Assembly (NCBI GenBank): GCA_022446905.1
Contig: JAKVBT010000005.1
Location: 48,898 to 96,453, forward strand
Reading direction: 5' to 3'
DNA: 47,556 nucleotides
From: Phycisphaerales bacterium
GTDB taxonomy: Bacteria > Planctomycetota > Phycisphaerae > Phycisphaerales > SM1A02
Positions within the stretch are counted from its first letter, which is position 1. Each line of letters opens with the position of its first letter. The position numbers were made by a program, and so were the translations under genes. The notes below the pieces were generated by a model. It saw only the letters and a program-made list of their open reading frames with translations. It ran no database searches and was not told the origin of the DNA. Below are positions 1-47,556 of the stretch, piece by piece.

Positions 1-284
1 CGCTCCAAACTCTGTTCGTCACCTCTGCGCCGCGCATTTCGAATCATGCGTCGGTTCTCTTCAGACATCGGGGTCATGATGTCGCTGGTGAACGATTCAG
101 TAGGGGGGATCGACTCGGGTGTGTCCTCCCAGGACAACAGGTGGTCGACGGCGCCCTCAAGGCCCATGTCCGAAAGGACGAGAATCTGTTCTGGTGTTCC
201 GCCAAAGCCGGCGCGATTTAATAGATGCGCTGCTTCCCAATATCCGAAATCTTTTTCCGGTAGCGGCGACAGTGCGTGGGCCAT
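1..284 (-). CDS. DUF1800 family protein, N-terminal fragment (runs off left edge)
   Basis: Reading the minus strand from an ATG at 284 gives an open frame to the window edge, about 94 codons without a stop. The start is supported by GGAGAA about 7 bases upstream. The N-terminus contains A-A-H-L-L-N-R-A-G-F-G-G followed by M-G-L-E-G-A-V-D-H-L-L, the typical opening of DUF1800 proteins. These are common in planctomycetes, often next to a DUF1501 gene, and their function is not established. The gene lies 27 bases downstream of the copper-ATPase stop on the same strand, so the two may be co-transcribed. Only the first fifth or so of the protein is present. The family call rests on this N-terminal motif alone. 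Confidence 0.8.
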   Translation of the reverse strand, partial: MAHALSPLPEKDFGYWEAAHLLNRAGFGGTPEQILVLSDMGLEGAVDHLLSWEDTPESIPPTESFTSDIMTPMSEENRRMIRNARRRGDEQSLE

Positions 285-311
285 GCAGGCGTTCTCCGTG
301 CTTGCCTGAGT

Positions 312-2501
312 CTACGATGGATCCGTCGCAGGCATCCCTTCGAATGGCGTGCTTCGCAGTTTTCGTCCGAGACGCACTGCATTACCCACCACTGTGATAT
401 CACTGGCGGCCATGGCGCCAGCGGCGATCATCGGCCCCCACGGGCCCAGAAGTCCGAAAGCAGCTACAGGAATCATCAGTGAGTTGTAGAAGAAGGCGAA
501 GAACAAGTTCTGATGAATGACCTTGAGGGTCATTCGCGCTGCCCGAACAAGAAATGCGACCGCGGCTGGCCGGTGGGCTGGGATGACGATGTCAGCGGCA
601 TCAATGGCGACGTTCGTCCCGGATCCAACGGCAACGCCGACGCTGGCAGCAGCGAGCGCCGCAGCATCGTTGATGCCGTCCCCGACCATCATGACCTTGC
701 GGGTGTCATTGCGTACAGCCGCAGCCTTTTGCTCAGGTGTGACCCCAGCGCGGATTTCATTTTCCGAAATGCCGACCATACTGCCGATCGCAAGAGCAGA
801 GGCATGCCGGTCTCCCGAGAGCATCTCGACTTCGAGTCCAAGTTGGCGTAACTCAGCAATAGCAAGGGCGGCGTCGTTTAGAGGTTGGTCTTCTGCGTCA
901 ATTCGACCGACAATTTCGTTGTCGACTTTGACTACGCATGCTGCAGACGAATCACGCGATACCTCAACCTTGCGGCCATCGATCAATGCCTCAACGCCGT
1001 GACCTGGGATGGCTTTGAATTCAGTTGCTGTGGGGGGTTTGATGTCCCTCGCTGCGGCCGCTTCGCCGATTGCGCGGGCCATTGGGTGTTCGCTACCAAA
1101 CTCGGCAGCACCAGCGAGTCGCAACACGTCATCTTCGGACTGGCCAGGCTCAGGATTGATCGATGTCACCACAGGACGCCCCTCAGTGAGCGTGCCCGTT
1201 TTGTCAAAGACGACCACTGAAATTCTTCCTGCTTGCTCAAGTGCGGCGGCAGTCTTCACCAGAACGCCTCGGCGCCCAGTCTGTCCTGTGGCCACCATGA
1301 CAGCCATAGGCGTTGCTAGGCCCAGAGCGCATGGACATGAAATGATCAGGACGGTTACTGCAGCGATCACGCCTGTTGCAAAGTGATCCCAGTGACCTGT
1401 TGTCCACGCGGTAATCGTCCACCCAACAACGGTAAGTAATGCGATCAGGAGTACTGCAGGCACGAAGATGCTGCTGACACGATCAGCCACGCGTTGAATA
1501 TTGGCTCGACTCGACAAGGCGTCAGACACCATCATGGCAATGCGGGCAACTGTGGATTCACTGCCTCGCACCGTTGTTTCCATCACGAGCCGGCCGACTG
1601 TATTGAGCGATCCTGAGACCAGCGAATCTCCGGGGCCGCGTTGAACTGGCAATGGCTCTCCAGTCATCAGCGATTCATCTACTTCACTGCTGCCTTCTAC
1701 GACCGTTCCATCGACGGGGATACGTCCGCCTGGTCGCACAAGCAGTCGGTCACCAACTTGGACATCGTCTACAGGGACACTTTGAACAACACCATCCGCC
1801 GACATGATTTCTGCCGTGTCTGGCTGCAGTTGAAGGAGAGAGCGGATCGATGCGCCTGCTTTGGCGGAGGCTCGCGCTTCGAGCCAATGACCAAGGCTGA
1901 TCAAGCCGAGTAGTGCGGCTGCTTCTGTGAAGTACAACGGTTGACCGTGGGCTATGTTGACATTGGTCAAGATGAATAGCACCACCGAGTAGGCCCACGC
2001 AGTACCAGCACCAATACTGATCAGCGTGTCCATGTTGGTTGTCCGGTGCTGCAGAGCAGTCCATGCAGACCGAAAGAAGCCTGGGCCTACTAGGACAATG
2101 ACCGCAGTAGCAGCAACACCCATGACCCATGGAACCCAGGTGCCGGTTAATCCCATCGCTGGGCCACCCCAGTGAATGACCGCCATTGGAATCCAGATAC
2201 CTAGGGCAGTGATTGCACGTCGTCTCCACTGCCGTTCATTTTCTTGGGCTCTTGCCTCCATGCGACTGGTGAGTGTGGCGGCAGTCTGCGTTTCGTCGAG
2301 CATGGGGTGGGCTGGATAGCCAGAAGCGGTGACCAGCTTGGCTGCTTCCGCAGGACTCAGAGACCCAATGACAGTCGCTAAGCCCGTTTGTAGGTTGATA
2401 GAGGCGTCATCGACTGCCTCTGTAGCAAGAAGAGCCCTGCGGGCAGTCTCTACGCAGCTCGCACAGTGCAAGTCGTCGATTTGGAGTTGAAATTGATTCA
2501 C
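312..2501 (-). CDS. copA: Copper-type heavy-metal-translocating P1B ATPase
   Basis: This 729-residue inner-membrane pump uses ATP to export a soft metal, most likely Cu(I). It has one N-terminal HMA metal-binding domain with a C-x-x-C site (Cys13, Cys16). About eight membrane segments follow. The actuator TGE motif is near 280, the CPC metal site is at 389-391, the phosphorylated Asp433 lies in DKTGT, and an S-E-H-P motif and a GDGIND hinge follow. The penultimate helix has the Y-N pair expected of Cu(I) pumps. The last helix reads M-A-A-S-D where M-x-x-S-S is usual, so one coordinating-shell Ser is replaced by Asp. Length matches the family. GAGG lies just upstream of the ATG. The gene is divergent from the small ORF at 2540. 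No CueR-type regulator or copper chaperone is seen nearby. Metal specificity is an inference. Confidence 0.93.
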   Translation of the reverse strand: MNQFQLQIDDLHCASCVETARRALLATEAVDDASINLQTGLATVIGSLSPAEAAKLVTASGYPAHPMLDETQTAATLTSRMEARAQENERQWRRRAITALGIWIPMAVIHWGGPAMGLTGTWVPWVMGVAATAVIVLVGPGFFRSAWTALQHRTTNMDTLISIGAGTAWAYSVVLFILTNVNIAHGQPLYFTEAAALLGLISLGHWLEARASAKAGASIRSLLQLQPDTAEIMSADGVVQSVPVDDVQVGDRLLVRPGGRIPVDGTVVEGSSEVDESLMTGEPLPVQRGPGDSLVSGSLNTVGRLVMETTVRGSESTVARIAMMVSDALSSRANIQRVADRVSSIFVPAVLLIALLTVVGWTITAWTTGHWDHFATGVIAAVTVLIISCPCALGLATPMAVMVATGQTGRRGVLVKTAAALEQAGRISVVVFDKTGTLTEGRPVVTSINPEPGQSEDDVLRLAGAAEFGSEHPMARAIGEAAAARDIKPPTATEFKAIPGHGVEALIDGRKVEVSRDSSAACVVKVDNEIVGRIDAEDQPLNDAALAIAELRQLGLEVEMLSGDRHASALAIGSMVGISENEIRAGVTPEQKAAAVRNDTRKVMMVGDGINDAAALAAASVGVAVGSGTNVAIDAADIVIPAHRPAAVAFLVRAARMTLKVIHQNLFFAFFYNSLMIPVAAFGLLGPWGPMIAAGAMAASDITVVGNAVRLGRKLRSTPFEGMPATDPS

Positions 2502-2539
2502 AGGGAGCCTCGGTGCTGCGGGTACACTATCCGCTCTCC

Positions 2540-2827
2540 ATGATTCCGACCCGACTCATCGCGACACGTCTTCATGCCGGCCTTCTGCCGATGATGGTTG
2601 TTGTCGTTGCTTTACTCGGTGCGGCCTTGCTTTCAGAGGGCGAATCGGAAGATTTCAACCCGCCAGCCATCGCAATGGTCATCGGACTTCCGACAGCCTC
2701 TCCGGCCTCTGTTCAGGTTCGACCCACGGTGTTGCGTACTCCAGCGCCACGCGCAGGAAAGTTGCGTGTCCGTGAGGCGGATCGACTGGGCCCGGCTCGC
2801 CTGTATCTGCCGCCACCAGCGGTGTGA
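2540..2827 (+). CDS. Small putative membrane protein, unknown function
   Basis: An open frame of 95 codons starts at ATG 2540; an in-frame GTG at 2513 gives a longer form that would crowd the divergent ATPase start. It encodes a short N-terminus with two Arg, a hydrophobic segment of about 20 residues (rich in V, L and A), then a proline- and arginine-rich tail. That fits a single-pass or secreted small protein. I recognise no family. It lies about 95 bases before secA on the same strand. A TACACT hexamer just before the start could be a -10 element. It may be a spurious ORF in the secA promoter region; the hydrophobic segment is the only positive sign. Confidence 0.4.
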   Translation: MIPTRLIATRLHAGLLPMMVVVVALLGAALLSEGESEDFNPPAIAMVIGLPTASPASVQVRPTVLRTPAPRAGKLRVREADRLGPARLYLPPPAV

Positions 2828-2921
2828 CCAACTGATTGGCCCGAGATGATCGAGGCCACCAGTCTGCAGGCCCCTTTGCACTTCTCATCAAACTACGCAT
2901 CCGATTCAGGAGCATCGCCCA

Positions 2922-5900
2922 ATGGGTATTCCCGTCATTTCATCGTTGGCTCGTAAGGCCTTCGGAACTCGAAACGAACGACTCGTCAAGCGCTATCTTG
3001 GCATCGTCGATCAGGTCTCTGTCCATGAATCCGAGATGCGAGCTCTGGATGACTCGGCGCTGCTAGCCAAGACTCCTGAGTTTAAGGATCGGATCAAAAA
3101 TGGTGAAGATGCTGAACGCATGATCCCCGAGGTCTTCGCCGTTGCTCGTGAGGCGATGGACCGCGCCGTGGGTATACGCAACATCTTCGATCCAAGTCAG
3201 GAGTTTGATCCTGCAGTGCTCCCGAGCGACGTTCGGGCTCTCTATGAGGAGACCCGCGCCAACATGGAAGCAGCTGAGTCACGTCGTCCAACTGAGGAAC
3301 TGCTTGGCAATGTCGACGTTGTACCCGCTTGGCAGTGGATGGATATACCACTGCCGATTTACGAAGCAGTGCGAACGATTTGGCCTGAATCGCGGCCGCC
3401 ATTCCGTGCCCGACCGTTTGATGTGCAGATCATTGGTGGCATGGTGCTCTACGAAGGGCGCATCGCAGAGATGAAGACTGGTGAGGGAAAGACCATTGTT
3501 GCGCCGCTGGCGTGCTATTTGTCTGCAATTCAGTCAAGCCAGGTGCATGTGGTCACAGTCAATGACTATCTCGTTCAGCGTGACCGTGACTGGACATTCC
3601 CATTCTTCCGAGCAGTTGGACTGACAGTCGGAGCGATTCACCCACATCATATGCAGCCACCGCAACTCAAACAGATCATGTACCACTGTGACGTTGTCTA
3701 TGGGACGACCAGTGAGTTCGGCTTCGACTATCTGCGTGACAACATGAAGATGTCTGTTGCTGAACAGGTTCAGAGGCAGCGCAGCGTGGCGATTGTTGAC
3801 GAGGTCGATTCCACATTAATTGACGAGGCGCGAACGCCGCTGATCATTAGTGGTCCCGCTCATGAATCGGAGCCTCGATACGAATTAGCGGATCGACTGG
3901 CAATGCACTTATTGAATAAGCAGGTTGATTGGAATGCAGCCGATGAGTCAGTGCAGAAGTGCCTTGTAGACATCTCATCACTTGAAGGCGACATTCGAAA
4001 TGCTCGGGATAAAGATCGCATTCCTGCGCTCAAAGATCAGATGGAAGCGTGCAAGTCAAAGTTGCCAGATCTAGAAGCTGCCCGAGATCGGCACACCCAG
4101 TACTACGAAGTTGAGTTGGACAAAATGCGTGCGACGCTGACTCACGACGGGATTTCCGAGGCCCAGAAGGAGTCTGGCCTTGGGTCCTTTTATGTGGGGA
4201 AGAACATTGATATGCCACACCTGCTTGAGCAGGCCATTCGGTCGCACACGGTGTATCAGCGTGACCGGGATTACATCGTCGCCCCTGATGATCAGGGGCA
4301 GCTCAGCGTAGTAATTGTTGATCAGAACACCGGCCGCAAGATGGTTGGTCGTCAGTGGTCGAACGGTTTGCATCAAGCAGTGGAGGCCAAGGAGCGTGTC
4401 CCGATTAAGCAGGAAACGCAGACGATGGCCACCATCACCATCCAGAATTTTTTCAAGCAGTACGACAAACTCGCGGGGATGACTGGTACGGCAGACACGG
4501 AAGCGACGGAGTTCTACGAGATCTACGGACTCGATGTGGTTGTCATTCCAACCAACGTCCCCGTTGTCCGTGGCGATTTTGATGACGTTGTCTTCATGTC
4601 TGAAAAGGACAAGGTTGCCGCGATTATTGATGAGGTGGCGCACTTCCATGACATCGGCCAGCCGGTATTGGTTGGTACCACCAGCGTCGACAATTCCAAG
4701 ATGCTTTCTGAGCGACTCACCAAGCAGTATGGCATCAAGCATGAAGTGCTTAATGCCGAGCAGCATGAGCGAGAATCGGAAATTGTGAAGAATGCTGGTG
4801 AACTCGGGGCTGTCATGATCGCCACGAATATGGCTGGTCGTGGTACTGACATTAAACTTCAGCAGTTCGATCGCGATGACCTTATTAATCATTGGAAACG
4901 ACGTGATGTCTGTCCAAAGGATGTCACATCAGACATGCCTGATGAAGCGATCGTGGCGAAGTGCATGCGGCACACTGCGCCACGTATCGTCGGTCTTCCG
5001 CGTGACAAGGTGGCTGCGATGTCTGATACCGAAGTGTCACGTGTATTGCGGGAGTTCTGGTATGTCGAGCATTGTCAAGGAAGCGATTCCAAGGCATCGT
5101 CTTTGTCAGATGACCAGCTCGACGCTGCGATCGAGGCCAGTGGGGCGTGTCCTATGCAAGGGCTGAAGATGATCGGCGACGCGGAGGCCATCGGTGGTCT
5201 GCATGTGATTGGCACTGAACGACATGAGTCGCGGCGGGTTGACAATCAGTTGCGCGGCCGGAGTGGGCGACAGGGTGATAATGGCTCATCCAGGTTCTTT
5301 TTAAGCCTTGAAGACCCCTTGATGAAGATGTTTGCAGGTCCGACCACGCTCAAGCTTTTGAGTCGACTGGGTATGAAGGAAGGTGATGCGATTGTGCATC
5401 CGATGCTGAGTAAGGCCGTTGGGCGTGCGCAGCGAAAGGTCGAAGAGCGAAACTTTCTGATTCGAAAGAACATTCTTGAATACGACGAAGTCATGGATCT
5501 GCAGCGGCACGAGTTTTATGGAACTCGACAGCGCATTCTTGAGGGTCGTGATATCAAGTCTCTTATTTTTGAGTACCTCCAGCAGGCGGTTGATGATGCA
5601 GCGAGTCGATTTCTTGATCCAACCTACGCTTCGCTGTGCATTGCTGAGTGGTTGCGGGAACATCTTTCGGTCTCTGTCGAGCCGAGTCGCCTCAAGGTGC
5701 ATGATCGGGAAGATCTTCATGAGGGGATTCATCGCATGGCATATGCGGAGGCCTACTCAATTATCTCCGTATCGATCGGCGAGTTCCTTTCTGAGTCAAT
5801 AGACCTTGGTACCGGTGAGAGCATCGCGAGAGATGCCTTGTCAGATAACTATCAGGGGTTGGCTGAGTGGATGAACGGTCACTTCAATACCGAACTGTCC

Positions 5901-7049
5901 GCCGGTGATCTTGAGCATCTGGAAGGTGATGCGCTCATTGAATCTTTGAGTGAGTCTGCGCATGAGGCGATTAAGAAGGTTGATCTTGGGCCACTCGATG
6001 CATTCCTCCTTGAGGAATACCCTAAGCGCGAACTTGCGCAGTGGGTGTCGACACGATTTGGTATCGAGTTTGATGTCGACCTTCTGCTAGAAGTGCACGA
6101 ACAGCACGAAGTGGTCGAAGTCATCATGGATACGGCCAACTCCCTGTATGCGGAGCGTGAGGTGTGCTATCCGATTGACTTTGCCATCGACATGACCAAT
6201 GCTGGTATGCAACAGGATCCAACTCAGGCTTTGGCGCAGTTCTGCCGCTGGGCTAATTCCAGATATGAATTGGACTGGGAGCCAGAATCATTGCCAGCTA
6301 CGGATCCTCGCGAGATTCGCAAGCAACTGATTGAGATTGCTCGACAGTGGGATGACGAGAAAATCACAGACCGTGCGGAGCGGGCAGTTGCACAGGTTGG
6401 CCGTGAATTCGAAGCAATCGATACTTGGCTCAAGGAAACCTTGGGGGCAGCGTTATCGCCAGACGATCATGCCGAGGTAGAGGCTGATCCAGTAGCTGCT
6501 GTAGCGTCGCGGATTGCTCGTGCGATGCGGGCTGAGGTCAGTCATCTCGAACAGTGGATTCTGCTGCAAATCCTTGATGGTTGTTGGAAGGAACATCTCC
6601 ACCAGATGGATCAACTCCGAGAGTCGATTGGTTTGAGGAGTTTCAGTCAGCGAGATCCTCGTATCGAGTTCAAACGTGAAGGCGCGAACCTCTTTGAGGA
6701 GATGCTTGTTTCGATCCGTGACAAGGTGACTGATTTGGTCTTCAAGGCTCGAATGCAAGCGCAGCCACGCGTCGCGCCGCAGGCAGCTACGCCTGATGCG
6801 CAGATCGCAGCAGCGCCTGCAGTTGCACAGGGGTCTCAAGAGGCTCCTCCGGAGCCTCCTCGAGATGAAAATGCCGATGCCGTAGCTGCGGCAGCGAAGG
6901 CAGTCAGCGGGGGAGGGAAAGCGCCCCGGCGCTCCCGTCAAGCTTCGCGTCCAGTGCAACCTGCTGCTGGTGCTGCTGTGGTGGGTCGTAACGAGCCCTG
7001 TCCTTGCGGGTCAGGCAAGAAGTTCAAGAAGTGCTGCGGGGCCAAGTAA
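2922..7049 (+). CDS. secA: Protein translocase ATPase SecA, extended form
   Basis: SecA is the motor that drives preproteins through SecYEG. All core motifs are present: Walker A M-K-T-G-E-G-K-T near 184-191, the F-D-Y-L-R-D-N preprotein-crosslinking region, the V-D-E-V-D DEAD-type box, M-T-G-T-A, A-G-R-G-T-D near 638, and G-R-S-G-R-Q-G-D. The C-terminus is a SEC-C zinc motif (C-P-C-G-S-G ... C-C). At 1375 residues it is about 470 longer than the E. coli protein. Extra sequence lies in a coiled-coil insertion near 320-400, a Cys-containing insertion after the A-G-R-G-T-D box (about 645-740), and about 200 extra residues in the helical wing/scaffold region (between about 870 and 1205). A Pro/Ala-rich linker precedes SEC-C. 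AGGAG sits upstream of the ATG. The 3' end overlaps the convergent gene by 26 bases. Confidence 0.98.
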   Translation: MGIPVISSLARKAFGTRNERLVKRYLGIVDQVSVHESEMRALDDSALLAKTPEFKDRIKNGEDAERMIPEVFAVAREAMDRAVGIRNIFDPSQEFDPAVLPSDVRALYEETRANMEAAESRRPTEELLGNVDVVPAWQWMDIPLPIYEAVRTIWPESRPPFRARPFDVQIIGGMVLYEGRIAEMKTGEGKTIVAPLACYLSAIQSSQVHVVTVNDYLVQRDRDWTFPFFRAVGLTVGAIHPHHMQPPQLKQIMYHCDVVYGTTSEFGFDYLRDNMKMSVAEQVQRQRSVAIVDEVDSTLIDEARTPLIISGPAHESEPRYELADRLAMHLLNKQVDWNAADESVQKCLVDISSLEGDIRNARDKDRIPALKDQMEACKSKLPDLEAARDRHTQYYEVELDKMRATLTHDGISEAQKESGLGSFYVGKNIDMPHLLEQAIRSHTVYQRDRDYIVAPDDQGQLSVVIVDQNTGRKMVGRQWSNGLHQAVEAKERVPIKQETQTMATITIQNFFKQYDKLAGMTGTADTEATEFYEIYGLDVVVIPTNVPVVRGDFDDVVFMSEKDKVAAIIDEVAHFHDIGQPVLVGTTSVDNSKMLSERLTKQYGIKHEVLNAEQHERESEIVKNAGELGAVMIATNMAGRGTDIKLQQFDRDDLINHWKRRDVCPKDVTSDMPDEAIVAKCMRHTAPRIVGLPRDKVAAMSDTEVSRVLREFWYVEHCQGSDSKASSLSDDQLDAAIEASGACPMQGLKMIGDAEAIGGLHVIGTERHESRRVDNQLRGRSGRQGDNGSSRFFLSLEDPLMKMFAGPTTLKLLSRLGMKEGDAIVHPMLSKAVGRAQRKVEERNFLIRKNILEYDEVMDLQRHEFYGTRQRILEGRDIKSLIFEYLQQAVDDAASRFLDPTYASLCIAEWLREHLSVSVEPSRLKVHDREDLHEGIHRMAYAEAYSIISVSIGEFLSESIDLGTGESIARDALSDNYQGLAEWMNGHFNTELSAGDLEHLEGDALIESLSESAHEAIKKVDLGPLDAFLLEEYPKRELAQWVSTRFGIEFDVDLLLEVHEQHEVVEVIMDTANSLYAEREVCYPIDFAIDMTNAGMQQDPTQALAQFCRWANSRYELDWEPESLPATDPREIRKQLIEIARQWDDEKITDRAERAVAQVGREFEAIDTWLKETLGAALSPDDHAEVEADPVAAVASRIARAMRAEVSHLEQWILLQILDGCWKEHLHQMDQLRESIGLRSFSQRDPRIEFKREGANLFEEMLVSIRDKVTDLVFKARMQAQPRVAPQAATPDAQIAAAPAVAQGSQEAPPEPPRDENADAVAAAAKAVSGGGKAPRRSRQASRPVQPAAGAAVVGRNEPCPCGSGKKFKKCCGAK

Positions 7050-8106
7050 TAAATGCGGCGAGTACTGGAACAACGGCAATAGCTCCGACCCAAGCGGGGC
7101 CATGGATGAATCCGACCTCACCGAGACCACTTGCGATCAATATCAGCAAGGTGACTCGGATGATGTGGGCTGTATTTGGGCGCGGACTTTGCCGCCGGCA
7201 CCAAGCTATCGCCAATAGTGGAAACACCAAGCCATACAGTGACAGCCATCGGAGATAGAGGTCCGTGCACTGCAGCCAGGTGGGCTTGAAGCAGACGAAA
7301 ACAATGCAGCCGACGACCGCGATTTCGACAAGCCACGGAATGCGCACGATTGCTTGCCCGACTCCGTGACGCATCTCGCGCATGTTTGCAGCCATGGTGA
7401 AAATTGACTGTCCGATCAGCCAGGCAATCACCGCATTGGAGATGGCTGATGGTCCGATCCAAGAATAAGAGGCTGTGACCAGCAGCATGCATGCGAAAGC
7501 GATGCCGAGGATCAGTGAAGACCATGGGCCATCAGTCTCCTGTCGCGCTCGGTGAAAGGGGCCATCAAGCCAAGGGCAGAGGATGAAGCCGATGCAGAAG
7601 ATTGGCGCCATCCACCCAAGATCCATGATCGACCGTGTGCCGGTCCATACAACCGCTACGTCAGGTTGGTTGGCGTTGAAGACCACCAGTCCGCCACATG
7701 CAAACGCGATGGCTCCCATCGCCGGCCACCACTGCCGCGGAGCGATTGACAGAGCGCTTGCGATGGTGATGGCGGCCAGCGGAAGCAACCAGATGGCCAA
7801 ATGACCTTCCGGGTCGAGCCACCAGCGTCCGATGATGGCGAGAAATACAAGATGGAATCCAATCGTGACTTTCTCAAACCACTTCATCAGTGTGGCGTGT
7901 CGTGCACAGAACTGGCGAGAAGCCTCAGGTGAACCAAGCAGGAGCCCCATAGCCGCTGCGCCGATGCAGTTTGGCAAGGCAATCAAGAGAAAGCCAGACC
8001 AGCCAAACCACTGCATGAGGAGAACTGGTAGGAACATGCCGATGCACCATGTCCAAGACGATGTGGCATAGAGGGCCCATCCGAGCGATCGACTGGCTTG
8101 TGACAT
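7024..8106 (-). CDS. Multi-pass membrane protein of unknown function
   Basis: This 360-residue protein is almost entirely hydrophobic, with roughly ten predicted membrane helices separated by short loops and many Trp residues. It lacks a recognisable catalytic or nucleotide-binding motif. Some segments have the look of a transporter such as a sodium:solute symporter fragment, but no diagnostic motif supports that. It starts 8 bases after the stop of the hotdog-like gene, so the two are probably one transcript. Its last 26 bases overlap the end of secA tail to tail, so both C-termini share the same DNA. No clear Shine-Dalgarno precedes the ATG, which fits translational coupling to the upstream gene. 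Its role is unknown. Confidence 0.8.
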   Translation of the reverse strand: MSQASRSLGWALYATSSWTWCIGMFLPVLLMQWFGWSGFLLIALPNCIGAAAMGLLLGSPEASRQFCARHATLMKWFEKVTIGFHLVFLAIIGRWWLDPEGHLAIWLLPLAAITIASALSIAPRQWWPAMGAIAFACGGLVVFNANQPDVAVVWTGTRSIMDLGWMAPIFCIGFILCPWLDGPFHRARQETDGPWSSLILGIAFACMLLVTASYSWIGPSAISNAVIAWLIGQSIFTMAANMREMRHGVGQAIVRIPWLVEIAVVGCIVFVCFKPTWLQCTDLYLRWLSLYGLVFPLLAIAWCRRQSPRPNTAHIIRVTLLILIASGLGEVGFIHGPAWVGAIAVVPVLAAFITWPRSTS

Positions 8107-8114
8107 GTTCCGAA

Positions 8115-8732
8115 TCAGACGGAGAGTTTGCGTCGCTTGGCAGCGGAACGACTACTTCGGCTGCGGACGACGGTCTTGGGGGCGCAGTGGAAAGTCATTT
8201 GGCAACGACCGACTCGGAGATCGCGCTTGCCCTTGTGAAGAATTTGCCGCACATCCAGGGTAAGGTCGATATTGAACTCGCCCCCATCCCTCTTGGCGTT
8301 CATGACCAACTCATGCACCCGCTCCGGATGTACAACGTCATATAAAGCTGGGCCACAGCAGGGGCGGAGGAACTTGTAGTTCATCTGCTTGCAGATGACG
8401 ATGTAATCGACACCGACCTCACTGAATAAAAACATCCCACCAGCCACTTCGGAGTTGCCCAAGAGTGCAGCCCCAGCCATAGCGTTGTACCAGTTCCGGT
8501 TCACACGCTTAAAAGGTAAAATGGCGGTGAAACGGCCTGTGCTTAGGCGCTTCATCGAAATCCCGCTCCGCCAGGCGTAGGGCAGCCAAATCAATGAGCA
8601 GACGCGGTGCCAGAAGTTGTTCCGAGTACTCAGCCGGCTGAAAAAGGCTTCCATGCGTGGCCAGAGGCCCTTGGGCGGTCCAACGGTTCGGATGTCGAGT
8701 CCAGCGGCGCTGGACGTGGGCTGCATCGACAT
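8115..8732 (-). CDS. DUF4442-like hotdog-fold protein (possible thioesterase)
   Basis: The central segment resembles DUF4442/PaaI-like hotdog proteins: a basic-hydrophobic helix (W-L-P-Y-A-W-R-S-G-I), R-L-S-x-G-R-F-x-A-x-L-P, then N-R-N-W-Y-N-A-M-A-G-A-A-L-L-G-N-S and later A-G-G-M-F. Hotdog proteins of this type usually act on acyl-CoA thioesters, but no substrate can be inferred. The C-terminus is a very basic Arg/Lys/Ser tail. The open frame extends to an ATG at 8831, but the ATG at 8732 is preceded by AGGA at good spacing and gives 205 residues, so it is preferred. It is probably co-transcribed with the membrane protein that starts 8 bases later. Confidence 0.65.
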   Translation of the reverse strand: MSMQPTSSAAGLDIRTVGPPKGLWPRMEAFFSRLSTRNNFWHRVCSLIWLPYAWRSGISMKRLSTGRFTAILPFKRVNRNWYNAMAGAALLGNSEVAGGMFLFSEVGVDYIVICKQMNYKFLRPCCGPALYDVVHPERVHELVMNAKRDGGEFNIDLTLDVRQILHKGKRDLRVGRCQMTFHCAPKTVVRSRSSRSAAKRRKLSV

Positions 8733-8870
8733 AGGGCTGATTCCTGGGGAGACGAAGGGATCGTTGAAATCCATCAACGAGGCGGCATGGTAGCCGTTGA
8801 CCTGCGGCCTTTCCACGGAGATCCTCTGCATTCATCAACACGGCCATTTGGGCCGTTCTGGAGACGCCTG

Positions 8871-9695
8871 ATGCCCCTTTCACGCCTTGGAACCACCTCC
8901 TGGAGCCTACAGCCAGCCGACCCTGCAGATTTGGTCCGGCTGATCCATGACACTGGTCTAGACGCCGTGCAACTCGGCCTGAGCCCTGTTGTCACGGACC
9001 GGGCTGTCTGGGCACAGACCGTACCTCGGTTGCTGGAGTCGAATATCACTTTGCTCAGCGGCATGATGATGCCGGTGGCGGAGGACTACACCACACTTGA
9101 GTCCATTCGTCAGACGGGTGGTGTGCGACCAAATGAGACATGGCCAGCAAATGAGGCGATGGCGCGAGCGATGGCAGTGTTGGCATCCAATGCGGGCATC
9201 AGCATGGTGACGATGCATGCCGGTTGCATTCCTGAATCTGCTGAGGATCCTGAACATGCCACCATGCTCAGTCGACTCCGTCTGCTTGCGGATGTCTTCT
9301 ATCGTGAAGGTGTGCATCTGGCTTTTGAGACTGGGCAGGAATCTGCAGCGTCGTTGTTGGATGTTCTGGCGGCACTGGATCACCCCGGCGTTGGCATCAA
9401 CTTTGATCCTGCGAACATGCTGCTGTATGGGTCAGGTGATCCAATTGAAGCGATGCGTCTGCTGAGTCCGTACATCATGGGTCTTCATCTCAAAGATGCT
9501 GTGCCCTCAAGCGTACCTGGAACATGGGGAACGGAAATGCCGCTGGGGCAGGGCGCGGTCGATTGGGATTCTTTCTTTGCACTGGCTCACGAACTTCCTC
9601 ACAGCGTTGATGCAGTCATTGAGCGTGAAGGTGGTGACCAGCGCGTCGAGCAGATTCGCATGGGTGTTGACTTCGTCAGGACACACTTCACATGA
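8871..9695 (+). CDS. Sugar phosphate isomerase/epimerase-type TIM barrel protein
   Basis: This 274-residue protein belongs to the xylose-isomerase-like/AP-endonuclease-2 TIM-barrel family. It opens with L-G-T-T-S-W-S-L and D-A-V-Q-L-G. It contains strand ends carrying typical metal ligands: the H-A-G of beta-4, [14 protein letters not shown] and G-L-H-L-K-D, with a late E-R-E-G. Such enzymes epimerise or isomerise sugars or cyclitols with a divalent metal; the substrate here cannot be told. The start at 8871 is supported by GGAG eight bases upstream and by the family N-terminus; a longer in-frame form from 8607 would cross the divergent gene and lacks homology. Its stop overlaps the gamma-glutamyltransferase start by ATGA, implying coupled translation. 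Confidence 0.88.
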
Positions 9696-11377
9696 TGTGG
9701 GCAGTTGGAACTTTTTGTCTCGTTGTTGCAAGCAGTGCCGAAGGGGCATCATTTGTGCGTGGTGCTGTGGCCGCAGATCATGCGGTTGCTTCGGCTGCTG
9801 GTGTCGAAATGCTTCGCAGAGGTGGAAGTGCGATCGATGCTGCTGTGGCGACTAGTTTCTGCCTTTCGGTGGTCGATCCATTCAGTTGTGGAGTGGGTGG
9901 TGGTGGCTTCATGGTGGTGTCGGCGCCAAGTCATGCCGACGCGCCGCGCCGCCACTTTGCACTGAATTACCGTGAAACAACACCGGCAGACATTGGACCA
10001 CAGTTTTATGTGGAGCGGGGTCCACTGGCGAGTCGCTATGGGGGCGCGGCCAGTGGTGTGCCAGGGACGGTTGCTGGGCTCTGGGCGGCGCATCAGCGAT
10101 GGGGACGATTGCCATGGGCTTCCTGTTTGGAACCCGCCATTCGTGCTGCGACTCGCGGTGTTCAAGTCGGTCCACCGTGGATCGCTGCGGTGGACTGGGT
10201 TGGCGGTGTTCGTGCCAAGCACCCCGAGTTGCACGAGGTCAGCGCATGGGTTTGGACTCATCTTTGTAATGACGGTCGGTTGCAAGTGGGTGATGTTGTT
10301 CGGCAGCCAGCACAGGCCAGCCTTTTGGTTCGCATTGCAAGCGAAGGTCCTTCAGCGTTTTATGAGGGTGAGGTCGCGACGGACATTGTGCAGACCCTCG
10401 CACGCTTTGGCGGCGTGATGTCACGAAGCGATTTGCATCGATACGAACCCCGCTGGGAGATTCCCTTGCAGCGTGGAATTTTGTCGAGCGCATACGATTT
10501 GATTTCGATGCCACCTCCAAGCAGTGGCGGGGTTGCGATGCAGCAGATGCTGGGCATCATTGATCGTCGCATGGCTGATATACCTGATGTGGATTCGCCA
10601 ATATGGTCGCATCTGCTCATTGAGGCAATGCGGAGTGCGTTTGCTGACCGCGCGCGATTTGGAGCCGATGGGGTGCAGGTCGCTGTGCCTATTCGAGAGA
10701 TGACGCACCCATCACGCCTGGACGAGGCTGCTGCGGCGATCCCACTGGATCGAGCGCGTGCTTCAGGAGAAGCTGGCATTCTCCCCCCTCCAGATGACGC
10801 TGGCACCAGCCACTTTTGTGTCTACACCCGTGACGGGTGGGCCGTTTCATGTACCGAGACGATCAACTTGTCATTTGGCAGTTTGTTGGCAGTACCCAAA
10901 TGGGGGATCGTGCTGAATAACGAAATGGACGACTTCGCTACACGGCCCGGCGAACCTAATGCGTTTGGTCTTGTACAGAGCGATCGTAATGCTCCCGCGC
11001 CTGGCAAACGGCCATTAAGCAGCATGTCTCCGACGATCGTGACCCAAGGCGACCGTGTGGTACTGATTGCGGGGGCCTCTGGCGGTCCGCGGATCATCAA
11101 TGGCACCCTACAAGTCATCCTCAATGTGCTGCTGCAAGGTATGACTCCAGTCGAAGCACTCGCTGCACCCCGTTTGCATCACCAGTGGCTTCCGGACATG
11201 GTGCAGTTTGAAAAACTTTGGACACACGCAGAGAGCATCGAGGCATTGGAGGCCATGGGGCACGAAACTGGGCGACGTGAGACGGTGGGCAAGGTGCAAC
11301 TCATCGTCATTGATGAGAACGGCGCCATTTCGCCGGCAAGTGATCCACGTAAACATGGTGTACCAGCCGGCTGGTAA
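9692..11377 (+). CDS. ggt: Gamma-glutamyltransferase (periplasmic, Ntn-hydrolase)
   Basis: Gamma-glutamyltransferases cleave the gamma-glutamyl bond of glutathione and related peptides and mature by self-cleavage into large and small subunits. The 561-residue precursor begins with a short hydrophobic stretch ending near A-E-G-A, consistent with a signal peptide. It has the family opening [11 protein letters not shown], the glycine-rich G-V-G-G-G-G-F, and N-Y-R-E-T with the substrate-binding Arg. The autoprocessing site is G-T-S-H-F, with Thr372 as probable nucleophile. A later A-S-G-G-P oxyanion-type segment is present. Length is normal. The gene overlaps the TIM-barrel gene by four bases. 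Why an isomerase-like enzyme is paired with this peptidase is unclear. Confidence 0.93.
11361..11376. repeat. 16-bp perfect palindrome over the ggt stop codon
   Basis: TACCAGCCGGCTGGTA is its own reverse complement. It spans the last codons and stop of the gamma-glutamyltransferase gene and lies 25 bases from the end of the convergent haem-propeller gene. It could fold as a short hairpin in either transcript, but there is no T-tract on either side, so calling it a terminator is not justified. Confidence 0.35.
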
Positions 11378-11401
11378 TGGTTCTGTGTTAAATGGCCGGT
11401 C

Positions 11402-14400
11402 TTATGGTGATTGTTGGAGTCGTTGCAGTGCTTGTCGTGCCTGCACAAATCCTGGTCGGATCTGAATAGCTCGAGTCAATGCCCCAATGGCGTTGTCGCG
11501 CTGACCTGTACGTGCGTAGACCGTACCGAGGTGATACCACCCCAGTGCGAATTGTGGCTCAGCCTGAACCGCTGCTTGCAGGCGCTGGATCGCAACATCG
11601 TTGGCGCCAGTTGCGGCCAGGGCATAGCCCGAGGCGGCCAGTGTGCGTGCATGGCCGGGATTCAGTGCTACTGCTGCTTCGAGTTGTCTGATGGCTTGGT
11701 CGAAACGTTTAAGTTTGACTAGAAGGTTGCCGGCTTGAAATCGCGCGTTGTGTTGTTCTGGCGTCAAGTGGACTGCTTGCAAGGCGGCTTCAAGAGCTTC
11801 TTCATCGTGTCCACTTTCCTTAGCTGCTGTAGCGTAGCGCAAAAGCCAGTGACTGCGTATTGGACCTTCGAATGAACTGCTGAAGGCAGTGTCTCGGGGT
11901 ACGGCTACTGCTCTTCGGTAAAGCCTCAGTGCTTCTTCGGGCCGATCAGCATGTCCATGCCACTGCGCCAGTTGGAAGAGCGAGGGTGCGTGTAGTGGGT
12001 GCTCATCAATGATCTGCATCCACACCGCTGCCGCTTGTTCCTTCTGGCCGGCCAGATACATGGCCCAAGCGTGCTGTGTGCGCAACTCTAGGTGATCTGG
12101 GTCATGTGTAATCGATTCGTTGAGATGATTCAGTGCGAGCGTCACTCCCGCATCTGTCCGCTGGTTGGGCATCAATAGGAGCGTTGCTAGTGCCACTCGC
12201 GCATCCACGTTGGTGGGATCGACTTCGATGGCGCGGTTGAGCAGTTCGGTGGCGCGATCCAATCGCCCGGCGATGAAGTGGATTTGCGCTGCAACGACCA
12301 GATTGGCTGGCGAAAGAGACTCATTCTGAACAGCATCAAGCCATGGGTCCAGAGGCTGCAAGCCCATGTCCATAGCGGGTGCAGGAAGTGCTGTCCGGCC
12401 ATCAACTCGAGCACGGGCGAGTGTGAGCAACCCTGCTGCTGGCGCAATGTCGCGTCCTTCGAGCAAATCAATGACTTGTTGCCATTTGCCGGCATCTGCA
12501 GCAATCTGAGCCAGGCCCATCGCGGCCATCGGATGGTCTTGGGCGCGTCGCCAGGCTTGTTCAGCGGCGAAGACATTGCCTTGCCCTGCGTAGAGTTCCC
12601 CTAGACGGATGTGTATCGGAGCGTAGTTGGCGTCAAGTTCGGCGGCCATCTGAAGATAGGCCGTTGCAGATTGACTGTCGCCAATGACCGTGGCGAGCAA
12701 TCCGCGGTAGTAGGGCCATTTCGGATTGGTAGGTTCATCCTCACTCGCTTCGGCATAGGCAGCGTTTGCAAGTTCCGAAAGATCATTAGCGTGGAGAATC
12801 ATTCCACGTTGTCCAGCGTTGGATGCCAAAGCGAGTGCAGACTCCACCGCCGGTGATATCGCTCGGATTGCTGTTTGGTTGAATTCCCCCGCACTTGGGC
12901 TCGTTCTAAAGTAGGTAATGGGCGCGATGCGATCAAATGGTGCATACAAACCCATGCCGCCAGCCACGATGTCTGGCCAGCCATCATCATCAACATCGCC
13001 CACAGCGCACGTCACCAGATGCGTCGGCGTTTCTGCAAGGTCTTGGCTGAGGAATGACCCGTCTTCCTGCTGCGACCACCAACGGACACTCGGGGTGCCA
13101 GGAACGTTCCAGTCAGCAAACTCGCTGACAGCAACAATGTCGGCATCGCCATCTGCATCTAGGTCTGCAATTGTCGGTCCATAGGCGCCGTCAAAGTGTC
13201 CAAGTCGATGAAATTGGAATTGGTACTGGCCCAGATTCTCCAGCCACTGCACACCGTGTGTGGGCAGCGGGCGGTAGCCAACAGACACGAATGCGTCGCC
13301 ATTGGCCCAAGCGATATCCATGTCTCCATCGCCGTCGATGTCTCCGACGTCGATGCCACTGCTGGAAAAGTCAGCGTCAGCGACATCGTGCAATACCAGC
13401 GGTGTGAAGTGGCCGCGTCCATCGTTGATAAAGGCCTGAACCGTTTCCCACTCTTGAGAGAACAGAGCAACAATGTCGAGATCACCGTCCTGATCGATAT
13501 CGACGATCGGACTGTGGATGGCGCCAGAGCGGTCCATCAAGTGATGCATCTCAAATGTGCCATCCTCGAGTTGCTCCATCCACTGCACCGCACCATGCAC
13601 ATACCCAAACTGGGCAAGGGCAAGATCAAGATCTCCGTCTCCATCGAGATCGCCTGGCTGCACATCTGTGACTCGATGTGTTCCTTGGACCAACGATTTC
13701 GGCGTGAATTGGTCTTCGCCGTTGTTCTCAAGCAAGATGACCTGACCGCTCATGTCAGTAGATGGCAGCATGACGCCCATGTCGGCCACCAAGACATCGA
13801 TATCGCCATCGGCATCGATGTCCGCCAGTTCAGCATGCACCGGCGCGCCGATATCAGATGCGATGATCGCACGCGTGAACCGGCCATCGGGCATTTGGCG
13901 ATCCCAGAGCACAGCATGTGCGCCAACATCACATGTGACAATGTCCAGCATCCCGTCCTGATTGAGATCATCAAGTTCGACATGGGCGATGATCGGGGGG
14001 TCATCTGCACGTGCTTCTGGTCCAATCGTTGAAGCTTGCAGCGACAAGGGGATGAAGCCAGATTGGCTTCGCCCAACTTGGGTCGTCGAGGAGAACGTCT
14101 TTGGTGTGTTGGGGGTTGTCAGCTGTGGAATCCCTGAGGTGGGGAAGTTCTGCTGGATATATCGGCCGACATCCGCAGCTTGGGCGGGTGTGCCTCCAAG
14201 CGTTGACATGCTTGGCATGGCGGTGCCTGGCTTTCCGAAGCGCACCATGTGCAGGAATCGCCAAGGCTCTTGCTGTGCCACAGTGCCAAGCCAAGTCGGA
14301 TCCTCATGGCTGCCAAAGTTCAGCCAGCGGCCGTCCGGGCCATGGCACACCAAACACTGCATGCTGCCAGCGGTTCCTTGTTGAAAGCGATTCGCTCCAG

Positions 14401-14818
14401 CATCTGGATTACCAATGAAGTCGCCATCGGGCGTGATGTAGAGATTGGTATCCACCGTGCCGCGGCGCAGAAAAGCAATGAGATCCCGTAGGTCGTCATC
14501 AGTCAGACCATGGTCAGCGTAGCCGTGTCCGTTCGGTAGGTTGACGAATTTCAGCAGGTTGAATAGTTCAGCATCAGTGCGTGAGGTTGTATGGACTTCT
14601 TTGTAATCCCAGCCATGACACGTCGCGCAACGAAAGGTCTGGATGTCTTCCGTTGCAGTCTGTTCGTTGGATAACGCGTGCCTACCGGAGGGGGGTGCTA
14701 TGCCGATCTCTGTCCACCAGGTGTCCCAGAGACGCCCGCCGCGAATTGGATCGCCTTCCAAGATCCCTGCGATAGCGACCGATGACATCAGGCAAACAAG
14801 GATGAGCAGTCGTACCAA
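11402..14818 (-). CDS. Secreted dihaem-motif, FG-GAP propeller and TPR protein
   Basis: This 1138-residue protein has a signal peptide (ending near residue 17) and three parts. Residues 25-230 form a cytochrome c-like region with two C-x-x-C-H haem sites (Cys64-His68 and Cys155-His159) and a G-T-A-M-P candidate axial Met. Residues 275-670 carry about seven FG-GAP/VCBS calcium loops (D-x-D-x-D-G-x-x-D-I), enough for one beta-propeller. Residues 690-1138 are TPR-like helical repeats. The haem part suggests periplasmic electron transfer; the propeller and TPR parts suggest substrate or protein binding. The substrate is unknown. The order resembles planctomycete multi-domain cytochrome proteins, but I know no characterised protein with this exact layout. 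It is convergent with ggt and divergent from the FmdB-like gene. No oxidase or other cytochrome gene is adjacent. Confidence 0.93.
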   Translation of the reverse strand: MVRLLILVCLMSSVAIAGILEGDPIRGGRLWDTWWTEIGIAPPSGRHALSNEQTATEDIQTFRCATCHGWDYKEVHTTSRTDAELFNLLKFVNLPNGHGYADHGLTDDDLRDLIAFLRRGTVDTNLYITPDGDFIGNPDAGANRFQQGTAGSMQCLVCHGPDGRWLNFGSHEDPTWLGTVAQQEPWRFLHMVRFGKPGTAMPSMSTLGGTPAQAADVGRYIQQNFPTSGIPQLTTPNTPKTFSSTTQVGRSQSGFIPLSLQASTIGPEARADDPPIIAHVELDDLNQDGMLDIVTCDVGAHAVLWDRQMPDGRFTRAIIASDIGAPVHAELADIDADGDIDVLVADMGVMLPSTDMSGQVILLENNGEDQFTPKSLVQGTHRVTDVQPGDLDGDGDLDLALAQFGYVHGAVQWMEQLEDGTFEMHHLMDRSGAIHSPIVDIDQDGDLDIVALFSQEWETVQAFINDGRGHFTPLVLHDVADADFSSSGIDVGDIDGDGDMDIAWANGDAFVSVGYRPLPTHGVQWLENLGQYQFQFHRLGHFDGAYGPTIADLDADGDADIVAVSEFADWNVPGTPSVRWWSQQEDGSFLSQDLAETPTHLVTCAVGDVDDDGWPDIVAGGMGLYAPFDRIAPITYFRTSPSAGEFNQTAIRAISPAVESALALASNAGQRGMILHANDLSELANAAYAEASEDEPTNPKWPYYRGLLATVIGDSQSATAYLQMAAELDANYAPIHIRLGELYAGQGNVFAAEQAWRRAQDHPMAAMGLAQIAADAGKWQQVIDLLEGRDIAPAAGLLTLARARVDGRTALPAPAMDMGLQPLDPWLDAVQNESLSPANLVVAAQIHFIAGRLDRATELLNRAIEVDPTNVDARVALATLLLMPNQRTDAGVTLALNHLNESITHDPDHLELRTQHAWAMYLAGQKEQAAAVWMQIIDEHPLHAPSLFQLAQWHGHADRPEEALRLYRRAVAVPRDTAFSSSFEGPIRSHWLLRYATAAKESGHDEEALEAALQAVHLTPEQHNARFQAGNLLVKLKRFDQAIRQLEAAVALNPGHARTLAASGYALAATGANDVAIQRLQAAVQAEPQFALGWYHLGTVYARTGQRDNAIGALTRAIQIRPGFVQARQALQRLQQSP

Positions 14819-14888
14819 GGCGTTCTCCCGCGATAGCTGGATTGTATCGGTTGGACGTCGCTAGTCTTGTGGGAACTACAATCTTCCT

Positions 14889-15182
14889 ATGCCCACATAT
14901 CTCTATCAGGTCATCACCGATGACGGCTCAGATGGTGAAGTCTTCGAAGTCGTGCAGCCGATGAGTGAGCAGCCGCTGACCAAGCATCCGGAAACCGGTG
15001 TGCCGGTACGTCGAATTCCCGCACTGCCCAACATCGCGGGAAAGTGGTCAGATATCAAGGGCAAGGCGCAAATGAGCAATAAGAACCTCGACCGTCTTGG
15101 CTTTACCAAGTACGAGCGTGCTGGTGACGGGCATTATGAAAAGAAAGCTGGCGAGGGTCCTGATGTCATTTCATCCAATTGA
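14889..15182 (+). CDS. FmdB-like small protein lacking the zinc-ribbon cysteines
   Basis: The 97-residue protein starts M-P-T-Y-L-Y-Q, matching the opening M-P-T-Y-x-Y-x-C of FmdB-type zinc-ribbon regulators. It keeps the following F-E-V-V-Q-P-M-S-E and the P-V-R-R-I segment. The two C-x-x-C pairs that bind zinc in the family are absent; the protein has no cysteine at all. The tail (N-L-D-R-L-G-F-T-K-Y-E-R) is like that seen in planctomycete homologues. Function is unknown even in the typical family, and without zinc binding the fold may be held differently. It is transcribed away from the haem-propeller gene, with only 70 bases between the two starts, so that space must hold both promoters. 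Its stop is 7 bases from the convergent hydrolase gene. Confidence 0.8.
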   Translation: MPTYLYQVITDDGSDGEVFEVVQPMSEQPLTKHPETGVPVRRIPALPNIAGKWSDIKGKAQMSNKNLDRLGFTKYERAGDGHYEKKAGEGPDVISSN

Positions 15183-15189
15183 CCGTGTG

Positions 15190-16401
15190 TCACTGGCACG
15201 CACCCCATCGACTTAGCAAATCCATAAGATCATCGACGTCAATGGTTCCATTGGTATCGCTGTCTCCTTGGCAGGTGCCAAGGAGTGCATCGATGGCCTC
15301 TCGGTCAGCAATGTCTACAGTGCCATCCTCGTTGACATCAGCCGTATGCAGGTTGGTTGACTGAGGTGTGTAGGTCACGGTGTCGACGACCATTTTGAGA
15401 CTTTCCCCAGGAGCACCGAAAGTGCCTGCCCAACTTGGACACCAAGGGCCAATGAAGAGTGGTGCGGGCATCGAGCTATCAGGCACAGTGGGTTTCATTT
15501 GTCCCGGGGTGTAGTGCATGAACTCATAGGCGTCAGATTCGATGTAGCTCGACGTCCCAGAGTCCCAAGCGTACGCCTTTCCCTGAGTGCGAGTCTGGCC
15601 GCCAATGGTCTCGGGCGGGAATGGGGATGAGGTATTGAAGAATCGACGTTCCATGTAGTAGCCGATCGGATACCCCCCGGTCTTGATGGAGTCGTCGTAG
15701 AACTGAATCTTGTCGTCGTAAATGATGAACGCGAGGATGAAACTCTCTTGTTCTTGTCCATCGCCAAACCAATACTCGACTCGTCTGGTGTCGCCGCGAT
15801 CGCCTCCGCACCATTTGATCCGATAGGTCCGCATGATTTCCTGTGAAAGATCAAGATTGTGACGCGTGACATCCTGCCAGGCAGTGGCATATCGATATTC
15901 ACTATTCGGATTGTGGTTGTACACGGTAAATCTTGCCACCCGAGCGCTCGGCTCAGACGCCGCTTGAGCCTCTGGATACCCCGGACATGTGTCATTCGCG
16001 ACGATGAGTGAGCCTGGCTGCTGATCGCTCGCTGATTGGTGTGATGGCACCGAAGTTAGTTCTAGGTCAATCTCAGAATAGTAACTCTCAGCCGCGTAGG
16101 TCCAGACACATGAGGCTACGCCAGGCGCTGCAATGATCTTAGCCCGGACATCAAACTGACCTGGTCCGAGGGGCATCGTGGTGCTCATGATGCCGCCAAC
16201 GGCATCAGATGTCACAGTTAGTTCGACCTGTTGGGCAGCGGAATTCCAATGCACATTGGCAGCGCTCCACCGACCAGAATGATCTTGCTTTATCCAATCA
16301 GATGCAAAAGGATCTGTATCAAAATTCCAGGTTGTGCTTGAAGCCAACGACGATGTGCTCAGGGAGGCTATCAGTCCATAGATTGGCCATGCATGCTTCA
16401 T
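15190..16401 (-). CDS. Secreted GH16-like glycoside hydrolase with dockerin-like tail
   Basis: The 403-residue product (start ATG 16401) has an N-terminal signal peptide and a jelly-roll-like domain. This contains Y-Y-S-E-I-D-L-E, which fits the GH16 catalytic motif E-x-D-x-E (Glu110, Asp112, Glu114 in this numbering). GH16 enzymes cleave beta-glucans and marine galactans such as agar or carrageenan; the substrate is not determined here. The last 50 residues form two calcium-loop-like repeats (D-V-N-E-D-G and D-T-N-G-T-I-D) ending W-G-A-C-Q, a dockerin-like tail. The start overlaps the stop of the upstream gene as ATGA, so translation is coupled. A TTG six bases further upstream is an alternative start. 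GH16 assignment rests on the motif and the sandwich-like pattern. Confidence 0.8.
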   Translation of the reverse strand: MKHAWPIYGLIASLSTSSLASSTTWNFDTDPFASDWIKQDHSGRWSAANVHWNSAAQQVELTVTSDAVGGIMSTTMPLGPGQFDVRAKIIAAPGVASCVWTYAAESYYSEIDLELTSVPSHQSASDQQPGSLIVANDTCPGYPEAQAASEPSARVARFTVYNHNPNSEYRYATAWQDVTRHNLDLSQEIMRTYRIKWCGGDRGDTRRVEYWFGDGQEQESFILAFIIYDDKIQFYDDSIKTGGYPIGYYMERRFFNTSSPFPPETIGGQTRTQGKAYAWDSGTSSYIESDAYEFMHYTPGQMKPTVPDSSMPAPLFIGPWCPSWAGTFGAPGESLKMVVDTVTYTPQSTNLHTADVNEDGTVDIADREAIDALLGTCQGDSDTNGTIDVDDLMDLLSRWGACQ

Positions 16402-17642
16402 TGACAAGGGCCCCAGGATTGAAGCATGTGCATGAGATCTTCAATATCGATCATCCCATCCGTATTGGAGTCATGAGCACAACTTGAAATCGCGTCATAC
16501 ATGATGTCTAGATCGGCAGCATTTACGACACCATCATGATTGAGATCAGGGGTGTTTTGCGCCAGTTGCGGTATGCACTTGGATTGATCACCGCAGGCGC
16601 CGCTGGAGGAGCATGCGCCACCCCCTGTGATTTGCACATTGTCTCGGAAGCAGCTGAGCCACTGATAACTGTGCAAAATGAAAGCTCCATAGGGGTGGAA
16701 TTTTTGCTGCTGAGCGCTGGACAACATGTCCCATCCCTCTTGGATGGCCTCATTGAGAAAGTTACGTCGGTAGCTTTCTGGATCAGTCGAATGTGGGTGG
16801 TTGTAGATCCCCGTTGTTCCAAACGAGATCTTCCAGCAGTTTGCTCCAATGTCATCACCTGTGGGGTCAAGTTCAAGGGCGATTGCGCAGTGTTTTCCAG
16901 ATGGTGTGTTGGTGGCGAGCTGAAGTCCCCATTTCATGAATCCATCAGCGCATGGCGCGGTATCTGTTCCAGTACATGGTGTTGTAAAGCAAGGAAGGTT
17001 GCGATACGCCATGACAATGAGTGTGTCAGCGTTGGCCCACGCCTGAGACCAAAGCTGATTGGCCTCTAGGTCATCTTGGACGCTCATTGGGACAAAAGCG
17101 GAGAGTGTTGCCTTCACTTTGGGCGACCCCGCATTATGCGTGTCTAAGAGCGCTCGTACTTGAGACAACATGGATATCCACTGTTGCGTGGTCGTGCCAC
17201 CCTTTGGTTCAACATCAAGGTTGACATCGATTGTGGGGCTTCCGTTGATGACATTGGTGCTCAGTGTGGCATTGCAATTATCGAGGTATGTCAGGATGAC
17301 CGTGACATTCTGGTTGACGTCAGTGGTGCTGCCATTCCAGTCCGTGTCGCCATAATTCAGTGAGAGGTGAACTCCAGCATCGTCCATTGCTTGCACAAAG
17401 CTGTCTGCATGGGCGTAGTTGGCCCCGCCCTGAATCGTGTCGGCGATTTCCTGTACGACCCAGCCTCCGGCGATTGAAGGTGATTTGGATGAGTTTACAA
17501 ACGACACCATGGTCGCTCGATCGCTGTCATTCATGATCGGATACGTCACCCAGTTCATCATGCCAATGGGTGGTGCGCTGATTGCCATAGCGCTCAAGCC
17601 AAAGGTGGCCATGGTGAGGCACGCTGTAACTCGAATATTCAT
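16398..17642 (-). CDS. Secreted TIM-barrel hydrolase-like protein with dockerin-like tail
   Basis: The 414-residue product starts at ATG 17642, preceded by AGGAGA and followed by a good signal peptide; the open frame extends upstream to 17780 without support. The strand pattern suggests a TIM barrel. I-D-V-N-L-D-V-E-P (Asn141, Asp143, Glu145) resembles the D-x-D-x-E strand of GH18 with Asn in the first position, and A-D-T-L-I-V-M-A-Y resembles the later GH18 M-x-Y strand. This is a distant resemblance and the substrate is unknown. Several Cys pairs (C-F-T-T-P-C, C-S-S-S-G-A-C) suggest disulphides. The C-terminus is a dockerin-like tail ending W-G-P-C-Q. It is coupled to the GH16-like gene by an ATGA overlap, so the two enzymes are probably made together, perhaps against one polysaccharide. 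Confidence 0.75.
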   Translation of the reverse strand: MNIRVTACLTMATFGLSAMAISAPPIGMMNWVTYPIMNDSDRATMVSFVNSSKSPSIAGGWVVQEIADTIQGGANYAHADSFVQAMDDAGVHLSLNYGDTDWNGSTTDVNQNVTVILTYLDNCNATLSTNVINGSPTIDVNLDVEPKGGTTTQQWISMLSQVRALLDTHNAGSPKVKATLSAFVPMSVQDDLEANQLWSQAWANADTLIVMAYRNLPCFTTPCTGTDTAPCADGFMKWGLQLATNTPSGKHCAIALELDPTGDDIGANCWKISFGTTGIYNHPHSTDPESYRRNFLNEAIQEGWDMLSSAQQQKFHPYGAFILHSYQWLSCFRDNVQITGGGACSSSGACGDQSKCIPQLAQNTPDLNHDGVVNAADLDIMYDAISSCAHDSNTDGMIDIEDLMHMLQSWGPCQ

Positions 17643-17721
17643 GCTCACGGTATCTCTCCTTGGATAGGAGGATGGCAATCTTGGCTCTGAAAGGCAAGGT
17701 GCTTTGTGCAAAGCCGACTCG

Positions 17722-17756
17722 AAAAAAACGCGCTCCCGGCCAAGTAGCCGGGAGCG
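17722..17756 (-). terminator. Rho-independent terminator of rpsB-tsf
   Basis: On the minus strand a perfect 10-bp GC-rich stem (17747-17756 with 17731-17740, loop 17741-17746) is followed by C-G and a run of seven T. It starts 24 bases after the tsf stop, which is the classic intrinsic terminator arrangement. It also insulates the hydrolase pair downstream. Confidence 0.92.
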
Positions 17757-17780
17757 TCGTAAGGGGCTCTTTGGGATCAA

Positions 17781-18569
17781 TCAGCCGCCAAGCGTGTATC
17801 GCACGAACTTGGTGATCGTGCAACCTTCGGGGAGAATCTCCTCGATGGTCTTGGTCTCATCGACCACATACTTTTGCTTGATCAGCGTGTTCTCTTCGAG
17901 GAACTTGCGGACCTTGCCTTCAGACATCTTCTGGGCGATCTCTTCGGGCTTTCCACTGTCCTTGGCTTCTTCAACAGCCTTGGCACGAATCTCCTCGAGT
18001 TTGTCTTGCGGGACATCATCGGGGGTGATCGCGGCTGGGTCATAGAACGTGATGTGCTGACAGATTCCCTTGAGGGTGTCTACATCTGCATCGCCTTCAA
18101 CCTGAATCAGGCAACCACGTTTGCCATCGTGATGTAGATACTGGCCGAAGTGTCCGCCTTCGAGTTTTTCGCCGCGTGCAAAGTTGGCGTTCTCGCCAGT
18201 CTTGACACGGATATTGTCAATGGCGGCAGTCATTTCATCGGTCGCCGTGATGTCGCCTGCAGTGCAACCAAGTGCTGCTTGGCTAACAGTCTCCATCATG
18301 GCAATGAACTCTTCATTGCGGGCCGTGAAGTCTGTTTCGGTCAATACTTCGACGATGGCGGCTTGGCCGTCACCGAGCACGATGGCGATCCGGCCTTCGC
18401 CGGTGGCACGCTCGGTGCGGGTGTCCATCTTGCCTTTTCGCTTTGCGCGAATCCACTCTTCGGCGGCAGACATATCGCCGTCGTTGGCCTTCAAGGCTTC
18501 CTTGCAGTCCATCATTCCAAGGCCAGTCTTCTGACGAAGGGCCATGACGTCTTTGGCAGCAATGGTCAC
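17781..18569 (-). CDS. tsf: Translation elongation factor Ts
   Basis: EF-Ts exchanges GDP for GTP on EF-Tu. The N-terminal UBA-like part reads D-V-M-A-L-R-Q-K-T-G-L-G-M-M-D-C-K-E-A-L, and the core has T-E-T-D-F-T-A-R-N, the family's T-D-F-V-A-R-N. The C-terminal region is typical (L-E-E-N-T-L-I-K-Q). The GTG at 18569 is preferred as start: GGAG lies eight bases upstream, and the first residues then match the family. The GTG at 18578 overlaps that Shine-Dalgarno. The resulting 262 residues fit the family. It follows rpsB by 28 bases in the conserved rpsB-tsf order and ends at a strong terminator. Confidence 0.97.
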   Translation of the reverse strand: MTIAAKDVMALRQKTGLGMMDCKEALKANDGDMSAAEEWIRAKRKGKMDTRTERATGEGRIAIVLGDGQAAIVEVLTETDFTARNEEFIAMMETVSQAALGCTAGDITATDEMTAAIDNIRVKTGENANFARGEKLEGGHFGQYLHHDGKRGCLIQVEGDADVDTLKGICQHITFYDPAAITPDDVPQDKLEEIRAKAVEEAKDSGKPEEIAQKMSEGKVRKFLEENTLIKQKYVVDETKTIEEILPEGCTITKFVRYTLGG

Positions 18570-18597
18570 TGTGTGCACTCCGGTTGAGAATTAGGGA

Positions 18598-19443
18598 TCA
18601 GTTGTTGGTTTCTTCGACGGTCGCGGTGGCGACATCGCCTTCCGCTTCGGGAGCTGGAGCGTCGTCGGCAGTTGCTGAGAACTGGGCGCGGCGACTACGA
18701 CGCTTTGGCGTCTCGGCGTCCGCCTTGTCGCCGTTATCAGCACCTTCGGACTTCGCTGATCGGCCGGCAAGTCCAGCTCGGACTGAGTCAGTGAATTCCC
18801 GCATGATGACTTCGATGCTCCGAATGGAGTCATCGTTGCCAGGGACAGGCAGGTCGACATCTTCCGGATTGCCATCGGTATCGATTAGGCCGATGGTGGG
18901 GATGCGCATCGCCCGGGCTTCGAGGAGCGCGTTGGCCTCACGTTTAGTGTCGATGACAATGACCGCACCGGGAAGTTTGTTCATGTTGCGGATGCCCTCA
19001 AGGTTGCGTGTGATTTTCCGCTTCTCTCGCATGAGTTGTGAGGTCATCTTCTTGGAGTAAGACTCAATTTCACCCGAGTCAACCAATGCTTCCAGTTCGT
19101 CGAGGCGCTTGAGGCGTTCACGAATTGTTCGGAAGTTGGTCAGCGTGCCACCGAGCCAACGCTCAACGACCCACGGCATACCGACTTCAGTTGCGAAGTG
19201 TTGTACGGATCCCTTGGCTTGCCGCTTGGTGCCGACGAAGCACACGTCACGTCCATCAGCCACGATCTTGCTGATGAACTTTTTGGCAAGCAGCAACCCG
19301 CGAACGGTTTCGCGAATGTCGATGATGTGAAGGCGATTGCGCTGTCCCCAGATGTAGGGCTTCATGCGCGGGTTCCAGGCACTGCGGCGCTGGCCGAATT
19401 GAATACCTGCTTCAAGCAGGTCCTGTACGAGTGTCTCAGACAT
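18598..19443 (-). CDS. rpsB: 30S ribosomal protein S2
   Basis: S2 is a late-assembling protein of the small ribosomal subunit. The 281-residue product has L-L-E-A-G-I-Q-F-G (usually H-F-G), W-N-P-R-M-K-P-Y-I-W-G, the F-V-G-T-K-R-Q-A region, R-W-L-G-G-T-L-T-N and V-I-D-T-K-R-E, all diagnostic. The C-terminus carries an extra Ala/Glu/Asp-rich tail of about 45 residues beyond the core, which is unordered-looking and common in this lineage. It is first in the rpsB-tsf pair, with about 210 bases of upstream sequence before pyrC. Confidence 0.98.
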   Translation of the reverse strand: MSETLVQDLLEAGIQFGQRRSAWNPRMKPYIWGQRNRLHIIDIRETVRGLLLAKKFISKIVADGRDVCFVGTKRQAKGSVQHFATEVGMPWVVERWLGGTLTNFRTIRERLKRLDELEALVDSGEIESYSKKMTSQLMREKRKITRNLEGIRNMNKLPGAVIVIDTKREANALLEARAMRIPTIGLIDTDGNPEDVDLPVPGNDDSIRSIEVIMREFTDSVRAGLAGRSAKSEGADNGDKADAETPKRRSRRAQFSATADDAPAPEAEGDVATATVEETNN

Positions 19444-19493
19444 CAGTCCGATTGCTCCGGTGCAGCGTCACCGACGAGCCGTCGTGCGGACCC

Positions 19494-19551
19494 GGCCGAT
19501 GGCCGAGGGCGGTCGTCCAAGGGACGCTTGGGGATGGCCGACGAGTCGGCC
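19494..19551 (-). promoter_or_regulatory. Putative structured rpsB leader (weak)
   Basis: Upstream of rpsB a 9-base direct repeat (GATGGCCGA at 19498 and 19533) is present. The second copy forms a 6-bp hairpin (19536-19541 with 19546-19551, four-base loop), and the first overlaps a shorter 5-bp one. Ribosomal protein operons are often controlled by binding of their own product to leader structures. That this leader does so is only a possibility; I do not recognise a known S2 motif. Confidence 0.25.
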
Positions 19552-19601
19552 CGAGTCAAAGTCATCGGTCGCGAGTCCACCGCACATGGCACTCGCCACC
19601 A

Positions 19602-19644
19602 GAAACAAACCAGACACCCTCGCAGACAACGCGTCACGCGAGGG
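19602..19644 (-). terminator. Possible terminator of pyrC
   Basis: On the minus strand, 13 bases after the pyrC stop, a 7-bp stem (CCCTCGC with GCGAGGG, loop of 14) is followed by a T-rich but interrupted stretch (TGTCTGGTTTGTTT). The stem position is right for an intrinsic terminator separating pyrC from rpsB; the broken T-tract makes it weak. Confidence 0.4.
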
Positions 19645-19657
19645 CAGATCGGTCAGT

Positions 19658-21010
19658 CTACATTCCCCCGGCGATAGCTTCAACGGCCGTTTCGCATCGA
19701 TCAGCGAGTTGGTGGTCCCGAATTCGGCCAGCCACGATGGTGGCAATGGCCCGTGAGCTGACCTGACGGCCAGCAAAGGGGCAGTTTCGCCCAGTGGAGC
19801 GGAATTGGTCAGGGTCAACCGTCCATACGACCTCTGGGTCGATGATCGTGACATCCGCGGGGCCACCGGCCTCCAGTCGGCCCAATCCCAGGTGGTGCAG
19901 GTTGACCAAAGCAGCTGGCTTGCAGGTCATCATCGCCAGCATGCCGGGCCAATCGAGAACGCCGTCATCAATCAACGCTTCTTTGTACAGCGGCAGGGCA
20001 CACTCAAGTCCGACCATTCCAAAGGCTGCTGAGGCAAAGTCCGTGTGCTTGGTCTGCATTGGGTGAGGCGCATGATCCGTCGCGAGCACTGTGATGGTGC
20101 CATCGGCGATGCCTTCCTTGAGGGCATTGATATCCGCCTGAGTTCGCAGTGGTGGATTCACTTTGGCCAGTGTGTTCCATTGGTCACAGGCGGCTTCGGT
20201 CAGCAGCAGATGGTGCGGTGCAGCCTCGCCTGTGACAGGCTGTCCGTCTGCTCGGGCAGCCCGGATCGCCTCCACACTTTCAGCCACACTTACATGCTGA
20301 GCGTGGTAGCGAGCACCGATGGCGCGGTTGATCATGACATCACGCTGGATCATGAGCACTTCCGCCTCGCGCGGCCAGCCTCTGAGCCCAAGTCGAGCCG
20401 CCAGTGGACCAGCATTCATCGACGCACCTCTGGTCAGCGTCGGATCCTGGCAGTGCTGCATGAAGACGCTGTCCGTAGCGGCGACAAGGCCGAGAATGGT
20501 GCGCATCATCGCAGCATCTGCAATGCCATCACCGTCGTCGGAAATGGCTACAACCCCAGCTTCAATGAGATCAAAGATGGGCGCGGCTTGTTCGCCCTTG
20601 CGACCGATGGTGCCGCACCCCACGGCAAAGACACGGGCGAGGTCTGTCACGGCCGCCCGCTGAGCGATGGCATGGACCACCGTTGCTTGATCAATTGATG
20701 GTGTGGTGTTGGGCATGCAGCAGACACTGGTAAAGCCCCCTGCAACGGCAGCCGCAGCACCAGTGGCAATGGTTTCGTCATGGTGTCCAGATTCATCCGG
20801 ATCACGAAAGTGCACATGGATGTCCATAAGGCCTGGGGCCACGATGCAGCCCTCGCATGCAATGACTTCAGCTTCATCGGCGGTGATTGACGATTTGCTG
20901 ATCTCAGCGATGCGTCCGTGGCGAATCAGGACATCTCCGGCATGGTCCCGACCGGAGGCTGGGTCAATGATTCGTCCGCCTTGTAGCAGGAGATCTGCCA
21001 TGGTGGGCAT
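19658..21010 (-). CDS. pyrC: Dihydroorotase (type I, PyrC/AllB family)
   Basis: Dihydroorotase cyclises N-carbamoyl-aspartate to dihydroorotate in pyrimidine synthesis. The 450-residue product shows the amidohydrolase metal motif D-I-H-V-H-F-R (His65, His67). It also has A-I-S-D-D-G, typical of type I enzymes, a H-A-Q-H strand, the G-E-A-A-P-H-H-L segment, and the metal-ligand Asp in A-T-D-H-A-P-H. ATG 21010 is chosen because GGAG lies five bases upstream; an earlier in-frame start at 21025 and a later ATG at 21001 exist. Allantoinases and hydantoinases share the fold, but the S-D-D-G and T-D-H-A-P-H sequences favour dihydroorotase. No other pyr gene is in the window, so it is not in a pyrimidine operon here. 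Confidence 0.92.
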   Translation of the reverse strand: MPTMADLLLQGGRIIDPASGRDHAGDVLIRHGRIAEISKSSITADEAEVIACEGCIVAPGLMDIHVHFRDPDESGHHDETIATGAAAAVAGGFTSVCCMPNTTPSIDQATVVHAIAQRAAVTDLARVFAVGCGTIGRKGEQAAPIFDLIEAGVVAISDDGDGIADAAMMRTILGLVAATDSVFMQHCQDPTLTRGASMNAGPLAARLGLRGWPREAEVLMIQRDVMINRAIGARYHAQHVSVAESVEAIRAARADGQPVTGEAAPHHLLLTEAACDQWNTLAKVNPPLRTQADINALKEGIADGTITVLATDHAPHPMQTKHTDFASAAFGMVGLECALPLYKEALIDDGVLDWPGMLAMMTCKPAALVNLHHLGLGRLEAGGPADVTIIDPEVVWTVDPDQFRSTGRNCPFAGRQVSSRAIATIVAGRIRDHQLADRCETAVEAIAGGM

Positions 21011-21043
21011 TGTAACTCCGATCAAATGCCGAGCCCAATGTCA

Positions 21044-21075
21044 ACGACGCCCGGATCATAGGATCCGGGCGTCGT
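21044..21075. terminator. Perfect 14-bp stem-loop between lipoprotein gene and pyrC
   Basis: ACGACGCCCGGATC and its exact reverse complement flank a four-base loop (21058-21061). It lies 31 bases after the stop of the Cys-rich lipoprotein and 34 bases before the pyrC start, both on the minus strand. There is no T-tract on either side. It is most likely a transcription end or processing hairpin for the lipoprotein mRNA. Confidence 0.6.
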
Positions 21076-21106
21076 CACAAAGTCTGTTGATTCAGTGATC
21101 AGTTGA

Positions 21107-21319
21107 TCACTTCTTGCTGGCGCAGCAAGCCGAGTCGGTCTTGGCGGCCTTGCTGCAGGTTGCCTGCGATGCGGGGCATGCAGCTTTGTCCTTGGAGGCA
21201 CAGCAAGCACTGTTTGATTCAGCAGCGCCGAGGGCAGGGCTGGTGTTGGCAGACTGATTGCAGCCAGCGACGAAGGCCGTGAGGCCGAAAGCAGCGGTAA
21301 TCGCGAGGGTCTTAAACAT
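21107..21319 (-). CDS. Small Cys-rich lipoprotein
   Basis: This 70-residue product starts at ATG 21319 after CAGGAGATAATGACC, a good ribosome site. It has a short signal sequence ending in V-A-G-C, a canonical lipobox with Cys20 as the lipid-bearing residue. The mature part is about 50 residues of Ala, Ser and Lys with six more cysteines: two near-identical S-A-C-C-A-S-K blocks and two single cysteines between them. The repeated C-C pairs suggest metal binding or disulphide formation; no family is recognised. The open frame continues upstream to 21433, but the signal peptide fixes the start. It probably forms a one-gene transcript ending at the hairpin at 21044-21075. Confidence 0.8.
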   Translation of the reverse strand: MFKTLAITAAFGLTAFVAGCNQSANTSPALGAAESNSACCASKDKAACPASQATCSKAAKTDSACCASKK

Positions 21320-21387
21320 GGTCATTATCTCCTGAGGGCGGTTGATGCCCGTTGTTGATTTCGAGTTCATCACTGTAGCCGATTCTT

Positions 21388-21396
21388 GGGGGGGGG
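21388..21396. repeat. Run of nine G in divergent promoter region
   Basis: A homopolymer of nine G lies between the lipoprotein start (21319) and the uvrC start (21476), which are divergent. Such runs can slip during replication; here it could alter promoter spacing for either gene. It is also a place where sequencing error is common. Confidence 0.5.
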
Positions 21397-21475
21397 TCAT
21401 CCTAGAATTGCTGAGATTGCCTGAAGAAGCCATGAGGGGTGTTCTTTGGCCATTTGGTTCCTAGGATGAGGGGTT

Positions 21476-22855
21476 GTGACTTCAGATCATTCGATATCTC
21501 CTCAGCAGCCAAGTCGAACAGAGAGACTGCACGATCTGGCTCGCAGCCTTCCCACCGGCCCGGGGGTGTACCTCATGAAGGACGCCGATGGGACTGTGAT
21601 CTATGTCGGTAAGGCGGCCTCGCTACGTGACCGAGTCCGAAGTTATTTTTTGGCTTCAACCGATCTTGGGCCACGCAAGCAACCCATGTTGGCACTCATT
21701 CAAGACATAGATGTGCTTGAGACGGATGCAGAGTGGGAGGCGCTGCTGGCCGAAGCACGCTTGATCAAAGACATCCGTCCTCGATTCAATGTCATGCTGA
21801 CCGATGACAAGACCTTCCCGTACCTAGCAATCACGATGCGGGATGAGTTTCCGGGGGTTTACGTCACGCGCGATCCTGCTGATGATCGTTATCGGGGGGC
21901 CAGCATATTTGGACCATTTACGTCGGGCCGTGATCTTCGCGAAGCAGCGCAGATCATGCAGCGCATCTTTAAGTTCCGCACATGTCATCTTGATATCAAA
22001 GAGGACGATCCGGCAAATCGTTTCTTTCGCCCCTGTCTGCTCCATGCCATTGAGCAATGCACAGCGCCATGTGCAAACAAGATTGATCGAACCAACTACC
22101 GGGCGGATATTGATCGCTTAATTCGATTCATGGGCTCGCAACGTGCTTCCGTAATCCGTGATTTGCAAGCACAAATGGGGCAGGCGGCTGCAGATCAGCA
22201 GTATGAGATTGCGGCTGCGCTCCGTGACCAGTTGCAGGCGATTGAGCGATTGTCAGACCGTGCCTCGACCCAGGAAGATGCTCGGGCTTGGCAGCCAGAG
22301 GTCACAATCTTTGCATCGGATCCTGCTGATGCGCTCCGTTCGCTGCAACGCACCCTGCAGGTCGATGAGCCAATCCGCTGCCTAGAGGCCATCGATATTG
22401 CACATCTCCAAGGCCGCGAAACTGTTGGTGCCAAGGTCTGCTTCTTGGACGGAAGGCCTTTTAAGGACCAATACCGTCGCTATCGAATCAAGACCGTGAC
22501 CAATGATGACTATGGAGGGATTTCCGAAGTAGTGCGTCGTCGGTATGCCCAGGCGGGGGAGGGACGTGAGCGATACCCCGATGTCATCCTTATTGACGGG
22601 GGGCTTGGCCAACTCAATGCGGCCCTAGCAGCGTTGCAGCCATTTGAGTTTCAGCCATCATTGGTCATCGCGCTGGCTAAAAAGGAGGAGTTGATCTGGA
22701 TTCAGGATCAGGACGAGCCTTTACGCCTTGGCCGGAACAATCCCGGATTAAGGCTCTGTCAGGCCATTCGTGATGAGGCACACCGCTTCGCCCAGGCCTA
22801 TCACCACCTTCTGAGGCGGAAAAATGTCCTTCAGGACGAAGATACTGGTGCTTGA
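21476..22855 (+). CDS. uvrC: UvrC excinuclease subunit lacking the C-terminal HhH domain
   Basis: UvrC makes both incisions in nucleotide excision repair. The GIY-YIG nuclease is intact (G-P-G-V-Y-L-M-K-D at 28-36, V-I-Y-V-G-K-A at 41-47). A UVR helix pair near 226-260 binds UvrB. The RNase H-like second nuclease has A-I-D-I-A-H-L-Q-G, I-L-I-D-G-G and D-E-A-H-R-F. The protein stops shortly after that last motif, at 459 residues instead of about 600, so the tandem helix-hairpin-helix DNA-binding region is missing; no HhH coding is seen in any downstream frame. GTG start, with a G-rich site upstream. It is transcribed towards the cupredoxin gene, 45 bases away. Confidence 0.95.
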   Translation: MTSDHSISPQQPSRTERLHDLARSLPTGPGVYLMKDADGTVIYVGKAASLRDRVRSYFLASTDLGPRKQPMLALIQDIDVLETDAEWEALLAEARLIKDIRPRFNVMLTDDKTFPYLAITMRDEFPGVYVTRDPADDRYRGASIFGPFTSGRDLREAAQIMQRIFKFRTCHLDIKEDDPANRFFRPCLLHAIEQCTAPCANKIDRTNYRADIDRLIRFMGSQRASVIRDLQAQMGQAAADQQYEIAAALRDQLQAIERLSDRASTQEDARAWQPEVTIFASDPADALRSLQRTLQVDEPIRCLEAIDIAHLQGRETVGAKVCFLDGRPFKDQYRRYRIKTVTNDDYGGISEVVRRRYAQAGEGRERYPDVILIDGGLGQLNAALAALQPFEFQPSLVIALAKKEELIWIQDQDEPLRLGRNNPGLRLCQAIRDEAHRFAQAYHHLLRRKNVLQDEDTGA

Positions 22856-22900
22856 ATCACGCCGCTTCTGATGTACCTTAAACCCGTGGAGGAGAGACAC

Positions 22901-23743
22901 GTGAAGGGACCACCCAAGATGCCATCGTATGCGTACGGACTTCGTCAATGGGCCGTGTTGTCAGTAGTTGCATGCTCAGCAGCAGCTACAGCTGAGACGA
23001 TCACGATCGGGGTGGGTAGTTACTACTACGATCCCGCATTCGCCCCGGTTCAACCAGGCGACACGATTCGCTGGGTCTGGGAAGGTGGAAACCACGATGT
23101 CACCAGCGGTGCTTCATGTACCGATGACACTGGTGTCTTCTATGGCGCAGTCACCTCGTCGCAGCAGAGTTACGAATGGACCGTGCCAGCTGCCTATGAC
23201 GGGACAGTGATTCCGTATTACTGCAGTGTTGGCAATCACTGTGTTGCCGGCAATCAATACGGGGGTCTGATGGTGAATGTCGGTGAAACGCATTTTGTCA
23301 CCACCGATGGTTTTACCTTTGTTCCGAACAACATCGAGGTCAATGCAGGTGATGTCGTTGTGTGGATTCATGCAGGTGGCAGTCATACTGTGACCTCCGG
23401 AATTCAGTGCACTCCAGACGGTCTCTTTGATGAGCCGCTCGACAATTTTGCGCAGATGCCGTTCTATGTCGTTCCTGAAGATTCGCCCAGTGGCATCATC
23501 GACTATTTCTGTTCACCACACTGTGGTATGGGCATGGAAGGCACCATCACGGTCATTGGCTCAGGGAGTGGTTGCCCCGAGGATCTCGACGGAAATGGTG
23601 AAGTTGGCGTTGACGATCTTCTTCAGCTCTTGTCGGTGTTTGGTCTGCCCTGCCCAGGGTGCATAGAGGACATTGATGGGAGTGGCGATATTGGCGTCGA
23701 TGACCTGCTGGCATTATTGGCAGTCTTCGGTCAGGAGTGCTGA
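22901..23743 (+). CDS. Secreted tandem cupredoxin with dockerin-like tail
   Basis: The GTG at 22901 follows GGAGGAGAGACAC, a strong ribosome site, so it is preferred over an ATG at 22871. The 280-residue product has a signal peptide and two plastocyanin-like domains. Each has a G-G-N/S-H-x-V-T-S-G copper-ligand strand. The second also has C-S-P-H-C-G-M-G-M, giving a full type 1 copper set (His, Cys, His, Met). The first has C-S-V-G-N-H-C with no Met at the axial position, so it may be a different or empty site. The C-terminus is a dockerin-like tail of two repeats (D-L-D-G-N-G, D-I-D-G-S-G) ending F-G-Q-E-C. It is probably an extracellular or surface electron carrier or copper-binding protein. 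Confidence 0.88.
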   Translation: MKGPPKMPSYAYGLRQWAVLSVVACSAAATAETITIGVGSYYYDPAFAPVQPGDTIRWVWEGGNHDVTSGASCTDDTGVFYGAVTSSQQSYEWTVPAAYDGTVIPYYCSVGNHCVAGNQYGGLMVNVGETHFVTTDGFTFVPNNIEVNAGDVVVWIHAGGSHTVTSGIQCTPDGLFDEPLDNFAQMPFYVVPEDSPSGIIDYFCSPHCGMGMEGTITVIGSGSGCPEDLDGNGEVGVDDLLQLLSVFGLPCPGCIEDIDGSGDIGVDDLLALLAVFGQEC

Positions 23744-23936
23744 TCCCACAACTCAATTGCCTGATGGCAGTCCATGTGTTGTCATGGTGAACTTTGAGCG
23801 TGAGAGTGCCCCGAGTGCATTGAGGGTGGCCGCTGACGCTGAAGAAGCAGTTGCGTAGATGTGTTTCAGCATCTGGGGTAACCCAGTTGCTTTGATTTTT
23901 CCGCTGGCGTTGTTGTCCGACTCTGAAAGCAATGGT

Positions 23937-26003
23937 TCAGGCGGGGGCGGGCATCAGGCCATCATCTTCGTCTGATGCGGTCGAGGCATCAGGTTGGGGC
24001 TGTTCTGGCGGTGGCGTATCTGAACTGGCATGGTCAATCTCCGCATCGAGGAGATCGGCGACAGTTGGGCGATCGATGGTGCCGCCATCCATAAGCGTTT
24101 CAACTTCGGTGTTCTGCAGCGTCTCATATTTGAGTAGTGCTTCGGCAATCGCTGCCACCGTGCTCCATCGTTCCGCAACAAGCCGTTCGGCATCTGCATA
24201 GGCTGTGTCGACGATCCGCTTGACTTCCTCATCGATGATGCGGGCGGTCTCAGGCGAATAGTCCTTGTCTGGGACGAAGGACTCACTGGCATCACTCGGG
24301 GCGTACCTGACAAAGCCAAGTCGGTCCGACATGCCCCACTCAAGCACCATATGGCGGGCATAGGCGGTTGCCATCTGAATATCCATGGCAGCGCCAGAAG
24401 AGACGTCTGCAGTTTGTCGTTGTTCGGCGATCCGTCCTGCGCACAGCACCTGCAGCGTTGCCTCGATGTAGCGACGGCCGTAGCCGTATCGATCTTTTTC
24501 AGGAAGGCTGAACGTCGCTCCCATCGCTTGTCCGCGCGGAATGATGGTGACCTTATGCACTGGATCTGCGTCTTCAAGCAAAGCCTGAACCACTGTGTGG
24601 CCGGCTTCGTGATAAGCAGTGGCAGCTCGTTCCGTTTCCTCGATCTTCCTGCTGTGCCGGGCCCGGCCAAACTTGATCTTGTCTCGAGCTTCCTCAAGAT
24701 CATGTTGGTCGACTGCATCTTTATCCTCAAGCGTGGCGATGATGGCGGCTTCATTGATCAGTGCGGCAAGATCGGCCCCCGAGAACATGGGTGTTCCACG
24801 GGCAGTTCTCTTGAGATCAACATCGGGGGCCAGGGTGATGCCCTCCGAATGCACCTGCAGAATCTTGAGCCGTCCTTCAACGTCGGGCAAGGACACAGGC
24901 ACTTGGCGATCGAAACGTCCGGGGCGAATTAAAGCTGGGTCCAAAACGTCCGAGCGATTGGTCGCAGCAATCACAATCACTTGATCGGTGACCTCAAAGC
25001 CGTCCATTTCGACCAGAATCGCGTTGAGCGTCTGTTCACGTTCATCGTGTCCGCCACTACTGAATCCACTGCCGCGTCGCCGGCCAACCGCATCGATTTC
25101 GTCGAGGAAGATGATGCAAGGGCTGTTTTCCTTGGCTTGCTTAAAGAGGTCGCGGACACGGCTGGCCCCAACCCCGACGAACATCTCTACGAAGTCACTG
25201 CCAGAAATCGAAAAGAATGGACAGTCTGCTTCGCCCGCGATGGCCTTTGCTAGCAGCGTCTTGCCACAGCCAGGAGGTCCAACGAGCAGGACGCCGCGCG
25301 GGATGCGGCCGCCGAGTCGCTGGAACTTTTTGGGGTTCTTCAGGAATTCAACCAGTTCAAGGACTTCATCCTTGGCCTCGTCGATGCCAGCAACATCCGT
25401 AAATCGAATCTTGGAGGTTTCCTTCGTGGAGATGCGATGTTTGGATTTGCCAAAGCTGCCGAGCATGCCTCCAGGCCCACCGCCTGCGCCTCGAACGGAT
25501 CGAGCGATCAAGAACCAGACGATCAATAGCAGCAGCAGAATTGGACCGATCGTGAAGAGCAACTGGACCCATACACTCTGTTTGGTGTCCGTCTCAAAGT
25601 TGCCGTGCAGCAGGGTGTCGATTTGTTCGAGGTAGTACTGTCGACTGCCACCGTCAATCACGTGATAGACCGTCAAAGGTTCTTTGCCAGGATTGACGCC
25701 TTCAACGCCGGGTTTAATGGTGGCGATGACTCGATCACTCTTGACCATGACCGCCTTGGGAGATCCTGGGGTAGGTTCGTAGAGGTCGCCTGAGGCAGGC
25801 GTGATCAATTCCTTGAACTTCTGCCAACTCTTGATTTCAACGCCAGGGGCTGCAGACTGCATGACCGCAAAGAGCACGATCAGCAGGCCCAGAATGAAGA
25901 CCCAACTCATGATGCCGCGCGATGCGGGACGTTGAGGTGGGCGTGGTGGCCCGCCTTGGGGGCCTTGATCAGATGGGCGTTGTGGAGTGTTTTGATCAGT
26001 CAT
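23937..26003 (-). CDS. ftsH: ATP-dependent zinc metalloprotease FtsH
   Basis: FtsH degrades misassembled membrane proteins and short-lived regulators. The 688-residue product has a Pro/Gly-rich cytoplasmic N-terminus, two membrane helices (about 32-50 and 147-168) flanking a periplasmic domain, then the AAA+ domain with Walker A G-P-P-G-C-G-K-T (242-249) and Walker B I-I-F-L-D-E. The second region of homology I-A-A-T-N-R-S follows. The zinc site is H-E-A-G-H (His465, Glu466, His469), with the third ligand in a later D-I-Q-M-A-T region. The tail is acidic and Pro/Ser-rich. It lies 75 bases downstream of the lptE-like gene on the same strand and may be transcribed with it. Confidence 0.97.
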
Positions 26004-26078
26004 GTCACATCAATTCGGTACTGACATGGTAGCAGGGCAAATGGCACTGCCTCGAATCTCACTGGCCAGTTGCGTGAT

Positions 26079-26594
26079 CTACCAAGCGGCGGTCATGCGG
26101 TCGACAATGGCCCGGGCCATGTTCTCTACGGCCTGCAGTTTGCCAAGTTCGATTGGTTCTTCTAGTGGATTTGATGAGAGAAAGAGCCCTTCGCTGCCCA
26201 TTCCGTCCCAGGAGGTGATTGTCTGGTTGCCGCTGAGGTCTTCCCAGCTCCAGTCTGTCTTTAATTGAACGAGGTTTTCCTGATTCAACTTGGTCAATCT
26301 TGATTGCGAGAGTGCTTGTAACTCAACTGAGGTGATTTCGACTTCCAGCAACGTGTCTGCCTCAGCTGGCGACGTGATTCTCCAAGGGGTTCGGTTTTCG
26401 ACTTCACGAACCAGCGCATTGGTCAGGAGATATCCCATCTCACGCTCATACGTCAGGTTCTTGACGATGGGAATTGCAATGGTCGACCACTTGTCGTTGT
26501 AGGCGTTGCTGAGGGTCCACCCTTGGGTTGCATCCGAGGCGCATCCGCCAGGCAAGGCCAGCGTAAGCAGGAGCATGAGTATCCGGGTCTTCAC
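26079..26594 (-). CDS. lptE: LptE-like outer-membrane lipoprotein
   Basis: LptE plugs the LptD barrel that inserts lipopolysaccharide into the outer membrane. The 171-residue product has an N-terminal hydrophobic signal followed by L-P-G-G-C, a weak lipobox. After it comes G-W-T-L-S-N-A-Y and T-I-A-I-P-I-V-K-N-L-T-Y-E-R-E, then L-T-N-A-L-V-R-E-V-E, the standard opening of planctomycete LptE-type proteins. The rest is a small mixed alpha/beta domain. Its ATG overlaps the stop of the upstream TPR protein by four bases. The partner LptD is not in the window. The family call is good; function in this organism is inferred. Confidence 0.78.
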   Translation of the reverse strand: MKTRILMLLLTLALPGGCASDATQGWTLSNAYNDKWSTIAIPIVKNLTYEREMGYLLTNALVREVENRTPWRITSPAEADTLLEVEITSVELQALSQSRLTKLNQENLVQLKTDWSWEDLSGNQTITSWDGMGSEGLFLSSNPLEEPIELGKLQAVENMARAIVDRMTAAW

Positions 26595-27679
26595 GGCTGG
26601 TCCTCCGTGGAGCCGTCCGATACTGGTTCCGGTTGGGGCGGCTTGCGTTCGAGCACTTCCTTGCTCATCTGCGCATAATTGGGTGTCCGATCAAGCACAG
26701 CTTGTGGTAATTGTCTCAGTACCTGTGGCACTATGCGTAGCGCCTTCATTGCAGCAGCGGACGAAGGGAATTTCCGCACGAGCGATCGAAGAGTAAATTC
26801 ACAGGCGATTGGGTCACCTTGATGCAGGTACCACTGCGCAGTGACAAGCAGTTTGTTCGCCTCAGACTCATTGATGCGTTCTACGAGTGCCTGAGCGCCA
26901 ATGCGTTCTGCTTCGGCGGGACGTCGGACGGCCAGTTGTTGCAATTCAGCCTTGGCTTCGAGTAATCCAACGATGTCAAACTCAGGACCCTTGAATGAGG
27001 CAATGTTTGAATAGATCAGACGTCGGCGAGCAAACGGGATCTCGGTGCTTCTCGGGTATCGTTCGATAAAGATGGCATAGGCTGAGGCAGCAAGTCCCAT
27101 TTTGCGCTGGCGAAAGTAGAGGTCAGCAAGTTCTAAGCCGCTCTTCTCGGCAAGATTGCTTCCAGGCATACGTTCTTGGATACGAATGAACAACTCCTCT
27201 GCCTCATCCGTCGCATCGATGATGCGCAAACCAAACATTTTGCGTTTAAGGCCATGTGCGTATTTCACTGCAATGTCGTACTCACGCAGTAACGCAAGGG
27301 AGAACACTTCGCTGCCGGGAAACTTACGGACCAGATATTCGAATTCGTAAAGCGACTCGTACTCATCGCCCAGTCCGACCAGCGCATCACCCTTAATCAG
27401 ATACGCCTCAGGCATCAACTGGGAGCCTGGATTGCGTGCCATCCAGCGATTGGCCATGTTCAAGGCCCGATCGTGCCGTCCCTCCGTCAGCAGGACCCGG
27501 GCCCGGGCCAGTTGGGCTGCGGATGAGTTTGGGGCTGGCGTCTGTTCCAGTTTCCACTCATCTGTCTCAGGGTCTAGCCGGTAGATGTCCTGAGCGACGG
27601 CTGAGGCCGAGATAGCCCAGGCCAGAAGGCCCATGCAGAGGCCTGAAACCCTCGATTTTTGCCCGTCCCTGGGGTGCAT
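26591..27679 (-). CDS. BamD-like TPR protein of the outer-membrane assembly type
   Basis: The product is 362 residues from ATG 27679, which has AGGA upstream and a following signal peptide that ends near A-V-A-Q. An ATG at 27688 and a longer frame to 27784 are alternatives. The mature part is a series of TPR-like helical pairs: A-R-V-L-L-T-E-G-R-H-D-R-A, E-A-Y-L-I-K-G-D-A-L, the F-E-Y-L-V-R-K-F-P-G-S pattern typical of BamD/YbgF-like proteins, and A-Y-A-I-F-I-E-R-Y-P-R-S. BamD helps assemble beta-barrel proteins. There is no lipobox Cys, so it is not a classical lipoprotein. Its coupling to LptE (ATGA overlap) supports a role in outer-membrane building. The C-terminus is Pro/Glu-rich. Confidence 0.78.
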   Translation of the reverse strand: MHPRDGQKSRVSGLCMGLLAWAISASAVAQDIYRLDPETDEWKLEQTPAPNSSAAQLARARVLLTEGRHDRALNMANRWMARNPGSQLMPEAYLIKGDALVGLGDEYESLYEFEYLVRKFPGSEVFSLALLREYDIAVKYAHGLKRKMFGLRIIDATDEAEELFIRIQERMPGSNLAEKSGLELADLYFRQRKMGLAASAYAIFIERYPRSTEIPFARRRLIYSNIASFKGPEFDIVGLLEAKAELQQLAVRRPAEAERIGAQALVERINESEANKLLVTAQWYLHQGDPIACEFTLRSLVRKFPSSAAAMKALRIVPQVLRQLPQAVLDRTPNYAQMSKEVLERKPPQPEPVSDGSTEDQP

Positions 27680-28209
27680 GCTGGGCATCCTACACAGTGT
27701 CTGGCTGCTGGCCCTTCTGAGGCACGATCTGGTGGACAGGGTGATGGGAGAAGCGCAGAGATTGCTGATAGAGACCGATAACACAACTCTTTGTCAGAGG
27801 CTGGGTTCCAAGTGCCAAGTCGGTCGAGCAGACAGGCGTGGCTCGCCTTGCGGGTGAGCCCCCTCACGCGGTGGTCGTCTGAGGGATAGGAGAACTACGA
27901 CCTCACCGGAATGACCCGTCTGAACGGCACCGTCGATACCCCATTCGACGTGTTTTTCAAAGCGACTGTTCGGCCATGTGAAAGTTGGATCGTCCACTCT
28001 CGATTGGCTCTGAGAACCACATGCTTTGCCATCGCCGTCAGCACAATCCTGAAACGCCTTCCCGACGCTCGCTTGTCGTGGGCCCCCATGAGTTGTATGG
28101 TGGCAGCACGTCGAAAGCACGTTCACGGAAGAACGTGACTCTGACGGGACATATTGAGTCAGGTGTATCCCAGGCTCATGAACGGCGAAGTGGTCAAGGA
28201 GTAGACCCG
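27680..28209. other. 530-bp divergent intergenic region, no supported gene
   Basis: This is the longest gene-free stretch in the window. It lies between the BamD-like gene (minus) and the sigma-factor gene (plus). Short open frames on both strands lack ribosome sites and recognisable sequence. It holds a near-perfect hairpin (GGCTCGCC with GGTGAGCC around 27839-27858) without a T-tract, and an inverted repeat at 28118-28137. It must contain both promoters; I could not place -35/-10 boxes with confidence. A small RNA or long 5' leader is possible but unproven. Confidence 0.6.
28118..28137. promoter_or_regulatory. 7-bp inverted repeat upstream of the sigma-factor gene
   Basis: CACGTTC and GAACGTG are separated by six bases, centred about 80 bases before the sigma-factor ATG. 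The spacing fits an operator for a dimeric regulator or a short hairpin in the leader. There is no direct evidence for either. Confidence 0.35.
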
Positions 28210-29130
28210 ATGCCCGAACTCAAACAGGCAACATCAACGGATGCCGAAACTACTGAATCGACAGTTGTTGTCGCTGCAGCAGGATCGGCTGTGGCCATTC
28301 GTGCGTCGATTAAGAACAGCAAGGCCCGCGAGGCCAGCACATCGAATCGGCGCATTAGCGATGTGACATCCTGTGGCCGTCAGGTCACCACAGTATGGGA
28401 GTTGTATCGCGACGAACCAAGCGAGGAGACACGCAATGTGCTGATGGAGCACTACCTCCCACTTGTTCGCTATACCGCAGAGCGGTTGCATGTTCGGCTT
28501 CCCTCTGAAGTCGACGTTGAGGATCTGATGTCCTCAGGTCTGTTTGGATTAATGGACGCCATTGATGCATTCGACCTGGAACGAGGGGTCAAATTCGAGA
28601 CGTATTGCACGCAGCGGGTTCGTGGGGCCATCTTTGACGAACTTCGGGCGATGGATTGGGTCCCGCGGCTGGTGCGATCACGAACTGCCAAGATGGATCG
28701 TGCTCGCAAGGAATTGGAGATGTCCAATGGTCGACGAGCTACTGAAGACGAGGTGACGACGCATCTGGATGTGTCCAAAGACGAGTACGTCAAGATCAAG
28801 CGTGACAGTCAGCCTGTCTCCATGGTGTCTCTGGATCGGAAGTGGTATGAGACTGATTCAAGTCGGGATGTACGTGAGATTGACGTTGTCGCTGATCGGC
28901 GGCAAGAGAATCCAGCTCAGAAACTGCAGCGGGACGATCTCAAGTTCCTCCTAACCCGTGGACTGTCCAGAGCAGAACGACTGATTGTGATTCTCTACTA
29001 CTACGAAGAGATGACCATGAAGGAGATCGGGGTGACGCTTGACTTGAGCGAGTCGAGAGTGAGTCAGATGCATTCATCGATTCTTGCGAGGCTCAAAGCT
29101 CAAATGCAGCATCGGACCAAGGAAGTCTGA
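28210..29130 (+). CDS. FliA/WhiG-type RNA polymerase sigma factor
   Basis: The product is 306 residues from ATG 28210, with AAGGAG upstream; the open frame extends back to 27985 without support. After an Ala/Ser/Thr-rich N-terminal extension of about 55 residues come region 2 (Y-L-P-L-V-R-Y-T-A-E-R-L, D-L-M-S-S-G-L-F-G-L-M-D-A-I-D-A-F-D, F-E-T-Y-C-T-Q-R-V-R-G-A-I-F-D-E-L-R), region 3 and region 4 (Y-Y-Y-E-E-M-T-M-K-E-I-G, L-S-E-S-R-V-S-Q-M-H). This pattern is that of sigma-28 family factors. The A-I-F-D-E-L-R segment favours FliA/WhiG over housekeeping sigma. No flagellar gene and no anti-sigma gene are near, so the regulon is unknown. The gene ends at a clear terminator. Confidence 0.92.
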   Translation: MPELKQATSTDAETTESTVVVAAAGSAVAIRASIKNSKAREASTSNRRISDVTSCGRQVTTVWELYRDEPSEETRNVLMEHYLPLVRYTAERLHVRLPSEVDVEDLMSSGLFGLMDAIDAFDLERGVKFETYCTQRVRGAIFDELRAMDWVPRLVRSRTAKMDRARKELEMSNGRRATEDEVTTHLDVSKDEYVKIKRDSQPVSMVSLDRKWYETDSSRDVREIDVVADRRQENPAQKLQRDDLKFLLTRGLSRAERLIVILYYYEEMTMKEIGVTLDLSESRVSQMHSSILARLKAQMQHRTKEV

Positions 29131-29151
29131 GTTCAATGTGCTGAATCAATG

Positions 29152-29190
29152 CGAGCCCCGGTCTGTTGGCCGGGGCTCGTTTCTTTTTGT
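29152..29190 (+). terminator. Rho-independent terminator of the sigma-factor gene
   Basis: A 10-bp GC-rich stem (CGAGCCCCGG at 29152-29161 with CCGGGGCTCG at 29170-29179, eight-base loop) is followed by a T-rich run (TTTCTTTTT). It lies 22 bases after the sigma-factor stop. It faces the end of the convergent CoA-transferase gene. Confidence 0.9.
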
Positions 29191-29207
29191 ATCTGGAGAT
29201 GTTGGAG

Positions 29208-29870
29208 TTAGCAACTCACCATGGATGGCTCAGACTCAACCAGAATATTGCCAGCTGTCTTGTCGAGTACTTCTTCGGTAGTCACGCCAGGTGCCAATTC
29301 TGTGAGGACAAATCGCCGTCGGTCTGGGTCCATCTCAAGTACGCAAAGGTCGGTGATGACCATATCGATGCACTGCACACCAGTCAGTGGAAGGGTGCAA
29401 TGAGGCAGCAGTTTGGGCTCGCCCTTCTTGTTGCAGTGGTCCATCATGACGACCACGCGTCGGACACCTGCCACGAGATCCATAGCGCCACCCATGCCCT
29501 TGACCAGTTTGCCTGGAATCATCCAGTTGGCAATATCCCCTTCTTCACTCAGTTCCATGGCGCCGAGAATGGCCAAATCAATGTGCCCCCCCCGGATCAT
29601 GGCAAATGATTCGTCGCTTCCAAAGAAGCTGGCTCCCGGTTCGGCCGTCACTGTCTGCTTGCCAGCATTGATGAGGTCGGGATCCACAGCTTCGTCCGTC
29701 GGAAATGGCCCCATCCCGAGCAGTCCATTTTCTGACTGCAGCCACACCTGCATGCCATCTGGGACATGGTTGGCAACTAAGGTCGGCATGCCAATGCCGA
29801 GATTGACGTAGAAGCCATCTTGCAGTTCGCGGGCGGCACGGCGAGCGATGTCGTCACGGGTCATCGACAT
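29208..29870 (-). CDS. scoB: 3-oxoacid CoA-transferase subunit B
   Basis: Subunit B of the two-subunit CoA-transferases carries the catalytic Glu that moves CoA between acyl groups, usually succinyl-CoA and acetoacetate. The 220-residue product has [14 protein letters not shown] and Q-S-E-N-G-L-L-G, with Glu47 as the catalytic residue. It also has [14 protein letters not shown] and [12 protein letters not shown] 29870 is chosen as start by family length; the open frame runs on to 30029, across the divergent gene's start. Subunit A, normally the adjacent gene, is not found on either side. The neighbour is a divergent ALDH7-type dehydrogenase 61 bases away. AtoA-type butyrate or acetoacetate specificity is equally possible. 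Confidence 0.9.
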
Positions 29871-29931
29871 GGCCTGAGTGTAGCTATCCCGCGGTTCGTC
29901 GGTGTGAATGCGGGGTGAGTACAATGCCGCG

Positions 29932-31491
29932 ATGTCCACTACATCTACCGACATCGTGACCGATCTCTGTGCCCATCCGCTGCTCCTTGACTCGGTTGAG
30001 GCAGGTTCAGATCGTGTCGTATCGACCAATCCGGCAACTGGTGAAGCGCTTGGTGCTGTTCGACTTCAAGCTCGAAGCGAGTATGACGCCTGTATCGAGC
30101 GGGCCATGGTTGTTCAGAGATCCTGGCGCATGTTGCCAGCTCCAAAGCGTGGCGAGTTGGTACGGCGTATGGGCAATGCTTTTCGCGATCAAGAAGAAGC
30201 ATTGGGGCGCTTGGTCACGATGGAAATGGGCAAGATTCTCCCAGAGGGCATTGGTGAGGTTGTTGAGTGCATCGATATTGCTGACTTTGCAGTTGGCCTG
30301 TCGCGGCAGTTGTATGGTCTGACGATGCCGTCTGAGCGGCCCTTGCACCGGATGTACGAGCAGTGGCATCCCATTGGCACGATTGGCATTATTTCTGCAT
30401 TCAATTTTCCGGTCGCAGTTTGGGCTTGGAACGCCATGCTTTCGGCAGTCTGTGGCAATGCGCAAGTTTGGAAGCCGAGTCTGGCCACGCCGCTGACAGC
30501 GATTGCGATGACCAATATTGTTCAGCAAGTCATGCGGGATCAGGACATCTTTGTTCCGGCGGAGGGCGATCCGGCTGATCTGTTTGGTTTGGTCATTGGC
30601 ACTGATGACGAAGTTGGAGAGGCCATGATTGCGGATCGCAGACTCCCATTGATCAGTGCAACCGGGTCTTGTCGTATGGGCCGCCACGTGGGTACGCAGG
30701 TGGCCAAGCGTCTCGGACGTAGTCTGCTCGAACTTGGCGGCAACAACGCGATCATCGTGACTGAAACAGCCGATCTAGATCTGGTCATCCGCGGGACATT
30801 GTTTGGGGCTGTGGGTACTGCTGGTCAGCGTTGTACCACGACACGTCGACTGTACTGTCACAGCTCAGTTGTGGATGCTGTGACTCAGGGTCTGGTGAAG
30901 GCCTATCAGCAAGTTCCCATCGGCGATCCCCTGGACTCCTCAACGCTGGTAGGTCCACTGATCGATCAGCGCAGCGTTGATGCGATGCGAGATGCCTTGG
31001 AGCGTGCAACTGCAGAGGGTTGTGAAGTGCTCTGCGGGGGTGTCGATGGTATTGATGCCTATCAGGACAATCCAGGTCACTTCGTGAGGCCCAGCATCGT
31101 CCGTGTGCCCGCGGGGAAGACTCCTGCAATTGCCAAGGAAGAAACCTTCGCTCCGCTTCTGTACATCTTTGAATACACCGATATCGATGATGCCATCTGC
31201 CAGCAGAACAGCGTTGATCAGGGTCTCTCAAGTGCCATCTTCACCGATTCCGTCCGAGCTGCGGAGCGTTTCCTGTCACATGATGGCAGCGACTGCGGTA
31301 TTGCCAATGTCAACATTGGCACCAGCGGCGCGGAAATCGGTGGGGCGTTTGGTGGGGAGAAGGACACGGGTGGAGGTCGCGAGAGTGGCAGCGACTCGTG
31401 GAAGGCATACATGCGACGCCAAACATGTACGATCAACTGGGGGGATGACCTGCCATTGGCACAGGGAATCGAGTTCGGCGGCGGCGGGTGA
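29932..31491 (+). CDS. ALDH7-type aldehyde dehydrogenase (aminoadipate-semialdehyde type)
   Basis: This 519-residue enzyme oxidises an aldehyde with NAD(P)+. The ALDH7 signature is clear: [12 protein letters not shown] with catalytic Cys301, L-E-L-G-G-N-N-A with Glu267, [12 protein letters not shown], and the C-terminal [22 protein letters not shown]7 members in bacteria include the L-2-aminoadipate-semialdehyde/piperideine-6-carboxylate dehydrogenases of lysine breakdown, so that role is likely but not proven. ATG 29932 is preferred by alignment; an in-frame ATG at 29908 is possible. The divergent CoA-transferase subunit shares the intergenic region, which suggests joint control. Its stop is 4 bases before the Nudix start. 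Confidence 0.92.
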
Positions 31492-31495
31492 GTTG

Positions 31496-32158
31496 GTGTC
31501 CGAGCAACTGACCATCCGGTTGCGACGCCCGGCGGTGGTATCACTGTCGGATCGCATGTGGGCGCCGGACCCACATTTTCTTGAGGAAGCCGAGCAACGC
31601 TGGGAACAGCTCAAGGACCAGAATGACCGGATCTTTGACGGTCGCATGATTCAGGTTGGCGGTGTGCACCGAAATGGTGCTGGCGGAGCGGTGATTCAGG
31701 GATTTCCCTGTGACTTCCGGTGGTATGCGGTGCAGGCGGCGATGGGCGAAGAGGACGAGGGCTTCGATTGCCACTGTCGACCACTTGGTGTCAAGGCGTT
31801 GACCAAGTGCGGCGAGCGATATCTCGTAGGGCAGCGCGCTAGTTGGACGACCTTTAATCCTGGGCGTTGGGAGTTTGCGCCATCAGGTGGTGTTGAGCCG
31901 GGGCAATCCCCAGAGGAAGCAGTGACTCGCGAATTCCACGAAGAGGTTGGTCGACGATTTCGTCAACCTCCCAGAGCGGAGGCCGTTCTATTTGATCCTG
32001 CGGCTTGTACGTGGGAGGTGGCGCTCAAGATCGAAGTAGCCCACGAAACAATCGGTGAAGCGACTGATGAGTACGATGAGTTGAAGTGGCTGCGGCCGGA
32101 GGAATTTCCTGGTGATCTTACGCCGATTGCTCGGCGGATCTACTCACTTTTGGCCTGA
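31496..32158 (+). CDS. Nudix hydrolase family protein
   Basis: Nudix enzymes hydrolyse nucleoside-diphosphate-linked compounds. The 220-residue product, from GTG 31496 with GGTGA just upstream, has a C-terminal Nudix domain with box G-G-V-E-P-G-Q-S-P-E-E-A-V-T-R-E-F-H-E-E-V-G. The R-E-x-x-E-E metal-binding core is intact; the Glu usual at the sixth position after the second Gly is Gln or Ser. About 100 residues precede the domain, including C-H-C-R-P-L and a Trp-rich stretch; they match no family I know. It follows the ALDH gene by 4 bases, so the two are probably one operon. The substrate is unknown. Confidence 0.82.
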   Translation: MSEQLTIRLRRPAVVSLSDRMWAPDPHFLEEAEQRWEQLKDQNDRIFDGRMIQVGGVHRNGAGGAVIQGFPCDFRWYAVQAAMGEEDEGFDCHCRPLGVKALTKCGERYLVGQRASWTTFNPGRWEFAPSGGVEPGQSPEEAVTREFHEEVGRRFRQPPRAEAVLFDPAACTWEVALKIEVAHETIGEATDEYDELKWLRPEEFPGDLTPIARRIYSLLA

Positions 32159-32479
32159 TCAGGCAGATGCAGCCTCGAGCCATGAAGACACGCTCTTGAG
32201 GTCGTTGACAATGGTGGGCGTAACATTCAGTGTGAATGATTCCCCAACATTGCAGCGTTGAAGTCGCGTGGCCTTCTTGCGGTTGGTCCATGGTCGACCG
32301 GCCCGAATGGACGTGATGTTGTCCTTCTGACGACGAAGGCGCTGAAGCATTTTCATCCCTCGCTGGACATCCTTCTGCATGCCCATGAGCCGTTCGATCG
32401 TCTTCACCTTGGCAGCCGTGGGAGGCACAGCCGTTACTGTGAAGGTCATGGTCGTGTTCGGGGTGATCTCGGTACTCAT
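32159..32479 (-). CDS. Small basic protein, planctomycete type, function unknown
   Basis: The 106-residue product begins at ATG 32479 after GGAG (10 bases); the frame extends to 32536. It starts with Thr/Val-rich strands (M-T-F-T-V-T-A-V-P), continues with T-A-A-K-V-K-T-I-E-R-L-M and a run of basic residues (R-L-R-R-Q-K), and ends in a hydrophobic strand and helix. Similar short basic proteins with the I-x-R-L-M segment occur in planctomycetes, as far as I recall; they have no assigned role. The basic core suggests nucleic-acid or ribosome binding, which is only a guess. Its stop abuts the convergent Nudix gene without a gap. Confidence 0.65.
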   Translation of the reverse strand: MSTEITPNTTMTFTVTAVPPTAAKVKTIERLMGMQKDVQRGMKMLQRLRRQKDNITSIRAGRPWTNRKKATRLQRCNVGESFTLNVTPTIVNDLKSVSSWLEAASA

Positions 32480-32582
32480 GAGCTCGCATCTCCGGGGGAA
32501 GCCCCGCAGTATATCAGTCCCCGCTATGTACGCCAAACCCCATCATGATGTCTGAGGGCATTGAAAATGGCATATGAATGCC

Positions 32583-34292
32583 TCACTCAGAGCCAGCGAC
32601 CCGCTCAATCTCGCTGTATGAGGTTGATCCTTCTGCGACCAATTCGAAGCCGAACTCTTCCAGCGACGTAAACAGCCCTTGGCGGGCCAGGTCACGAATG
32701 CCCTTGATCGAGGGGCCCTTCATGATCAGGTCGCGGATGCTGTCAGTGACTTCCAAAAGTTCGAACAACGCTCTTCGGCCGTGGTAGCCCGTCTTCAGAC
32801 AACGCGCACACCCCTGAGGCACGTGGATCTGATCAATGCCGCCAACGGATCGCCCCATACGCAATGTTTGGCTCGGTGTTGGTGCAACAGCCTTGCGGCA
32901 GGAACTGCAAAGAAGACGTACGAGTCGTTGCGCGACGACCAGATTTAGTGCATTTGCAACCAGTGGGGCATCAATGCCCAGATCAAGCAGGCGGAAGACG
33001 GATCCAATGGTGTCCTTGGCATGCACCGTGGTGTAAACCAGATGACCAGTCATGGAAGCTTGCATTGCAACAGTTGCAGTCTCGATATCTCGAATCTCGC
33101 CTACAAAGATGACATCCGGATCTTGTCGAAGCACTGAGCGAAGCACACTGTGAAAAGTTGTTCCCTGATCGTGATCAACCGGTATCTGTGTACAACCCTC
33201 GAGGTAGTACTCCACCGGATCTTCAATGGTGATCGCGTTGCGCTGCTCGACGTTGATCTCCCGAAGGCAGGAGTAGAGCGAGGTCGTCTTGCCGGAGCCA
33301 GTGGGCCCACATGCCAGCAGCAGCCCGGCATCACGAGTGGCGATGGTGCGAAGTTTTTCATACATCCACGGCTTGAGGCCCAGTTCATGAAGTCGACTGG
33401 GGCTATTCGATGAGTCCAGTACACGAATAACGAGTTTCTGCCCGTGGACGGAGGGGGTCAGACTGACTCGATAGTCCACACGTCGCCCGACGACTGAGAC
33501 GGAAAAGTGACCGTCTTGTACCTGGTTTTTTTGGCTCGTTTCGATCTGGCACAGAATTTTGACGATGCCGAGTAGTCGTCTGAAGATTTGTGTTGAAAAT
33601 TCAACAGCCGAGATCATGGTGCCGTCGACGCGAAGGCGGACAGCGCACCCATCGATGCGAGGTTCGATGTGCAGATCTGTCGCTCGGGTTCGGAAAGCAG
33701 CAAACAGGATTTTCCTGAATGCTCGAGTCCCTTCTGCGCCCTCGTCTTCCTTGCCGCGATTGAGTCCACTGGATCGTGCCTGATGAACCGTGACCCCACG
33801 ATTGTCTACAAGAGAGATGTCTTCTTCCTGAAAACCACGATCGGCGCCAGCAGCCGCAATGTCATCAAGCCGCTTTTCCCAGTCAGTTTGGGCAGTCTCC
33901 TGCACCTCCGTATTGAGATCAAGATCGAGGCTATCAAGATCCGTCGGAAACAGATCATCCACGCTTGGTGCAGTAGGTGGAGCTTCCTCAAGTGGGATCA
34001 TCTGTTGTGGATCGATAAAGGTGATGCGTACTCGACCGATGCGAATCTCGTCACCATTGTCGAGCATTCTGGCGCTAGATACGGGTTCGTCGTTGAGCTT
34101 CGTTCCGTTTCTAGAATCTAGATCACGAAGGGCCCATTCATCACCCTGCGGCTCGATGACACAATGATGCCGGCTGGCTCGGTCATCCTTCAATACCAGC
34201 GTGTTGTCGTCTGACCGACCAATAGTGATTGGCTTGCCAGCCAACTTGAACCGCTTCGTGCTGCGGCGTGTGACTACTTCGATCTGTGGCAT
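32583..34292 (-). CDS. GspE/PilB-type secretion ATPase with N-terminal FHA domain
   Basis: Residues 1-95 form an FHA domain (G-R-S at 25, S-R-H-H at 42, N-G-T at 62), which binds phosphothreonine peptides. After a linker, from about 185, comes a type II secretion/type IV pilus ATPase. Walker A G-P-T-G-S-G-K-T is near 330, an Asp box I-E-D-P-V-E-Y follows, Walker B is V-I-F-V-G-E-I-R-D, and a four-Cys zinc motif follows (C-x-x-C and C-x-x-C about 25 residues apart). The usual GspE N-terminal domain is replaced. ATG 34292 is chosen; a TTG at 34310 is less likely. No pilin, GspF or secretin gene is adjacent. It may be an assembly or twitching ATPase under kinase control; a PknB-type kinase lies 6 kb away. 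Confidence 0.9.
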   Translation of the reverse strand: MPQIEVVTRRSTKRFKLAGKPITIGRSDDNTLVLKDDRASRHHCVIEPQGDEWALRDLDSRNGTKLNDEPVSSARMLDNGDEIRIGRVRITFIDPQQMIPLEEAPPTAPSVDDLFPTDLDSLDLDLNTEVQETAQTDWEKRLDDIAAAGADRGFQEEDISLVDNRGVTVHQARSSGLNRGKEDEGAEGTRAFRKILFAAFRTRATDLHIEPRIDGCAVRLRVDGTMISAVEFSTQIFRRLLGIVKILCQIETSQKNQVQDGHFSVSVVGRRVDYRVSLTPSVHGQKLVIRVLDSSNSPSRLHELGLKPWMYEKLRTIATRDAGLLLACGPTGSGKTTSLYSCLREINVEQRNAITIEDPVEYYLEGCTQIPVDHDQGTTFHSVLRSVLRQDPDVIFVGEIRDIETATVAMQASMTGHLVYTTVHAKDTIGSVFRLLDLGIDAPLVANALNLVVAQRLVRLLCSSCRKAVAPTPSQTLRMGRSVGGIDQIHVPQGCARCLKTGYHGRRALFELLEVTDSIRDLIMKGPSIKGIRDLARQGLFTSLEEFGFELVAEGSTSYSEIERVAGSE

Positions 34293-34437
34293 CTGGTCAT
34301 CTACACACAAGCCGATCCCGGAGTTGATAGGGGGCGATGCGACTCGTTGTCCTCGTCCCGATGGATGAACCCAGTGTAGCGATTTTGAGCATCAGATTGG
34401 ACATTCAGTCCTGAGCCTGCTTCAATGTCATTTGAAC

Positions 34438-35535
34438 ATGGGTTTGGCTTCTGTATTCAAAATATCTCTGCTCCTCTGCTGTTCCGCTATGGCCGATGTC
34501 ATTCGTGTTCCAGAGGATGCTCAGACAATCACTGAGGCCGTGGCGCGGGCAGCCATTGGCGATCGCATTGTCATCGGTCCGGGTATCTGGCGGGAGCGGA
34601 TCGTACTTGACGGCCGAGGATTGACGATTGAGGGGTCTGGCGGAGCTGACCGGACCATTCTTGATGGAGGCGGCACGGGTGGGCCGGTAGTGAGCATCGT
34701 TGATGATGTCGCTGGCAAAACGATCTTGCGTGGACTGACATTGACAGGGGGCTCAGGTGCGCCCAGTCAATATGCGCCGGGTATCACGGTCGGCGGTGGA
34801 CTTGTCATTCAGGCGTCGTCTCCGCTGATCGAGCGTTGTCGCATCATGGCGAATCGAGTACGTGGAGAAGGTGGTGGTGTCTGGGCCAGCGGTGGATCTC
34901 GCCCGAGGTTTGTGAGTTGTCGATTTTCAGCGAACCACGCTGAGCGTGGGGGAGCGGTCTACTTGCGGGATAGTCCGAGCGTTTTTGCGAGTTGCACCTT
35001 TGATGACAATGTGGCGGTGTTTGGTGGTGGTGGGTTGTTTGCGGACATGGGTTCATCGTGCACCCTGACTGACTGTGAGTTTCGGGGTTGTCGGGCTGCA
35101 TTCAATGGTGGTGGTGCCTACATCTACGACACCACACTCAGTTTTATTGACACAGCCTTTGTGCGGAATTCAGCAGGGCTTGCTGGTGGTGCGGTGTACC
35201 AGGGCTACAGGGGTGAGGCGACCTTTGAGGCATGCACATTTCAGACTCAGGTCGACAGTGTGGCCGGTGGTGCCAGTGCAGCGGTAAGGCCTCCAAAGGG
35301 TGCCTGTCGTATTGCACAACAGTGCATCGAAACCACAGAGCATTCCTGTAGTGAAGCGGGTGGTCGGTGGTCTGGTGCACGAACCACCTGTGTTCAGGTG
35401 CTCGCGGCATTGGCCCCACAACCTTCTCCTGGGGATCTGAATGGAGACAGTCAGGTAGACATCCGGGATGTTGGACTGATGATGAGCATGTGGGGGAGTC
35501 ATGGCGCTGATCGGAATGGATCGGCTCAGGAGTGA
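34438..35535 (+). CDS. Secreted right-handed beta-helix protein with partial dockerin-like tail
   Basis: The 365-residue product has a signal peptide (ending near S-A-M-A) and then beta-helix coils. The pattern G-G-G-x-x ... S-x-P-x-x-x-x-C-x-F/I-x-x-N repeats about six times (C-R-I-M-A-N, C-R-F-S-A-N, C-T-F-D-D-N, C-E-F-R-G-C), as in parallel beta-helix pectin-lyase-like proteins of planctomycetes. A Cys-rich module (G-A-C-R ... C ... C ... G-G-R-W-S-G ... C) occupies about residues 288-318 and matches the modules of the large protein at 42828. A single calcium-loop repeat (D-L-N-G-D-S-Q-V-D) follows, ending without the usual Cys. A TTG at 34432 is an alternative start. No catalytic residues are recognised, so it may be adhesive rather than enzymatic. 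Confidence 0.83.
   Translation: MGLASVFKISLLLCCSAMADVIRVPEDAQTITEAVARAAIGDRIVIGPGIWRERIVLDGRGLTIEGSGGADRTILDGGGTGGPVVSIVDDVAGKTILRGLTLTGGSGAPSQYAPGITVGGGLVIQASSPLIERCRIMANRVRGEGGGVWASGGSRPRFVSCRFSANHAERGGAVYLRDSPSVFASCTFDDNVAVFGGGGLFADMGSSCTLTDCEFRGCRAAFNGGGAYIYDTTLSFIDTAFVRNSAGLAGGAVYQGYRGEATFEACTFQTQVDSVAGGASAAVRPPKGACRIAQQCIETTEHSCSEAGGRWSGARTTCVQVLAALAPQPSPGDLNGDSQVDIRDVGLMMSMWGSHGADRNGSAQE
35299..35391 (+). repeat. Cys-rich G-A-C module, copy 4 (in beta-helix protein)
   Basis: This encodes 31 residues of the pattern G-A-C-x5-C-x6-C-x3-G-G-x-W-x-G-x3-x-C. The second Cys of the usual G-A-C-C start is Arg and the final Cys is missing. It shares order and spacing with the three copies at 42918-43025, 43224-43349 and 43536-43646. 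Confidence 0.7.
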
Positions 35536-35596
35536 CTTGCCGCCCTGTGGGGTTGCTCCTGATACCATCAGCCCTTGAATTGTCAGGAACGATCGC

Positions 35597-37492
35597 GTGC
35601 CAGATACCTCAGTCGATACTCAGTCAACGACCCCGACTCAAGTCGAGGCCGTCACTGTTCGCTTTGCCGGGGATAGCGGAGATGGCATGCAACTGGCGGG
35701 TGGCCAGTTCACCAGCACGACAGCATTGGTTGGCAATGATTTTTCGACGTTTCCAGATTATCCGGCGGAGATTCGAGCGCCACGCGGCACCACCTTCGGT
35801 GTGTCTGGCTTTCAGGTGCACTTTGCTGCTCGCCCCATTCACACTCCCGGAGATGCGGTCGATGTGCTAGTCGCGATGAATCCTGCCGCGCTCAAGACCA
35901 ATGTCGGTGATGTTCGACCTGGGGGCATGGTGATCGCCGATGAAGACGAGTTTACGAAGGTGAACTTGAAGAAAGCAGGATATGGCCCAGAAGACTCGCC
36001 ACTGGATGAGCCGGCCATAAAGGACCGTTGCCGAGTTGTGCGTGTTCCATTGAGCCGCATGGTTCGTGAAAAGTTGTCTGAGACGGGACAGGGCGCCAAG
36101 GAGATTGATCGTTGCCGCAACATGTTTGCCTTGGGCATGGTGTGCTGGTTGTATGACCGACCGTTAGAGCCAACCATTGAATGGTTGGAGAGTTATTTTG
36201 GTCGCAAGAAGAATCTTCCTGCGGTCGCAGAGATGAACGTGATGGCGCTCAAAGCTGGGTGGGCCTTTGGCGAGACCACCGAAGCAATCCCTGAGCGATA
36301 TGTCGTTCCCGCTGCAGATTTGCCCCCCGGCCGCTACCGCAAGATCAGTGGAAATGAGGCCATGGTGCTTGGGCTCGCCTTCGCTGGAGAGTTGGCATCC
36401 AAACAAGTCACCTATTGTGGTTATCCAATTACACCCGCATCGGACGTGCTGCATGGGTTGGCAAATCTCAAACGATGGGGGGTACAGACATTCCAGGCGG
36501 AAGATGAAATTGCTGCTGCCTGTGCTGCTATTGGTGTGTCTTACGCTGGGGGTATTGGTGTTACCGGTACTTCAGGTCCTGGACTTGCCTTGAAAGGCGA
36601 AGCACTTGGGCTTGCGGTCATGCTCGAATTGCCCATCATTGTGATTGATGTGCAGCGGGCTGGTCCGGCTACCGGAATGCCAACTAAAACTGAGCAGGCA
36701 GATCTTTTGCAGGCTTTCTATGGTCGAAGCGGCGAGGCACCCTGCATTGTCTTAGCGCCAAGTTCACCTGCGGATTGTTTTGATATGGCCATCGAAGCAG
36801 TGCGACTCTCCACTCGCGCCATGTGTCCTGCGATCATCCTCAGTGATGCTGGGCTGGCCAATGGTGCTGAGCCATGGCGCATTCCGGATCTTAAATCGAT
36901 TGATGCCATCGAAATCAATCATCCAGTTGCGCAGTCTGATGATTCAGAGGTATTCCATCCCTATGAGCGCGATGTGGAAACCCAGGCGCGTCGCTGGGCC
37001 ATACCGGGTACGCCCGGGCTTGAACACCGTGTTGGTGGTCTTGAAAAGGAAGATGTCACTGGAAACGTCTCCTATGATGGCCCCAATCATCAGCACATGA
37101 TTCACATGCGTTCGGCCAAGATTGAACGACTTGCCGACGTTATCCCTCCAATTGAAGTTGGAGGAGACACTGCTGCGGATACGCTTGTGATTGGCTGGGG
37201 TGGAACGCAGGGAGCGATCACATCTGCAGTCGGCCGACTTAGAGCAGATGGTGTCCAACTGGCGTCAGCTCATCTTCGATATCTCAATCCTATGCCGTGC
37301 AATCTTGGTGAAGTGCTGGCTCGATATCCGCGGATCATTGTGCCTGAGATCAACAGCGGTCAACTGCAACTCCTGCTTCGGGCTCAGTATCTCGTGAATG
37401 CCCAAGGAATCAATGTGATCCAGGGCCGTGGCTTTCATGTAGACGAGTTGGTGCAGGGCATTCAGGCAATCATTGAGGGGGCGAACGGATGA
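35597..37492 (+). CDS. korA: 2-oxoacid:ferredoxin oxidoreductase, fused gamma-alpha subunit
   Basis: This is one of two subunits of an enzyme that oxidatively decarboxylates a 2-oxoacid to acyl-CoA and reduces ferredoxin. The 631-residue chain has the gamma domain first (R-F-A-G-D-S-G-D-G-M-Q-L-A-G-G, then P-D-Y-P-A-E-I-R-A-P-R-G-T), and the alpha pyrimidine-binding domain after about residue 235 (G-N-E-A-M-V-L-G, Y-P-I-T-P-A-S, T-S-G-P-G-L-A-L-K-G-E, Q-R-A-G-P-A-T-G-M-P-T-K). This layout is that of KorA-type 2-oxoglutarate enzymes; 2-oxoacid specificity cannot be read directly. GTG start with AGGA eight bases upstream. Its last codons overlap korB by ATGA. Iron-sulphur ligands are not seen in this chain. 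Confidence 0.95.
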   Translation: MPDTSVDTQSTTPTQVEAVTVRFAGDSGDGMQLAGGQFTSTTALVGNDFSTFPDYPAEIRAPRGTTFGVSGFQVHFAARPIHTPGDAVDVLVAMNPAALKTNVGDVRPGGMVIADEDEFTKVNLKKAGYGPEDSPLDEPAIKDRCRVVRVPLSRMVREKLSETGQGAKEIDRCRNMFALGMVCWLYDRPLEPTIEWLESYFGRKKNLPAVAEMNVMALKAGWAFGETTEAIPERYVVPAADLPPGRYRKISGNEAMVLGLAFAGELASKQVTYCGYPITPASDVLHGLANLKRWGVQTFQAEDEIAAACAAIGVSYAGGIGVTGTSGPGLALKGEALGLAVMLELPIIVIDVQRAGPATGMPTKTEQADLLQAFYGRSGEAPCIVLAPSSPADCFDMAIEAVRLSTRAMCPAIILSDAGLANGAEPWRIPDLKSIDAIEINHPVAQSDDSEVFHPYERDVETQARRWAIPGTPGLEHRVGGLEKEDVTGNVSYDGPNHQHMIHMRSAKIERLADVIPPIEVGGDTAADTLVIGWGGTQGAITSAVGRLRADGVQLASAHLRYLNPMPCNLGEVLARYPRIIVPEINSGQLQLLLRAQYLVNAQGINVIQGRGFHVDELVQGIQAIIEGANG

Positions 37493-38517
37493 GTTCTTCT
37501 GATACCGCGTTGCCAACTTATAAGCCGAAGGACTTTGCATCAGATCAGGACGTGCGATGGTGCCCAGGGTGTGGTGATTATGCCGTTTTGGCTGCGGTGC
37601 GAAAAGCTCTTCCGAATATCGGAAAGCGCAAGGAAGACATCGTTTTCGTGTCAGGAATTGGCTGCGCAGCGCGTTTTCCCTACTACATGGAAACGTACGG
37701 AATGCACTCCATTCACGGCCGGGCGCCTGCATTTGCGACCGGCATCAAGTTGGCTAACCCTGAACTGGATGTCTGGCTTGTGTCTGGTGATGGAGATCAA
37801 TTTTCTATCGGCGGCAACCACACGATTCACGCCATGCGTCGAAATGTTGGTTTGCGAATCCTGATGCTCAACAATCGCATCTATGGACTCACCAAGGGAC
37901 AATATTCGCCTACGAGTGAACGGGGCAAGATCACCAAGTCAACACCAATGGGCTCGCTCGACCAGCCGGTCAATCCGCTTGCTTTGGCACTTGCAGCCGA
38001 GTGCACTTTTGTTGCGCGGTGTATTGATATCGATGCCAAAACGCTGACAGCAACGATGGAGCGAGCGGCTGAGCATGAAGGTTGTGCTTTTATTGAGGTC
38101 TATCAGGATTGCAACATTTTTAATCACCAGGCTTGGTTCTACGCATCACAGAAGAACACGCGGCCATCGAACACCGTGGATCTCATGCACGGTGAGCCGT
38201 TGATCTTCGGAGAAGAGCGCAATATGGGCATCGCCATCATTGATGGGAAGGCCAGTGTGGTGACTATTGGGGAAGATGGTGTTACTGAAGATGACATCCT
38301 GGTGCATGACGAGACCGATCGCTCGACTGCCTTTTTGTTAGCAAACATGTTCCATCCTGAACTACCCGAGGCGCTGGGCGTGCTTTACTGCAATCCAGAT
38401 CGACCTGCCTATGAGCAGGCAAGCCATGAACAGGTTGTTGAAGCGATGGCAACCAATCGGGAAACAGACATCGCCACGCTGGTGGCAGGTCATGACACAT
38501 GGATGGTCGAAGACTGA
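37489..38517 (+). CDS. korB: 2-oxoacid:ferredoxin oxidoreductase, beta subunit
   Basis: This 342-residue subunit binds thiamine diphosphate and an iron-sulphur cluster. It begins with R-W-C-P-G-C-G-D-Y, supplying cluster cysteines, followed by G-I-G-C-A-A-R-F-P-Y-Y. The TPP/Mg motif is G-D-G-D (V-S-G-D-G-D-Q-F-S-I-G-G-N-H) with N-N-R-I-Y-G-L-T-K-G-Q-Y-S-P-T. It forms a heterodimer or dimer of heterodimers with KorA. Start overlaps korA by four bases, and the 3' end overlaps the mnmG start by 19 bases, so all three are probably one transcript. A ferredoxin gene is not present here. Confidence 0.96.
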   Translation: MSSSDTALPTYKPKDFASDQDVRWCPGCGDYAVLAAVRKALPNIGKRKEDIVFVSGIGCAARFPYYMETYGMHSIHGRAPAFATGIKLANPELDVWLVSGDGDQFSIGGNHTIHAMRRNVGLRILMLNNRIYGLTKGQYSPTSERGKITKSTPMGSLDQPVNPLALALAAECTFVARCIDIDAKTLTATMERAAEHEGCAFIEVYQDCNIFNHQAWFYASQKNTRPSNTVDLMHGEPLIFGEERNMGIAIIDGKASVVTIGEDGVTEDDILVHDETDRSTAFLLANMFHPELPEALGVLYCNPDRPAYEQASHEQVVEAMATNRETDIATLVAGHDTWMVED

Positions 38518-40349
38518 ATCCGCCTGAGCATGGTGATGTGATCGTTGTCGGTGGCGGCCATGCTGGCGTCGAGGCGGCTTGGGCCGCGTCCAGTGTGCTT
38601 GGCCCCGCGGGTTCTGTTCTTTTGTTCACCATGGATCCTTCCCGAATCGGCGTGATGTCATGCAATCCTGCCATCGGTGGCCTGGCAAAGGGTCAGGTGG
38701 TGCGTGAGATTGACGCGCTTGGGGGTCTGATGGCCCGCGCTGCCGATGCTGCGGGCATCATGTTCAAGGTATTGAACCAATCAAAGGGTCCTGCGGTTCG
38801 TGGACCGCGGGCCCAGTGCGATAAGGATCGCTACGCACAAGCAGTGCAGCAGTTGCTTCACTCTCGAAGCAACATTCAGGTTGTGGCGGCAACGATTGAT
38901 GATCTGCTCATTGAAGCAGGGCGTTGTGTTGGTGTACAACTGCCCAACGGTGTCGAGTGTCGAGCTCCAGCCGTGGTGCTGACTACTGGGACCTTTATGC
39001 GTGCTTTGATGCATACTGGACCATCGGCAACTTCCGGTGGTCGGGTTGGAGAGGGCAGCGCCGATGGGATCTCTGAGTGCCTCAAGCGGCTTGGCTTTGA
39101 ACTCGGGCGACTCAAGACCGGCACGCCACCACGTCTGCGTCAGAACACCATCGATTGGGATGAGCTTCCCGTGCAATCTGGCGATGTGTCGCCGACACCA
39201 TTTAGTGATCTTGCTTCGCCTTCATTTCCTGTGTTGCCACAGGTGACATGTCGAGTTACCCATACCACAGCGGATGCGCATCGGTTGATTCAGAACAACC
39301 TTCACCAAGCCCCAATGTTCAGTGGCCAGATCGATGCAGAGTCTGGACCTCGATATTGTCCGAGTATTGAGGACAAGGTTGTTCGCTTTGCTGATCGCAG
39401 TCAGCACCATGTCTTTCTTGAGCCCGAGACGATTGGTGGTGACTCGATCTACTGCAATGGCATTAGTACATCGCTACCCCCAGAGATTCAGGATGAAATC
39501 GTGCGTTGCATGCCTGGGTGTAGTCGAGCAGAGATCATGCAGTACGGGTACGCGGTCGAATACGACATGATTCGCCCACATCAACTGGATAGCACGTGTG
39601 AAACAAAGATTGTGCCGGGCTTGTTCACTGCGGGGCAGATCAATGGCACCAGCGGCTACGAAGAAGCTGCTGGGCAGGGCTGGTTAGCCGGTGTCAATGC
39701 GGCGCACGTTGCACGGGGAATGCCATCTGTGCGTATCCGGCGTGATCAAGCCTATATCGGTGTCATGATGGATGATTTGGTCACCCGCGTGCCACGCGAG
39801 CCATACCGACTTTTCACGAGTCGGGCTGAACACCGAATGCTCCTGCGGTCAGATAATGCAGACGCTCGTCTGACGCCTCTTGGTCGGGACATTGGCACAG
39901 TGTGCGACGCGCGATGGTCTCTATGGACCAATCGACATCAGCGATTGGATGACATCGCAGAAAGGATGCAGCGGCTGCCAGGGGAGGGCGGCAAGAACCT
40001 TGCTGCGCTGGCAAGGCGGCCTGATGTGTCCATCAGCGACATTGTGGAACGACTTGGTGGTTCTGATGACGCGCAGGAAGTTGAGCGTGTCATGGTAGAC
40101 ACGCGATACGACGGCTACGTCAAAAGACAACAAGCTGAAATCAAACGGCAACAAGAATCAGACGGGGTTGCCATTCCTGTGACATTTGACGTTCGTTCGG
40201 TTACAGGACTGCGTACAGAGGCGGTGGAGGCCATTGATCACTTCAGGCCAGCAACGCTTGGACAGGCCAGTCGGCTTGCGGGTGTGACTCCAGCCGATGC
40301 GACGGTATTGGCTGTGGCCCTACGTCGCGTCAAGCGTATTGCCACCTGA
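38499..40349 (+). CDS. mnmG: tRNA uridine-34 carboxymethylaminomethyl-modifying enzyme MnmG
   Basis: MnmG with MnmE makes the xm5U modification at the wobble position of certain tRNAs, which prevents frameshifting. The 616-residue FAD protein has G-G-G-H-A-G-V-E-A-A near 18-27, S-C-N-P-A-I-G-G-L-A-K-G-Q, the L-N-x-S-K-G-P-A-V-R segment, G-R-L-K-T-G-T-P-P-R, Y-C-P-S-I-E-D-K, and G-Q-I-N-G-T-S-G-Y-E-E-A-A-G-Q-G. The C-terminal helical domain (Y-D-G-Y-V-K-R-Q-Q) binds tRNA. The ATG at 38499 lies inside korB; a later start would cut the FAD strand. No mnmE is in the window. The 3' end faces the kinase gene, 22 bases away. Confidence 0.97.
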   Translation: MDGRRLNPPEHGDVIVVGGGHAGVEAAWAASSVLGPAGSVLLFTMDPSRIGVMSCNPAIGGLAKGQVVREIDALGGLMARAADAAGIMFKVLNQSKGPAVRGPRAQCDKDRYAQAVQQLLHSRSNIQVVAATIDDLLIEAGRCVGVQLPNGVECRAPAVVLTTGTFMRALMHTGPSATSGGRVGEGSADGISECLKRLGFELGRLKTGTPPRLRQNTIDWDELPVQSGDVSPTPFSDLASPSFPVLPQVTCRVTHTTADAHRLIQNNLHQAPMFSGQIDAESGPRYCPSIEDKVVRFADRSQHHVFLEPETIGGDSIYCNGISTSLPPEIQDEIVRCMPGCSRAEIMQYGYAVEYDMIRPHQLDSTCETKIVPGLFTAGQINGTSGYEEAAGQGWLAGVNAAHVARGMPSVRIRRDQAYIGVMMDDLVTRVPREPYRLFTSRAEHRMLLRSDNADARLTPLGRDIGTVCDARWSLWTNRHQRLDDIAERMQRLPGEGGKNLAALARRPDVSISDIVERLGGSDDAQEVERVMVDTRYDGYVKRQQAEIKRQQESDGVAIPVTFDVRSVTGLRTEAVEAIDHFRPATLGQASRLAGVTPADATVLAVALRRVKRIAT

Positions 40350-40371
40350 AACATATGACTTCTGTTGTGTG

Positions 40372-42684
40372 TCAGTTGCTTGGCGCAGTGTCCTGGTCAT
40401 TTTCGCTTACGGCATCCTGCATCTGCTGTACTTGAGTGAGCAGGCTCTTGAGATTACGGTCACTCGGCGATTGGCGGTGGAGGCGTTCTAGAGCCTCAGT
40501 TGCCTGCTGCACTGCCTGTTGGGCCATCGGTGGGCCTCCCAGATAGGGCTCAAGATCGACGACTTGTTGCAGGTAGAGCACAAGATCCCTCCGCGCATCA
40601 GCATCACTTGGATTGCGTGAGAGGTATTCGATCAATTGAACCGCGCCAGCGGAGAGTTCAGAACGTCCTCGAGTTTCATTCCCACCACCGGCTTCCAGAT
40701 ACGCGAGGTAATACCTCGCCCATGCCCAGTCTCGTTGTGCACGACCATTGGCCGGTTCCGATTCCGCAAGATCCTGGAAAATGGTCAATGATTCTTCATA
40801 GGCGGGTCTTGCCTGTTCTCGTGCTGCCGCGTCTTCATCTGTGGATGAGATGTGTTCGTAAATTGCGAATCCTTGCCTGCGAATAAGTAATGCCATAGAT
40901 CGGGCATACTCTGCGGTGGCAGTCTCGGCAATGTGCGTTTCAAGCAGTGCACGGGCCTTCTCAACTTGGGCGCGCATCGATGCCACATCACCAGCTTCAG
41001 CGTCACAATCAGCAATGCGTTCTCGTGCCTGGCTGATCAGATACACGTGTTCGTCAGCAGCAATCTTGCGTGCGAACAATTCTTCTGCCTCTTCTGTAAC
41101 TTGCATGTAATACACACGGGCTTGATCAGGCGCGCCTGTGAGGTAGCGCACATCTCCAAAGCGTGTCAATAGCATCAAGTGCAATTGGTGTGGCTTGGGA
41201 TGGTCTGGGCTGCGATCCAGCCATGTGCTGTTCAGTTCAGTGGCCTCTTCATAGAGTGTCTGAGCCTCAATCGGTCGACCAAGATTGGTATAAGCGCTCC
41301 GAGAACCACCTAAGACATCTCCAATGTCAATTCGTGCCTGAATTTGCGCCTTCTGAATGGACGTAGCAGGCGAGACATCTGGACTTGATGCAATCGCAGC
41401 CAGTGCATCCGCACGGTCGCGGACAATTTGCGCGATATCGTGGCGAATATCAACAGACGCATCGATGCGGTTGAGTTGTGCGTAGATGTCGCCGCCCAAT
41501 AGTGCAGCCGCGTCAATCTGGTCAACAAGATCGGCGTTTACAACCTGTAGTTTGTCTCGCTGTCCTGAAATGATCGAGAGTGAAATCGATGTCCAGATGA
41601 GTCCGCCAAGGATGAGGCAGGAAATGATGACCGAGCACGCAAAGAGGGCGCGATTGCGTCTTGCAAACTTGCGGAGGAGGTAGATGCGGCTGGCCGGCCG
41701 AGCGAGAATTGGTTCATCATCGAGGTGGCGACCGATATCGCTACGTAACTCAAGCGCGGACTGATATCGCCGCTCTCTGGTTTTTTCCAAAGCCTTGCGT
41801 GCGATGGTTTCTACATCCCCAGAAAGCCGGTTGTCCACGGTGCTGAGTTGAGTGGGCGGGTCTTCCTGAATGACGCGCACCATCTCGTGGAGCGCCGCCT
41901 CTTTGATGTCATAGGGCAGATGATTAGATACCAGTTCATAGAGCACCACGCCGAGGGAATACACATCCGAACGTGCATCGATGTCATCAGGGTCAGCATT
42001 GCACTGTTCCGGACTCATGTACTGCATGGTGCCTATGAGTTGTCCCAAACTAGTCATCTGAGTCACGGCAGCTTGATCAGAATCTGTGGCGCGTGCGACA
42101 CCAAAGTCGATGAGTTTGGGCTCGCCATTGCCTCCAACCAGAATATTCCCCGGCTTGAGATCTCGATGGACGATGCCTCGAAGATGGCCGTGGTGTACTG
42201 CATTGCAGATCTTCATGAACATGACCAGGCGATCCCGGATCGAGAGCGTGTGCTGATTTGCATACTCGGTCAGCGGCACTGCATTCGGGATGTACTCCAT
42301 CGCGAAGTAGGGCATTTCTCCCAGCGTGCTTTCCCAAGTGCCTGTCTGATAAATCTGCGCGATGTTGGGGTGGCGCAGCCGTGCCAGCGTTTGTGCTTCA
42401 AAGGCAAAGCGGGCAAGGAGCGATTTGGAGGCAATGCCTGGCCGTATCACCTTCAGGGCGACCCGCCGACGGGGGGTTTCCTGCACAGCCTCATACACTG
42501 CCCCCATGCCACCGGTAGCGATCAGTGATACCACACGGAATCCGTCAATCTGTTCCGGTATTCGCAGGGTTTCTGGTATCTCAAATGGATCTTGCGGGGC
42601 CTGTGGCACCGTTTCGTCCATTGAGCCAGTCTCAGGGGTGTCGTCTTGGGTAGTCATGGGCGTGCATCTGGCATTGTTGCTCAT
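40372..42684 (-). CDS. PknB-type Ser/Thr protein kinase with membrane helix and repeat C-terminus
   Basis: The 770-residue product starts with an acidic Pro/Thr-rich stretch, then a complete kinase domain (about 48-322). The Gly-loop is G-G-M-G-A-V-Y, Lys78 lies in V-A-L-K-V-I, the catalytic loop is H-R-D-L-K-P-G-N (Asp175), D-F-G is at 193-195, and the substrate-positioning M-S-P-E-Q follows. A membrane helix near 346-367 separates it from a long C-terminal half of TPR-like helices. Such kinases are numerous in planctomycetes and their targets are unknown. No phosphatase is adjacent. The ATG at 42684 is uncertain: one at 42657 and a longer frame to 42768 exist, and none has a strong ribosome site. 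Confidence 0.93.
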   Translation of the reverse strand: MSNNARCTPMTTQDDTPETGSMDETVPQAPQDPFEIPETLRIPEQIDGFRVVSLIATGGMGAVYEAVQETPRRRVALKVIRPGIASKSLLARFAFEAQTLARLRHPNIAQIYQTGTWESTLGEMPYFAMEYIPNAVPLTEYANQHTLSIRDRLVMFMKICNAVHHGHLRGIVHRDLKPGNILVGGNGEPKLIDFGVARATDSDQAAVTQMTSLGQLIGTMQYMSPEQCNADPDDIDARSDVYSLGVVLYELVSNHLPYDIKEAALHEMVRVIQEDPPTQLSTVDNRLSGDVETIARKALEKTRERRYQSALELRSDIGRHLDDEPILARPASRIYLLRKFARRNRALFACSVIISCLILGGLIWTSISLSIISGQRDKLQVVNADLVDQIDAAALLGGDIYAQLNRIDASVDIRHDIAQIVRDRADALAAIASSPDVSPATSIQKAQIQARIDIGDVLGGSRSAYTNLGRPIEAQTLYEEATELNSTWLDRSPDHPKPHQLHLMLLTRFGDVRYLTGAPDQARVYYMQVTEEAEELFARKIAADEHVYLISQARERIADCDAEAGDVASMRAQVEKARALLETHIAETATAEYARSMALLIRRQGFAIYEHISSTDEDAAAREQARPAYEESLTIFQDLAESEPANGRAQRDWAWARYYLAYLEAGGGNETRGRSELSAGAVQLIEYLSRNPSDADARRDLVLYLQQVVDLEPYLGGPPMAQQAVQQATEALERLHRQSPSDRNLKSLLTQVQQMQDAVSENDQDTAPSN

Positions 42685-42790
42685 TTTGTCGGCCCAATTG
42701 ATGTTCGCAAGGTGCTTTTTGTCACTGGCCCCAGTCTTGAGCGGGTGTAGACTCAGATATGAGCCCAAAGGGGTCTCTGCGCTTGGGATG

Positions 42791-42806
42791 AAGGGATAGA
42801 GCTATC
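42791..42806 (+). promoter_or_regulatory. Possible ribosome site and non-standard AUC start for the next gene
   Basis: AAGGGA (42791-42796) is seven bases before ATC (42804-42806), which opens an in-frame Asn-Lys-Ser-Leu-Ile-Ser-Leu-Leu sequence leading into the hydrophobic signal region of the large secreted protein. The nearest standard start is TTG at 42828, which removes the Lys of the signal n-region and has no ribosome site. A TGA eight codons upstream of the ATC's neighbours closes the frame just before this point. AUC starts are rare, so this needs protein-level proof; a one-base sequence error would also explain it. Confidence 0.3.
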
Positions 42807-42827
42807 AACAAGAGTCTCATAAGTCTG

Positions 42828-45800
42828 TTGTTCGCCTTTGGTGTGGTATTGGCATCTTCGAGCACAGCTTGGGGGGATCCCGAGCGAGGCTCCAATGACT
42901 GCACAGCCCCAGGGTTGGGGGCCTGTTGCCTCAACGGTGATGTCTGCACCTGCCATACAGAACTCTTTTGCCAGATCTGGGGTGGGGTGTGGTATCCAGG
43001 CCAAGAGTGCGAGGATGTTGTCTGTGAGACGAACTGTGGTGGCAACTGCAGCCCAGGTGAAACCCTCGACTGCAACGGTCATTGCGTTCCTGTGAGTTGG
43101 ATAGGCGATGGCTATTGTGATGATGGCTCATACCAGCATGACACCAACACCATCTATCTTGATTGTGAGGAGTTTGGGTGGGACGGTGGTGATTGTCCTC
43201 AGGGTGACATCCCGCTTGATCCCGGCGCCTGCTGTCTTGGCGATCAGGCAAATTGTGAAGGCTTTTGCGAGGTGTTGTACTACGAGGACTGCATTGCAGG
43301 TGGCGGGGTGTTTCTCGGCGCGCGGACCTCATGTCTGGCCGCGACGTGTGAGTGCCCTCCGGGCTTGATTGCAGATTGCAACGGCAATTGTTTCCCGTTG
43401 TATTGGATGAACAATGACGATTGCGATGAGGGTGCGGGCTATCCGATCAATGGTCCGGATCACCACTCCTATTACGTCTCACTGGGCTGTCTGGGACTCG
43501 CCTGCGATGGCGGAGATTGCATCGGTTTGTGTTCTGGCGCCTGCTGTCTGGGTACGGACTGTGTGGCCTCATTGAATGTCATTGAGTGTGCAGACTCGGG
43601 TGGTGTATTCCTTGGCTCTGGATCTGAGTGTCTGGGTGTGCAGTGCAGTGACTATCTCAAGCCTGTAGTGCTGAGTGAAGAGATTGATTGGCAGACTGTC
43701 GGTTCGGGCGGAGGAACCTTTGGCGGTCATGTGGCCGCTGGGGACGGGGTATTCGGTGTTTCCCTGAGCCAAGCTGAGTCAGCCGGTAGTTTTTACCCCG
43801 GGGTTGACCTCTTCGATGAAAGTGGCGTCTTTGTGCAACGCCTACTGGGTTCGACGTCTTGGGACAGCATTCCCAAAATCGACATCGGGGGTGGTCGAAT
43901 TCTTATGGCCTACAACAACAAGATCGATGTGTACCGCTGGAATAGTGGTTACTCATTGGAGCAAACGCTTACCACTTCAGACATGTATATCCGCAGGGTG
44001 GCTGTCTCAGAGAGCCACATTATGCTGGCTGGGCACACATCCGGGGATTATGAGCCGATTGTCCAAGAGTGGGTTTTCAATGGCGTGTCATGGAGCATTG
44101 GCCAGGCCATCATGCCAGAAGATGGTGGCTTTATTGAAGACATGGACATCGACGGCGATGTGATGGCTCTAGCAATGTCCTATTACACCTATGTCTACGA
44201 ATTGGCCGGTGGATCTTGGGAGAAGGTTGAGCGGATCGAGACAGATGGTCAGGAGATTGATGTATCCGTCAGTGGGACGCGGATACTGGTCGGTGAGAGT
44301 GGGGGCACGACTTATGCTGGTGGTGAGACCTCTTCGGGGCAGGCCCGTTTGTATGCCAAGACCTTCGGGGTATGGGGTCAATTAGCAGCCTTGGTGCCAG
44401 TTGACAATCAGCCTGACGACGAGTTTGGTGTTGCTGTGTCGCTTGATGGTGATGTCGCGGCGGTCACAGCGACTGGGCACAGCGGAGCTGCTCTGCGTGG
44501 TGGTGCAACAGTCATCTTTGAACTGGTGGATGATTCTTGGGTACAGACTGCGAAGGTTTATGCGCGAGATTCGGTTGCCGAGATGGGATACGGCCTTGAT
44601 GTCGCGCTCGCCGGGCGGTCTGTGATAACCAGTTGGCGGCGGTACCAAGATTGGTTCACTTCTTACAGTGGCGCGCAGATGTGCGATCTGCCGCAGTCGA
44701 GTTGGGCGATACCCGAGGGTGGCGACTTTGATAATGACAACAATTGGGTGCCACAACCGCCGAATGCAGGGACAGCGCACATTGCACTTCCTGCCTCATT
44801 TGATGTGAATGCGAGTGGGCTGCTGTCTGTCGACACGTTGCGTATCGGCACGAGCAGGCCAAGGTTCAGAGGGGGCAGTGTGACGCTTGGATCCGGAGGA
44901 TCCGGATTCTTGCACATCGCTGGTTCGCAGTCCTTTACTGGTTCAATTGCATTTGCCAATCCTTCGACGGTTGATGGTGATGTCATGGTTGGTGAACCCA
45001 ATCGTCCCGGCCAGTTAGAGCTGGAAGCGGCGGGATCGCTGCAGGTCAGTGGTGACATGTTGATCGATCGTGATGCCGAACTTCGACTGCCGCTGATTGA
45101 GTCCGGCACACCTTTGCAGGTGAACGGGCAGATGACATTGGAAGGAACTCTCTCGGCGGCCCTGCCGGAAGGCAGTGATCCAGCAATTGGCACAACCTTC
45201 TGTCTGCTAGAGGCTGGATCAGCCACTGTCGGGCAGAAGTTCCCAGTGGTCGTATTGCCGGGTGTTGGTTCGAACAAGTACGTGGCGATTGAGTACGGCA
45301 CTGGGCTTCGTGGAGGATTGAAGATCATTGCCACGGTCGCTTCGACCGCTGATTTGGGTGATCTGGAAGACTCTGGAACCGATGTCGTGTCAGGTCGGGC
45401 AGTTGATATCGCAGTGGCAGACTTTGGCTCGGAAGACGGTGGGCCGGATGGGTTTGATGACATTGCTTTGGCCATCCCAGGTTCCACAGGCCACATCATG
45501 ATGCTTATCAGCGACGGTCTTGGAGGGATCTCATCGCAGGTCATGCTGAATGTCTGTGATGACCCGATTGGTCTGGCCACTGGCGATTTTGATGCTGATG
45601 GGAAGGCTGATCTGGTCTTTGTCTCTCCGTCACAGAACGCCGTGTACACCTTGGTCAATTCGGGCGCCGCGCCAAGTGAGATGGTGCTTTCGGTTGGGTC
45701 AACAACCTCAGATGGACCAGTTGATGTGGCCATCATTCGTTTGGCGGGCGATAACCAAGACGACATCATCGTGGCGTGCGCAGGCGATGGAGAAGTACTC

Positions 45801-46658
45801 TCCGACGGTAGCCTCTACGGTCAATTGGACATCTTCGAGCATGTTGGGGGTCTGCTTGGGCCGTTCGGACTTGATGGCTCGGTCCAGGTTCAAGGCAAGC
45901 CAGGTCAGGTCAAGCCGGGAAGTGTTGGTTCAGGGGGCAAAGGCAATCGACGGGCGGCTTCCACGCTCGGTGGCTCCAATGAACTGGTCGTCATTTCTGA
46001 AGACTCTTTTGGTGTCTGGAGTGAGGAGCAGCGACTCGATGTTGGAACTGACCCACACGATTTGGTGATGCAGGACCTTAATGCCGACGGTCTCGATGAT
46101 GTGCTGGTTGGTAATCGGGGTTCCAACACCATTTCAGTGATGATTGGTGCTTCTGATGACGCTCTGAATGACCAACAGATCTTTGAGGTTGGCCAGTCTC
46201 CGCAGTCGCTGACCGCATTGGATTACGACAATGATGGCGATCTCGACCTTGCGGTGCGTACGCTTGATGGCTTGGAGTCACTGGCCGCTGTCTCGGTCTA
46301 CCGCAATGATCTAGAGAGTGGCGATGCTGACCTGACGCTGTCGCTCGAGCAGACTTTGCACAGTGGTGAGGTCGTGCTCTTGCTTGGGGCAGGTGATTTG
46401 GACGGTGACACAGCAGATGATCTGGTTTCTGTGGTCGAAGCTAGTGGTGTGGCTGGCGTCGCTACTTCAATTCAGATTCGAAGTGTTGACGGTGCGCCGT
46501 GTCCTGGCGATGCCAACGGCGATCAGGTGGTTGATGTCAATGACATTTTGTTGGTCATCGGCGCATATGGCGGCCCAGACGGGGATGTCACCGGCGATGG
46601 GACCACTAATATTGACGACCTGCTGCTCTGCATCGGCGAGTTTGGGGCATGTGACTGA
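42828..46658 (+). CDS. Large secreted mosaic protein (Cys-rich modules, propeller repeats, dockerin-like tail)
   Basis: This 1276-residue protein (TTG 42828; translation may begin at ATC 42804) has a signal region ending near A-W-G. Residues 30-273 hold three copies of a G-A-C-C module alternating with two Notch-repeat-like segments (C-N-G-H-C ... G-D-G-Y-C-D ... W-D-G-G-D-C). Residues about 285-625 have repeated beta-strand units like an FG-GAP-type propeller. Near 635-670 is a G-G-D-F-D-N-D-N-N-W segment seen in planctomycete surface proteins. Residues 860-1205 carry further calcium-loop repeats (D-F-D-A-D-G, D-L-N-A-D-G, D-Y-D-N-D-G). The C-terminus is a dockerin-like pair (D-A-N-G-D-Q-V-V-D, D-V-T-G-D-G) ending F-G-A-C-D. 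No catalytic site is recognised; a surface or extracellular binding protein is likely. Confidence 0.9.
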   Translation: MFAFGVVLASSSTAWGDPERGSNDCTAPGLGACCLNGDVCTCHTELFCQIWGGVWYPGQECEDVVCETNCGGNCSPGETLDCNGHCVPVSWIGDGYCDDGSYQHDTNTIYLDCEEFGWDGGDCPQGDIPLDPGACCLGDQANCEGFCEVLYYEDCIAGGGVFLGARTSCLAATCECPPGLIADCNGNCFPLYWMNNDDCDEGAGYPINGPDHHSYYVSLGCLGLACDGGDCIGLCSGACCLGTDCVASLNVIECADSGGVFLGSGSECLGVQCSDYLKPVVLSEEIDWQTVGSGGGTFGGHVAAGDGVFGVSLSQAESAGSFYPGVDLFDESGVFVQRLLGSTSWDSIPKIDIGGGRILMAYNNKIDVYRWNSGYSLEQTLTTSDMYIRRVAVSESHIMLAGHTSGDYEPIVQEWVFNGVSWSIGQAIMPEDGGFIEDMDIDGDVMALAMSYYTYVYELAGGSWEKVERIETDGQEIDVSVSGTRILVGESGGTTYAGGETSSGQARLYAKTFGVWGQLAALVPVDNQPDDEFGVAVSLDGDVAAVTATGHSGAALRGGATVIFELVDDSWVQTAKVYARDSVAEMGYGLDVALAGRSVITSWRRYQDWFTSYSGAQMCDLPQSSWAIPEGGDFDNDNNWVPQPPNAGTAHIALPASFDVNASGLLSVDTLRIGTSRPRFRGGSVTLGSGGSGFLHIAGSQSFTGSIAFANPSTVDGDVMVGEPNRPGQLELEAAGSLQVSGDMLIDRDAELRLPLIESGTPLQVNGQMTLEGTLSAALPEGSDPAIGTTFCLLEAGSATVGQKFPVVVLPGVGSNKYVAIEYGTGLRGGLKIIATVASTADLGDLEDSGTDVVSGRAVDIAVADFGSEDGGPDGFDDIALAIPGSTGHIMMLISDGLGGISSQVMLNVCDDPIGLATGDFDADGKADLVFVSPSQNAVYTLVNSGAAPSEMVLSVGSTTSDGPVDVAIIRLAGDNQDDIIVACAGDGEVLSDGSLYGQLDIFEHVGGLLGPFGLDGSVQVQGKPGQVKPGSVGSGGKGNRRAASTLGGSNELVVISEDSFGVWSEEQRLDVGTDPHDLVMQDLNADGLDDVLVGNRGSNTISVMIGASDDALNDQQIFEVGQSPQSLTALDYDNDGDLDLAVRTLDGLESLAAVSVYRNDLESGDADLTLSLEQTLHSGEVVLLLGAGDLDGDTADDLVSVVEASGVAGVATSIQIRSVDGAPCPGDANGDQVVDVNDILLVIGAYGGPDGDVTGDGTTNIDDLLLCIGEFGACD
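42918..43025 (+). repeat. Cys-rich G-A-C-C module, copy 1
   Basis: Encodes 36 residues starting G-A-C-C-L and ending with a Cys, with the internal pattern C ... C ... G-G-V-W-Y-P-G-x-x-C. It is the first of three copies in the large secreted protein and directly precedes the first Notch-repeat-like segment. Confidence 0.75.
43224..43349 (+). repeat. Cys-rich G-A-C-C module, copy 2
   Basis: Encodes 42 residues starting G-A-C-C-L-G and containing G-G-G-V-F-L-G-x-x-x-x-C with a final Cys. It is slightly longer than copies 1 and 3, with two added Cys in the middle (C-E-G-F-C). Confidence 0.75.
43536..43646 (+). repeat. Cys-rich G-A-C-C module, copy 3
   Basis: Encodes 37 residues starting G-A-C-C-L-G and ending G-V-F-L-G-S-G-S-E-C-L-G-V-Q-C. 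It follows the second Notch-repeat-like segment and ends the Cys-rich part of the protein; the propeller-like region follows. Confidence 0.75.
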
Positions 46659-46694
46659 GCAAGCGGTCGATTGGCCCGGTACCCTGCCCGCATT

Positions 46695-46767
46695 GCCACC
46701 GTAGCTCAATTGGCAGAGCACCTGATTTGTAATCTGGAGGTTACCGGTTCGATTCCGGTCGGTGGCT
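46695..46767 (+). tRNA. tRNA-Thr (anticodon UGU)
   Basis: The 73-base sequence folds as a normal cloverleaf: a 7-bp acceptor stem (GCCACCG with CGGTGGC), D stem GCTC/GAGC with the GG pair in the loop, anticodon loop TTTGTAA giving UGU, a 5-base variable loop, and T arm ACCGG-TTCGATT-CCGGT. The discriminator base is U and CCA is not encoded. UGU reads ACA/ACG-type threonine codons. The anticodon stem CCTGA/TCTGG has a U-U mismatch at its third pair (29-41). It lies 36 bases after the large secreted protein and 45 bases before the end of typA. Confidence 0.95.
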
Positions 46768-46812
46768 TTGGCGGCCCGCCTGGGCAAGTGTCACAATCTT
46801 GTCGGGGGATGA

Positions 46813-47556
46813 TCAGGATGCTGACGCATTCTTGCGCTGCCGTTCGATTTGCTTGCGTCGACCCTCATCAAGGATACGTTTCCGTAATCGGATGGCATCT
46901 GGTGTGATTTCGACAAACTCATCGTCTTGGATGTACTCCAGCGCACCTTCGAGCGTGATTTCGCGTGATGCCTTGAGCACAACGGTTGCTTCCTTGGTGG
47001 ACTCTCTGACATTTGAGAATGCCTTGCCCTTGGTGATGTTGACGCCGAGATCATTGTCTCGGGCATTTTCACCGACGATCTGGCCAGCGTAGATGACGTC
47101 TTGAGGGTCTACAAACAGGATGCCACGTTGGGAAAGATTGAGCATGGAATACGTCGTGGCTTGTCCAGAGGCAGTTGCGACCATCACGCCATTGCTGCGT
47201 CCAAAAGTCGTTGAGCGTGACGGTGCGTACTTTTGAAAGCAGTGATACATGACGGCTTCGCCGCCAGTTGCGGTCAAGAGGTGGCTCCGTAGGCCAATCA
47301 GGCCGCGTGCAGGAATCTCGCACTCGATGTGCATGCGGTCGCCACGTTGCTCCAGTGTCTGGACCTCTCCGCCACGTGGCCCAAGCAGTTCCATGGCGGC
47401 GCCGACGTTGCCCTGATCCACGTCAATGGTCAGAAGTTCAATTGGTTCAGAGATGACTCCATCAATCTCTTTTTCGATGACTTGTGGCCGCCCGACTGTG
47501 AGTTCGTAGCCCTCACGGCGCATGTTTTCCAGGAGGATCCCCAGATGTAGAAGTCC
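46813..47556 (-). CDS. typA: GTPase TypA/BipA, C-terminal part (runs off right edge)
   Basis: TypA/BipA is a ribosome-binding GTPase of the EF-G family that helps growth under stress and at low temperature. The fragment is 247 codons without a start in the window; the frame is open to the edge, and the sequence there (G-L-L-H-L-G-I-L-L-E-N-M-R-R-E-G) matches TypA domain III. The C-terminal domain has A-R-G-L-I-G-L-R-S, F-G-R-S-N-G-V-M-V-A, Q-R-G-I-L-F-V-D-P and Y-A-G-Q-I-V-G-E-N, all typical. The GTPase domain lies beyond the window. The gene is convergent with tRNA-Thr. Confidence 0.96.
   Translation of the reverse strand, partial: GLLHLGILLENMRREGYELTVGRPQVIEKEIDGVISEPIELLTIDVDQGNVGAAMELLGPRGGEVQTLEQRGDRMHIECEIPARGLIGLRSHLLTATGGEAVMYHCFQKYAPSRSTTFGRSNGVMVATASGQATTYSMLNLSQRGILFVDPQDVIYAGQIVGENARDNDLGVNITKGKAFSNVRESTKEATVVLKASREITLEGALEYIQDDEFVEITPDAIRLRKRILDEGRRKQIERQRKNASAS

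Follow-up and report, generated by a model that had tools for sequence, protein, structure and literature searches.

Cytochrome c is joined to a propeller in cytochrome cd1 nitrite reductase and in PQQ dehydrogenases with cytochrome domains, which serve here as systems that work alike. Mono-haem FG-GAP proteins of Planctomycetota, Bacteroidota and Acidobacteriota carry an FG-GAP core homologous to that of the protein described below and share with it an N-terminal CxxCH head and a signal or anchor. To our knowledge, a haem head and a TPR arm are not part of CRTAC1, and the role of FG-GAP propellers in planctomycetes is mostly unknown. Among the titles and abstract beginnings listed in searches of the open literature, none describes a dihaem-propeller-TPR order. 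FG-GAP (CRTAC1) genes adjoining hydrazine-synthase homologues, not a dihaem-propeller-TPR fusion, are described in one report (PMC12758564).

The window (the whole stretch of DNA analysed, 47,556 nucleotides from a Phycisphaerales bacterium) encodes one such protein, with the following features.

11402..14818, (-) strand: whole ORF, 1138 aa with a TTG start; signal peptide, dihaem head, FG-GAP propeller and TPR in this order
14765..14818, (-) strand: signal peptide, about residues 1-18; cleavage after AIA likely and no lipobox, both by eye
14141..14764, (-) strand: dihaem module, about residues 19-226; CATCH at 64-68 and CLVCH at 155-159, candidate distal ligands His98 and Met201
12896..14047, (-) strand: FG-GAP propeller core, about residues 258-641; Pfam FG-GAP_3, strands, seven calcium-type loops and similarity to CRTAC1 (9etn_A)
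11405..12853, (-) strand: TPR superhelix, about residues 656-1138; Pfam TPR models, 28 predicted helices and a match to 8chy

Exactly two CxxCH motifs, the haem attachment motif of class I c-type cytochromes, were counted in the protein (residue shuffles average 0.00105 per protein). Pfam Cytochrom_C (best stretch 63-118, 25.9 bits) and Cytochrome_CBB3 (138-221, 31.8 bits) were matched modestly, against whole-protein cut-offs of 21.3 and 27, respectively. FG-GAP_3 (PF13517) was matched at E 2e-37 with 128 bits against a cut-off of 26.9, placing the protein among FG-GAP propellers, and the calcium-loop motif D-x-[DN]-x-[DN]-G-x-x-D occurs seven times, beginning at residues 284, 333, 390, 440, 493, 552 and 608. 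Many Pfam TPR models were matched, with best stretches at about 831-1124. The whole-chain AlphaFold2 model (20-row alignment, mean pLDDT 76.9) contains a helix at residues 2-20 in the signal peptide region, strands over 258-641 and 28 helices over 656-1136. The head was poorly modelled within the whole chain, and its own 31-row alignment raised it to pLDDT 92. A fold search with the full-length model returned mainly TPR proteins, among them the consensus TPR 8chy (TMt 0.80). An internal TTG accounts for the Met with which row 1 of alignment A1 begins. The initial annotation had proposed one polypeptide with two CxxCH sites, about seven FG-GAP calcium loops and TPR helices in this order, and this was confirmed; the helices span about 480 residues (656-1136 in the AlphaFold2 model) instead of the 450 or so first estimated.

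For the head, 31 dihaem modules were aligned: seven from the genus of the window (g1), one from genome G028 of the same family and 23 from carriers in other families (L036 and L057-L061 were left out). Both CxxCH motifs and the residues equivalent to His98 and Met201 of the window protein were invariant in all 31. The spacing of the invariant His and Met suggests His/His ligation for haem 1 (His68, His98) and His/Met ligation for haem 2 (His159, Met201). With VIA-align, the haem-2 domain (model residues 114-211) was superposed on the NirS cytochrome with Z 9.2 and rmsd 2.7 over 83 aligned residues, and on cytochromes c6 with Z of about 8; as modelled, the second head domain has the fold of class I cytochromes c. 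Most structure matches cover the second domain alone, and for the first domain there is the Cytochrom_C stretch at 63-118. Foldseek matches to both domains together (6h5l_B, cytochrome c4) were loose, with TM of about 0.3 and rmsd near 14-15.

The dihaem profile was matched in 25 of 347 sampled genomes of the class, including that of the window. Outside g1, the module occurs as a stand-alone protein, in tandem, within multihaem proteins with MtrC-like domains, or behind a GSDH propeller. The last arrangement, behind a PQQ-type GSDH propeller, was present in three of the ten carriers scanned by Pfam (L046, L049 and L051, all from another family, f19) and is another combination of haem and propeller in one frame. 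The G028 protein that contains the module has ten CxxCH motifs, includes an MtrC-like domain and matches dockerin weakly. In 24 dihaem carrier loci (about 1.5 kb on each side; Pfam on ten), FG-GAP-type loops never exceeded two per frame.

An orthologue of the window protein was present in all eight congeners searched, and in seven it aligned over most of its length with 48-54% identity. Both haem motifs were retained in all six of the other intact N-termini, or seven of seven with the window copy. The G007 copy starts after the first haem motif owing to a contig end and was counted with the dihaem group, and the G004 copy is missing the head and most of the propeller for the same reason. On these counts a local or assembly-made fusion was rejected. 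The expectation that relatives would keep the same domain order was thus borne out across the genus, in which the haem part does not occur as a separate conserved gene. All g1 heads group together in a single clade (support 100/97), so the dihaem module was probably gained once.

Genus g19 has the core and TPR fused in a haem-free protein, with a lipobox (by eye) in all nine readable copies; the tenth, in G504, is a fragment. A separate haem gene was looked for in this genus and not found, with strong dihaem-profile matches in none of ten genomes. Weak partial matches were obtained in two of the ten, G430 (E 6.7e-5, about 2 kb from a COX1 gene) and G361 (E 7.8e-4), and the haem part seems to be absent from g19. 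The existence of this same propeller-TPR protein without haem could mean that the head was captured for its signal peptide and as a soluble leader, the haem being incidental and the protein working like its haem-free sister. A stretch of the head kept by other carriers is indeed missing in six of the seven g1 rows. However, the haem cysteines, proximal His and candidate distal ligands are kept in seven of seven, even though head identity to the window protein is just 42-51% in the other six, and a dead module would be expected to lose these residues. Such a passive capture is considered quite unlikely.

The ORF stands alone, with a gamma-glutamyltransferase gene converging on it. Upstream, a short divergent frame, FmdB-like by eye, separates it from two adjoining frames (window 15190-17780, (-) strand). 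Their GH16- and GH18-like matches are weak, reaching the curated cut-offs at best, and EF-hand or dockerin families are likewise matched weakly at their ends. No operon partner was found: in six congener stretches compared, the gene itself was the sole match to the window genes, so that no operon speaks to function. An upstream set with superoxide dismutase and a CrcB-like gene (by eye) is shared by G001, G003 and G005 and was not seen beside the window gene. Farther away in the window, a SecA homologue of 1375 aa (2922-7049, (+) strand) has about 300 residues between its P-loop match (to 821) and its best wing/scaffold match (from 1134), and another large frame of 1276 aa (42828-46658, (+) strand) has FG-GAP_3 matches. 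The small host genome has 62 FG-GAP_3 matches.

These surroundings bear on the initial proposal of an extracellular redox scaffold, taken here as a propeller that would bind a surface polymer, such as a polysaccharide, to or from which electrons would be moved by the haem head. It is consistent with the weak glycoside hydrolase-like and EF-hand/dockerin matches of the two upstream genes, and with the G028 protein, whose dihaem module is accompanied by an MtrC-like domain and a weak match to dockerin in a chain with ten CxxCH motifs. Against it, the neighbours that the gene has in the window were found with it in none of the six congener stretches, no carbohydrate-binding domain was among the best 25 of 30 Pfam families matched by the protein, and the relatives have lipid or transmembrane anchors (by eye). 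Export and a redox head are likely; the extracellular location was not upheld, as the sequence indicates export only and the protein may be periplasmic. No evidence was found for polymer binding, and the polymer-bound arrangement is regarded as improbable.

The propeller core was traced with a core profile in 392 sampled genomes of the phylum. Matches at E 1e-50 or better were obtained in 65 genomes, at 83 places or more (a lower bound, with a maximum of five candidates scored per genome); all 83 were read, and the 82 places other than that of the window were recounted with a single threshold. Three forms were distinguished. The window place, with a dihaem head and fused TPR, was one of the 83, and a dihaem module joined to a propeller-TPR protein was seen in g1 only in this sample. 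Mono-haem heads were present at 57 places. None of these 57 frames was matched by the dihaem profile, and no TPR frame lay directly downstream of any of them even at E 10, with 54 judgeable; the stretches of L314, L316 and L317 end within 170 bases. On a contig of Candidatus Anammoximicrobium (L097, 3745-19625), two mono-haem FG-GAP genes on opposite strands lie close to genes for a seven-CxxCH cytochrome, a cytochrome c-TPR protein and a PD40-TPR protein and to a DUF1559 gene.

The remaining 25 places were haem-free. A TPR frame overlapped or directly followed the core in 22 of them at E <1e-3, that is, in 20 at the initial thresholds and in L290 (E 3e-5) and L292 (E 6e-5) in addition; three had no downstream TPR frame or could not be judged. 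L261 has an overlapping TPR frame at E 7.6 only, and L321 is cut at its start. L279 (G679) was counted as haem-free and sits among mono-haem rows; its head reads CTSHH where its mono-haem relatives have CxxCH, and with the second haem cysteine lost it is, judged by motif, a putative natural single-cysteine or dead haem site. The haem-free relatives carry lipid or transmembrane anchors (by eye). Pairs of propeller and TPR frames were present in f51, f92 and f93, in genus g25 of the window's own family, and on one Pirellulaceae and one Verrucomicrobiota contig. In g25, core and TPR are two frames in G602, and the contig of G032 ends after the core. The TPR frame beside the core on the Verrucomicrobiota contig aligns to the window arm, and a DPWLD motif is common to both. 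Searching genome contigs with the whole window protein returned no relative; with the core alignment, 80 loci were obtained, of which 27 were read for architecture and eight were used in the tree.

The tree of the cores was built on 65 rows (one of the two L097 cores and 46 of the 83 phylum-sample stretches are not in it) and was midpoint-rooted for drawing only, the root being assumed. A haem-free TPR clade of 34 rows, including the g1 rows, was recovered with support 100/98 and lies among mono-haem rows. Fused core-TPR proteins form one clade of 17 rows (100/100), within which the eight g1 rows form one clade (100/100) with the haem-free G439 of g19 beside them (98/91). With the root as assumed, the tree shows that the haem-free propeller-TPR fusion came first and that the dihaem head was added on the g1 branch, replacing a lipid anchor. 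Haem state changes at least three times on the tree. A single origin of haem on the core, with all haem-bearing cores in one clade, was rejected (p-AU 3e-67), and haem seems to have been added to the propeller on two occasions, with unlike mono-haem and dihaem heads. The simplest order would be that a mono-haem head was lost as the TPR partner arrived, that core and TPR were then fused and that the dihaem head was gained in g1. Loss of haem before its regain is deduced from the mono-haem rows that branch around the haem-free clade, plus L101 and two rows flagged as long branches, L100 and L104. In a quick tree without these three, the least numbers of changes were the same and well-supported branches forced fewer for two labels. 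An independent-pairs test of haem versus TPR had only two pairs and thus no power, so the pattern is descriptive.

Several polar residues of the core outside the calcium loops are near-invariant, namely Arg382 (65/65), Glu458 (64/65), Asp508 (64/65), His521 (63/65) and Gln455 (62/65), suggesting that the cores share a ligand or active site regardless of the head they carry. Most of the clade to which the window protein belongs is haem-free, so a fused haem need not be present for the propeller to work. The fusion hints that the propeller takes part in electron transfer. In the propeller, no cofactor other than haem and no substrate or partner was identified. The host genome has one match to cytochrome c assembly (PF01578) and two to COX1, making haem attachment and an electron sink plausible. 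PF01578 was matched in G001, one of the two congeners tested, and had no match in the other, G003, although that genome is listed as 97% complete and its orthologue keeps both CxxCH motifs.

The reading we favour, tentatively and at a little under an even chance, is an exported redox adaptor or oxidoreductase. Such an adaptor would be exported and not membrane-anchored, its head would bind two c-haems and its TPR arm would dock a partner protein. The propeller, with its near-invariant Arg382, Gln455, Glu458, Asp508 and His521, would bind or oxidise a ligand, and the dihaem head would pass electrons between the ligand site and the aerobic respiratory chain. This adaptor was preferred over polymer binding and passive capture, and over a sensor, in which the head would respond to a small molecule or to redox state by changing what the TPR arm docks, with no net electron flow. 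For a sensor, TPR is a docking fold, the propeller is flanked by head and arm, and the candidate haem ligands are conserved; but six-coordinate sites, if the proposed ligands are right, favour electron transfer, and no signalling output domain was among the best 25 of 30 Pfam families. Sensing is held to be an unlikely role. Extending the redox adaptor, the core could be an uncharacterised periplasmic redox enzyme whose electron outlet was exchanged in evolution: a mono-haem head fused at most sampled places, a separate partner docked by TPR where haem is lacking and, in g1, a newly fused dihaem head alongside the retained TPR arm, with the same five residues as active or cofactor site; we hold this to be rather unlikely.

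Compared with known systems, the window core has its best PDB sequence match in the CRTAC1/integrin-alpha FG-GAP propellers (PDB 9etn, E 7.5e-9). The ASPIC/UnbV domain of CRTAC1 (PF07593) is absent from the 25 strongest of the 30 Pfam families matched by the window protein at E <=0.1, the remaining five being weaker than E 0.0086. Cytochrome cd1 and the PQQ dehydrogenases resemble it in the joining of cytochrome and propeller, and the NirS cytochrome resembles its haem-2 domain, but their propellers are of a different family, and no d1 or PQQ site was identified in the window protein. It does not belong with the MtrC-like outer-membrane multihaem cytochromes, having two CxxCH motifs only and no MtrC-like match among the best 25 of 30 Pfam families. 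The stand-alone, tandem, GSDH-fused and multihaem dihaem proteins (f19, f8, f15 and G028) have heads 30-47% identical to that of the window, with motifs and candidate distal ligands kept, but they have other or no partner domains. The mono-haem FG-GAP proteins have one CxxCH-x-x-P-x-P-like head unlike that of the window and no TPR fused or directly downstream (0/57, 54 judgeable); with its two motifs, its different head and a core nested in the haem-free TPR clade (100/98), the window protein falls outside that family. It belongs instead with the propeller-TPR pairs, its core lying in their clade and its TPR being fused. The g19 lipoproteins and the propeller and TPR pairs share its propeller clade and a related TPR, and differ in having no CxxCH and, by eye, a lipid or transmembrane anchor. 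The three-part order is new within our searches; what is widespread in these genomes is each simpler form by itself, the mono-haem FG-GAP protein, the dihaem module and the propeller-TPR pair. Two unlike heads connect this one propeller family with haem, and gene adjacency and fusion connect it with a TPR partner; this offers a concrete redox guess for the propeller and names a partner for it.
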